Source of the DNA: Terebella lapidaria
Taxonomy: Eukaryota; Annelida; Polychaeta; Terebellida; Terebellidae
Length of the DNA: 64,000 nucleotides
Assembly: GCA_949152475.1 (NCBI GenBank)
Contig: OX424567.1
Coordinates: 16,517,402-16,581,401 of the forward strand
Direction of reading: 5' to 3'
Positions 1-64,000 of the stretch are shown piece after piece (the first letter of the stretch is position 1; each line of letters opens with the position of its first letter). The position numbers were made by a program, and so were the translations under genes. The notes under the pieces are model-generated. The model was not told where the DNA came from and did not search any database. It saw only the letters and a program-made list of their open reading frames with translations.

Positions 1-55
1 AATAATGGTGATCGGATGAGAATTGCGGCCTGTAGCGCGTTCACAAGAAAATCTC

Positions 56-70
56 TGCGGACGCGGACAC

Positions 71-120
<50 letters not shown>

Positions 121-145
121 GCGCGGACGCGGACGCGGACGACGA
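56..145. repeat. GGACGC hexanucleotide microsatellite
   Basis: About 15 near-perfect copies of a GGACGC-type hexamer run through this stretch. Arginine-glycine (plus) and serine-alanine (minus) open frames across it are only translations of the microsatellite. It is followed by a small inverted motif (GCCGAAC / GTTCGGG) near 160-185, then by the satellite array. Confidence 0.9.
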
Positions 146-185
146 AGCCAAATCCAAAGTATCCGCCGAACTTTGTTCGGGGGAT

Positions 186-2301
186 ACAATAAGGTCAAAG
201 GTCAAATTCAAGGTCACCAGAATATTCAACATTATATCATTTCCTATGGGTCCACAATTGATTCCTAAGCTGTAAAGTCAATAATAAGCGAGATATCAGC
301 CATTTTGTGCTCTGACCTTGAAAATGAGGTCAGAGGTCAATTCAAGATCATGAGAATATTTCCTATATGTGCACAATTGATTCCTAATCTGTAAAGTCAA
401 TAATAAGCGAGATATTGGCCATTTTGTACTATGACCTTGAAAATAAGGTCAAAGGTCAAATTCAAGGTCATCAGAATATTCAGAGTATATCATTTCCTAT
501 ATGTCCACAATTGATTCCTAAGCTGTAAAGTTGATAATAAGCGAGATATTGGCCATTTTGTAGTATGACCTTGAAAATAAGGTCAAAGGTCAAATTCAGG
601 GCATCAGAATATTTGGCGAATATCATTTCCTATATGTCCACAATTGATTCCTAAGCTGTTAAATCGATAATAAGAGAGATATTGGCCATTTTGTACTATG
701 ACCTTGAAAATAAGGTCAAAGGGCAAATTCAAGGTCATCAGAATATTCGGAGTATATCATTTCCTATATGTCCACAATTGATTCCTAAGCTGGTAAATCG
801 ATAATAAGAGAGATATTGGCCATTTTGTACTATGACCTTGAAAATAAGGTCAAAGGGCAAATTCAAGGTCATCAGAATATTCGGAGTATATCATTTCCTA
901 TATGTCCACAATTGATTCCTAAGCTGTAAAGTCGTTAAGAATCAAGATATTAGCCATTTTGTCCTGTGACCTAGAAAATGAGGTCAAAGGTCAAATTCGA
1001 GGTCATCAGAATATTCGGCATATATCATTTCCTACATGTCCACAATTGATTCCTAAGCGTTAAAGTCAATAATAAGCAAGATATTAGCCATTTTGTGCTC
1101 TGACCTTCAAACTGAGGTCAGAGGTCAAATTCAAGGTTACGACAATATTCAGCATATATCATTTCCTATATGTCCACAATTGATTCCTAAGCTGTAAAAT
1201 TGATAATAAGTGAGATATTAGCCATTTTGTCCTGTGACCTTGAAAATGAGGTCAGAGGTCAAATTCAAGGTCATCAGAATATTCAGCATATTTCATTTCC
1301 TATATGTCCACAATTGATCCCTAAGCTGTAAAGTCGATAATAAGTGAGATGTTAGACATTTTGTCCTGTGACCTTGAAAATGAGGTCGAAGGTCAAATTC
1401 AAGGTCATCAGAATATTCGGCATTTATCATTTTCTATATGTCCACAATTGATTCCTAGTCTCTAATCTCAATATTAAGTGAGATATTAGGCTTAATGTGT
1501 CTCATTATAAAGCATAGGAGAATTTAACATGGGAAAGTCCCATTTGGGCCGAGTTTGGGCCCAAAATGCGCACTTCGAACGATTCAAGGGCAACGAAATT
1601 TATACATGTCACAGGAGTACATTTGAGGAGTGTTATGCATCAATAAGAAAAAAAGTTACTGAACAGATTTTGAGAAAACGATCGCCAAAGTCCAAAATTG
1701 GCAATTTTTCGACGAAAACGGCCGTTCTGACCTTGAAACCGAGGTCAGAGGTCAAATTCAAGGTCACGAGAATATTCAGCATATATCATTTCCTATATGT
1801 CCACAATTGATTCCTAGTCTCTAATCTCAATATTAAGTGAGATATTAGGCTTAATGTGTCCCATTATGAAGCATAGGAGAGTTTAACATGGGAAAGTCCC
1901 ATCTGGGCCGAGTTTGGCCCAAAATGGCCCACTTCGAACGATTCAAGCGCAACGAAACTAATACACATCACAGGAGTACATATGAGGAGTGTTATGTATC
2001 AAAAAGAAAAAAAGTTACTGAACAGATTTTGAGAAAATGGCCGCCAAAGTCCAAAATCAGGCATTTTTCGTCGAAAATGGCCGCCATTTTGAAAAAAATG
2101 CGGAAATCAGAAAACTAAAAAAAACCTTTCCTGGGAATATTTTTAGGTATTTTTGTGCAAAATTTCAGAAAGATCGGACCGTATACTTTAAAGATAAAAA
2201 TGTGAACGGACGGACGACGGACGGACGGACGGACGGACGGACGACGGACGACGGACGCAACGCCATGCCAATAGGTTATCGGACCATAGGTCCGGTAACC
2301 T
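186..2301 (-). mobile_element. Pearl/HINE-like non-autonomous element, copy 1 (outer end may lie beyond or be replaced)
   Basis: Read on the minus strand, the element starts at a hairpin (2273-2301, GGTTACCGGACC pairing with GGTCCGATAACC). A tetranucleotide microsatellite of the ACGG type (2207-2260) follows, then a semi-unique part present twice (anchors at 1529 and 1888), then about ten ~134 bp units. The same order is seen in the copy at 58295-60557. Hairpin, microsatellite and tandem-repeat core are the published hallmarks of bivalve pearl elements and Helentron-associated elements. The 3' terminal motif found in the other copies (AGCCCATTGGGCTAA) is not seen at the low-coordinate end, so that end is missing or replaced by the hexamer microsatellite. 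It encodes no protein; the small frames at 1529-2303 are inside the element. Confidence 0.7.
190..1500. repeat. Satellite-like array, ~134 bp unit
   Basis: About ten diverged copies of a unit of about 134 bp. Each contains ATTGATTCCTAAGCTGTAAA, GCGAGATATTGGCCATTTTG and a GGTCA-rich stretch. Many units hold AGGTCA repeated with one base between (perfect at 446-458) followed by TCAAGGTCA. This is the tandem core of the surrounding transposon and not an independent centromeric satellite. Confidence 0.9.
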
Positions 2302-2559
2302 AAAAACCGTTTGATACAACGGTAAAACTGATATCTGGCAAAAGGTACCCGCACATGTCGATGATGTGCCAACGGCACGTCAGGGACGAATCCAGCCTCG
2401 TAAGCTTCACTGGATGAGAACGAAGCTGATCCCACCAAATGCGTTGTGCATGGCAGTCAACATAACAGTTAACATGGCAGTCAACATAAATATGTACAAC
2501 TAATCCAATCTTTCCCAGTTATTTTAGTAGCAACGCTACTTAGTATGTTACCAGCATTA

Positions 2560-2900
2560 TAGTATGCTTGTTTCACATTGTATACGCTAATCAAGAGTTA
2601 ATCGCATGTACGCAAGTACATCTATGAGCAAGTGTTTCATCGACGTCATCAAAATATGTTTGACAAATACGCAAAACCTGTGACAACATGCATGTAGAAG
2701 GACGCATATTACTTTTCTCGATTTCATAACGGTGCCACAGTGAGGCAGGAAATGCTCACTGCTTTCAGATCACCTGTTTCCACCACTTTACCTGCTTATA
2801 TATGGGGGACAATTTTGGGGGTTCATGATGTTCCATACAATTTCCCTATTTTGCAGGACACCTAACTCAAAGATTGCATATCGGAATCGGTTTTGTTAGC
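2560..2900 (+). pseudogene. Retroelement 3' fragment (C-terminus of reverse-transcriptase ORF plus 3' UTR)
   Basis: A decayed relative of the sequence at 61294-61680. The segment near 2640-2695 can be read as a remnant of the protein C-terminus (RRHQNMFDKYAK), and 2730-2760 matches the conserved 3' UTR core (GGTGCCAC, GGGCAGGAAATGCTCACT) with substitutions. Material up to about 2920 resembles the later UTR (TTGTTAGCTCGG). The 5' part is absent. The assignment rests on comparison with the better copies in this window. Confidence 0.5.
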
Positions 2901-3297
2901 TCGGAATAAAAGATTCAATATGCAACAAAGTAACAACTTTATCCTGAATACACCCAATATCAACAACGAGCTGATAAGTCAAATGTTATCTCACAAGTAG
3001 CCCAAAGAAACACCGTCACAAACTACCTTTCACAAACAACCATCTGGATAACATAATCTTCACAGCTTGCTCCATTTTTCACATTTCAACATGATCGAAT
3101 TAGAAAACAAATACCCGATAATAATACCATGTGCAATGCTACAAAATTCACTCCATAGTCCGATCACTATCATACAGAGTTATTGGTACCGGTATGTTGA
3201 AGGCCTTATTGAACTGGCAATGTTCTCCACGTGTGGCACCTTAGAGTTTCTGATCTATTCAGGTGACTCCCATCAACGATTCCAGTACAACATGTCA

Positions 3298-4409
3298 AAT
3301 TTCTTGGTTATTCCTTCATGGTAACTAACACGAAAATTAGTCCCGCGAAATTGGTGGCCAGCTGGTTCTACATACCCAAGTGGGTGAAGCGTCGTTGTTA
3401 CCGGCGCTCGTCGATGCCGCCAATACCGCCGGTTACAAGCGTCGTTCTTACCGTCGCTCGTCGATGACGGCGATACCGCCGGTTAGAAGCGTTGTTCTTA
3501 CCGTCGCTCGTCGATGTTGCCAATAGCGCCGGTTAGGACTGTGAATCTTACCGTCGCTCGTCGATGCCACCAATAGCGCCGGTTAGGACTGTCTTTCTTA
3601 CCGTCGGTCGTCGATGCCGCCAATAGCGCCGGTTAGAACTGTCCGTCTTACCATCGCTCGTCGATGCCGCCAATACCGCCGATTAGGACTGTCTTTCTAA
3701 CCGTCGCTCGTCGATGCCGCCAATAGCGGTATACCGCCCAAAAACGATAAGACAGACAGTCCTAACCGGCGCTATTGGCGTCATCGACGAGTGACGGTAA
3801 GGAAGATAGTCCTAACCGGCGCTATCGGCGGCATCGACGAGCGACGGTAAGATTGATGCTTCTAACCGGCGCTATTGGCAGCATCGCCGAGCGACGGTAA
3901 GAAAGACAGTCCTAACCGGCGGTATTGGCGGCATCGACGAGCGACGGTAAGAAAGACGCTTCTAACCGGCGCTATTGGCGGCATCGACGAGCGACGGTAA
4001 GACGGACAGTTCTAACCGGCGCTATTGGGGGCATCGACGACCGACGGTAAGAAAGACAGTCCTAACCGGCGCTATTGGCGGCATCGACGAGCGACGGTAA
4101 GAACGACGCTTCTAACCGGCGCTATTGGCGGCATCGACGAGCGACGGTAAGAGGGACAGTTCTAACCGGCCCTCTTGGTGGCATCGACAACCGACGGTAA
4201 GAAAGACAGTTCTAACCGGTGCTGTTGGCGGCATCGACGAGGGACGGTAAGACGAACAGTCCTAACCGGCGCTTTTGGCGGCATCGACGAGCGACGGTAA
4301 GACGGACAGTTCTAACCGGCGCTATTGGCGGCATCGACGAGCGACGGACAAAAATTGGGTGGACTGAAAAATTCCGCGGAGGTTACCATGAAGGGATAAC
4401 CAATTTCTT
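3298..4409. mobile_element. Foldback-type element of inverted 50 bp arrays with 8 bp target duplication
   Basis: The element spans 3306-4401 and is flanked by a perfect 8 bp direct repeat AATTTCTT (3298-3305 and 4402-4409). Its ends are inverted repeats: GGTTATTCCTTCATGGTAAC on the left against GGTTATCCCTTCATGGTAAC read inward from the right. Inside are 7 units in one orientation (about 3390-3738) and 12 in the opposite orientation (about 3760-4360). Every unit is exactly 50 bp, and they meet at an inversion point near 3735-3755. The unit core is CGTCGCTCGTCGATGCCGCC followed by AATAGCGCCGGTTAG. The architecture is that of foldback elements (Drosophila FB, sea-urchin TU), and an 8 bp duplication fits hAT-type mobilisation. 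It carries no transposase, so it is non-autonomous. The frame at 4219-4575 is a translation of the array. Confidence 0.85.
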
Positions 4410-5777
4410 GACAAAGTATAAACTGATGTACTATAATGTATTTGTTCTTATCTATTGCACTGCCGTCTATCGAATGGTCTCAATCATAACGTACATCTCC
4501 ATGGAATACACCTTTCAGCAGGCCGACATTATCATAGCGCATACGTGTTGTGCCACTCTTGTCTCAACGTCCTAACATTTTTTTTCGGAAAAAGCATCAT
4601 CAGTCACTGGTGGCTATATTGAAAGTCGCTTGGTTCATTTCCAAGGTTTAGATACAAATTTAGGAATATTGGTTATTTACATGTGTTTATATTCAAAATG
4701 AGCAAATTATATTCATACCCTTGGAATAACTAAATTCGTGGTTATAATTTGCTCGGTGGCGCTGAATACCGCTCCAAGTGCAGAATATACAGGCTACCTT
4801 GGGTGGTTTTTTTCTTCTCTCTTTCGCTTTTTTATTATTTCTCAAATGCCAAAGCTCTAGAAAATCTGTCTGGCGCAAAGGCCATTGAATTCACCACCAG
4901 AGCAAAATCAATACCACCGGTTGACCTAAATACGGCCCGTTCACACCCGACTGTGCGGGCCGCCATTGCTCGATATTGCCCAGGCGGGCGCCAATGTCTG
5001 ACACGAACCGGGCAATAACATATTTCATCGGAGAAATGACAAATATTCAACAGTTTTTCAGCATTTGACTTTCGGACGAATTGTCCGAAATATCTCATAT
5101 CTCTTGAGAAAAGTTATATGGGTTTTTTTACCGGTTCGAAGTATTGTGTTATATAACTGTCCGTCGAAGTGCTATATTATAATAATTATCAGACAGTTAT
5201 TGTCATAATTTATGCCGATTTTCCTAAATCAAGAACATTTGTGATTTACGGTGAAAGTCTTCGTAGATGTGCATTGAATACTCTGCTTGTGGGTGATAAT
5301 ATTTATTATAAAATATATGAATTCACGTGATATGCAATCCATGATGTATGAGCAAAATGATGTATATTTCATTTTATAATTTATTTGGTCTCCAGAAATA
5401 AACATCGTGGGATTATACAACCAGAAAATTCGCTTACGTACGTACTAGAGTAGTTTTTCTCCAAAGCATTTTCATGTTATCATAATAATAAACATAAGAT
5501 ATCATTCGTTCACAATTCTAAATAAAATATTCGATTTCCCTCGCATTATTCACATATATAATTTGCGTATCGTAAGATACGATATTATTCTTCTCAAAAC
5601 ACTTATATCTGGAAATAAGCGGGATTTTGCACAGTTTGTTAGGCTTTACCATCCTTCCCATATATTATGCAACGTACGTGTATAAGTGATCAGAATGATA
5701 TGAAAGTATGAATATTTGACACTATAACCCCTACTGAACGGCTTCATTTGAACGATTGAATGACATGACTAAATACA
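4410..5777. other. AT-rich stretch, nothing recognised
   Basis: I see no exon-like segment or transposon boundary here. The short open frames near 4693-5098 lack a convincing start and splice context. A slightly GC-richer patch at 4900-5010 has no recognisable motif. Confidence 0.5.
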
Positions 5778-6364
5778 TATTCAATAGTTCGTTCGAGTTC
5801 GTGCGTTGTGTATTTTATTATTGTGTGTGGTCACTTGTGCGAGATAGGTCATATGCATAGGAAATTACAATGTCGGGCAATCGAGGTATACATGCAAATA
5901 TGTAGATTTATAGGCTTGCATAATATTACTGTAGTAATAATAAAGTGAAAACAATAATATTATGACCGAGATTGTGCGTTCTATCTCGCAGTAATTATAA
6001 TGAGCATCCCGTATGTTTGAGACGCTTTGACTAGAAATACTATAATAAAATACACAACGCACGAACTCATTTGAACGATTGAATGACATGACTAAATACA
6101 TATTCAATAGTTCGTTCGAGTTCGTGCGTTGTGTATTTTATTATTGTGTGTGGTCACTTGTGCGAGATAGGTCATATGCATAGGAAATTACAATGTCGGG
6201 CAATCGAGGTATACATGCAAATATGTAGATTTATAGGCTTGCATAATATTACTGTAGTAATAATAAAGTGAAAACAATAATATTATGACCGAGATTGTGT
6301 GTTCTATCTCGCAGTAATTATAATGAGCATCCCGTATGTTTGAGACGCTTTGACTAGAAATACT
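5778..6364. mobile_element. MITE-like element in tandem (one full unit, one truncated)
   Basis: A 27 bp perfect inverted repeat lies at 5795-5821 and 6042-6068 (GAGTTCGTGCGTTG outward). Imperfect pairing extends outward to ATTCAAT (about 5778) and ATTGAAT (about 6083), giving an element of about 306 bp. The block 5744-6041 is repeated at 6067-6364 with a spacing of exactly 323 bp and almost no differences, but the second unit lacks its right inverted repeat. The paired minus-strand open frames at 5865-6107 and 6188-6394 are products of this duplication and not genes. Confidence 0.75.
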
Positions 6365-7780
6365 GGCCTTAATTGGAGGAAATAATGAACACAAAAATTA
6401 GAGCGATTCTGAAACACTGGAGGACAAACCCAAAAGAATTCGGCATTTGGATTGCAAACAACCGTACGAGTTTTAACAAGGACAGCAACATTTAGACAAC
6501 CTTGGTATCTTCCCGTAGATTGCCATATTTGTTCTCCGGTATGCCATGGTGCGGCATACTAAGTTATATCTGGTTAATATTGAACGGATAATTCCCTCTT
6601 GGTGGGTTATAATATAACGCGGTCCAGATGAATCACACATGTCCACTGACCAACCCGTGGAAAATAGCATACATTTTACAGCAATATTTCACACGTGTTT
6701 CACGACAGCTGTCTGTATTAATGGAGTGAAATCTGAAAATCCGACTGGCGTTTTTTTTTTTTCTCGAATATAATTTCCTACACGGCGTAAAGTAAATATT
6801 GTCCAGGACAAAACAAGGCCTGGATTCCGTATTAATTTTGGTACAGGGTAATATCGTAAAGTACACAGTCACACATGGCTGTTAATAGCAAAACTACCAG
6901 AAAAAATAATAAAAATCGAGTTACCAGACATCTTCATACACGGGGTCGTGAATATTTTTTTTTATAGTACAACGGTCAAAATAATATCAGAACTCGCCTA
7001 TGTGTATTTCAACTACACGCACATAATTTTAGTTTATTTGAACTTTGTTCCTAAAAATTTTCAATACATTAATCATAATATATACTTCATCACATACAAA
7101 GTACCATATACTTGTTTGATTAAAGTATGTTTTATAAGGTTTGGCTATACGTGTGAAATATCGGTGAAAAAGTATGTCCTACCAACATGATAGTAATAAA
7201 AAGAAGAAAACGATAATAATAATTATGAAATATCTCGGGGATTGTATGAAATTAAAACCAATGAACATTCAAATCTATATTTTTATTCTTGTGACACGAT
7301 CGCCTACGTTTCATTTCCCAACAATTCGAAATCGGCCTATTTTCATGGCGATGGGCACTAGGCCTACATATTCATAATTCCTGTATTTCAGTACAGGATA
7401 TCTGAATACAAAATATGATTGTTTTCTTTAGGTACTACGCAAATTAGATTTTACAGACAATCATACCCTTTCCATAATCTGTTAAATTTAGTTTAACTTG
7501 TACGCCAAAAATACTTGTGTTATATATAAATAAGTATGTTCTATATATTATCAATCATTCTTTTATTTTTTACGAGTATGATCAAGAGCCATTCCTATGT
7601 AGAGCCATACCCATTGTCATCAAAATATCATTTACTACTAAAATTAACCGAATAAAACATGCATGTGGTATTTTAACGGCAACCACTCAATTTGATCAAA
7701 CAAGACACCTGATGGTCGGTATTTATCAACCCGAAAAAACTGCATAAATTATTATTGGGTACCGACAAACAGACAAATTC
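6365..7780. other. AT-rich stretch, nothing recognised
   Basis: The sequence is low-GC with short frames on both strands only. No splice-bordered exon, repeat boundary or RNA gene was recognised. Confidence 0.5.
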
Positions 7781-7965
7781 AATTCCAAGACCGAATCCAT
7801 GGACAAAGTTTAAAAGTCCAGTGTAAGTGGTCAATTCTGAGGGATACTATCAGTATCATAGTCAGAGCTATGCGAATTTCACAGACACCCAGCCAGCTGA
7901 GTGTGACATCAGGTGCTCCGGAAGAGTGAGCATCTCCTGCCCCGCATGCGACACCCGCTGTGATA
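7781..7965 (-). pseudogene. Retroelement 3' UTR fragment
   Basis: Read on the minus strand, 7965 to 7900 matches the 3' UTR core of the reverse-transcriptase element (GGGTGTCGC, GGGGCAGGAGATGCTCACTC, TTCCGGAGCACCTGA). The remaining part down to about 7781 is shared with 12057-12215 (CAGCTGGCTGGGTGT and CTTTGTCC boxes). These two fragments appear to be a subfamily whose 3' end differs from the 61294-61680 copy. No coding part is left. Confidence 0.6.
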
Positions 7966-9632
7966 TCTACACTGGCAAAACGAGAGGCAAATATCGACAC
8001 AATTACAAGGATGGGATTATCTTTCATCATATGTGCAACAGGCTTAGAGACATTGGAGACGTTTTTCGAATAGTATCATATGAACTGACATTACTACCCC
8101 CTCCCCCCTCCCCAACCCCCGCCAAACACAATATTAGGTTAATACCTTTCCAATATATTTGAGAATTTTGAATGTTCTGAACATTTATTAGTTCGCGATG
8201 CCAGATACATAATCTAAAAAAAAACATCAACGCCTCTGTCCAGCGACATAATTACGACTACCAAGCAATCGACCATATCTCCCCCCCCCCCCCCTTCCCT
8301 CCCCTCACGCCACCCGCGCGGTTTCCATCGCAATTCAGGCGCTTTATTGAAATCACAGGAAGTGGGGGAACATTTTGTACTCTGTCTGAAGAGCTCCACT
8401 CCTCGTCGTCGATGGGGCGTTACCCTGTCTCAAATTAGCGGCTATATTGCACCACCAGACAATAATGGGAAGCAATTGTGACGTCATTTTTTTCAGAATT
8501 GGACAGACCACCAGGAGAAATATCAATATTTAATGTGTTGACATTTGTAACCAATATAACCGGTTGACTGTTAAAACCAATCGTTTCAATATTGTAGGTC
8601 TTTCTGGATGTAGAATATTTGACTTTTCACGTGGTGTCTTTACCTTTGGAAAGACGCTGATGTCGGTAATCCCGCCTACACAGTTTACATAGAATATAAA
8701 ATATCTAGCTAGTCATATGAAGATAATGTTGAGAAATTAGTTCACCAACACAAAACGAACGATGATGGGCTAATTACAGTGCCATGCGCATGAATTAAGA
8801 AGCAGGCACACTCACTAGACTGTAATTAATTAAAGAGAGATCGATCGAAACCCTTGAAAATAATTGTTTCCTGTGCGGTGAGGGAGATACAGCCGTCTCC
8901 CACGTCGATGTGATCGTATCCATGGTTACTGGAAACATGTTTCTTTTGGTTGGTGGCGTTTTACGGATATTGAAAAGTTTACTATGGTCATGATGAAGCA
9001 TTCAGTATTTACTACTTCACATTTGAAGAAAAACGTCTGACACACCTTCACACAATTCATATTTACAAACATACTTCCGAACGATGAAATTATGTATCCT
9101 CATGGCAGGAACATATATATGTAAAATGTATACATTATGTACACAGTGCTTGCTTTTGTGATTTCAATGATGCTCTCTTCGTTGCGTCAGCCCACAATAA
9201 CATTGGCATCCCTGGTGAAATCTCCATTGCATGCGATGATCTACTTGATTTTAACACAATATCCTAGGCGGAGGGGAGACCCAACGGAAAACCAAACTCA
9301 TATCTGCTATAACAAAACATAATGTCTTGTGTGGCCAACATTGTGTAGAGTAAGAGCAAACTGTTGCGGAATCAGTTGTGTTGGAAGAATGGACATATAA
9401 TATCTTGACCAATAACGGCACTCATCACACAACAACTGTCCCCCTCTATGCTTTTCCCCCTCTATAGGGTCGTATATGTCGAAACGATCATGAGCTGAAT
9501 GATATCGGATTCGCAGCAGTTTCAGGGACTAATTTGGAAAATAAATGAAAATCTGTGAAAACATGTTGGCGACAAGTGATTATGGATATTTTCTAGGTCT
9601 CCTGAAAAGGAGAATTAGACAATACCCCCAGG
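7966..9632. other. Non-coding stretch with cytosine homopolymers
   Basis: Pyrimidine-rich patches lie at 8095-8125 and 8280-8315, including a run of about 14 C. No exon or element boundary was recognised. Minus-strand frames at 8027-8399 are low-complexity products of these runs. Confidence 0.5.
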
Positions 9633-11055
9633 CAGTAAACTATGTCAAGCAAAACCTAAGCTAGTATGATAGCTAGTGAACAACACCTAAGTATAGCGAG
9701 TAAACCAGCCTCCGCAACAATCCAGCTAGTACCATGGCTGGTACACGGGTCTCAACAACTCTCACACCAGTGAAGTAATTAGTACACCCTTCCGTACCAC
9801 AGCTAGTAAACTAGTCTGATCGACATCTGGATAGTAAAATAGCTAGACCCAGTTTCAGCAACAATCCAGCTAGTCTCATAACTAGTACCAAACACCAGTC
9901 TACAACACTCGAGCTCGTAACACAGCTAGATCTAGTACATCATCTGAACTCTGAACAACACCTTGATTAGTAAAATAATTGGAACACCATTCTGAACTCT
10001 GAACGCCTTGGATAATAGGATAGCTAGTACACCAATCCACAACATTCGTACTGGTGAAATAGATGGCAAACCAGTCTGAACGACACTTTGGAGAGTAAAG
10101 CAGCTAATTAACCAGTAACCAACAGCTTACCTAGTAAACCAGTCTAATCAACTGCACCTCGGCCAGTAACATAGCTATTACACCAACCTAAACTACACTC
10201 GAGCAAGTGAAATAGTTCGTTAACCAGTATGAACAACACTTTGGATAGTAATATAGCTAGCACCCTTCTAAACTACACTAAACTATTCAAACAGCTGTTA
10301 CGCCAGGCTAAACAAAATCGGAGCTGATGAAATAACTAATAAACCAGACAAAACATCACTTCATCAGTAAAATAGCTATTACACCATTCAAAACAAGGCT
10401 CGAGCTGGTGAAATAGCCAGTAAACCAGTCTGAACAACACTTTGCAAAGTAAAATAGCAAGTTAACCAGTATAACCAACAGCTTATACATGTATAGTATA
10501 TCAATCTAACCAACACAACATCCAGTAACATAGCTGGTGGAATAGCTAATAAACCAGTCTTAACTGCAATTAAGTTAGTAAAATAGCCACAATTAAGTTA
10601 GTAAAATAGCCAGGGAGCTATTGAGATAGCCAGTAAGCCAGTATAAACAACACAATATATAATAAAATAGCTGATTAACCAATAGCTTACATAGTCAGTC
10701 AGTCTAGCCAACACCTCATCCAGTAAAATACCTATTACACCAGTCTAAACAAACTCAAGCTGGTGAAAGAGCTAGCAGACCTTTCTGAGCAACACCTTGG
10801 ACAGTAAAACAGCTAGTAAACCAGTACAGCCAACAGCTCACCTAGCAAACCAGTCTCCATCACATCGCCTAGTAGAGTAGGTATTAAACCCATCCAAACA
10901 TCCTCTGAGCATAGCTAGTAACTTGTCTGAACTATATTTCAGTTAGTAAACTAGCTACTGCACCACCAGTCCTGACAATCCTTCAGCTAGTAAAAGTTCT
11001 GATAAATCAGTCTGAACAGTACTTTAGGTAGTGAAATAGCTTGTAGATAAGTTTT
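9633..11055. repeat. CTAG-rich degenerate minisatellite, ~1.4 kb
   Basis: The stretch is built from diverged short modules such as AATAGCTAGTAAACCAGTCT and GAACAACACCTTGG, with variants around GAGCTGGTGAAATAG and CCAACAGCTTACCTAG. The modules are roughly 35-45 bp and appear grouped into a longer higher-order unit of very roughly 150 bp. Open frames of 60 codons are nearly absent on either strand, in contrast with the flanks. No terminal inverted repeats or target duplication were found at its edges. Confidence 0.75.
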
Positions 11056-12056
11056 ACCATAATCCACGACGCTCTCGGGATACTACGTTGCTTCACTTGA
11101 TATGATTTGCTGTCCCAAATTATGTTATGAAAGCATAATTTGAACGCCTGTGTGAAATATTTGGTGTGAACATATACAGTGTACATTTTTGTCACACCAA
11201 CACCAGTCGGCTGTCAGAGATTATTCTTACAAAATGTATACCACGAACATTACTGAGTATATACCCTGATCGTAATCGGGTACAAAATAACAGTATGTTG
11301 TGCTACACGTGTTTCCGTGTTTACGGAAAGCACCAACTGTTTTCGTAGTATTATCTCTGTAATTAACTATGACGAACACGAAATGTGATAACAAACTGTT
11401 AGTTCACACTAAGGTTCCTGTTGTATGGCGTATATACTGTTTGCATATCATAATATGTAGAGGACTTTAGATTTATCAGCGTGTATTATTACACTATCTG
11501 TAACAAGTAGTTTGGTAAACGAGTATCACTGAATATATTCAGCATCGTAATTACTCTCAAGCGAACAAGAATACTTGGTCATTGTTTAGCTTAGTATTTG
11601 TCCTCGGGGTGACACACAATTGATGTATCTGCATATACTGTAAACTATAGTGGAAATAAGCAAGCTTCTTGTATCGATGGAAACTTCCCAAAAAGTCCTC
11701 TCTGATAATCATCGAATTGGTACAGACTCGCATGACACCAGAAATACATTTGGTCTCATATATTTCTGATGACACCCACTGACATCTACAGGATGTACAT
11801 ATTGCAATCCCTGACATCATCGCGTTTGGTTATACTATTGTATTTAATTTCCTCTTGTTAGAGCGAAGTTACAACCTAAAAAAACTAAGTCAATCATCAT
11901 AATGAACTATATGCCTTTATTAATATGAATATCGACTTTAATACTTAAAATAGACAATCCGTATATCAGGATTCTGGATGTACGTTATTCATATTTCAAT
12001 AATATGAAGAAAAAAACACACAAATAGATATCGTCAAGCAGACAGGCTCATATTAC
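11056..12056. other. AT-rich stretch, nothing recognised
   Basis: Only short frames are present, such as the minus-strand frame at 11557-11820, which shows no recognisable motif. No repeat relationship to the rest of the window was noticed. Confidence 0.4.
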
Positions 12057-12215
12057 AAGACCGAACCCACGGACAAAGTTTACAAAATCAATGAAAATGG
12101 CCAAATCGGAGTGAAACTATCAAAGGAATCTGGATATCACATACACCCAGCCAGCTGAGTCAGATAATAATTATATGGTGCTCCGGACCACAATACCTAT
12201 ATCATCATGTATATG
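12057..12215 (-). pseudogene. Retroelement 3' UTR fragment (same subfamily as 7781-7965)
   Basis: It shares ordered blocks with 7781-7925: CAAGACCGAA, GGACAAAGTTTA, CACCCAGCCAGCTGAGT and GGTGCTCCGG. Length changes occur between the blocks. It lacks the GGGGCAGGAGATGCTCACTC block and any coding sequence, so it is a decayed partial copy. Confidence 0.55.
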
Positions 12216-15200
12216 TACGTGCTGATATCCACGAATTCTCACTTTAGAAATACATTTCTGCCAGACAATTTGTCCAGTCTGTAATCTCTAATAATCGATG
12301 CACTTTCGTTCACTCCATGCCAGTGCGAACATTTGCAGCTCGATTTGCACCACCTGTGCAGGGCGAAAAAAAATCTGGTAACAACATCTGGCATCGAATA
12401 TCCAGAATATTTAATCAGGATCGTGTTGCAATCAGACATCGTACACCAGTTAAGCTCTTGGTAGTATCATCAAGTTTTTTTCTGCTGTACCCCATGAACG
12501 GATAGTGTATGTGTATGTTTCATTTTATCATCAGGATCAAGTTACATGCTGCGAAAACCCACATTGTATACTGCATACTTCACACTTTGAGGAATATCAA
12601 ATCTGCTGTATTCCTCAGTGCTCGTATATTCACTAGACTAAATCATAATAGAATGCTGAGCTTTTTTTCATTCAGTGCCTAGCCTCATTAGCATATTGAC
12701 CTTCGACATTCTCGTTGCCTGGTGAGCACGTGCTGGTCTGTATTTATTCTACCAACATTCGTTATTAACTAATTATTCTGGTCTGTTGTGTAGTTTATTA
12801 TGATGAAGTCAGCTGATGTCGGTCCAGCAAAGCCATGGACATTTTTGCAACAGATTTCCACTGTTCTCTCCATCATTTAGTTTTTTTCCTCCCAAATATT
12901 GAGGAAATTTTAAAATTGATCGTTGTTTTTTTTTTGTGCCAACATGTGTTTGGTTTTACAGTAACTGGAGTTCAAGCCAGGAAGGAATTTGTACTACAGT
13001 CCAATTAAAACAGGGTATGAAATCAGACTTGGTGTACTGGTGTTGGGTCCATAGAATTGGTCGTCATGCTATTGACAAAATGTGACTGCCAAGCGCAAAA
13101 TTGGTACGAGTTCAAAAATGTATGCTCTTTTTCACTTTAAGGTATAAAACCCTAGGATCCAAATATAATAACTATGCAGTAAATATTCACATTATGAAGA
13201 GTCCTGTCTGCTAAATGTCCACCTACTCAAAGCTGAAACCGGAGTGGGTAGGTTCAGAGGAGCAGCTGATTGTGTAACCTAAGCCAGGCAGAACCGAGTG
13301 CAATTAGAAGCCGGTACTCGACATTTGTTAACACATTCAGCCCGGAGCTGCTGTCGAGTGACTGCACATTCAGTGCGAACCTGGCGTTCTCACACAATGT
13401 CTGCCTCAAACAGACTGCACCCAAAACGGCGGCCATCTTGAAAAAGCAAACGTTTTCGAGTCTCTTGTGTAAACCTTGTGCGCTGTTGATTTTTTTCTAA
13501 CAACTACAGTGTAGTAATAGGTTAGAAGCGCTTTAGTGAAGTGGTATTTCAACAACACCACGTCTATTATCCTATAGGTTAGCAAAATAGTTAGCGATGG
13601 TGCATTTGGAGTGATTAAGAGTTGGACGGGCAAATTCTATGGGAGAATAAAGCGATTAAGCGCTTGGTTAAGGTTTCAAACTTGGCCAGATCTAGACGAA
13701 CGACCTACATTTTCAGAAACCCGCCAGTCAAGGACTTCCAAAGCTTTATATAAAGTTATCCAAATAGGGCGCAGTCTTAATCAATGCACCATTACTTGAG
13801 TGCACAGTCCAACTGGGATAACACAAAAGCCACAGCTCGCTAAATGTTTGTAGTTAAGAACCTTGCAGCGCCTTTTGTAATAAGTTAGAGGGGGGAGGCT
13901 GTGGTTGCAATGAAAGAAACGAAAACCAGGGTCGCTGACTTAAGCAGCTCCGGAGAGTTCGTCTGGAACATAAAGCATATATTTTGGCGGGAAATAAACT
14001 TCATTGTTAAACACGTGTTGCGCCCGAGGCAGTGTTTTCGTGCGTCTACATGCAGTTTAAAATGTGTAATAAGATGTAAAATTCCCGCTCATAAAATTAT
14101 ATATTCTGAGAACTATAGTGCCCCAAGCATCCTAAAATTTGAGGGGGTTAAACAAGTATTTCGCCCCGTGTAAGTCCGAATATTATACGTGCCAGAACAA
14201 AGGTGTACTGCTACATCTGAAGATTTCATCTTTTTGTTGGACAAAACATCACAATATAACCACGAAGCCCGAACAAATAACAATAGTATAATATGCACCA
14301 AAAGTGAAACAGTATGCTTTATTTCGGTGTGGTACTTCAACAAGTCTAAAGACATTGGTCAAGGTCTGAACTGAATTTGCAAACACTGTATATGAACCAG
14401 ACAGTACCATTATTTTCCATAGCCTTTATCACTTTAAATAACCCGCATATCAGAATTCCGAGTGGGTGTTATTCAACATTTAATAGTATGCTATACATGT
14501 AATTCTTCACATACCAATGATGATGTCTGCAATGTGCCAATATGGATATCACATTCGCGAGTCAATTAGTTTTTGAGTCATATAGTTCGACATATTTACA
14601 TATTAATCAGAAATCATATGTGTTTACTCATTGGGTGCAACTGTTACAGTTACGTGAATAGATAGGTAATATGTCACAAACATAAAATACTTGAATACCC
14701 ATTAGAATATTAGTTATTGTTATACCTAAATAACTAATATCAATATTAGTATACATAATTTAGGTTTCGTAAATAATGTTGTGTTGGGGGAATTGTGCTG
14801 AATGTGTGTAGGAGTACATGTCTGTAAATGGTCATTATTGTACCTAAATAGACTAAATAAATAACATGTTTACAGTCTGTTGGAGCCTAAATGACACCAT
14901 GATTTGGCCACTTTTGCCCAGGATATGCCGAATGTTCGAATAAAGTTCTAATTTACCATGTTTGCATTATGGGCTATTTGGTCAGCTGTTAATCGTCGTT
15001 ACTCAGAACATGAATGTGAATTATTCAGCTGAATTAAAGATTATTACCTGGCATCATCCCCGATTGTAGCTTTCTTTTTTGTCCTTGTTTAATTCTATTT
15101 GACATATTACCATGCCACAACCTGATGATGAATATAAACCTATAGTCATACATATATGAATCATGGTTTTCTACCGGAAACTTTTTGATAATCATGTGTA

Positions 15201-15364
15201 CCATGAATTCCAATACTGTTTCTAAGCATCTTTAGTCTACATGAAACCTGCTGTCACTTCCAATACGGGGTCACAATCGAGTATATCATCCTGTTGTAGT
15301 TTTCCAATAAGTGAATTTTCCAATTATCATGAGTGTATATTCCAGATGAACAATCATGGATCCA
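12216..15364. other. Mostly uncharacterised; one weak start-like site at 13436
   Basis: A minus-strand frame beginning with CAAGATGGCCGCC at 13436 has a possible GT donor after GAACGCCAG and an arginine-containing, non-acidic start that could suit a mitochondrial protein. The start context also resembles the ATGGCGGCC motif inside the pearl/HINE-like elements of this window, so I do not call a gene. AT-rich palindromic patches occur near 14700-14770. Nothing else was recognised. Confidence 0.35.
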
Positions 15365-16220
15365 ATACAGAAGCACAAGGTATTCCGAGCGAACAATATC
15401 GAGTCCGTTTTCCAATCTCAAAGTCCAGTGTCAGATAAAATCGATAAAATTGTATGAATTTTCAGGAACCTCTATTATATGGCCATAAGACGTGAAATCA
15501 GGTGTTCCAGAACGATGAGCATTTCCTGCCCCACATGTGGCACCCGTCATGAATTTCAAAACATTAACATGCAAACAGGTCATGTTGCACACTGGTGCAC
15601 ACAGATTTTGTGTACTTTTATGACGTCCATAGAATTTCTCGAAAGCAGCTACTAGTATTACTCTTCGTAAAACATATACTTGTCGCAGCAGTTTAGAGAC
15701 TAGCTGGGAACTTATATCTGCGGCTAGTTCTGGAATAGCGTATAAGTTGAGAAACAAACACACGATATGCTGGCGACATAGTAATATTGCAGCTTAGAAA
15801 GGGAAATTGACTATGGAAAAATTGAAATCATCACGCTTGTCATATAATATATTTGACAGACTAAAATCATTATCAATCTCCAATCTTAGGTCTAAATGGT
15901 TGGAAAAAATAGAGGAGTCTGTCGTATCCTTAATTTCGAGTTCTATAGGATAAATGGCATCCTAATAATAACCAAACTTAAGATTATTCAGTGATATCAT
16001 CTATGTACATGAAAGTGAAATTAAAGCTACTAGTTTGCTTCTTAGATCCTCCGCTTTGTAGATGTTGAAAGAGATCTGATTCATATGAGTTTAAAAACAG
16101 GTCTGCCAATAATGGTGCACAGTTTGTACCCACAGGACCACCAATAATTTGCTGAAATATTCGACCACTAAACTCCACAAAGATATTGTCAATCAGAAAC
16201 CTCGCAGTGAATGATTCCAT
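15365..16220 (-). pseudogene. Reverse transcriptase of a retroelement, 5'-truncated and broken
   Basis: The minus-strand frame 16220-15984 contains reverse-transcriptase motifs: an FQQ..GGPVGTNCAPLLADLF block and YIDD with the catalytic aspartates. A stop follows immediately. The homologous protein resumes in another register at about 15960-15770 (ELEIKDTTDS, DLRLEIDN, LYDKRDDFNF, NFPF), then after a further break in 15763-15600 (QLVSKLLRQ, FEKFYGRH). The 3' UTR core follows (GACGGGTGCCACATGTGGGG, GGGCAGGAAATGCTCA). From memory this protein type is a common multi-copy reverse transcriptase of mollusc and other invertebrate genomes. I cannot decide between a Penelope-like and a non-LTR origin. 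The upstream endonuclease or N-terminal part is not found, and stops upstream of 16220 show it is dead. Confidence 0.8.
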
Positions 16221-18039
16221 GTTTCTCTATAAAACAGTTGGATTCTCCTCTACAGTCGACTGTGTTATCATGTGGATAGCGTCACATTTATATCCCATGT
16301 CAATATCAAATACTATCTTGCTATAAACAAACTTTTATGCAAAATTACAAACGTTAGTCACAAGAATTTCCAACGTTCCGAGATGCAATTAGTACCAAGA
16401 AAACATATTGATAAACGCGAATAGATCAGGGGACCAGCCTTTGTTGTGTTGAATGGCAAATGTTCCTAATTGAAACAATATATACATAGATCAATAGCAA
16501 TCTATGAAACAGATAAACATCACCATCAAGGAAAAACAAAGGAAATCTTCATTAAAACTTGTGAACATTAAAACATCACCACAATCAGCTGACGTGTTTG
16601 CATTCGATTTTTATCGGCTTTCCCGCATATGTTTTCATATGAAGATTAACAGCACGAAGAAGCCTGTGTTGAGTTCCACATGTCTGACCTGCTTTCCACA
16701 GGTGGCTGTGCAAGAGAGTGTTCTCTAACAACAACTGAACAGCAACAATTCATTCGTTCTGATCGTCTCTAGTTCTGCCTCTGTTTCCACTGCTAAAACA
16801 TCTACAAACATATATAGAGGAACACACCATGGCTAGATAGATAGATCGAAATCAGTCTGGAAATATGCGGAAAGGAGTACTTTGATATGTCTAAGAGACA
16901 CTACTATACGGTCTATGTCTCGTTCATACTTTCATTATGTCTCATATCATGTATACATGCGTGTGTCGAATAGATGTGTACTTGTGATAATTGGTTTAAC
17001 AACAATTACTGTTGCACCCTACGAGTGTATCATATTACAAAACAAAGTTAGCCATGTTGGCTACAGCAACTTGATGACGCAATCATGGAACGAAGTGTGC
17101 ATATACTTGGGGAACATACCCGTTCATGTCATGCATTACTATATATATTATTCTTAAAAATGTGTATCTATCGTTGAGATTCGATTTGTTTCCATAATAT
17201 TGAATTGTTTTCACCAAATTTATTTCTCTATAAATGAAGGATAAAACTCCAGTAACGGTATGTGACTTGACAAGCAACAAGCTCGATCGTCCCACAGCTT
17301 CCATCATTAAACCAACTGTTCCATGTACACACAATTTTATGGATGTACTTGAACTAATATCGATATATAACTTTCTGGCAAAAAATTGAGAAAGAACACC
17401 GGTTTTATGTTTAGAAATATAGTCGAAAGGTTGAGCCAACTAACAGGTGTTTGCCTAAGTCATTTATATATAATCAAGGGTCTTATATTTAATGCTTCAC
17501 CTGTAATCTCATCAAGCTGGGAAGTCTTACGAAAACAAGGAATCAAAAGCTATTACTGCAAGGTTCCAAGGTAGAAAAGTAGCTTCTCAATGCAAGGAGT
17601 TTCTACCAAACCCAGTGCATCAAGCACCTTCTGTTAGAGAAGGTGACGAGAACGAGAGGGGTGCATATCCTACATAGGCCCACATATCATCATAACCAGT
17701 CTTATATTAGATAGACAACGCAAGGTTATGAACTAAAATATGTAACCTCCAGTCGGGGGTCAAGACGTTGGTCTTTCGTTGGTGTGCCCTAATTCAAAAC
17801 CCCACTTGAGTTCACATGTCAAAATGCCATTGAGGATATAGACCCAGTCTTTCTGCTCGAAAGCATCGCAAGACTCGATATTCTGAAGGTCGATTGAAAA
17901 CCCTTCGACGAGAAGTGAGCCTAGTAGACGTGGTTCCCTCGTCTGTCTATCTAGGCTGGCTGGGAGAGGCTGCCTCTGTCGTACCCGCCCCGTTCGTCTA
18001 CAGCTTCTCGGCAAAACCACGTGAGCTTCCACAGTAACA
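16221..18039. other. No firm gene; minus-strand 119-codon frame at 17760-18119 noted
   Basis: The longest frame, minus 18119-17760, is open in the only GC-balanced part of this stretch and overlaps the candidate plus-strand exon at 18040. It has no recognised family and may be a shadow of a promoter-proximal GC-rich island. The rest (16221-17700) is AT-rich with nothing recognised. Confidence 0.35.
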
Positions 18040-18148
18040 ATGGCCGCCAATTGCACGTGTGGAGTTTTCAAAAAGTCCGGCGTCTGGCTCGAATTAACGG
18101 ACGTTTTCGCTCCTTCCAACCAGGGAAAAAACCGCCTGCTTCCACGTG
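18018..18148. promoter_or_regulatory. Cluster of three CACGTG E-boxes
   Basis: CACGTG occurs three times in about 130 bp (around 18019, 18053 and 18143), overlapping the start of the candidate exon at 18040. CACGTG is the core site of bHLH-zip factors such as USF, MITF/TFEB and Myc/Max. Function is inferred from clustering only. Confidence 0.35.
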
Positions 18149-18160
18149 ATATGATACAAG
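18040..18160 (+). CDS. Candidate first coding exon, unknown family
   Basis: An ATG in good context (ACAATGGCC) opens a frame of 40 codons that runs into a near-consensus splice donor, CAAG|GTAAGT at 18160/18161, leaving the exon in phase 1. The peptide starts MAANCTCGVFKKSGVWLELT and has mixed composition. The local sequence is more GC-balanced than its surroundings and includes three E-boxes, as expected near a transcription start. I do not recognise the protein. The next exon was not found; a second ATGGCGGCT at 18278 with a possible donor at GTCGCGG|GTAGCT is an alternative start region. Confidence 0.4.
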
Positions 18161-21100
18161 GTAAGTTAGTTTAGTTTTATTGCTAACAACAACATGGAAC
18201 AGAGTGGTAATCAGCTGTAAACACCCTCCAAGACTGCTCGCCGCCGGGGCCAATTTTTGGCGCGCCTTGGTCCCAACATGGCGGCTCGGGTGACGGCTTT
18301 CTTGGAAATCCAATGTTCTGTTGTTGATGAAAGTCGCGGGTAGCTACGAGGAAACTGATAGATCTCCAGTTAGGGATGAATATCATTATTTGTTGATGAA
18401 CGGTCGAGGGCTTTTGTGCTATTTTTTCCCAGAGTACGTGACCCAGTGCCTGATAGGTTTTCGTAACAGTTTTTTTTTTCGAATATTTTCGAGGAATTAC
18501 GTCCCACCACCCAACGATTCTGAACGCAGAAAAAAATACACACGAAAATATTTCTAGGATACGATAAAACAAATTAATACTCCGACAATGGTATGGTATG
18601 ACTTTGATTCGTCAAATGAGAGCATTGTAGAACATAGGAGCGGTGCAAAAAATGGAACACAAATAATTAATTTTGCATACACATGGATGTAATTTATGAT
18701 GTGATGTAATGTTTGTTTTGTAGTTTAATAATTAATCGCCATTGGAATACACAAAGAATTTTACCGATTAAAACGCTGATAATAAAATTGATTGATACAA
18801 TGTAATTATATATATATATATATATATTTCTTGTAACATAAATTCAATTGTATGACTTTCCAACATTATCAATATTGTTTTAATCAGTAAAATCTTTCAA
18901 CACTTAGCACTGTTCTGCAATTGGTCGCAGCAGTAATGGTGCGCTGTGTACAATATGCAAGATATTAAACAATATACGTTCACCTATATAAGACACGAAT
19001 AACTAACACATGTATAGTTAGACAATGTTGCAGCAAATATGTATTAATGATAACCTGAAATATTACGAATAAACGTCACAAATCAAAACTGTGATATATT
19101 TCCTCGACGTTATCTGGAATTGAGTGAGAAAGATGTAAAATGCGATTCATATTCGTTGAAAAAAACATGTCATTTCCCCATCATCATAATTGCCCAAATC
19201 CTCAGACGCTATATAACATTTTAGGATGGTGAAAAAAAACATGAGGAAAAAAATTCGGCCTGATCTCTGTAGGAAATACCTACAGATTCCCGTATTATTC
19301 TAATAAACCGAACTCAACTCGCAAAGTTGCATGATTTAATCCAAGTCGGATTCGGAAAGTAGAGAACTTTGGAATTAAAATGGTTTTCTACGCGTGGCAA
19401 GTGTTTTGATTAACGTCTATAATTACTGCCTGATGTACCAAATGACTTGCGCAAAGCATCATGGTCCTTTGCACACAACTGACTCAACGCAAAAGCCTTG
19501 AGGAAGACTTTCCCTCCTGTCGATGGTAGTTTTTTTTTCGTCTATTGCATAGGTCGAAATCATGAAGAAATTACACGGATTGAAATGTCTGCGGAATTTT
19601 GCAATGTCTGGGAAGCAGCCACTGCAAAATGTGTGCGGCGAGGAAGGGTTTGGTGTACCTCAGACTCGTGTTTGTACAACCGGCGGTACATCACTGCATT
19701 GGTACTTGAGGGCATTTGTTATTGTTTCTTTTCCAATTTCACTTTAGTTTGACGGCGGATTCGTGATTTTTTTTTCTTATCTAAGAGTGTGCTGATGTCA
19801 TGTTTCTGTAGGTATAATGGTAAAATATGTTCGGTACATATCCCAACTATATAAAAAAAATACATTATGACCCAATTTACCAGTTTTGAACTGTTTGAGC
19901 TGTGCATTATATATTTACATATATTGTGACTAAACAAAAACAAAAAGTAAATAAGCCAAATAAATAACAATAAACAAAGATGAATAAACGAAATAGATAT
20001 AAAATAAACAAACTGTATTTTCAATAAACTAAATATATTTTTGTATGATTCAGCTTTTATTCTATGTAATGGAAATGAACAATGCAATTTTTGGCCGAAC
20101 ATAATAAAAAAAAAAGTCATTTTTGAAAAAAAAAATTATTTATTCAAGTCCTCAAGCCTACATGCAAAGTCCACAATTTCTCGACATTGAAGCAGTTTTC
20201 CATAATTTTATCCTGCTCCCGAAATGTGTGTTTCCTTCCGTTGCATGAATTCAATTAGCATCCACAATATATGGAACGACTGTATGTACGTGTGTATATA
20301 CATTATTCGAAGCTGTTCCCGAATAAATTATGCTTTCTTCAATATGTAACCATATTCAACACTTTTCAGAAATCGTCGGAAAAATGCTCAAGCCTAAACT
20401 CTCTCATCTGCACTCCCACTTTCCTGTTTCCATCCTATTTCTGGAAGCGAAGTTTCCATCTAAAATTGGACGCAACTGTGGAATGTGCCAGAGAATTATA
20501 TAATTTAATAGAAAATCCATTTAATAGAAATTCCAGTTTTTCAATCCTAGAAAATTCGCGTGAATTATTCCGTGTTTAGTACAGTTGGGTTGACCAAAAT
20601 ACTAGTGAAGAAATGAGAATATTTTAATGTGCTAAGTATGTGATCGGTCTAACTTGAATAAATTCCGAAAAATTGTCATTAAAATTATGTGGTCATGTCG
20701 CGGGCACCTTCAGAAGGAAACTCGTCTCCGGTTTGTTATTGTTGAGCTTCAAGATGCACATTTCGCGTGCGAAAACTCGGCATTTTATGGGAGGGATTCA
20801 AGAGTACTCGAAATACATTTCCATGGTCGTTCAACGACATCTTTATCCCTTAAAATAATTTGCGTTGTTTGTACTGCGTTGCGGTATATTCGTAAGGTCA
20901 GAATCGTGTAATTTTCGAGTGAAAATTTGAGGGCCAATACGCAACATAAATCATAATATATCGCACCTTGTTGATGTCCAAGTGCGTTTTTACGGGCTCG
21001 CATCATAATTTTACAAGTTACAAATAGCAATATTTTCACAGATTTTTTTTTTTCTGTCAGAAAATGGGTAAAAAGTTTTTTGATCACTTCAATTGCCCGA

Positions 21101-21670
21101 ATATTTGAGTGACGTTATCAATGAATAGGAAAATTGAAGTAGAGGCTATTTAAGAATCTGTAAGAACTTGCTATATGACATTTATATTTTTTGTAAAATA
21201 TGGAAAGTAACGTGCTATGTCATTTATATTTTGCAAGATATGGAATTCATTTATTTAGAATATTCGGTCGAAAATACGACAGGGTATATCCCTCAGAACG
21301 TATTGCCACTTGAAAATTAATTACAAACGGTTAAAAGGGAATCTTTCGATGCCAAGCAAATTTTCAGCGTCATAGTGAAAAAAATTATAAACGCGTGCTT
21401 GATTATTCATACTTCAGGGAAACATTTTCAGTGAAAAAACATAATTGTGTAACAATGATCAAATAATAAATTCGATAATCAGCATAAGTAATGCAAATGT
21501 ATAAAATAGCGCAGCAAATATCCAGCATATTATGAAAATGTGAGAAATTTCTATATCCCCCGAAATGCTTTGCGCAAGTGACGTAATACCTTTTTTTCGG
21601 ACCCATACCCCCGGCATAAATTAGTCTGGGTTTGTTTGGCCTGTGAGATCGGGACATATGGACTCACTGT
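18161..21670. other. AT-rich intergenic or intronic sequence
   Basis: It contains a TA dinucleotide run at about 18805-18828 and poly-A/T patches (20100-20145, 21040-21055). No exon with both a sensible frame and splice borders was recognised. If 18040-18160 is a real first exon, this would be its intron. Confidence 0.4.
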
Positions 21671-22650
21671 TCACGTGACCTGGTATGTACCGAGGTGACA
21701 TACACAGGCTCTAGCTGTTCATTCCGCCGCCAAATCACGCAACATCAGGAAACCCGCCTGAAATATTGCGGTATTGATCTCAGTAGAAGGCGCAAAATTG
21801 CTTGCGACGAAATGAGGAATTGTCTAGATAACATCAATGTGCGATGTTGCGAATGACAGGCAGGTATACATGATTTGATTTGTGATATGTGTGTTGGTAT
21901 TTAGCAGGTTTAATAGAGGATAGGCCTATTGCATATTCTAAAAGTTTTTTATTCTGTATTTTTTTGTAAAAAGAATGTTGATAAAAATGTCGATAGAACT
22001 TGTCAAGTCGAGCGGAAAATAACGTGAAAGAAGCGAGTTGGGTGGTTAGTATTACCTTTTTATATAGGGTTTTGGTTGTGCAATCAGTGGGAAAATAAAG
22101 ATATTAAGCGGAGATATATTTTTGTTATTTATTGATCTTTGTGACAGCGTCCATTAAAAGACATTCTGCAATGTGGCAATGATAAATACATGAATGCCCT
22201 CATTTTTTTCAAGTTTCAGATCACGTGACCTAGTGCCACGTATTCGGTGCGTTCCGTCGGCGCAGACAGCACGGGGCTGGCCTGGCTAAACAGACCAGCG
22301 AGCTATTCACAGCCCCCATAGTAGGCTGGCTGCTTAGCAACCGTATTGACGGACGGACGGGCGGGCGGGTTTGCCATGTCTGGGGCGCCTGTACCCGGCA
22401 GTGTCGGGAGCTAGCTAGGGCAAGGCGAGAAGAGGAGAGGCGGGACAGAAAGACCGAGATCTGCGGACGGTCAGGTTCGTACGTTGGCTTTGTCTGCTTG
22501 CTTCTAATTGTAGTCATTCCCCTATCGATTTGTGACAGTCGCGGAGCTTTTTTGTAGGGGGACGAGGGGGAGGAGGGGGGGGGGGGGGGTAAATTCAGCC
22601 ATCTCAAGGGTCCTTGAAGGCTAAGCCACTGAGGTAGGTGGTGGCTGCTA
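21671..22650. promoter_or_regulatory. Promoter-like GC-rich island with paired TCACGTGACC sites
   Basis: The decamer TCACGTGACC occurs at 21671-21680 and 22221-22230; this form resembles extended MITF/TFEB or USF sites. The stretch 22230-22600 is clearly GC- and CpG-richer than its surroundings, with TTAGCAACC (an RFX-like half site) near 22335 and a possible donor GTCAG|GTTCGT near 22470. A polyguanine run lies at about 22573-22590. The 125-codon minus frame 22230-22607 lies wholly in the island and is proline-rich, so I treat it as a composition effect. This is a plausible transcription start region with direction undetermined. Confidence 0.4.
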
Positions 22651-23154
22651 GGTTCGTCTTTATTCCGCGGTATTTTCAGTCCTGTTTTGCGCCATATTGT
22701 TCACATCTAGTCTCCTTTCATGGATTTATTTCGGGTAATCTAATACCAATCGCCATTGCGTCAAGTCGCCCTTGAGATTCTGTGTTGAAGGAAAATGACA
22801 ATTTTCTATTTTTGCCCGATTTCTCTGTTGTCAACTGTCTGCTGACGCAAATAAAGCTGTGAATCGTTTTCCTGTTAAATGTCAGATCTAGTTTTAAGCG
22901 CTTTAGATTTCACCTTTCATGCATTTGACGAAAATGTTCCTGAAAAAAGGACATGTAAATGTGTACTTTCTTAAGTATATTATAGATGATCAGACATTCT
23001 TTTTTTGCATGTATTTATCACCCGAAGCTAGACATGTAAGCTTGTGTGTCCATTATGCATATAAAATACATTTTGAATGATCTACGAGAAAAGAAATACA
23101 AATTAATCACAGACAAACATTATTTCTGACTAGACGAATTTGACAGACATCGCT

Positions 23155-23265
23155 CGCTATTGGTCAGCGGACCACCCAGACAGTCACGTGTGCTGCCAAG
23201 GCAACCACCCGCAGCCAATCACAGCGCGCGACGGCGTCTGACCGCAGCGGTAATCACAAGGGGAA
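23155..23265. promoter_or_regulatory. CCAAT-box / E-box module
   Basis: Within about 60 bp there is an inverted CCAAT box (CTATTGGTCAGCGG, ~23157), a CACGTG core (GTCACGTGTG, ~23181), GCCAAGGCAACC and a direct CCAAT box (GCAGCCAATCACAGCG, ~23212). All lie in a short GC-rich patch inside AT-rich DNA. The NF-Y sites suggest a promoter or enhancer; no gene start is assigned. Confidence 0.4.
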
Positions 23266-24780
23266 AGGCACGAGGGGAAAAAATTGTGGCTATTAGTCAC
23301 CCGAAATGAGTGATTTTGCAATGAATAATATATTATACATTTTTTGTGCGTCTATTAAAGAGAAAAGAAATGCGAATTTATACCGTAATATATTCTAATA
23401 TTTCTTCGTGGTTGTGTTTGAACAAAAATATATTTATATAATGAGTGTTTTTATCATGAAAGGAGAAAGTAGAAAATAAATAGTCATATTTATCTTGTAT
23501 ATTGCATACCACAAATATCAATGAAAATGTTGGTTTTACGGTTCTTTTTTGCATATGATATTTCGCGGGTTAAATGAATAATAAAAAAAATGTCAGTATA
23601 TGCCAAGATTAAGATATTCCATGCCTTGATCAAACCCCTTCCAACCATCTGCCAGAGCTTTGTCCACAAAAACTGAGTCAGAGGAAATGTAATTAATCAA
23701 TAGGCCGCTGGAAACCCAAGTTTTCTTCCCCTTTTTTTCGCTATGTGCAATTTGTGCGACCCTGGAATTCACCAACGGCAGCAGGAAAAGCGGGAAAAAA
23801 GCCCAGGGCAGAGAGGAGGATAACATAAATTGGATGTGGAAAAAATACGAATTTGCACTGAGATGATCCACCGAACAATTTTACGGGCGTTTTTCTATCG
23901 CTCTTAGGAATTTTCGAGATTTCGATAATTATCAAACTGCTGATCTTGCAGACGCGGCGTTCAAGTCCATTATGTAAAATACTTCTGCATTTTTGGACTA
24001 TTTCATTTGTATGCATGGTTTCAAGTTTATTTACACCACCCATTTAGTCGGAACAATTTTCAAACATTACTTCAAACAAAATCCGTCATTTGCAGTTTGT
24101 CTGGAATGCATACAGGAAAATGCATACTATTTAAGTTCCAAACAGAATTGCCAGATACAAAAATTCAAATGACACGCAGGATGCTAAGCTGAAAAAAATT
24201 CCATGAATATGTATTCATTTCAACCCATATACATGGAGTACAGAACGATGTGTACAAAATACATGAATTCACAGTCTACATGATTTCAAACATATGCTAT
24301 TTTTTTGTCCATATTTTATTGTCAGTTCCCGACATTGGCAGCACTGAAAACCCGCATTTAAACCCCGCAGCTGTGGTTCACATGAACTAGGTTCACCTAA
24401 AACGCTTTCAAACGAGAGGGGGGGGGGGGGATCCGATACCCGAAAATGTCACTGTATTTGAGCATGGACTATCGAAATTGTGATCGTCATTCACGCCATG
24501 TTTTTAATAAAAATCAGTCCCATTATTTATGCCACACGAAGCTTTTCCAAGTGGCTAGACTCCGGCTTCAAGCGCCTGGGGAGGGTTCAGATAAAGATAC
24601 GGGGGGGGGCTGTTGTTAGGGGGAGGGTGGCTCCTGCATTACCAGTCGAACAGCCCCTCGCTCACAGAGAGAAAAACCAAGCCTGGGGGAAAATAGACAT
24701 CGATTGTCTGACGGTTAGTGCTACTCGTTCTCTGCGCATGTGCGGCAGATTAAGGCCGCCCTGGTGATACGCTATAAACG
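23266..24780. other. Uncharacterised stretch
   Basis: Frames at 23593-24043 (minus) and 24007-24192 (plus) are short and unrecognised. Guanine runs occur at about 24418-24430 and 24601-24609. Confidence 0.4.
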
Positions 24781-24787
24781 GCACGGT

Positions 24788-24840
24788 AACTACGTCATTC
24801 CATCCGGGTATTTAAGCAACGTCTGGGTGGAACAACTCTG
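24788..24840 (+). promoter_or_regulatory. Possible TATA-type core promoter
   Basis: A CRE-like half site (TACGTCA, 24791-24797) is followed by TATTTAAG at 24809-24816, in a locally GC-balanced context. A downstream initiator would lie near 24840. This is motif evidence only; no coding exon was confirmed downstream. Confidence 0.25.
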
Positions 24841-27740
24841 CAATATATCACAAGGGGTGTCATGGTTAAATACCCATGTATGATGGAATGTGTTGCCTCG
24901 TAAAGATCGCTAGATTAAAACAGGATCGATTTTCTTATCTCGGCTTGACAGTCTCCTATCATTTGGATATGAAATTGATTTATACAATACCTCCCGGAAC
25001 CCGATCATCAAAGGATAATAGACAACGATCGCTCGCCTTTATACAAATCTCGTCGAATAGACGATAATTTATCGTTAATTTGTGTGAACGACATCAGTTA
25101 TAAACCGAGCATCCGTGATTTTACTTATCCGAGTGATCATTTATCCACGGACTTTTGTGACTCACCAAAAGCTAGGCAGGACCATTTCGCTGCCCCGCGG
25201 TCGTCATAGCGATAGAGACCGGTGGTTATACAATAAACGACTGCTACACCAGAAAGACTACATGCTTGGTGACATAGACCTAAACTCTCCCCGCCACGCA
25301 ACGCTGTCGCATTTTCATCAAGAGAAACCCATCCGGCCTATGTCGTCATGCTTGGCAGGCAAACTTGAGTAAGACCCTAGGACAACCCGGCGGTACACTA
25401 CATAAATCTGACGGAAAGATGGACCGCTGTAATTAACGTTGTGGGATATAACGTTATTTCAGGAGACACGTTTTGGGCGGTGCGATCCCGCGCCAGACAG
25501 CCTCCAGACATTAGTAATATCCGTCTGAAATATGGACAAGTCCGATATAGAACATATATAATCATAGACATTTCTGTGGATTGCGCCTGCGTACATACAT
25601 CTGGCTACAGAGAGGAACCTATATATGGTGCTGGATCGGACTTAGAAATGTGTATCCGGTTACCTTGACTGTGGAACCTCAGACCGATATCGAATTTTCA
25701 TATTTCGGAAAATAACAATTTGTATGATGAGCGATAATCTAACACGAACGCCTGTTTTGACAAATATCTGATTGCCCCTCACAATCAAGATATCACCGGG
25801 ATTTCCAATTTGGATAAAAATGAAATGGTGAAGAAACGGGTGATTTTCCCAAGATGAGGTAGGATATTCAGTTATTTTATTCATTATATTTGTAATTTTG
25901 TTGTGCATTGCACATGCATGTGTGGCAGGAGTTTTAGCATCGCATGCAAATATATTTGTTTATTTTCTCACGAGGAAGTTCATACCACAAGACCGCAATC
26001 ATATGCAATAATACAAAAGAAAACAAGTATAATTGATTCCCAGCAAGTATCCACAAAGAATTGAATCGTGTTCATTTGAGATACCGGTAGTACAAAGACA
26101 GTTCACAAAAAAAGCGCACACACAAATGGTTTATTGCCGTATACGTGTACATGTGCCTTAGATTGTTTTGGTTTGCTTTTTTTTCGCACACGATACAAGT
26201 GAAAAAAAAATTCTCTTGTAATGCCTAGACGACACTTAACCTTAACATATCAGTGCACAACAGTCCTTCCCCTTTTTTCACTGTACCGATTTTTGGCGAC
26301 GCTACCGACGTATATATGCTCAACCGGCTCTACATTCCAATATTTATTGCATTTTCCTTGTCGCTGTGTTTTCTACTTTATTTGTCTGGTGAAATGAAGT
26401 CTTCGCCCATTTCAAGGTACCCTTAAGTAATGAACTCCCTTTTCGTTGCGTCATATATTGCTGAAGAATAGACATTCGTTCCTCGCTGACAGTGTAATTA
26501 ACCCTAAAAAACTATCAGTAAACTTGGGACTTGCATGCATGCACTGTTCTTACGTTGGCACACTGTCTATATAGGACCTGGCACACAATATATTTTATAT
26601 TTAAATATCATTAATGTAGTATACATTTGATTAAAGTTACAATTTATAAACCATCCAATTGATATAAGTCGTCAGCATGGGAAAACTCTGTCCCATAATG
26701 CCCTATGGTAATACAATAAAATATATGCGTTTACTGCTAATGGCGACAAGGTTCGTGTGACGAGTGAGGTACATAGGATTTTGTTGCTAAGTGCTTTTTT
26801 ATGTCTTCAAGTGTTGTGCTCGGTCTGCATGTTGTTAGAAGTGAGGGTCATATGGCATATATACATGTATATATTCTTACATATGTGTAGTTGAAGGTAC
26901 AAGGGAAGTATTCGACTTGACATGAATCCTCTGCCATGTATTGTACCCAATTTTGCAGATTTTAAAATCTTATCAAGATTCAGAGTGCAAACGGAATATA
27001 TTTTTTCTCAAAAAAATATATGCTTTGCTGATGAGTGTTATAGTTAGTATTAACTGCATAACATTTCATTTTTGGTATAAAGTATATATAATGTTATATT
27101 TTCTCTCGAGCAATTAGTTATAGTTATCTTACATACACCGTAATATTTTATAATTTCATAACTTCAAATATATTATGGATATTACATGACAATCAAGTAT
27201 GTACTGATGCTTCAGTTTCCACACGCATGAGAACACCAAAACATATTTGAATAATAACATTTTGTTATGCAATATATCGTTTTTCAAACGCCCTTGCATT
27301 ATAAGCATACATGATGAGGCAAGCATTCAAAATGTGTACTGTATTCATTGTCAATAAGCCTGATCATAATGATATGTCTGTTTGAGTACACTTCCAATGG
27401 ACACAACAGTGGTTCTGTTTGATATCAAGCAGTGCTCTAACCATCTGTCACGAAGCTATCCCTGTGGTACCGCACCATATTTGGTCATGCATGCAACAAT
27501 TGAGATTAAGACAGTGTGTAAATATATACCGATCTATGTTGAACATAACGTATTCTGAATATATATTGTTGTAAAACTCGCTTGCCAGACTCGCTTCCCA
27601 GTATCTTAAATTATATTCCTACCTTCCACTCCCACCACCAATGAAATACCATAATACAAAGCATCCCCCTGAAATTAAGTATAATTTTTAGTTCTCCCAG
27701 ATGTGAACTTGTTGCTTTTTTCGGAGGGACAGGACTGTCG
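24841..27740. other. No gene recognised
   Basis: The portion 24841-25700 keeps near-balanced base composition and short plus-strand frames (25115-25372, 25441-25668) but no recognisable domain. From 25700 onward it is AT-rich with nothing recognised. Confidence 0.4.
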
Positions 27741-27779
27741 TCCACTTGAACCTCAGGGTAGCTAATGCCTTCAAGTGGA
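27741..27779. repeat. Inverted repeat TCCACTTGAA / TTCAAGTGGA
   Basis: A perfect 10 bp inverted repeat (27741-27750 and 27770-27779) with a 19-base spacer. A second, imperfect GC-rich dyad follows at about 27792-27852 (GGCAATA / TATTGCC). Both lie in a GC-rich patch within AT-rich DNA, suggesting a decayed palindromic element. Confidence 0.5.
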
Positions 27780-27859
27780 ATGAACTTTGTGCTCCGGGGG
27801 GCAATACCTAAAGCAATACGAGTCTATTGCCTGGGGCGCTCCGAGGTATTGTTGTGGAC

Positions 27860-29840
27860 TTTCACAGAGCGTTAGACCACTTCACGTGACAGAAAATGTA
27901 CACCATGGGTCACAAGTCTTCTACTCATGAAGTTCCACGGAGTAGTAGTTTAAAATTCACAATATTGAATGTCATGGGAAATATTTCCAAAGCTGAGGCC
28001 TGCTCCCAAGGTCTGACTTGGTTCATGACATGTCTCCACTCAAGTCAGAAAGCAACTGGGTTTTTCACTGTACTATGAAGTGAAAACCCTAATTGAATTA
28101 CAATGCTTCATATACGTGAGATTTGAAGACTAAGGATATTTTATTTCCTCTATCCCGGACATTTTTCACTGGCGATGTGACTGTGTAAGCTTGGGAACTA
28201 AATAAGTATTGTACAAGCGGGCAGACGGCAGTGCACTTTCAAATATAATTTCAAGATTTTTTTGTCAGATATTCTCCTGTCTCAATCCGCACTGAATTAT
28301 GTGCATTCTCACCCGTGCACTTTATTGCAGTGTCGTTCACATCATGAGTGCGGAGATAATAATGTTACTTACAGAAAAGCCATTAAACCTTCATGCATTT
28401 ACAATGGGTGAAACATAAATGGGTAATAATCGTCAGTCGCAAATGATAAAATATCTCCCGACTTTTTTGTCAACTCAAACAATATATGTAGAGAGAAAAG
28501 AAAAAACAGAAAATACAAATAAAGTAAGATACTTAAAAAGATGGGATAAAATGAGAGGCATAATGAAATTTGGAACATTAACTTTTCTGATCGTTATCCT
28601 TCCTGACTCGGTGACCTCCACGTGAAGAGCTGATGAGTGTCTCCAGTTGAAACGTTGAACCCCCTCGGGACTTTGTACGTTTGTCTCATAGTAACTTGAG
28701 GGGGTGGGGGGAGAGCAGAGTGAGAAAAAACATTCCATGTGCTGGAGAATTGTCAGCTCTTGAGTTGAGTGCTGTCGTTGTTGGATGGTGCTGCTTGGTC
28801 GGTGCATGTTTCGGAGTTTGGTAATGTTTTCAATTATTCGCTATCACATTTCATGAGATTGTTTTTGTAGTGGACACATCAAGCGAAATTCAGAGGAACC
28901 GTTTGTGTAACATTTACTCATCATACTTTCATTTTGCTCACAAATGTTCACGCGACCATTCATGCAAATCATCCGGAACCCATAAGCTTATTAGCATGTG
29001 TGTCTGGTAATCTATTTGTTAAATTCAAACCATGAATGAAAAAATGCATGCGAAAACATGAGTGGGACCAGCAAATTCACTACATGCATTCATTCATATA
29101 TAATTGGTCTACTATAACAAGATATGACACTTGTAAGTATACACTTGTAGATACGCATCTCAACCCGTGTTCCGATGTAATTTTAGACAACAGTAGCGCA
29201 CCGAACGACTCCTCGCGTCTGCGTCGTGTAAATACTAATGAATACGATACGGTGCATCATATATTCAAAATTTGTTGTATACTACAGTAAAATACATACA
29301 GTTCGTGTCCGAAACTCATGATTGATGCATACCAACAGAATCAGATATACGATATGCTTACTAGTGTACGTGTAAAACCACCCGTTCCTCGTTAGAGATA
29401 TGTAGCACCGATAGAGCTAATTATGTATAATCCGTTTCTATGTATATCATAGACTATCATGTGTCTGTTTTAGAGAAACGAGCAAAATTTTGTCGGCACA
29501 TCAGCCTAGGCGAACACACACACATAATATCATACAGGGAAATTTTTTAGGAATCACAAGGCTACTTTTGATGACGTCACCATTTTATGGGCATGTGACA
29601 ATGTACATTTTGACAGCTACATATCCGTACATAGAGGTGGTTGATCTCTTCACGTTCGTCGAACGGATCGAATTTGGTGAACCAGGGAAACTTACATGGA
29701 TTTGCTCATATCAACATCCATATAAGGAATAACGTCTTACTCTTGGTTATCATTATCCATAATTATGAGGATAAAATATTGACACTGCCGTGACAATGAG
29801 GATCTATGGCTAATTTCCCCGACGGACCTCACCACAGAGG
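27860..29840. other. No gene recognised
   Basis: A plus-strand frame at 29490-29732 has a mixed, protein-like C-terminal half (residues 47-80) but no recognised domain and no clear splice borders. The rest is AT-rich. Confidence 0.35.
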
Positions 29841-29850
29841 AGAGTACATT

Positions 29851-29906
29851 GAAACGAAAAAGGAAGCTCACGTGGACGATATAGTGAAACCGAAACTGAC
29901 GTCAGT
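29851..29906. promoter_or_regulatory. ISRE-like plus CRE cluster
   Basis: GAAACGAAAA (29851-29860), CACGTG (near 29869), GAAACCGAAACT (29886-29897, a match to the interferon-stimulated response element spacing) and ACTGACGTCAGT (29895-29906, containing the perfect CRE TGACGTCA) occur within 56 bp. The ISRE-like and CRE motifs overlap by three bases. Factors binding these sites are IRF and CREB/ATF in animals. Regulatory activity is inferred. Confidence 0.4.
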
Positions 29907-29952
29907 TCCGGTGACGGACGATGCATGTACCTGAGAGCGTGCAATAGCAGTG

Positions 29953-29988
29953 CAGGTAGTTGTGCTAGAATACAAACACAACTACCTG
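29953..29988. other. Short perfect hairpin
   Basis: CAGGTAGTTGTG (29953-29964) pairs perfectly with CACAACTACCTG (29977-29988) across a 12-base loop. The stem is too short for a microRNA precursor. It lies 47 bp from the ISRE/CRE cluster. Confidence 0.6.
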
Positions 29989-30107
29989 TCTGCTAATGCT
30001 CCTGTCATGGTGATATCAACAGAACCTCGAAAGATACAGCAAACAACAACAAGCACCTACATCGGAACGGTATCAAACGGATATCAGAACCATTTGCTCA
30101 TTTCTAG

Positions 30108-32548
30108 TTATCAGTTAGGGTGGTCCTTATAATAGGGTATTTTTTCAAAGTGTGATTTTCAAAGCTCTCACCCCTCAAAGTTGTTTGACTATCCTTAACA
30201 AGTCATATGATAAAATATGAATGTTTTATTACAACTTTTAGAGGTAGCTCAACACATGTGAAATATTGGTCATTGACCATTTGAGGACTTGCCGCGCAGC
30301 CATGCACGGCGAACATACACGACGATGATGTAATATCAATATCATCATGAATATGTAGAGGAGAAGATTTCTTTATGGCAGTGTGATTTTCCAGGAGATA
30401 CACATACGTCCAAGAAATCATCTACATAGCAACACAACTACTAGCAGCATTGCAGCATCAGATTCAGAGGACCAGCAGCGCCCATCGTAGAAATACATGT
30501 ATGAAGTACAAGACTATCATGGCATGTTGTCCTCGTAATATATTGGACTAAGGCAGTCATTTAATGTTCTTGATTACTTCTGGCATCAAGGAGATATTCA
30601 TGCAACAAGAAAACTAACTTATCTACTCAGTGACAGACAAAATCTGGAGAGATACTACTATACTAGTTGTCATAAACTCTGACATATGTCTATCACTGTT
30701 CAACATTCGAATCCTTTCAACAGAGTGGACTTTTTGCTGTTTGAGAACCGACGCAGATGATTCTGAACAACTTGGAGCCTAATTTTTTGTGATATAAATA
30801 TTTTTCTTCATTGAGTGCGCCAATTAGTTATGTTGTGTCGTTATTGACATTCATTCATTTCACCACATTGAGTGCGTCTTGAAATCCTCTCTTGTGCCAT
30901 GATTTGAACAGATTTCTTGAGTTTGAGCACTTGAACAGATTTCTTGAGTTTGGGTAAACAAAGTCTGTCAGCATCTCTGGTATTGCCTCCAGGCTTTCTG
31001 TGTCTTCTTTTGACTTTCCCCATGTCACATTTTGGAACAACAGGGTCGCAGAAAGTCAAGCCAAGCAGCTCTTCACTGACATACCACGAGTGTAGCAAAT
31101 TCGCTCAAAACTGTCTTGGATATGGATTGGCTGATCTTTTCCGTATACCCTCACAGGTTAGAGGAGACTGAGGTTACTTTAGGATGCGGAAATGGCATCA
31201 GTAGCAGAAAACCACGCCTGAACATAGATTTTTGTTGTGAACATAGAAACATAGAGGATGCTTCCTGCCTCACGTAATGTGAGCTTGAACTGGTCTCTGA
31301 ATTTCTGGAGCGCATAGATAGCCTTTGCCGTCCATTGGCTATGGTGTATGACACCTGGTTCCAGTAATTGCCCACCACAGGCAGAATTTTCACCAAAAAG
31401 TATTATAATGAGCTCCAGCATCTCCCGGTCGTCATTCCTGGAGTGGGACTCTTGGAGCTGGGTCGGGTAAAAACCGATGCACTTTTTGACATCACCTTTT
31501 CATTTTTGTCGTCATCAGCATCAGTTTTGAAATTTGAAGGAGCGATGAATCCCCAGTGCCGCTGAAATCTTTTGAATATCAGCACATCTGGTCCTGAAGT
31601 TGGGTTCATGCAAGTGTCAAATGCACTTGCTAGAGCTTCAGCAGGTGTTGATGGTATGCCAAATACAGAAAATTACGACTGAGCTTTCCGTCAAACAAAA
31701 TACAAGAACCGCTTATTTGAACTGAGTTTGTGGACGTGCTGTCGGACCACATTGCTTTGACGTGACCACCTTCCTGCAAAATTCCTAACGGGTTCAAGAC
31801 AGCGGTACCCTGAGCTTCACTGGTAGCCAACTCCGGGACTCCCAACGGCTGGTAGATGTCCACTCCTGGCATAATTGTGCAGTGTTAAATAATATATATT
31901 AGATTCTCCACCAAAGAAATCACCAAGGAAAAACAGACTACTGGTAAACTAAGCAATGTATGGAGAAAAACCATATCTTGAACAAAAATAGGTGTAAATA
32001 CTAGTAAATGTATATTAATTCAGATGTGCCATTGGTCAGGCTATTGGTATGTACTACATATCACAGACAAACAACCAAATTACGAACTTGTCAACATCAA
32101 AATACAAAAACCTCCATAAAAACAAATTCAGCATCTATTTTCTATTCACATTACCTCATAGTCGTGTTTTGTAGGTCACCGTTCATACCCCAGGTAGTAT
32201 CCTACATAGAGCTTTTCATTACAAGGTCATCGCAGAGGAAAATAAGTCAGATAAAAACCACAACACTGCAGTAATATATCCATATTTACAGTCCAATATG
32301 CAATGAATGGTTCAATGGTAGTCCCGACATAAAGTCAGGAGTGACAATCGCACCAATAATAGTGTGGTCTCGTAATGCCCAAAAATCAGCAAAACAGGCC
32401 AACTTTGAAAGCCTTTGAGCTACCTCTAAATATCCATTTATTTTCCTGTAATTTTGTCTAGCATGTTTTATTTACCATTCCAACACATTGGTAGGGTGAG
32501 AGTGTTGAAAATAAAAAGTTGACAAATAAGGACCACCCTATTATCAGT
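30108..32548 (-). mobile_element. DNA transposon with 8 bp target duplication (hAT-like), decayed
   Basis: The element is 30116-32540 (2425 bp), flanked by a perfect 8 bp direct repeat TTATCAGT (30108-30115 and 32541-32548). Both ends begin TAGGGTGGTCCTTAT. Diverged inverted ends of about 120 bp close on a second conserved block, TTTAGAGGTAGCTC, at 30237-30250, inverted at 32417-32430. An 8 bp duplication is typical of the hAT superfamily (P elements are an alternative). The interior minus strand carries transposase-like fragments at 30841-31872. It is complete at both ends but coding-dead. Confidence 0.85.
30841..31872 (-). pseudogene. Transposase-like ORF, frameshifted
   Basis: In minus-strand order, fragments of one protein lie in changing frames. 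31872-31630 has YQPLGVPELATSEAQ and an AMWSDSTSTN motif where an acidic catalytic position is expected. 31609 onward has DVLIFKRFQRHWGF, 31421-31179 has HHSQWTAKAIYALQKFRDQF, and 31098 onward has WYVSEELLGL. From memory this order matches a multi-copy, otherwise uncharacterised invertebrate protein family. Its placement inside a transposon with matched ends identifies it as the transposase. The N-terminal region is not recognised, and several frame changes and stops make it non-functional. Confidence 0.65.
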
Positions 32549-35500
32549 GTCCAGAATATATTCGTTCCTATGGAAATAAATGATGCTTTGAAGCACAGAT
32601 ATGCTAAAATATAGAAAAGAGAGAAGAAAACATGACGAAATAGTCACACCATGAAATCAACCACCACTGCAATCGAGAAAATAGCAACTCAGGTATTGTT
32701 GATGCCATTGTATGTGTCTCCAATATCTGTGTTGTTGCGTCATCTAATACTAACTGCAGCACGTCGAACCCCTGGGATTTGAAGTATTCCATTTAGAACA
32801 ACATACCTCTGTGAATGAGATGACCTAATCCGAAGCTCGAACTTGATGGAAGGTAAAAATATGATGTAAGAATGTACATTATTCATGTCAGGTATGGAGT
32901 AGAGCCATATATTGTCTACCTGCAAGATGAATGCAAACGTTGGGTACAAAATTGTTATCTTAAGCTTTGTGCTTGTGCTAAAAGGTTTGGAATTTAGATC
33001 TTCAATTGGATACATCATAATCTCAACATCACAGTGATGGTATACATGAGTATACAAGGTGTCTTTGCAGATATTTGAAACATGAATGGATACACAACTC
33101 GTGTATCTATAGATATTCTAGTAATTATCATAATTCTTCTATAATTTCTTTCTGATTACATGACAAAGAAGTATTGTAATGTTTTTATACAGACTTAGCT
33201 GGTATCAGAAAATATCACCCTATATCATAGCTATATCACAACATATTTTGTTTTGTTCACTGTATACATTTACAATGTATGATGAAATCAGTTCTGATAC
33301 TTCTCTACAAAATATGCTATATTATGACTAAGTTCCACATTTGAATGTTATGGAAATATTATATCTGTTGTTTTAGTCTGCATGAATGCCTATACAGTAA
33401 AAAAAACCATATGGTCACCACATACCATATGGTTACTTGAAATGCATAGTGCAAATAAAGTATTAGAAAATCGATTTAAACAAAATCAAGTGATAAAAAT
33501 CACAGTTGTAATATAAATCTAGCGAGAATGATTGGACACTAAACCTGTGTCTCTGTGCTGCATGAATTTAAATGTATCAATACAGTTATGAAATGAGTTA
33601 TAAAAGTATTGGTTCATTGTAATATATAAGTATCAATATTACTATTACTCTTCTGAGTATTTTATGGGCTATTTTGTTTTAATGTTCCACCCCCATCGAC
33701 TAAAAAATATCATGACCATGTTTATAACTTTGGTGTTCAAGGATTGCCTACATGTGTACGTGAGATTATCCGCATAGCCAACTGTATTACGTAATGAGAC
33801 ATGCATGATTTATGCTTTATGTCCCATAATGCTCTCACTGTGTTATCAGTGACAGGAATATCCATATAAATTGTCATTGTGAAAGACTGTGATAACAAAC
33901 AAGCAGGGACAGCCCCGGGAATAATTCAATGCATTGAATGTTATCTTAATCTTAATGCCGTCTCTGAAACCTAGGTTGCAAAATCAAAAACCATTATGGT
34001 CGAAAATGTGATATTGACATGAACTACACATCAGATCAACAACGTTTTCTGAAACCACGTTGGAGCAATACATTGATGCCACCAAAGAGTATTTTAGGCT
34101 ACCGAAATTCGAATGTCATTCCCAGTTTATGTATTCCCAGACCAGTATTTTATTCCATGTATGCACCATATTCGTATATGATAATTATGTTAGCATTCGT
34201 CGTACTACACACAGTTCCAACACACACCATGTCCAACATATATTTCCACCCAATACCATACTACATGTATAGTGTGGAACTACCATACCATACTCATTAC
34301 ATGGCAAATCACAATCAGACAGGATTTACATGAACATTTCCTGTGCATTTAAAATCCGAGACAAGCTTCTAATTGCCAATTTGGCACGTAACCTTAATAT
34401 TATTTTTTAATGGCTCGTTAATGCGAACTTATATATGTGCGTGCATAGGAATGTCAACATGCAAATTTTTAAAAAATGTACATGAGGTCATGCAGTATAT
34501 ATCGCTTCATATATTACCACTCAGACCGGTGATTATTATTTCTACGCTGGAAGCCCCGTAACATGAGTATCCTATTCCGCTAACACGATTAGACTACATG
34601 GGCTACATGTGATGCCGTACAAAAGTACAAACTAAACACGAGCCGAGTTCCTACCAGTTGTATGACCTTAAATTGATTAATTACATCCCTATTATGGTCG
34701 TCCGTCGGGTGTCTCGCTTATCGCTGGTATCACTTTACATTTCGCTACGAATATCAAGCGCTTGGCTGGGCACGAATAATAAGGGGCCGAACGCGAGCGT
34801 TGGTACGCGTTCACAATAATGTCGTCTGTGTTATTTTGTAAAGAACAATACGGGATCGACTGAGGAAAGTTGGTGGTAGACTATACCCTGGTTCCAGCCA
34901 GGTGTGAATTATCGGGCAGGTGGTGTTCCCTCTATGTTTTTCTGTGTCTGCAAATGATGCACTGAATGTTCATTGTCTAATTCGCCGTGTTCGCAAACTT
35001 ATGTTTGTTCATTGGGTGCACATGAGGGACTGGTGTTAGTTCATTTAGCTTATTAGAGACGTTTGATGTTTTGAAAATGTACTTGTAGAGTGTAATTGTA
35101 TATACTAGTCAGACTCGATAAGTATCGTATCCTTGACGGTATGTCTACAAAACATCTGAATATACAGATTACAAAATTTTCATCCCATGATATTTCATTG
35201 ATTTCACTATCATTAGATAAACTTATCCGCCTCATTCAATTGGGAAGTGGTTATCTTCTCTGCCCCGACACTGAAATTCATAGCACATTACAGGCTGGAC
35301 GAGATAATTTTACTGTTCTCATCAGAAGCTTGCAACCGGAGTAAACAAAATTCAGTTACACGATTTTGAGCTTTGCGTCAAAATTGGAAATTTATGAACG
35401 TTTTAAATACACATTCCTTTGATTATTTGGGATGTACCTTATAACAACCCAAATAAGTACATTTCTTGTACATTATATCCTTTTGCTTGTGGGTCAGGAA

Positions 35501-35718
35501 ATGTTCACTCTAGTTTTATACAATGCTTGAACCAGCATATGGGAGATACTCCGGTTTTTACTCGCCTGTTTTTTTGGAACATCATAATTTTCATGACATT
35601 GTGTTACATTGGCAAGGATGTGATATATTTTTCTTATGTGTAATAAATTTGTTATATAGGGATATCGATTGCAATAATGGTATCTGATTGATCGCAATTA
35701 GGGTATCTGATATGCGTA
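32549..35718. other. No gene recognised
   Basis: Two overlapping minus-strand frames (33057-32740 and 32792-32604) next to the transposon look moderately protein-like but have no recognised domain. The rest, including 33060-35700, is AT-rich with nothing recognised. Confidence 0.35.
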
Positions 35719-35778
35719 GGGAGTGTTCAGATGATCTATTGCGTTCGGCCTTGGGCAATAGATCATCTGAACACTCCC
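35719..35778. repeat. Perfect 24 bp stem-loop
   Basis: The arms 35719-35742 and 35755-35778 are perfect reverse complements (GGGAGTGTTCAGATGATC outward), separated by a 12-base GC-rich loop. The short direct repeat GGTATCTGAT flanks it on the left. No mismatch in 24 pairs implies a recent or maintained palindrome. Confidence 0.9.
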
Positions 35779-38128
35779 TCCCGAGGGTCAAATAGTTGCA
35801 TTCGCAAATATTTGATTAATATCTAGGCCCAAGCTAATTTAACACGTTTGAATTCTCAGTGTTCATGAGCCCTTCTTGTATGTCATTTACAGTATGGTAC
35901 ATGTATGATATAAGTATAATAATTATACACTCACCAAAGAGAAACTACAAATATGCCAGCACTGTTTCAGAAATCCTATGATGTAATTACTCGGTTTTTG
36001 CGACATTATCATGGAGAACATCCAATTTAACTTGATTTACTATGCTGATAAACAACGCCATTAATGACTTCCCGTTGTCTAAAGCAGCTGTGTCTAAAAT
36101 TACGTATTTGTTCAAAATTAAATTACTGCCAGACGTACAGAACAATAAGCAACACCCGTCACCTTCCCACCAACTATATAGTTTGATTACGGTTCTTTGT
36201 ATTTACGTTGATCGCATTTTATGAATTGGATGATATTTATTCCATAATTATAGCATATTTTTACATGTTCTGGAGGGTTAGAATTCAACAATACCTTCTC
36301 TCAAGATTGATACGATTCAATGGTTCCTAGCGTTATGTTACATGTATAGCAATCAGAGAAGGAAAGAGTCAAATTACAAAGATACACCACAAAGATACAC
36401 CACATTTGCCCCTCTCAAATATAATACGGTGGAACACCTCCACCCCGAGTGTTTTGACAACTTCATACATATCGCCAACATAACACCAACACATGATAAA
36501 TGGACAACCAAATAAATAGACATATTGTATATTGATAAAAAAACCCTCTAATAACTAGTGTTAAATAGCTCGACAAAGTAAATACCTTTTCATTCAGTAG
36601 TTTATCATTTGTCAAATTTGAGTATATCAGGTTAATAGTTGAAACAAGTTTTATGTTTGAGCGGGCAACACTGACTGCACCTATCATGGTGACAAGTTTT
36701 ATCAATTGAAAGTGATCAGCGGACCGTGTCCCAAGACCAGCTGAAATAATTAGCCAATGACTCTTCCGCCAAAACATGCAAAAACACCTGTCCTAAAAAT
36801 ATACTACATAAATTATGTTGTCAGGTAGAGTTAATAATTTTGCGTATCATGGACAAGAGACTCGTCCAAACACTTCATCACTCGGTCTTTAAGTGGGTTA
36901 CAACTTAGATGTCAATGTAAAACAGCGAGGATACAAACGAGAACAAACATGATCCATTAATGTTTATATATACAGGTCATGCAATGACGTATTCAAACCG
37001 ATGTAGTTTTATTTTCTGGAAATAATAGTTGAAGAAGTCACTTATGCTGAAATGAAGGCATCTTGCTGCATGTAGAAAACAAGTATATGACTAGTTACAC
37101 CTCATTGATAGCATGACTACTATAATTGTTGTAATTTCCTTACAAAAGCACACATAAAAAATGTTGTGCTCCGGCTGGTTTTCTCACTCATCATATAGGT
37201 CCAACTTATGCAGACAATTTCACTACTTCAATGTGAGATCCAACGCGAGGTCTCGAACTGTACAGACGAGAGATTCCTCGCTATCCATAGTCCCCATTTA
37301 CTACAATCATCACTCCACAGGTGTATGTATACCCATCAGAAACGATATGTCAAGTTGAGACATAGCTCTGTATTAAATTGTCCAACTTGCGACCCCAGAG
37401 CAACTTGTGTTTGGAACTAGTTCATCACAAAAGTCATAATGACTTTTGTGATGACGCAACGTCATAATGATGACCACATAATATTCAACGCAACGTCATA
37501 ATGATGACCACAAACTACATTATGCCACAAATACATATATGGCACACGACACAATAAAACTGTGATTTACCGAAAAGTATCATCACGCAGCATATTAAAT
37601 AATCAATTCATGAATAATCATGGTTACATGTCTGGCAAATCGCACCCAGGGGTCATATCCGAAATAGGATCAGTTCACATTGAATATCTGGATTAAGCAA
37701 TAACATATATGTAGGTGTATCAGATATTGTATGTTTTCATGCATAGAATTATATAATATGAATCGTGGAATCAAACATACTGCACTTATCAAATGTGTGA
37801 CCGAAAATCACCTGACACTATCCAACACTATTTTATGACATGTTCCCAAGGTCGATTGTTTTCGCGATCCTTCTCTGATTGATGGACCAGTTTTAGTGAT
37901 AACTGAACCCACAATTTAAGAGAGAAATATATCTTACTAAACTCAACTGCATCTGTCAGTGAAACACGCTTTATGGCCATAATTTTGCTTTGAATAATCG
38001 GATCAGAAATTTTGTGTGTCTTAATTGGATGTCATGCCGCAACTTTTCCACCAAATTTCAGAATTCTATCTGAAAAATGGAAAGGTTGGCAATCTGGAAA
38101 GAGTGAGCATTACTCTTTCCCACTTTTT
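35779..38128. other. No gene recognised; one perfect palindrome at 37423-37453
   Basis: CATCACAAAAGTCAT at 37423 is mirrored by its reverse complement with a single central base. This is followed by a direct repeat of CAACGTCATAATGATGACCA (about 37457 and 37491). The rest is AT-rich without recognisable exons. Confidence 0.5.
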
Positions 38129-39033
38129 AGGTTACCGGACCTATGGTCCGATAACCTATTGCCGTGGCGTTGCGTCCGTCGTCCGTCCGTCGTCGGCGTC
38201 GTCGTCGTCGTCCGTCCACATTTTTATCTTTACGGTTTACGGTCCAATCTTTCTGAAAATTTGGGAAAAGATACCTTGAAATAATTTGAGAAGGGCTGTT
38301 TTTTAGTTTTTTTATTGTTTTAATTTTTTTTCAAAATGGCGGCCGGTTTCATCGAAAAACGGTCAATTTTGAACTTTGGCGGCCAGTTTCTCAAAAACTG
38401 TCTGATCAGATTTGAGATTTTTGTTTCGAAAGATTCTCGTTATGTACCTCTGTGATGTGTATAAGTTTAGTTGCCCTTGAATCGCCGGTCTGCGTATGGC
38501 GGCCATTTTGATTTTTCAACGGGTCGACGAAAAAAAAAATTCGGCCCAAATCGCATTACTATCCATTTTGGGCCATTTCTAGGCAAAAAAAATTTTTCAC
38601 TCTTTGAAAAAATTTTTTGACCTCAGATGACCTTGAGTACTAAATGTCCGATGTGAAATGTATAAATTAGCCACCGAGGCTTAAACACTTGCACATACAG
38701 GTTAGGATTGTGTAGAAGCTTACAAGAAGTCATGTATTTATAGCACATCTCTTGGAGACCTTGAATTTGACGTTATATATGACCTTGAAATCCAAATCTC
38801 ACAACCTTGCCTGCCCTGACATGTGTAAATTGCCCCTACAGACAAAATACTTGTTGATAGAGATTATATGTTTGTATTATGAACATATATGAGGTCATAT
38901 GCAGCATAACTAATGGTGACATTACAGTTCACAAAGATGACCTTGATTGGTAAATCTCAAAGTCATAAATCACTTGCAATGCTTAAAGCCAAAATTGTCC
39001 GGTAACCTATCTTGGCCCTTGGGCTAATTTTTT
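38129..39033 (+). mobile_element. Pearl/HINE-like element, copy 2 (short form)
   Basis: It starts with the hairpin AGGTTACCGGACC / GGTCCGATAACCT, then CCTATTGCCGTGGCG and a GTC/GTCC microsatellite (38165-38215). It ends with CCGGTAACCT, then GGCCCTTGGGCTAA and a T-run at 39033. The first and last GGTTACCGG / CCGGTAACC blocks form a subterminal inverted repeat. The interior contains ATGGCGGCC motifs as in copies 1 and 4 but lacks the 134 bp array. It is 905 bp and non-coding. Confidence 0.8.
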
Positions 39034-39069
39034 CTTGTTTCTTTCAGATTATCTTCGGATAATATACCA

Positions 39070-39130
39070 TTGTCGCATCAGTTTAGAGACTAGCTGAGAA
39101 CTTTAAATGGTTCCCAGACTGGCTGGGAAC
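39070..39130 (-). pseudogene. Tiny retroelement fragment
   Basis: GCATCAGTTTAGAGACTAGC (39077 onward) matches the minus-strand coding sequence at about 15682-15708 of the reverse-transcriptase copy. A second CTGGCTGGGAACTTTA block follows. Confidence 0.4.
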
Positions 39131-40900
39131 TTTAGGAGCCCAGTTTGGAACTGAGAACTTTACCTTGAAAAGCTAAATTTCAAATTAAAATACGATATAA
39201 ATGTATCAATCAATTCACATAACAGGATAAGGACAATATCTTGTGGAAATGATCAATAAAATGTTCAGAAACACTCCTTATCAACTGATACACACCTGAG
39301 AAATCATCCACTTTTAAAGCCATTGGATATGAATGTCATTACCGTTGTCTGTATTGGATTGCTGAATGTTGTGTTCATATATTTTTCTGATTTATCCAAC
39401 AAGATATCTTTATCACTCTATTGTCTAAGATGGTTCATTTTGTGTTTAATTAGATCTTGGCTCATGCTTGCTAAGGGCCTAGTCAGGCCACTGGTTGCCA
39501 TTGCAACCAAGAAATTCATGAACTCACTGGCTATTCCAACCGAACAAAGTGGATTTTAGTGAATATATATATGAATAAAAACTTTTGTCATCAAATAATA
39601 TTATGTCCATGTTTGAAATGCCATAACTTTTCAAGAAATCAAGATATATATATGCTATGCAGACCCTTTTGCGGTTCAAATAGAGCTTTCACTTACAAAA
39701 GAACTAATACCCAGTTATCGTGATATATACCCTTTACGAGAGCAGTTTAAAATGTGTGTCTTTATCTATGAATGTACATAAATGTGATTCGAACGAAATT
39801 AATGATCTCGACAAAAATAGATATCACCCCTATATTCGGGTCTGTGTCTAGTTTGAATCAAATTACGAGTTAATGCCTCTGAAATCTCGACTGAAACCCC
39901 TCTAATCATCAGAATCTGTTGTATTGCTGGTAATAGGTCGATACTTACATCCAACATACTCAATGTAACAAAAAGCTCTAAGCTCAAACGAGATAATTTT
40001 CAAAGATTTTGGTTCATTATGGTGACATCAAATGATGACATGAACGTATAGCTTCGATAGGAGGATTCACATCTGCAAGTGTATTGTCCTGATTCGTTCA
40101 TATCCGAGATTGGGGATACCCTTTCTATATAATTTGTGCATACAAACCACACCATCATACTTATAAAGATACAAAATGATCTTATGTTGGTTCTCAATAC
40201 TGATAGGAAAGTATATATTGTGGTGTTCATTCGACAGACTAGTAGTGTAAGCGTTCGAATATTTTTTGGGGAGAAATATCATATTTCGTTGTCTAGAAAG
40301 AAATATGTTCATGTATAATCAGGTTTCTGAACATGCTGAATGTCAAACCAAAATGAACCAACGGTCTTGTTTTGACATTATTCATTTCCGGATCCTCCTC
40401 GTGAAAAATGAACAATCCTTGCTATTCTGACTATATCGAAAAGTCAGGTTTTGTTGATTATGGTTGACAATTTGTGGGGTAATCCATTTAAAAATAAAAA
40501 ACGTTTTCTTTCTACAAATTAGCTTCTCATTGGAAGGAAACTCAGAATGACATGCTTCTCTGGACAAGTGAACCTATACGGAATTATAACCAGACGATAA
40601 AGCAGGACACTTACTCGAAAACATTTTGTATGTTGTAGAAAATTCTCAGATTCAAGTAGGACCTGGATGTAAGTTTCGTATGTTTCTGGACATTTTCTCA
40701 GACTCAAGTATCATCGGAATGGATGATTATTCACAAAAAAATATTTATCATTATGTGATCTTTTGGAATAGCTATCCAAGTCACATGTAAGAAGCAAATT
40801 TATCAACAAGGATGTTATTCTCAAGAAAAAAACATAATTCTCACAAATTAATGCTTCACAGCAGTTTGATGACATACTTGGGTTTGTTTCGGATAAATTA
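39131..40900. other. No gene; small decayed R364 remnant at about 39905-39955
   Basis: ATCATCAGAATCTGTTGTAT followed by GGTAATAGGTCGATACTTAC matches the 3' part of the 364 bp repeat described at 40905-41490. Otherwise the sequence is AT-rich with unrecognised short frames. Confidence 0.45.
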
Positions 40901-40904
40901 TTTA

Positions 40905-41490
40905 AATTATTTTCATAGGTTGTTGGGCAGTTGTATACTAATTCCATCAGGTGTACAGTAGAAACAACTACACTTACCACACTGTCTGCACCTGATGACG
41001 CCAGTGTGTCTTTTGATAAAATATTTGGTCGGGCTTTGTTTCTATCGCAAAATATTGTGTTTTATGTTTGTTATTGGAATCATCAAAATTTGGGTGCATT
41101 GGTGGTAATAGATTGATTCTTACATTCATACCACTGAGCCGGTGTCACTGCTGGGGGACGTTAAGTCTGTCCCCGAGGATACCATCAGCTCAGTAGCCTT
41201 TTGGCTTGTGATTAGGTACTTATGTACTTGTCACATATCTATTCCATGGGGTTTGTTTCGGATTTGTAAATTATTTTCATAGGTTGTTGGGCAGTTGTTT
41301 GCTAATTCCACCAGGTGTACAGTAGAAACAACTACACTTACCACACTGTCTGCCCCTGATGACGCCAGTGTGTCTTTTGATAAAGTATTTGGTCGGGCTT
41401 TGGTTCTATTGCAAAATATTGTGTTTTATGTTTGTTATTGGAATCATCAAAATTTGGCTGCATTGGTGGTAATAGATTGATTCTTACATT
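40905..41490 (+). repeat. R364 repeat, tandem pair (364 bp unit)
   Basis: Two head-to-tail copies are spaced exactly 364 bp apart (frames starting at 40931 and 41295). The unit runs from CATAGGTTGTTGGGCAGTTG through CATCAGGTGTACAGTAGAAA and TTTGGTCGGGCTTTG to GATTGATTCTTACATTC, then a linker with CTGTCCCCGAGGATACCATC. Each copy keeps a 61-codon open frame (residues ..CTVETTTLTTLSAPDDASVS..) also open in the minus copies at 53844-54029 and 54361-54546. No protein family is recognised. A decayed copy is at 42095-42265. Confidence 0.8.
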
Positions 41491-44073
41491 CAGAGTTGAC
41501 TATTTATTTATTCAAAGTCAAAATATATTAACGGTATTCAAAGCAGACTAGTCGAAAGATACTCTGAAAGTATCCCATGTTTCTGACATACTAAACGGCA
41601 CGTACACACTGAATTTGAAGAGATATTGGTCCAACACAAAACTCCCGGGTTTTCAGGCCGTTTGGTAGCTATGTTTTGCATGGACTAGCTAACCTGTAAG
41701 CAGGAAACAAGTAATCTTATATCCAATGACAATGCTAAAACAATCATACGGTCAACACTGCAATGACCTGAGATCAACTTAAAACCTGAACATGACTTTG
41801 TGATAGGCTCTCATCAACTTTTCTATCTCCAATGACCAATTTACACAATCCGTGAAGGCAGGGTATTGGCATCTCTCAAGGCTGGACAACTTTTCATCTC
41901 TCATTGGTCAACTTTGGAGGCCAGTTTAATAGCACCGAAATATAAGGAATATTTATACTCACGATATTCACGTATGCTTACAATACAATTCTCAGCACTA
42001 TCTACTAGCATTTGGTGTCCATGAGTAAAATCAAAGTTCAGTTCATGGTCACTAAAATATTCCAGTAAATGCCTTTCTTCAGTTGAGTACTAAATCCATC
42101 AGGTGTATAGTGGAAACAATTACGTTTCACACACTGTCTGTCCCTGCATAAACAGATAAAATTTCTTGTAGGGCTTTATTTATATTCCAAAATGTATTTA
42201 GGTTTGCTATTGTCATCATCAAGTTTTTAGTATACTGCTGGAAATAGGTTGATATTTACATGTGTACATGATAAATACCTATGCTCTAATAACAAGGATT
42301 CGTCCCACATCCCAGCTTGTGCATTTCTAACGATTGTGCATATATATTGAGGGATTCCAAGCACACCACCCTCTTACACCATCCTCTTACATCTAACCAA
42401 AGACATAAATTGGCAATTCGGCATTTTACGCTTTCATTTCTAAATTCTAAAATTTCGGGGGTTTTTTTGGAGCCAAATATTCCAGCTAAAACATTCATCG
42501 TATAGAATGAACAGATAGAGTGCAGTGTGAAAAATAAGAACGCTGACTTAACAATAAATTCAAATTATTTAAAATTTGTTAAATTGATATTGGCAGAATC
42601 TTGGGGATTTTACCATACAATTCCAAATGAAGGAACAAAAAATAAAAGTTATATATCTGCACTTGTATGCCCAAACAGATGCACCGTTCTCATTGATTTC
42701 TCTGTGAGTTTTTGGTGGAGATTGTTCTTGTTTGTTGACATGACCCCAATTCCGGTACTTTGTATCCAGGTCAGTTCAGAGGTAACTCTGAGTGGCGCAC
42801 AAAACAAAAGAAAAACGGCTGCTAGTACTGTCGTATGCTTGATTGATCCATCTCATCAAGCATAGCTTGTTTTGTGTCCTATTTTTCTGAGACCACGGGT
42901 ATATTTGTAGTTGATTCGGAACAAGGATTTTTTTTGCCGATATCACTTTAAAATTATACGTGGTGGTCCTATTCCCCCAAAAAGGTAACCGAATCTAATG
43001 TCTAATTTACCTTTTTGTTGAGACACCCTATATGTTATAGGCATATGGCAAATTTCACCTAAGCTGATATCGAGTGCTCAAAGTAAAAACATGTGAATAA
43101 ACATTACCTCCAAGACAAACAAACTACTGAAGACAGACAAACCTTCGAAGATCTGAAACTAAATAACTATAATATAGGACATCTATATCAAACTATACTT
43201 GCTGTGCTGTGATTCAGCAAGCTACGTATCGTAGGTAATCTTGGGGATGACTCAACGAAATAACACAGTCTGCCACAAAACCCAATACCAATTTGTGTGT
43301 ACGTCACAAAACTATCACTATGGAACAGAATGGAGATCATAACTCTACATGCATCGCACGTCATTCCTCATTAATCATGCTTCTTACATCTTTCATCATT
43401 AATTACATGTAGCATGTTGAATGATGCATGATGATGGTGAATGATGGAAAATGAATGATGCAAGATGCACTTTGAATTACATAAGATGCGTGTAGAGTTT
43501 TAATATTCATTCTACTTCATACAAAACCAGAATTGAAGAGAATTTGTTCATCGCAAAGACCAGCATGGATCAGAAGTCGACAAGTCGACAACATCAGTTT
43601 CAAAATTAATCCGCTCGACTCACATCTGGGAAACAGAAATGAGATTTTACTAACGAACATTTCTGTGGAACTACCACAGGCATCCTAGCGGGATAAATGT
43701 GGGGTTTTTTTCAGTACAATTGAGAAGATGCGTCTTCATATCCGCGAAATTGATTATGTAGGACACTGACCAAACAAGCAACACAACCGTTAGACATACA
43801 ATTAGAGAGTATGGCAAAATAGGCGCCACATACAGTGTTGAATGAAATGACGGTGCAAAAATGACCGTTTACCCCAGTTACAGTGGTTTTCCAGTTGTAT
43901 GCCTGTTGCTGCACAACGGTTCTTGAAAAATGTCATTCCCTCGGTTGTGATCCCAATCTAAGATATGGTTGGGTATGAATGATTGGGATAAGAATAGCTT
44001 ACATGATTGGGTGTGCATTATTGATGACGATAATACACTTTTCTATTCTCTATGCGCTGGCTGGCCTTCTTCG
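41491..44073. other. No gene; decayed R364 copy at 42095-42265
   Basis: The fragment begins CATCAGGTGTATAGTGGAAA and ends GGTTGATATTTACATG. The 112-codon plus frame 42527-42865 has no recognised domain. ATGATG-type simple sequence occurs around 43410-43460. Confidence 0.45.
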
Positions 44074-44572
44074 CTAGACAGAACAGACTGGTGGCGGATG
44101 ATTCTCTGTTGACAGCAGTGGGTTAAGGTAGACACATTCACGGTATCCAGATTTTTCTGGCTGCATCTGTTCAACCTGTGACAGTACAGTATGGCCAAGA
44201 CGATACAATAGGTGTGCGTGAAAGGTGTCAGTCTGGGGCATTATTATACATATCTGTGATTTTGTAACGCCATCACACATAACCCAGTTTCCAGAACCAT
44301 GCTTCACATAGATACGTCGACTATATTCAGAACAAAATTCGATCGTGTGAGGGGGCCTTTTTGAACACCCACCCCCACCCTCATGACCTTTCAAACCAAC
44401 TCTTGTCTGAAAGTATTTTTCAATACTTTCAAACATGTTTGGTTGCGTATCAATTCCCAAAATACGTTTTCGCCCCTCTTTTTCAAAATTGCTGCCATTT
44501 CGTGCATGTTTGGAGGTAGGACGTCTTTTGTCCGTATTGCTTTTCAAAGAGAAGACAGTAGGTCGACAACAA
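44074..44572 (-). CDS. Unrecognised 166-codon open segment, possible exon
   Basis: On the minus strand a good acceptor (TTTCTTCTGCTTCAG, exon from 44572) leads into a frame open to the stop at 44074, long for this AT-rich region. The peptide is basic at first (KRRPTSKHARNGS), then has a glycine patch and the motif SRRIYVKHGSGNWVMCDG. There is no ATG start; the frame is open from the acceptor side. No family is recognised. A protein-like frame on the same strand immediately upstream (44854-44600) may be related through a frame break. It could be a decayed transposon ORF. Confidence 0.35.
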
Positions 44573-45399
44573 CTGAAGCAGAAGAAATCTGTTTGTATGG
44601 AAGGGATATTGAAGATGACATCCCATGCATTTCATGATGTCGCAAAAGATGACCCAGGGCTCCGAGAGTTCAGTGATGCCATCCAGTGTCAACGGAAGAT
44701 GGTGACAAAGAATTGTAGTGACGTCGTTGTCACAAGGCACACCTGTCATGCACAGGACCGAGAACACATAGGCTTCTCTTTTGTTCATTATACTAATTCG
44801 TTTCTTCCACTGTCTTCCATATAATTTACAAGTATCGATCATTATTTCCTGCATTATTCAGTGTTGATTTCATTTGAACCTTTTGAATATAAGTTTTGTT
44901 TACAGGGCCCCTCAGAGCTCCCTTTTGCGTTACAATAGGAGTCCACCCAAAAATAACATTTCATGTTCAATCAACAAAAAATGAGTAATACTCGGTATAT
45001 TCACTATGGCTTGGTATATTCAACCTGTTAAGTCACTGCAAGACTGAAATTCATGTATACTGCCCCAATATGTATAGTGTATAGGTATATTTTTATATAT
45101 ACATTGGCTTAGATCATGTAGACTAGATTCAGTTAGATGAACTTAAAGTCCGAACTCCAGAGCTAGAACAACTGAAAACCGAAAATAATTCAGCATTTGC
45201 GAAAATAACAAAAAAGTTCAGCATCTGCAAGCAAAAAGTGAGAAAAAGGTTCAGCCTCTGATATTACAAATGTAAACTCTCACTCTACAAGCAAACAATA
45301 AGAACAACTTTTCACCAATGCGGATTATCCAGACGAAGCCAGACAATGCTTCAATTTCTTGTGCTGTGTGTACTCAGTGTTACATTCTTTTGTTCACAC

Positions 45400-46390
45400 T
45401 TTGGGTATGAGAGTCTTGGTGATATGGTCTTGGATGCCTTGGACACTGATGACAAGGTCTTGGGTGTCTTCGGGCGCTGATGCCATGGTCTTGGATATCT
45501 TGGATGTTGCTGATATGCCTGGGGTGTCTTGGACGCTTACGACAAAGTCTTCGACATCTATGATGTTGATGGCATGATCTTGGGTGTCTTAGACGTTGAT
45601 GGCATGGTTTTGAATGTCTTGGACCACCTTTATGACAAGGTCCTCAGTGATGAAGGGAGATTCGTGGATGTTGAATGGCTGTTCTTCGAGGCCTTGGGTG
45701 TTGATGGAAGAATCTCGGCTATTGATGGCATGGTCATAGTTTTTGTTGCCGTTTTCAGTTTCTTGTTTAGTGTTTCAGAAGTCACCAGTTGTTTCACGAT
45801 CTGGCTCACAATTGTGTCTTTTGTTTTCCCCAATACAGTTTCCTGCTTAGCCAATTCTGCTGTCGTCTCCATGGCATCAGATATCATCTGTTGTGCCAAA
45901 TTCATGTATTCTTGTGCCTTCGTGGTCAGTTATGCAACTTCATTTTCCCTCTTTTCTATTTCTTGTTCTTGAAGGACCATGCTTTTCTCTGCCTCTCATT
46001 TTCAATCCTTTTTTTCATATCAGTCATGAGTTGATGTTCCTGTTTCTCCAAGCGTTTGGCCCCATGTGCTTCCTTCCTGTTTTCCTGTTTTTCCTTCCAG
46101 TGCTTCCTTGTTGTTATGGTCCAGTCATACGTTTGGAATAAATGATGTACGATTTCCAGCCTGCCTTCTACAGAGATCCTGCGATAACCATCGATGAACT
46201 TGAGGTCTTCATGTGTGACATTGAGCAATGGTTGGTTTATGGCATTCTCCTGTTCGGTGATGAATGGGAATGTATGGTATGTATAGGAAACACTTCCGTC
46301 TGTATCAGAATTCCAATGAGCAAGCATGAAACGAGACTTCACAACTGACGCCAAAGCTGGATATTCTATGTCGACATTGGCCGTCTTCTT
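45400..46390 (-). pseudogene. Unrecognised coiled-coil protein segment with a frameshift
   Basis: On the minus strand, an acceptor-like CATCCCTTATCAG precedes an open frame from 46390 to a stop near 45956. It has a globular-looking start (EYPALASVVKSRF, AHWNSDTDGSVSYTYH), then a charged helix (KHWKEKQENRKE). Shifting by one base continues the helix (EIEKRENEVA, one stop, LTTKAQEYMNLAQQMI) down to 45630. The C-terminal part is Ser/Thr/Pro/Lys-rich, built of 27-30 bp repeats (PSTSKTPK-like) at 45400-45730. The frame change and stop suggest a dead copy. No family is recognised; it may belong with 44074-44572. Confidence 0.4.
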
Positions 46391-46410
46391 CTGATAAGGG
46401 ATGCCCAATA

Positions 46411-47048
46411 GTCAGTGGTGGAGCCACTAGGTGGTGTTGAAGAGGGTACTAGGACATAATTTCTAAATTCTGTCTCGTGAAGTCCACACTGGATATGGGT
46501 TGTACTGTGATTAGTTGGGAAGCAAATCTACCGACTGCAGCAACTCCTTTGACCTTTTGCATCAGGTCTCAGAAACGGGAGGTCTTTTGAGAGTTCATTA
46601 TTGAGAGGAAGATAGTGTATCAGCTTCTCTATTATAGTACTTCACCCATACAGTAAAAGGGGAATGTTTCGCGCAGGAGAAAGTTTTAGCGAATCTGCGG
46701 TCTATATTGTACACTGAAACTTAATCCCCGCAAAATGTCTTTCCTGAAACCATGTGCTGAAGCGTTGATGTTTCATATAGGTCTATTTGTGCATTATTGT
46801 GAGCGAATGTTGGCTTCTTTGCACTTTTGATCTGTCCATTGCTGTATTGTTGTTCAAAATGTCAACTGCCAATCAACTGTGTAGTAAAGTATAATACAAA
46901 TAATAATGCAAGAGTGACATTTCCCTTTCACATCTTTTTCAGTTCATTGAGCATGAATCTCACATGGACATAAAATCTCACGTTGAATAGACGTTGATAA
47001 CATGGTGTACATCGTCGTGCCCTGACTCAGCCTCATGTCAACGTTTTC
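46411..47048. other. No gene recognised
   Basis: Short spacer between the coiled-coil remnant and a pearl/HINE-like fragment; no repeat or exon was noted. Confidence 0.4.
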
Positions 47049-47440
47049 AGGTTACCGGACCTTTGGCCGATAACCTATTGCTGTGGCATTGTGTTTGTCG
47101 TCCGTCTACATTTTTATCTTCAAAGTTTAAGGACGAATGTTTCTGAAATTTTGCATAAGAATGCCTAAAAATATTTCAGGAGGGAGGTATTTCTTTGTGT
47201 TTTGATTTTCGAACCTTTTTCAAATTGGCAGCCAGTTTTGACCAAAAACAGCCAATTTTGGACTTTGACGGTCGTTTTCTCAGAATCAGTTCAGTAACCT
47301 TTTTTTCTAATTGATGCATAAGACTCCACATATGTACCCCTGTGACGTGTATACGTTTCGTTGCCCTCGAATCGCTCGAAGTGGGTGATTTTGGCCCAAA
47401 CTTGGACCAAATGGGACTTTCCTATGGTAAACTCTCCTGT
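47049..47440 (+). mobile_element. Pearl/HINE-like element, copy 3 (5' part only)
   Basis: The 5' hairpin (AGGTTACCGGACC / CCGATAACCT), a short GTC microsatellite and the conserved interior (CAGCCAGTTTTGACC, CGAATCGCTCGAAGTGGG, AAATGGGACTTTCC) are present. The sequence then breaks off at about 47440 directly into a reverse-oriented R364 fragment (47442-47506). The 3' half is absent. Confidence 0.75.
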
Positions 47441-47441
47441 G

Positions 47442-47506
47442 CTAGTTGTTTCTACTGTACACCTGATGGAATTAGTATACAACTGCCCAACAACCTATGA
47501 GAATAA
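47442..47506 (-). repeat. R364 fragment
   Basis: It runs from TAGTTGTTTCTACTGTACAC through GATGGAATTAGTATACAACT to CCCAACAACCTATGAG, the reverse complement of the first part of the 364 bp repeat. It abuts the truncated pearl/HINE-like copy. Confidence 0.8.
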
Positions 47507-47879
47507 ATTTCATAGGTTGAGACTTTCATTTTGAGAGTATCACAATTGAGAGTATAACATTGAACAAATTCATGAGATGCTTTGTGACTTCAATCTATCA
47601 TTTTGTCATATGACTTTATAGCATTTTACATATAGCACCCTACCACTCATCCCATTGACACTGGATAAACAACCTTCATGCCAACGAATACAATGAGTAT
47701 TCATTGTTTGGATCTTCGAATTATGACGAATCATGATTGTGAGTACTAGGTGAGTACTAGTATGTGAATTTGCCTCAGCAACTCAACTTGCATGATTTAC
47801 ATACACGCGTATGCACAACTACATACATGTATGTTTGGGCAGGTTTTAGATAACCAAGCTGTATCTGGGTTTCAGGTAT

Positions 47880-49037
47880 GCTGGGAAATAAACCATAATT
47901 TTGTCCCAATGTATTGTACAAATGAACACCTGTCACGGAACGGAAGGAGTTGTTCGTCAACTGTCAAATTACTTCCTGGGGAGTAAAACCGGCCCAGGTT
48001 CGCTTCAATGTCATGCCAAACATCGCAATTTGGTGTAAACTTGTCTTGTGCGCGTCTTTTTCCTTTTGTTGCCTATCATCAAATCGGAGCATTGCAATAA
48101 GGTCCTGAAAGCGACGTTTTGACATTGTTGCTCTCACAACGGGAATGCCGTAGTCATTGCTCCACAACACGTCCACCATATTCTGTCTCATATGGCCTAA
48201 GGTAAGAAGAACGCCAGTCAGGCCCATACTTCTACTTATCATCCGTATCTTTCCAGCTATTCTCGTCTTTCCCCTTCTCACGTATGATTCGACGTGCCTC
48301 TTTGTTGGTGAAGGTGACTATAGATGTTTTTGATGATACCATCAGAGATACCGTGGATTTAAGTTCGTGACTGTTGTGAATGGCGCCCCCCCCCCCCCCC
48401 CCTCGATTGAATAACCGTGTATACGCGTGTATTTATTTTCGAGGTTTTTTTCTCAAACGCGGCATTCGCGAAATTAATACATCGCGAAATTTCATACGTT
48501 TACAGTATACAGCTTAAACTGCCCTACTTCACTCGTCACATGATTGGCATTGATCACTTTTGCGTTGTGGTGTACGAGCTGTAGGTGGTGGTTTGGTTGA
48601 CCACCTGCGGCCATCTTTCCCGATGAAGTGAGTCTTGGTGTTGGGTGTACCCACACCAGGTTCTGCAGGCGAATTCGATGAATCAAAATCCGATTCTGAT
48701 GAACTCCCTGACTCTGATGATTCCTCTCGTGGAACAAATTCATCTTCTGATTTTCTTCTGAATCTTCTGATTTCAACAAATTCATCTTATACAAATTACG
48801 TTGCTTAGGCAACTGTTATTTGCTGAAACAAAACAGGTGACCGGGGCTCAGAGGCCCGGGTTGCCCTTAACGTTTTTTCTTCTTTAAAAAAAAATTCTCA
48901 GGTACATGTAGTACGGATAGCTTGAGGAATACAAGTAGGTATCGGCCTTGCCCTTGATCCATAATAAATAAATGACTCGAAACAGAACAAAAGTAATTCA
49001 GGGTCCAAAGGGACCCAGGTTGCAACTTGAGGGTTAA
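47880..49037 (-). pseudogene. piggyBac transposon remnant
   Basis: The minus strand starts at TTAA (49034-49037) followed by CCCTCAAGTTGCAACCTGGG, a piggyBac-type terminus. It then has a serine/acidic N-terminal region and a GKDGRRWSTKPP motif (about 48600), and NKEARRIIREKGKDENSWKD (about 48310). Next come a YGIPVVRATMSKRRFQD block and LRFDD (48180-48070), and finally YSPGSNLTVDEQLLPFR (47990-47940) with the first catalytic aspartate of the DDD triad. Frameshifts separate the blocks and a polycytosine run with unrelated sequence (48387-48500) interrupts it. The C-terminal half and second terminus are missing. Confidence 0.75.
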
Positions 49038-49190
49038 AACACACTGTCCGCCCCTGATAACGCCAGTGTGTCTTTGGGTAAACTATTTGGTCGGGTTTTG
49101 TTTCTATTGCGAAATGTTGTATTTTACGTTTGTTATTAACACTATCAAAATCTGGATGTATTGGTGGTGATGGATACTTACATCTCAATT
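49038..49190 (+). repeat. R364 fragment interrupted by piggyBac
   Basis: Starting exactly at the piggyBac TTAA, the sequence matches the second part of the 364 bp repeat (CACACTGTCCGCCCCTGATA, TTTGGTCGGGTTTTG, GGATACTTACAT). Intact copies elsewhere carry ACATTTAACACACTG at this point, so the target was the TTAA inside the repeat. Confidence 0.75.
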
Positions 49191-50372
49191 ATATACAAAT
49201 ATATTTGTAAGTTCTAAGATTGGTTGGAATTACATCAGAATTTTCTTGGTTACATTGGCTCTATTCTGAAATATTTCTGAGCTATATTGTATTATGTACA
49301 TGTATAGTACAATATATACATGTGATAAAATTATTATGAACTAATTACCCAGCTATGTGGATCATTTGTAGATATTACACCCGATTAATTGACCAAGAAA
49401 AACTTCAGTGAAAAACATGATATAGTGGGAGAGACTGATTTTAATGACACTGCTACATCTAATATATCGTTGATTCATGTGTTTCAGCTGCCCAATAAGT
49501 TTTCGCGAGCTTTCGGATACTCTAGTAACAGATCAAAAATTATGAACGGACCAAAATATTCCTATATACGCACTTTCAATTCGTCAACGCCTCTAAATAT
49601 GTGACTGTGGGTATACCCTCACGAATGAAATGCCTGTAGGGTATTGAAGTTACTGTCTTGGAATGTATGCAATATTTTTTTCAAAATCAAATGTTTGTGA
49701 AACACATCTAATGCAATATAACAAAAGGTGTGCTCAATTATTTTGACGATTACAGTCCGTCCGAGATGTCTTTTCATCCGTTCTAATAACCATCTTGTAC
49801 CGGTTTTGTAAATAAACAAACGAAGTGTATCCATCAAACCCGAATGTAAACAAATGCCCAAACGCTTAAAAGTCCACATCGAGTACATTTTCCAGTTCGT
49901 ATGTATATATAGTGTAATTATAAGTAAACAATCAGTGATATACCATGATGTACGTGGAAATGTCAGTCTATCTCGCACTTCTATGTTTTTGTTGACATAT
50001 GCGTGTGATGAATACAGTTCCTGTATTTACGCGAGAACCGCCTGTTAAAATGAGCAATATTTCCCTGAGGACTGGTTATTTTCATTACATTCGATGTGAA
50101 TATGTCTCATTCAGTTTATTTAGCATGTTTAATATGAAATATAGTTTTCAAAAAATATTGACTGGTTTCAAAGGCTGTTGCTTTAACAAAGGGTCAGCGA
50201 ACGTAAAAGTGGTGCTACCTCTATACGTTTACCGAACATTTGAATGTTGAGTGCCATGAGTGAATGTATTTATATACAATAGTTAATGTTGTTTTTGAAG
50301 TATAAATATCAATATTAAGGGAATGTATGAAAGTATGCACAATTTTTGTGTAAATGCGCACTGTGTACTCAC
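49191..50372. other. No gene recognised
   Basis: AT-rich. The 119-codon minus frame 49978-49619 is unrecognised and lacks convincing borders. Confidence 0.35.
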
Positions 50373-50578
50373 GGTACTATTTGAACCGCAGTTTCGAAGA
50401 AACTGGACAACAATTGCGCAATAATTCCGGGAACTTGAGCAGTAAACAAAAGAGAATCCAGCCAGGACTGCGCAGAATAAACAAAACCAAGACTGTAGCT
50501 ATATCTGGGTAGTTTGGTGCATCCGTATTTGTTGTGCCAAAGTGTTTTGAACTGACCTTTGGGCACCCGAATGAACAT
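50373..50578 (-). CDS. Candidate first coding exon, unknown family
   Basis: An ATG at 50578 (context ATCATGTTC, A at -3) opens 68 codons on the minus strand that end at a strong donor, GTACC|GTGAGT (exon end 50373, phase 2). The peptide has mixed composition, starts MFIRVPKGQFKTLWHNK and ends in an amphipathic, hydrophobic helix (FTAQVPGIIAQLLSSFFETA) that might be membrane-associated. No family is recognised. A following exon was not identified in the AT-rich sequence below it. Confidence 0.35.
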
Positions 50579-51340
50579 GATGGAACCGTTTCAGGACATA
50601 ATGAAACCTTATCCTCACAGTATAAACCGTCAGGATTATATTAAAATATGTCTTCAAGAGTGTTGCCAATTCGCACATTGAATAACTCTGAATATTTGAA
50701 AAAAAATCCAAATGGAATAGTTGAAAGAGATATAACTTTGATCTTAAACATTTATGGTCACCTAAGGTCAAGTTAAGTGTCACCAAAAACTGCTGAATAC
50801 ACGACTTTTGACATTCCAATTCAACAAGTTCTCTCTTCAAGGGCTCCTTCACTCAATGTTGTTCAAACCTTGCATCTCATGTCATCTTATGTCAATTTAA
50901 ACTTAATCTAAACACTGAAATTGGATGACGGATAACTGTTTTGTTCACTCGGAAGTCTTTACACTTGGGTATTCATTCCAGGATTAAGATATAGAGTCAT
51001 TGTGCCAATAATACAAACTAGAGCTCCATATTCAATAATTTATTATTAATATCCATTTGGACCATGATTTCGCTTTGGGCACTCCAGAACATAGCAGAAT
51101 TTTGCATGTAGGTTCGTATACCACAAAGGAAATAAAAACATTACGTTACCAAACTGTAATAAATTTCACTGGATGGAACTTACATACAGTTAGCAAGACA
51201 ATAATATGACACAATTTCTGAAAACGAGAAAACAATAACTTACCAGCCTGTAAAAAATTGTCTGCATTGAAGATGATAACATGATACATGTTCTGTTCCT
51301 TAGATGAAAAGTTCTTACCAATGATTGTTATCATCTTCTC
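50579..51340. other. No gene recognised
   Basis: AT-rich spacer between the candidate exon and the degenerate coding region on the same strand. Confidence 0.35.
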
Positions 51341-52580
51341 CATCACCCTCCAGTACAGCATTCAATGTTTGGGAACCTGGTCCTACCACACCATTTTATC
51401 TGGAACTTCCCATCATTCAAACACCGTTCACTTCCAACAGAACTATACATGATTGGGTAACGTGCTCCAGCTTTTTCTACATGGTTGCTACGAAGTTGGT
51501 TTTGGTGACCTTGTTCAGGAAAACCTGTCCACATGGTGGCACAGAACTCGGGTTTAGGCCCTTGATCTTGTCCAGGAGATCATGATCGTTCTTTGGTTTA
51601 AACTTCGCCTGGAACATCAAGTGCCTAACTGCATCAACACACGTCTGATCTGGGTATCCATACAGAGCACATACGAACAGCCCAATTCCGTGCAACAGTT
51701 CATCAGTAAACTACGTATTTTTTTGTACAGTGACCCAGTCTATTCAGGATTTAAATGACGCCGACTATTTGTCAAACATTTGATAGCAAGGAACAAAATA
51801 GGTGTTTTCCTGATTTCACTCCCCCGTGAGATACAACATACACAATATCACCAGTAATATAATCGGCCAGCCTTTTGGGTTGTTCATCTTCAACTTGGTC
51901 AGTTGAACCAGTGAACAACACATTGAAGAATTTTATCAATGCATCTGGTTTGGTTACCTGGCCATTTTTTTTATGCCTTGAACATTGAGAGGTGGTGGTA
52001 TTTCAGTTCTCTCTGAAGACAAGATTTCGTTTCTGAGATAGAAATCAGCTTCTTTCAAACTATGAATTGGCTCTCTTGTAGGCAGCATCACTTTCCAGTG
52101 AAGTACACCACGACTCCTTCTTGTTTGATCGCTTACATGTCTTCAAAAAACCTGGGAAATATTTATTGAGTTTGTCACATAACTTCTGAGCAATGTGAGA
52201 TGTCTCATCAGTACCAAGAGGATCCGTGTGAATCTTGTTAACACTGGGATAAACTTGTAAACACTGGGATCGAACATATCTTTTCACCACTTCGTATGTT
52301 AGATCGTGGGGGAGTTTGTGCCGCTGATAAGTTTATTGTCGAGGCGTTGGCCCTGTGAGCATACTAGTAACGCCTAAAACAAGAATGGCGGAATTTCAGT
52401 TCCTTGGCTATCAAACACAAGCCACTGATTTCAGCAGGAAGACGAATGTCAGCAAGGATTTCGGCTGGTTTCTGCCGACTTTTGTATTCAACAGTAGTCA
52501 GCAGCGTTTTCCTCAGTTTATCACAAAATATACATCTTTGTCCAAAGACGCCAGATGAACCCGTGCTTGGATGAATGACA
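51341..52580 (-). pseudogene. Degenerate multi-copy invertebrate ORF of unknown function
   Basis: In minus-strand order: CIFCDKLRK with a paired-cysteine motif (from about 52534), LPAEISGLCLIAKELKFRHS (to 52364) and a middle segment at 52290-52060. Then comes RLADYITGDIVYVVSHGG (about 51850) and an NPSSVPPCGQVFLNKVTKTN segment continuing through WKKAG to FQIKWCG (51600-51380). From memory these blocks occur in this order in large, uncharacterised multi-copy proteins of cnidarians and molluscs. Several stops and frame changes separate them, so this copy is dead. No terminal repeats were found; a transposon origin is likely but unproven. Confidence 0.5.
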
Positions 52581-53199
52581 CTGTTACCTTTGTAATATGA
52601 ACTGTGATAGCCCACTGCAGAGTCCCATGTTACATGAAGTGATATTGTAAAAAAAACCTCACATGCATTGCCTCGTATTCTTGGCATCAATGATTTTTGT
52701 TTTGTCAATGATGTCTCGTCAACCGGTTTATAGTGGTTCATTTGACGCTCCTTCCAGATGCATAATGCACACTTTAGGCTCTGCCATGCTACCAACGAGC
52801 CATTACCTGAAGAGCAAATATTATGCCATGCACAATCTACAACTACTACCACAACCATGATACCCAAAACCATGGGAATGCTCATATTAGATGCGGAGCT
52901 CTAGAATTTGTCTAAATCTTGATTATAAAATGTAAGAATATGTACACGTATTGTACCAGTATAATTGAATTTATCAGTTTTATCATGAATTTAATATTAT
53001 GATATTAAAAAGTATTTGGTCGGGCTTTGTTTCTATTGCAATATGTTGTATTTTACGTTTGTTATTGAAATCATCAAAATTTAGCTGTATTGGTTGTGAT
53101 AGATTGATACTTACAAGAGACGAGTACCAAGATATGTTACCCGTACAACTGCCAACACATCTTCAACGAAACACATGGGACCCACCTGTTTGACAAAGG
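52581..53199 (+). repeat. Spacer with R364 fragment at 53008-53120
   Basis: From AAGTATTTGGTCGGGCTTTG to TAGATTGATACTTAC the sequence matches the last third of the 364 bp repeat. The rest of the interval is AT-rich with nothing recognised. Confidence 0.65.
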
Positions 53200-53510
53200 G
53201 GGTTTTAGCCAAAAGACCTGTTATTCAGAAGGCTCATTTGTCAGAAGGCCCGTTTGTAAGAAAATAACATTTTCTGACTAGCGGGCTTTCTGACAAACGG
53301 ACCTTCTGAAAACAGGCCTTCTGACAATATTAGTCGTAAGCTTTCTGACAAATGGGCCTTCTTCATCAGTCTGTATGACGTACATTGACTGTTGATTGAC
53401 TGTTGTGTGGAGATGATTGACTGTTCTCTGACCAACAGGCCTTCTGACTCAGGGCCTTATGAATAAAGGGCCTTCTGAGTGAGCTCTGACAAACAGGCGG
53501 ACCCCGAATA
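53200..53510. repeat. Cluster of CAGAAGGCC / GGCCTTCTG palindromic repeats
   Basis: The motif TTCTGACAAACGGGCCTTCT and its reverse complement recur about ten times within 300 bp in both orientations (for example 53226-53255, 53285-53325, 53340-53372, 53430-53500). The unit is short (about 20-25 bp). The DNA could fold into multiple alternative hairpins. Confidence 0.7.
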
Positions 53511-53536
53511 AATCACACCAAAATTCTAAGTTGTTT

Positions 53537-54620
53537 TCATAGGTTGTTGTATACTAATTCCATCAGGTGTACAGTGGAATCCAAAGACACACTGACGTCA
53601 TCAGGGGCAGACAGTGTGTTAAATGTAGTTGTTTCTACTGTACACCTGATGGAATTAGTATACAGCTGCCCAACAACCTATGAAAACAATTTTAAAATCC
53701 GAAACTAACCCCATGGAATAGATACATGACAAGTACAAAAGTACCCAATCACAAGCCAGAAGGCTACTGAGTTGATGGTATCCTCGGGGACAGATTTAAC
53801 GTCCGCCAGCAGTGACACCGACTCAGTGGTATGAATGTAAGTATCAATCTATTACCACCAATACAATCAGATTTTGATGATGACAATAAGAAACGTGAAT
53901 TACAACATTTTGCAATAGAAACAAAGCCCGACCAAATAGTTTATCCAAAGACACACTGGCGTCATCAGGGGCAGACAGTGTGTTAAATGTAGTTGTTTCT
54001 ACTGTACACCTGATGGAATTAGTATACAACTGCCCAACAACCTATGAAAACAATTTTAAAATCCGAAACTAACCCCATGGAATAGATACATGACAAGTAC
54101 AAATAGACGTGGAATCAATACCCAGTATTAAGTATTCCGAGCAAACAAAACAGGGTCCATTATCCAATCTCATAGTCCGGGGACAGAAAGTCATATCAGG
54201 CATACGAAGTGAGAGAAAACAAAAATGACAGAGAAACTCATGAACCCCCGTAAATGGCCACCCAATCACAAGCCAGAAGGCTACTGAGTTGATGGTATCC
54301 TCGAGGACAGATTTAACGTCCGCCAGCAGTGACACCGACTCAGTGGTATGAATGTAAGTATCAATCTATTGCCACCAATACAATCAGATTTTGATGATGC
54401 CAATAAGAAACGTAAAATACAACATTTTGCAATAAAAACAAAGCCCGACCAAATAGTTTATCCAAAGACACACTGGCGTCATCAGGGGCAGACAGTGTGT
54501 TAAATGTAGTTGTTTCTACTGTACACCTGATGGAATTAGTATACAACTGCCCAACAACCTACGTTTGTTATTGGTATCATCAAAATCTGACTATATTGGT
54601 GGCAATAGATTTATACTTAC
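53537..54620 (-). repeat. R364 tandem array, minus orientation, with inverted ends
   Basis: Three minus-oriented units are anchored by 61-codon frames (at 53844-54029 and 54361-54546) and a partial first unit. Equivalent points are 517 bp apart, explained by a 364 bp unit carrying a 156 bp retroelement insertion with 3 bp lost. At both edges orientation flips: CATAGGTTGTTG..GTACAGTGGAA at 53537-53578 is plus-oriented, and CCTACGTTTGTTATTGG at about 54560-54620 is plus-oriented again. Confidence 0.8.
54104..54259 (-). mobile_element. 156 bp retroelement 3'-end insertion inside R364
   Basis: This is the reverse complement of 61525-61680, with the same length and near-identical sequence. It sits between GACAAGTACAAA and ACCCAATCAC, which are adjacent (apart from three bases) in the neighbouring repeat unit. 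It holds only the 3' UTR and ends at the same 3' terminus (CCACGTCTA), as expected for a 5'-truncated retrotransposition product. Confidence 0.8.
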
Positions 54621-55195
54621 CAAATGAATGAATGAGTCTGTGACTGTGTGACAACATTTTTGTACAAAATTCCAATCAAACGTTTCCATGGCTAAATGAC
54701 GTAACTATGGCGCTTTTGGTGTGTTGTGAATTGTTTTGCATCTAGTGTGACAGATAGTTGTCATACGAGTGGTCCCGAACAACATTCCACAACTAGTCCA
54801 GTACTGGTCCAATACACATTGGCAAATTGGCCCCTTACAGGTAGGGAGTCACAAAGGGCTTTTGTAAGGGCCAGAAACATTTGCACAGAGGCTACTAATG
54901 GGCCAATGCCGGTAGCCAATATTAGTCCAATAACAATCCAGCATAGGGCTGGAATTTTGTGCCAAAACCGGTTCAGTAATGATCCAGTATTGGCCCAACA
55001 TACGTTTGAAAATTGGCCCAATACATAATTCTCGCACTCCACCGTTTCCGTCCGATGGTGAGAGCAGTTCCAAGATATTTCGATCTAGCACTCCAGCGGG
55101 TAAAACATATCATTTGTTTGCCGTGACGGCTGTTTATTGGCATGTCGTGCGAGAAAATGCATATGACATTGTATTCTCGTGCTAGATCAGTTCAC

Positions 55196-55262
55196 CTAGC
55201 ACTCTGATCACCATCTAAGCCTCGCCTAAAGGCTCGGCCTAGATTCGGTGACAGAGTGCTAG
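55196..55262. other. Long imperfect stem-loop flanked by GATCTAGCACTC boxes
   Basis: CTAGCACTCTGATCACCATC pairs with GATTCGGTGACAGAGTGCTA across the loop AGCCTCGCCTAAAGGCTCGG. The box GATCTAGCACTC or its complement also occurs at about 55080, 55182 and 55269, so several nested inverted repeats exist within 210 bp. Confidence 0.65.
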
Positions 55263-55390
55263 ATAAACCGATCTAGCACTCGAAACAATGCCATATGCAT
55301 ATATTCCTTACCAGTCCCAGTTAAGGAACAGCAATGTATGCACAGAGGCGCGATATTGGGCCAATATCGGTGACCAATACTGGTTTCATC

Positions 55391-55905
55391 AACTTCCGTC
55401 ACTGGCCCCTGTAGCAGTGGTTAAGCTGCAGGATTCAAAGCCGGGAGGTCGTGAGTTCGAATCCCATCGGTGACCGAGAGATTTATCATGACCGATCCCC
55501 ACCCAGGATGGGTGTGCTGTGGGCTCAATGGGAAGGCTGACAACTCAGCCGTGAGTTACTCACCTACGAGTACGATATTGAGGGACTTCCTGGTGGTATG
55601 ATTCAGGAATGGGGATGATTACATCATAGGGTCCGCAGGTGCTATGTTCACCGGGCCTGGTTGACACCAGGATAGCTTCATGGTCTGGTAGGGACACCCC
55701 CATGCCAGGTCCATGAACGGTATGATAGGAAGCATGTAACATTGCCCTGTCATGCAGTTCCAAACCGGAATGGAACTCCACAGTGTTGTGAATATATCAC
55801 ACCCCATAATTACGTTGCACTGCATATATACACAAAAATGGGTTCGCCCAACGAAAATATTTTTAAAAATTTAAAAATTTTAAAAAAATTAAAAAAAAAA
55901 CTTCC
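55391..55905 (+). mobile_element. tRNA-derived SINE
   Basis: The head carries a Pol III A box (TGGTTAAGCTG, 55418-55428) and a B box (GAGTTCGAATCCC, 55453-55465) with tRNA-like spacing but no complete cloverleaf. A body of about 390 bp follows, then an A-rich tail (about 55855-55900). A putative target duplication AACTTCC lies at 55391-55397 and 55899-55905. The body family was not identified. Confidence 0.65.
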
Positions 55906-56198
55906 ATTAATGGGCCAGTATATCGCATGATATACTGGACCATCACAAGACCATTCCCGGCAAGGTACTGGTACAATAATGTTCTGCCCAGTGCATCGTA
56001 TGGGTCGAATACAGGCCCAATCATAGCCCTGAAATGGCGTCGTATTGTATTGCCTTATTTCTTCCGATATTGTGCAAAGATATAGCATGTTACTGGTTTT
56101 ATATGGACCCAGTTATGGCCCTCTGCTGACGTGGTACTGTGTTGCCTTCATTGTGCCGATATCGGCCCAGTATATTGTACATTACTGGTTTAATATAG

Positions 56199-56490
56199 GC
56201 AGAGAGTGTAGAACAGAGAGGTTTCACTCCACCGGCACCATTTTGTATTTTGAACTAGTGGCACTCCTGGTGAATTATGTAGGTTTTTGAATGAATCTGT
56301 TTACTACTATTACCATGAACTTATGAATGAAAGAATATGTTAACAAAGCGAAATGACGGAACTCACAATAGTCTCTGTGGACGACAAACTACAACACCAC
56401 ATCCAGCCGCCAGGATTACAGTACTCCATGAGAGGAAATAGTAGACAATGGAAATTTTGCAGAGTGAAACCTCTGTTCAACACTCTCTGC
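56199..56490. mobile_element. 292 bp MITE with 5 bp target duplication
   Basis: Terminal inverted repeats begin GCAGAGAGTGTAGAACAGAG on the left and pair with CTCTGTTCAACACTCTCTGC on the right. They are flanked by TATAG (56194-56198 and 56491-56495). Removing it restores a continuous ~97 bp repeat unit (TTAATATAGGCCCAATCATA), matching the sister unit near 56000-56030. It has no coding capacity. Confidence 0.8.
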
Positions 56491-56724
56491 TATAGGCCCA
56501 ATCATAGTCATGAAATGGTGTGGAACTGTATTGCCTTTATTGTGCCATTATTGGGTCAGTATATTTTACATTACTGGTTCGATATATGCGTAATCATGGC
56601 TCTGACATTGCCATTATTGTGCTGATGTTGGGCCAATATATTGTGCATTACGCGATAGCCCTGTTGAGAGTGTTATTTTATGATATGAACTACAAAGTGT
56701 ATATATATTGAAATGGCTATATTT

Positions 56725-57419
56725 TTATCTGCATGCCGATTTTCTTGTCCGACGCTTGCCCGCTATCCCGAGCCAGATCATCACTTCTTTCTCGACGTGG
56801 ATCTTCTCTGCATCCTTATCCGAGCTCATGATGGCACTGAAACAGTCAAATCACACACGCATTCGAGTAAATTTGCAGGTCGTTCAAAACAATTACCGTA
56901 AATATCATTACCTAGTTCGTTTTCAATTATAACATTTTTACATCACGTGTTTAAAAAATGCCAACTCATCGCAGCGGCACACAAGCTGGTAATCCGAGAG
57001 GCGTTTTTTTTTTTTGCTGCCTTCCCTTCGGCCGCCTTCCAGCCAAGCTTGCCAGCCCAGTTTAACTGGCATGCAAGATCGTTTGAAACGGCAGCAGCCA
57101 TGATACGCCGCGTTGCGTCCTTCATGCAACTTGTGCCAATGGAACACAGTGGCCTATCCAGAAACATGAATACGGCTATATAAAAGCTCCTTTCAGATCA
57201 GTTTCAAATGTATTCCATATGAATATCATGTTGTAATACACATAAACGCACCAAAGACCGCTGGATATGCTGACTGTCCAATAGTTGCTCCACCTGAAGC
57301 AGCTGCTGGAGGTCCTCGACTGCAAGTTTAAGTTCGTCTTGCAGGTCACTCGTTACATTCTCCACCATCTTCTCGTTGTTCAGCCTTTCTGTAAAACGGT
57401 TTGAGTATGAACTTGACAT
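56725..57419 (-). CDS. DUF4806-like domain gene, three exon-like segments
   Basis: On the minus strand, segment A (57419-57252) starts at an ATG and encodes a charged helical stretch (LQDELKLAVEDLQQLL, QVEQLLDSQ), ending at donor TTTG|GTGCGT. Segment B (about 57155-56980) encodes SIGTSCMKDATRRIMAAAV and DLACQLNWAGKLGWKAA. Segment C (56836-56725) follows acceptor TTGACTGTTTCAG and encodes DKDAEKIHVEKEVMIWLGIA, ending in a basic tail and a TAA stop. The order, a helical leader then G..KDATRRIM, Q.NWAG and a final E..V..WL.IAG, matches the DUF4806 domain as I remember it; its function is unknown. Exact splice phases A-B and B-C are not resolved, and a 12-13 base poly-A in segment B (KKKN) may have slipped. 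It may be a live gene or a decayed copy. Confidence 0.5.
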
Positions 57420-57485
57420 TTCCTGATTTGTTCATTTTTTGACATAAATATATGTATATATTATTACTACTTTCACACACCACAC

Positions 57486-57566
57486 CTATTTCGAATGGGA
57501 TGTAAGACGGCAGAGCGAGCACTTATCGCGGTGGGACGATGGTCCTGTCCGTACTCATCGTAGATG
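57486..57566 (-). CDS. Candidate upstream exon of the DUF4806-like gene
   Basis: An 81-base segment on the minus strand has a strong acceptor (TTCTCTGCTTTCAG, exon from 57566) and a donor (AATAG|GTGTGG, end 57486). One frame is open throughout (IYDEYGQDHRPTAISARSAV). It lies 66 bp upstream of segment A, which would make an unusually short intron, and the simple join does not keep frame. A further hydrophilic segment (NEDESKPTPKKER, about 57715-57670) with a GA|GTATGA donor may precede it. Confidence 0.3.
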
Positions 57567-57569
57567 CTG

Positions 57570-58294
57570 AAAGCAGAGAATAGGACACGAATAATGTTTA
57601 GATTATTGAAATGTAGTTATACAAGTACTTTACTTATCAATTGATGTATACTTGAAAATGTGCAGTCATACTCTCTCTTTTTTCGGAGTGGGTTTGCTCT
57701 CGTCTTCGTTCGACACGTCACAAATGCCTCGCAGGTTTCATGATAATTTTGCTTCATAGACACATAATAATCACACATTGAACATGGTCACAGTCATATG
57801 TATACGTGTTGTGTGCTCTTTCCAGAATACCATATATTCAACCAGGTCCTGATATTCAACAAAACGCACTAGATATGTCTCACAAAATAGCTGCATTCCA
57901 AATAACTGAAACATTAGGCAGCAACTGATGATCCTTTTACTAGATGACCCAGCACATAAATACACGCACTTAAGTACAGCATGCAGAACGTCTGTATACT
58001 AATGAATATTACCCAATAGGTATACCAGTGTCACAAAGCAATTGTGCATGATGGTTGCTGCCATTATCTAGTGACTTCTGATTGTTTATTTTGTTGTTCT
58101 CATTTGTGTCACGGTAGAGGAAACTTGTGTGGTATTCCGGATGGGGCGCTAGCAAGGGATAGAAATCATCCAGAAAGATGATATCTCTATAACTAGAGAT
58201 GTGTTATGATATCTTTACTTTGTTTGCAGCACATGAAACGCAAGGGAGACATCTTTGGAGGCAATCTATTAAAGATATCTAGGATATAATTTTT
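57570..58294. other. AT-rich spacer
   Basis: It may contain further upstream exons of the minus-strand DUF4806-like gene near 57670-57715. Nothing else was recognised. Confidence 0.35.
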
Positions 58295-60557
58295 AGGTTA
58301 CCGTACCTTTGGTCCGTAACCTATTGGCATGGCGATGCGTCCGGCGTCGTCGTCGTCCGTCGTCCGTCGTCGTCGTCGTCCGTCAACAATTTTATCTTTA
58401 AAGTTTACGATCGAATTTTTCTGAAATTTTGCACAAAAATGCCTAAAAATATTTCGAGAGGGAGGTATTTTTTAGTTTTTTGATTTTCGCATTTTTTTCA
58501 AAATGGCGGCCGTTTTCGACGAAAAATGCCTGATTTTGGACTTTGGCGGCCATTTTCTCAAAATCTGTTCAGTAACTTTTTTTTATTGATGCATAACACT
58601 CCTCATATGTACCCCTGTGACATGTATAAATTTCGTTGCGCTTGAATCGCTCGAAGTGGGCCATTTTGGGCCCAAACTCGGCCCAAATGGGACTTTCCCA
58701 TGTTAAATTCTCCTATGCTTTATAATGGGACACATTAAAGCCTAATATCTCACTTAATATTGAGATTAGAGACTAGGAATCAATTGTGGACATATAGGAA
58801 ATGATATATGCTGAATATTGTCGTGACCTTGAATTTGACCTCTGACCTTGGTTTCAAGGTCAGAGCGGCCGTTTTCGTCGAAAAATGGCCAAGTTTGGTC
58901 TTCGACGGTCGTTTTCTCAAAATCTGTTCAGTAACTTTTTTTTTTATTGATGAAAAACACTCCTCATATGTACCCCTGTGACATGTATAAATTTCATTGC
59001 GCTTGAATCGCGTGAAGTTGGCCGTTTTGGGCCCAAACTCGACCCAAATGTGACTTTCCCATGTTAAATTTTCCTATGCTTTATAATGGCACACATTAAG
59101 CCTAATATCTCACTTAATATTGAAATTAGAGACTAGGAATGAATTGTGGACATATAGGAAATGATATATGCTGAATATTCTCGTGACCTTGAATTTGACT
59201 TTTGACCTCATTTTCAAGGTCACAGGACAAAATGGCTAATATCTCGCTTATTATCGACTTTACAGCTTAGGAATCAATTGTGAACATATAGGAAATGATA
59301 TATGCTCAATATTCTTGTGACCTTGAATTTGACCTTTGACCTCATTTTCAAGGTCACATGACAAAATGGCTAATATCTCGCTTATTATCGACTTTACAGT
59401 TTAGGAATCAATTGTGAACATATAGGAAGATATATGCTGAATATTTTCGTGACCTTGAATTTGACCTTTGACCTCATTTCCAAGGTCGCAGGACAAAATT
59501 GCTAATATCTCGCTTATTATCGACTTTACAGCTTAGGAATCAATTGTGAACATATAGGAAATGATATATGTTGAATATTCTCGTGGCCTTGAATTTGACC
59601 TTTGACCTCATTTTCAAGGTCACAGGACAAAACGGCCAATATCTTGCTTATTAGCGACTTTACAGCTTAGGAATCAATTGTGAACATATAGGAAATGATA
59701 TATGCTGAAAATTCTCATGACCTTGAATTTGACCTTTGACCTCATTTTCAAGGTCACATGACAAAATGGCTAATATCTCGCTTATTATCGGCTTTACAGC
59801 TTAGGAATCAATTGTGAACATATAGGAAATGATATATGCTGAATATTCTCATGACCTTGAATTTGACCTTTGACCTCATTTCCAAGGTCACAGGACAAAA
59901 TTGCTAATATCTCGCTTATTATCGACTTTACAGCTTAGGAATCAATTGTGAACATATAGGAAATGATATATGCTGAATATTCTCATGACCTTGAATTTGA
60001 CCTTTGACCTCATTTTCGAATTCACAGGACAAAATGGCCAATATCTTGCTTATTAGCGCCTTTACAGCTTAGAAATCAATTGTGAACATATAGGAAATGA
60101 TATATGCTGAATATTCTAGTGACCTTGAATTTGACTTTTGACCTCATTTTCAAGGTCAACAGGACCAAATGGCTAATATCTCGCTTATTATCGACTTTAC
60201 AGCTTAGGAATCAATTGTGAACATATAGGAAATGATATATTCTGAATATTTTAATGATATTGAATTTGACCTTTGACCTAAATTTCAAGGTCAGTCATTT
60301 TATTTTCAAAGTCAGATTACAAAATGGCTTATATCTCGCTTATTATCAAATTTACAGCTTAGGGGTCCATAGTGAACATATAGGAAATGATGTATGCTGA
60401 ATAGTTTAGTGATCTAGAATTTAACCTTTGATCCCATTTTCAAGGTTAGAGATATGGCGATTTCAGTGGTCACCTTGAATTTGACCTTAAACTTTCTCGG
60501 CTTAACTCTGTATATTTCTCCGGTAACCTTTCTAGCCCATTGGGCTAATTTTTTTTT
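58295..60557 (+). mobile_element. Pearl/HINE-like element, copy 4 (best preserved)
   Basis: It begins with the hairpin AGGTTACCG / GGTCCGTAACCT, then CTATTGGCATGGCG and a GTC-type microsatellite (58330-58383). Two copies of the semi-unique part follow (anchors CAAATGGGACTTTCCCATG near 58683 and its variant near 59042), then about ten ~134 bp units (59110-60440). The end is CCGGTAACCTTTCTAGCCCATTGGGCTAA-type sequence (60520-60548) and a T-run. The start and end blocks form a subterminal inverted repeat, and AGCCCATTGGGCT is a terminal hairpin. All are features of Helentron-associated non-autonomous elements. It is non-coding. Confidence 0.8.
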
Positions 60558-61293
60558 GACCTGTTGCTTCCACATACAATTCAGGGCTTTTGAGTGAGTC
60601 ATGCTAAACTATCTCCATGTCAATCAGATCATCAAGAACTTAACCGGAAAAGTTTATCAGGCCATAAAAAGTTACTTTTAGAATTGATTGAATTTATCCA
60701 TTTTGTAATTTCTTTCCTTTTCACAGAGATTGGTTTGAATATGTGTTTTCTGCTTGAAACAGGAGTTGCCAAAATCAAGATTCAAATTCAAGCCAATTAA
60801 ACTTTCATATAATCTCATGACGTTTTTGGGATTTGTCTGGATACTGTGTCAACAGACATTGTCGGCAAGCCAATCCTTCTATAACCAGTGTTTTTATGCA
60901 TGAAAGGGAGCTTGATTTCCCAGTAATTGTCATCGTATTGTCCATATTTTCAATATTAGTATCTTCTTGGCACTCCTGATCTTTACGTTCCAGTTTGTGT
61001 GAAAACAGGAATGCTAAAATTCAGACAGAGATTTTACAATTGATTTGAACTCCAAGTTAAATCACCGAATAATAACATTCTCGACATCAGATGATCTCTG
61101 TTGTACAATGATCCGATTAATATCGAGATTGTACTCTATTAAGACATAAAATATGTATGACCTTCCCAGATGATATTGTAGTTTTAGTGACACAGAGATA
61201 GTGGTAATTCTAAAAGAGATAGTGATGATACATGAATGATTTTTCGAAATTGAATTATGTGATTAATATCGAGAGGACTTTGTCTATCGAAGT
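60558..61293. other. No gene recognised
   Basis: AT-rich sequence between the pearl/HINE-like element and the retroelement fragment. Confidence 0.35.
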
Positions 61294-61680
61294 GCCCAGC
61301 TAGTCTCTGAACTGCTACGACAAGGATATGTTTTACCAAGACTTATCGCTGCGTTTAAGAAATTCTATGGACGTCATCATGATCTGGTTGATAAATACAG
61401 CAAATCCATGTCTGCCATGCAACTAGATCTATTTTCATGTTAATTTTGGGGAATTCATGACGGGTGCCACTAGTGGGGCAGGAAATGCTCACTCTTTCCG
61501 GAACACCTGATTTCACCTCCTGATGGCCATTTACGGGGGTTCATGAGTTTCCCTGTCATTTTTGTTTTCTCTCACTTCGTATGCCTGATATGACTTTCTG
61601 TCCCCGGACTATGATATTGGATAACGGACCCTGTTTTGTTTGCTCGGAATACTTGATACTGGGTATTGATTCCACGTCTA
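61294..61680 (+). pseudogene. Retroelement 3' end: last 49 codons of the RT ORF plus 3' UTR
   Basis: From 61294 a frame encodes AQLVSELLRQGYVLPRLIAA and FKKFYGRHHDLVDKYSKS to a TAA at 61441-61443. The 3' UTR then runs with GACGGGTGCCACTAGTGGGG, GGGCAGGAAATGCTCACTCT and ACGGGGGTTCATG to a terminus CCACGTCTA at 61680. The terminus is fixed by the independent insertion at 54104-54259. The rest of the reverse transcriptase is absent, so this copy is 5'-truncated. The coding part aligns with 15715-15600 (minus). Confidence 0.75.
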
Positions 61681-62361
61681 TGTGAATTCGAAGGTAATTT
61701 ATCATGTCATCTCTTCATGCATTTGAATACCGCCAGTCATAAATTCATCTTCAAGCGATGTTCCATTCCAAAGAAGCCAATCACAGGATCATTGGAAGCG
61801 ATCACATCGAAGTATTTGCATCAATATTCATTGCATCGAAGACAATCCATTATCCATCTTAACATCAAAAAACATCCAACCAAGTAGTGGGACCAAACAA
61901 TACAGCATTTCTTGAAGTTGACCTCAATCCAATAGTATGCTGTTGTTCATACGAATACTGTATGTATAGTTCCTCACAATTATTTTGTAAAGTGGTCAGT
62001 ATATTTGTTTTATAATTGGATTGGCACAGATAAAACCTGATGTTAGTGTGTTACTAACGTTGTCCCAAACGTGGGTACTACATGAGAGTTCATGTCGAAA
62101 TCGCTCAACGCCTTCTTCTTCAAGTAGAAAATTTATTCAGTCTTTCTGTGGTTATTATATGCCATATCAAACAAGTAACATGAATGTAGGTATCAATCTA
62201 TTACCACAGATACAGTAGATTTTGATGATGCCATTAACAAACGTAAAATAGTTCAGCTAGAACAAGAATCATCAAATTCCAACGAAAGCCAAGCTAATAT
62301 CTCGACAATAGGAATTCTTCGTGGCTGGAAGTTTTGTATTACTTGTACAAATTCATGTAAC
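61681..62361. other. Spacer with minus-oriented R364 remnant at about 62172-62260
   Basis: GAATGTAGGTATCAATCTAT followed by GATTTTGATGATGCCATTAA is the reverse complement of the 3' end of the 364 bp repeat. No gene was recognised. Confidence 0.5.
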
Positions 62362-62564
62362 TGTCGATATAATACAGGCATCCATCGTGAATCGTTCGAT
62401 GTCCTTCTTGTTTTTGAATTTGTAAGCCGTGAGGAACGTTGGAGTTCCATCTTGATGTATCTTTAATGAAGTTTGGAACCATCGTGTTGCTTCCCGGGAA
62501 ATTGAAATGCTACTCTCCTTCATCAATGGCGATGACTTTTTCATCTTCCCGTTGCAGTTGGCAC
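62362..62564 (-). CDS. Candidate internal exon, unknown family
   Basis: A strong acceptor on the minus strand (GGCCTTTTTTTGTAG, exon from 62564) is followed by 67 open codons to a possible donor ACA|GTTACA (exon end 62362, phase 0). The frame is phase 1 at entry. The peptide looks like a folded protein: ISREATRWFQTSL, then GTPTFLTAYKFKNKKDIERF and TMDACIIS. No stop occurs in this frame, while other frames are interrupted. I do not recognise the family, and neighbouring exons were not found. Confidence 0.45.
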
Positions 62565-62596
62565 CTACAAAAAAGGCCAAAAAAATATTATGTATG

Positions 62597-62694
62597 GGAT
62601 AGGGCCCCAGGCTGAGGATCTATTGCAGATAGGAACCCGACGGCGAAGCCGGAGGCTCCTATCTGCAATAGATCCGAAGCCGTGGGCCCTATCC
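62597..62694. repeat. 98 bp palindromic element
   Basis: GGATAGGGCCC (62597) pairs with GGGCCCTATCC (62684-62694). An inner perfect 19 bp stem pairs 62616-62634 (GGATCTATTGCAGATAGGA) with 62657-62675. The loop holds a GC-rich GGCGAAGCC. It looks like a small foldback or MITE-type insertion. Confidence 0.8.
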
Positions 62695-64000
62695 GACATA
62701 GTTCAGGATTCCCCCAATGATACATTTCACAAACAGAGTTTGGAATATCTGCTTCACCTATCAAATACGTTTTTAATAAAATTAATTTTGTATATTCATG
62801 ATATACAATTTCTCCTATAACCAAAAGCTATGCATATATTAGTTGCATGCAATCCCTGAGTTCTCAAGCGTACCATTGTCAACAATATTACTCCAAGCAC
62901 TAAATGTCAACCCAGTCTATATGCGAGTCATACAACTAAACGTGGTCACACTTGAATGAACTCAGTGGCTAACATGTGAACGGGTATAAACAAACCAATA
63001 TCAATATGTCATGTCATGTATCACAGTATCGACACCATTTACATATTTGGTATCCTGGCTATGAGAGACGAATTTATAGCGTGTACCAGTACCGTAACAC
63101 TTTTGGTTGAAGCCCTGGCTGTGTACTGTCCCTGTACATGAAATATTTGACGTGTTTTGCATACATTCCTCACTGACTGGAGGGACAGATAATTGTGTTC
63201 CATTCTCGGATCGTAGATGAGGCAAGCCATTCTATTGGGACAATCTTGTTGTCAATGCGATCATCCAGTCCAAAATGAATCGCCACTACATTTCATTTTC
63301 GTGTGCTGCCACCTGTCGCCAAATGTTGGTGTTATTCAATATGAACACCATCAACATTGCATGACCTGGTATTTACATAGTCCGGCACAGCGTGCAGTCT
63401 ATAACGTCATCCGGATTAAATTTCGGCAATGATGAAACGACTCAAGTGAACAAACATGTGTAATTTTTGGCATACACTGTTTGTACACTCGTAGTCTTTC
63501 CTATTTTTATATTTCTTTCAGGTTCCTATCTAGATAGGAACCTCCCTGAGAGGTTCCTATTAAAAATAGGGACTTGGCCATGACAAAAGAATCATGAACT
63601 ATGGTTCGGTTATTACTCGCCCCAAAAAAGTGATGAGGCGACGCGATTACCTTTTTTTGTTGACTACCATTGGCTGCCGGTGAATCTTCCGGTCGAATAA
63701 GGTCCATTTGGCCAACCATTTTCCCCTTAAAATTGCCTGCTGGTGACTAACCCGGTCGAATTTGCTCAGCCATACACCCAATTTTGTAAAGTCAAAAACA
63801 ATCGGGACCATTTAACCCGATCATCATCTCACCAAAATCAGCGTACATGTGTCAATTTACTGAATAAAAAGAAAATTGGCTCTCAGAAAGTGATACATCC
63901 AATTTTTAAAAAAAAAAAACAAAAAACAAAAAAACAGTGATGCACGGGGCTTTAATTGACACGTGCCCCTAACCAGAACCATAATACTTTTTTTTCTGGC
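62695..64000. other. No gene; perfect 22 bp palindrome at 63521-63542
   Basis: GGTTCCTATCTAGATAGGAA plus CC is self-complementary and is followed by a second GGTTCCTATT / AATAGGGAC pair. It shares TAGGAAC with the palindromic element 62597-62694. An A-rich run lies at about 63905-63937. Short frames on both strands are unrecognised. Confidence 0.5.

Follow-up and report, generated by a model that had tools for sequence, protein, structure and literature searches.

The Mutator/Foldback element Tm1 of root-knot nematodes is reported to have composite inverted arms with asymmetric outer motifs and variable numbers of tandem units of ~14 bp, and to occur in several non-autonomous forms, including MITE-like ones. 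Its target-site duplications are mostly 9 bp long (range 8–10 bp) and show no clear target consensus, and a Phantom-like transposase has been found encoded in a copy of the element (PMC3169594). Galileo, a Drosophila element of the P superfamily, has long arms with internal tandem repeats, which were shown to carry transposase-binding sites (PMC3688188). Tetris from Drosophila virilis is described as a foldback with tandem arm units (TIR-220) and 8–10 bp duplications, represented by three complete and four rearranged copies (PMC4079207).

The locus analysed here is located in a stretch of 64,000 nucleotides from the polychaete Terebella lapidaria (the window) and is closely comparable to these systems. 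With Tm1, as reported (PMC3169594), the present elements share the composite arms, asymmetric outer motifs, variable unit numbers, multiple non-autonomous (also MITE-like) forms and lack of a clear target consensus, whereas their units are 50, 53 or 60/120 bp long, their duplications have 8 bp and an autonomous copy did not turn up. As in Galileo (PMC3688188) the arms are long and internally repeated. That system, however, has a P transposase, whereas the target sites here are duplicated over 8 bp and the single P gene scored in the vicinity of an end belongs to a nested element with other ends. Like Tetris, they are foldbacks with tandem arm units for which no autonomous copy was found and whose units also occur in satellite-like arrays; the differences lie in the 50-bp units, the 8-bp duplications and the presence of hundreds of termini instead of the few copies reported (PMC4079207). 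Among the papers listed by the literature searches, as judged by titles and the openings of abstracts, none describes the present family. TU of sea urchins and FB of Drosophila also have inverted arms of short tandem units, and the duplication is 8 bp in TU and 7 bp in Galileo. The likeness to TU and FB is one of general description, their units apparently being of other lengths and sequences.

Organization of the window element

The element has a length of 1,096 bp (window 3306–4401) and lies inside a target-site duplication, AATTTCTT, the left (3298..3305) and right (4402..4409) copies of which are perfectly identical (8/8) in sequence and directly adjoin the two ends. The left terminal inverted repeat, GGTTATTCCTTCATGGTAAC (3306..3325, plus strand), is a T-type end of the family, and the right terminal inverted repeat, GGTTATCCCTTCATGGTAAC (4382..4401, minus strand), is a C-type end; the two are identical at 19/20 positions. 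No further 20-bp terminus with up to three mismatches occurs elsewhere in the window, the expectation being 0.00 (mean of 100 shuffles). The mirror symmetry of the two ends stops at about 20 bp. The left subterminal region (3326..3395, plus strand) is not mirrored at the right end and is closely similar in many other left ends fetched from the genome, while the right subterminal region (4353..4381, minus strand) reads CTCCGCGGAATTTTTCAGTCCACCCAATT in the inward direction. The first unit is found 90 bp from the left end and 49 bp from the right end.

The forward array (3396..3728, plus strand) consists of six complete units of 50 bp plus a seventh that is partial (3696–3728), the units F1–F7 starting at 3396 and then once every 50 bp. 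The reverse array (3753..4352, minus strand) comprises the twelve 50-bp units R1–R12. At the centre a perfect 12-bp palindrome, GCGGTATACCGC, can be read from the sequence (3726..3737). An independent analysis with TRF yields a period of 50 and 0% indels for both arrays. It is evident that an earlier sequence-only reading of this locus, which described a foldback at 3298–4409 with opposed arrays and matching inverted ends, was right in coordinates and structure. Its count of 19 units (7 forward, 12 reverse) in exact 50-bp phase is likewise borne out, with the qualifications that F7, differing from the consensus at 16 of 50 positions as compared to 1–8 in the other 18 units, is partial and that the outer edge of R12 has diverged. 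The strong stem that it expected from the inverted arrays agrees with the predicted fold: when window 3386–4350 is folded as single-stranded RNA the calculated energy is −714.7 kcal/mol, far below that of 20 shuffled sequences (−369.0 kcal/mol, sd 10.5). The strand is thus able to fold on itself, and double-stranded RNA could form if the arrays were transcribed.

The window contains no long open frames and no tRNA genes, and an Rfam search of it returned nothing at gathering score. A middle domain of ~250 bp that is present in longer relatives has no match at the window locus. Other repeats are present in the window. Arrays of a 134-bp repeat, the unit of which contains AGGTCAAAGGTCA, presumably a DR1-like nuclear-receptor site, occupy 188–2083 and 59102–60446 on opposite strands; the same repeat is found in two of the fetched regions (L024 6468–7468 and L028 445–1187) and recurs at other genome loci. 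A 323-bp unit at 5744–6364 (1.9 copies, 99% matches) is apparently a recent tandem duplication.

Family copies, target sites and array types

With the window element as query, at least 655 matches are obtained in the organism's own assembly (761.6 Mb, 438 contigs). The terminus, allowing up to two mismatches, occurs at 278 places (133+145) as compared to 3 (3+0) for a reversed control, and the extended end pattern CTTCATGGTAACNNNC[A/G]CGAAATTT occurs exactly at 81 and 58 places, the reversed control giving 0. The pattern of the terminal repeats is absent from viral_contigs (0 matches), and no match of the window element to plasmids and phages was found at E 1e-5. Twenty regions were fetched, out of about 29 clusters among the matches listed; these copies are the best matches or chosen pairs of terminal repeats and do not form a random sample. 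All 20 contain at least one terminus (up to four substitutions), with two opposed ends in 11 regions, two ends in one orientation in 1 and a single end in 8. T-type (left) ends mostly lie about 90 bp ahead of the first unit and C-type (right) ends about 49 bp. The ends are mostly closely similar from copy to copy, less so in L012, L024 and L028. Unit numbers range from 19 in the window element to 106 in L018. Long inverted arms of tandem subrepeats, short conserved terminal repeats with duplications and a variable unit number are all found, and the window element is a member of a large genome-wide family of the known foldback kind.

Some of the copies are rearranged. L025 (1189–9311) contains a tandem doubling of one end together with its flank and the middle domain, the two middle copies being 99% identical; exchange between arrays could be the source of this doubling. 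In L012 (2869–7590) two ends have one orientation. Ahead of the second lie the flank of the first end in reverse complement (CCTCTACT/AGTAGAGG) and ~270 bp in open frame, which suggests a local inversion of one arm plus flank.

Target-site duplications were analysed in 18 two-ended elements, i.e., the window element and 17 fetched ones, including L029, L030, L035, L043, L044 and L045; this count leaves aside L012, the eight regions with a single end, L025's second right end and a nested element in L033/L034. The 8-bp duplication is perfect in 14/18, matches at 7 of 8 positions in 3/18 and is absent in 1/18, and when lengths of 5–12 were tried, seven or more matches were obtained at 8 only. The sole element without it, L013 (3/8 matching), may be the product of an exchange between two elements. 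The small nested element of L033/L034 shows, by eye, a duplication of about 6 of 8. L044 and L045 have the same duplication and at least 17 + 11 flank bases in common and are most simply one insertion present at two loci, so that the number of independent insertions is at most 17. These data support the window element as a mobile foldback with target duplication, and other insertions with 8-bp duplications and variable unit numbers, as anticipated by the sequence-only reading, do exist. A satellite array that was expanded and inverted in place, with no transposon involved, would account for the satellite-like appearance of some clusters, such as the array matches over ~12.5 kb at C1:31772394–31784860. 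It is nevertheless extremely improbable, as exact 8-bp duplications are found directly outside the conserved ends in those 14 elements, including that of the window.

Three types of array are combined with closely similar ends: type A with units of 50 bp, type B of 60/120 bp (L029, L035) and type C of 53 bp (L030, L043). The four B- and C-type elements all have perfect 8-bp duplications (4/4). The units of types A and C have a core in common (score 40 as compared to 26 for the best of 1000 shuffles, 0/1000 reaching the score), and those of types A and B do so by a narrow pass (30 as compared to 27, again 0/1000); in both pairs the core has the same orientation relative to the end. A direct comparison of B and C units gives a score of 17, which 198/1000 shuffles reach and which is no pass. 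The B-type elements L029 and L035, as well as the two of C-type, L030 and L043, were considered as autonomous elements and rejected, since no transposase-like frame is recognized by eye among the frames listed. In both 60/120-bp elements read a 97-bp satellite lies between the arms (L029 1571–3814, L035 3493–4661).

Among the 13 spacer pieces compared, 11 have the middle domain in common. For the open part of this domain neither Pfam nor the PDB gives a match, and among 45 genome matches listed, judged by eye, 33 coincide with listed arrays or termini or lie close by, 3 are about 7 kb from an array or terminus and 9 are near none of those listed. An interpretation as transposase relic or captured gene is rejected in view of the missing Pfam and PDB matches, but given those 9 matches a source outside the elements is possible.

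Evolution of the arrays

In the window and the 20 regions together 1,038 units were found, and of the 994 spacings of up to 200 bp between them 924 are exactly 50 bp. The strict phase had been ascribed to maintenance of length, or to homogenisation by recombination. With respect to homogenisation, random pairs of units differ at 8.35 of 50 positions within an element and at 8.60 between elements, values that are almost equal and leave room for little local homogenisation. Pairs at fixed lags of 1–12 in unbroken runs of at least eight units show 6.8–7.3 differences. Neighbouring units are therefore somewhat more alike and some local similarity exists, although part of it is perhaps caused by the omission of short broken runs. 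Similarity is slightly highest at lag 3 (6.78 differences as compared to 7.27 at lag 1), a mere hint of 150-bp higher-order repeats.

With respect to length, alignment of L044 with L045 reveals one 200-bp gap, equal to four units in one array, one 1-bp gap and a few substitutions. Gain or loss of whole units, as in this pair, leaves the 50-bp phase intact. Wraparound alignment of 40 array spans (51,659 aligned bases) contains 4,644 mismatches and 93 indels. The overall ratio of 50 mismatches per indel, taken alone, favours the proposed length constraint. However, only 1,000 of the mismatches are rare variants (<3% of a column), the remainder being common to many units, and these give 10.8 per indel; the rare-variant cut-off and the gap costs are of our choosing, and the ratios derive from the arrays alone. 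In view of the four-unit difference and the 10.8 rare substitutions per indel, selection on length is rejected as the cause of the strict phase, which is read as needing no special length constraint. Thus the suggestion that length or homogenisation is maintained mostly fails, except for the local similarity among neighbouring units.

Conservation over the 1,038 units averages about 1.5 bits in columns 31–40 and about 1.1 bits in columns 41–50; columns 1–30 served to find the units, columns 31–40 did not. Because an oriented core is common to array types, and because the arm repeats of Galileo are reported to be bound by transposase (PMC3688188), the units are most likely to be regarded, by analogy, as putative transposase-binding sites. 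The core could instead be conserved through common descent of the units.

Taken together, the window element is very probably a member of a family of non-autonomous foldback DNA transposons that are moved in trans, make an 8-bp duplication and carry arrays that change by whole units. A cut-and-paste transposase would be supplied in trans and would recognise the 20-bp ends; the core present in every 50-bp unit would most likely serve it as a further, repeated binding site. The element would then insert with duplication of 8 bp of the target, and the arrays would lengthen or shorten by whole units when units in register undergo unequal exchange or slippage. The expected result is a variable unit number with a persisting 50-bp phase.

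Candidate transposases

Several superfamilies may supply the transposase, and the genome was searched with Pfam profiles for MULE, hAT, Merlin, P and KDZ, the places found being compared by script with 201 terminus places. Of the 278 termini, 178 were outside those listed, and the extended end-pattern search recovered only some of these. Among the 201 terminus places and the scored candidates, no transposase of the five superfamilies is bounded by the family ends, and the autonomous element with the same termini that had been proposed as a check did not emerge from the places compared. As only some of the 278 termini were among these places, an autonomous copy may exist among the genome's termini. 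Merlin places are found within 15 kb of a terminus in 1/48 cases (0.38 expected), and since this single place is on the outer side of the + oriented end C6:16048532 it lies outside that element.

The sequence-only reading held that an 8-bp duplication implies a hAT-type transposase, i.e., that the element is a hAT-superfamily foldback or MITE. Duplications of 8 bp are common to several superfamilies, so that their presence here, although in agreement with hAT, is no proof of it. Typical hAT ends start with YARNG and typical hAT targets follow the pattern nTnnnnAn. The present ends start with GGTTAT, and among 16 distinct duplications (three of them 7/8, the left copy being taken) T is found at position 2 in 5/16 and A at position 7 in 1/16. 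Genes with hAT domains are common in the genome, with 149 matches among the 150 of 273 candidates that were scored, but the proximity screen (15 kb, 1.18 expected) retrieves 1/149 places, and the terminus in question is part of a ~300-bp pair (C3:13130233, 13130517) that does not span the hAT match. Owing to the ends, the target sites and the proximity screen hAT is less likely than had been claimed, and we consider it a very unlikely source.

A Mutator-like (MULE/Phantom-type) transposase has the highest prior, because most foldback elements seem to be Mutator, according to the account in PMC4079207. The reported MULE duplication range of 8–11 bp (PMC6446971) includes the 8 bp observed here, and the FB-like arms of Tm1, with the outer motif CGGTTAA, are reported together with its Phantom-like transposase (PMC3169594). 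On the other hand, the duplications are 8 bp here as compared to 8–10 bp given for Tm1 (PMC3169594) and Tetris (PMC4079207), none of the 39 MULE-domain places is within 15 kb of any of the 201 terminus places (0.31 expected), and the MULE loci L031 and L032, when read directly, contain no match to CTTCATGGTAAC with fewer than two mismatches. Mobilization by a MULE is a tentative possibility, somewhat short of an even chance; a firmer assignment is precluded by duplications of uniformly 8 bp and by the negative MULE screen.

A Galileo-like transposase of the P superfamily would fit the 8-bp P duplications reported in zebrafish and Drosophila (PMC10983969) and the abundance of P-type genes in the genome (496 candidates, 150 scored). 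The proximity screen gives 1/150 places within 15 kb of a terminus (1.19 expected). This only scored gene near a terminus, in L036, is rejected as the family transposase, since it is part of a nested element with other ends of its own (~100 bp, starting CAAAGATTG) and a 7-bp duplication. Furthermore, the copy of that element on C9 contains no match to CTTCATGGTAAC with fewer than two mismatches in the 9.9 kb read. A P-type source is considered unlikely. The P-superfamily transposon itself, which is nested in a foldback element, extends over about 7.9 kb, from about 1228 in L036 into L041; its duplication is, by eye, ATGTCAT, and over 6.5 kb the C9 copy (L042) shows 98.6% identity. The long domain at the left of L036 was also considered as the end of a progenitor and rejected, as it is largely a common unrelated repeat (query about 380–918).

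The one clear excess over chance concerns KDZ (Zisupton-like) transposases. Zisupton makes 8-bp duplications, and 2 of only 14 KDZ matches, at one locus on C5, are situated on the inner side of one exact terminus, at distances of 7.0 and 11.5 kb (0.11 expected within 15 kb). Because five families were tried the coincidence is not compelling. In addition, the 17.9 kb read at this locus contain no closing terminus, and a search there for inverted 10-mer pairs that are spaced by 2.5 kb or more and have an exact 8-bp duplication returned none. The element present there bears arrays, includes a common repeat on its left side and has two long relatives, on C5 and C8. KDZ is thus very doubtful as the source. 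From the sequences one may also picture a modular foldback system that retains one kind of terminus and an oriented core but becomes diversified in linker and unit length (50, 53, 60/120 bp). Its arrays would act as long landing strips, with >100 sites in a single element, for a transposase that belongs to none of the five superfamilies tested; this picture is rather improbable.

Foldback elements are known from several eukaryotes, their transposases often not. In the genome of T. lapidaria termini number in the hundreds, arrays of three types are bounded by closely similar ends, and two loci directly display a whole-unit change in array length. With these, two questions become testable, namely whether the array units serve as transposase-binding sites and by what means phased arrays keep their phase despite little homogenisation.
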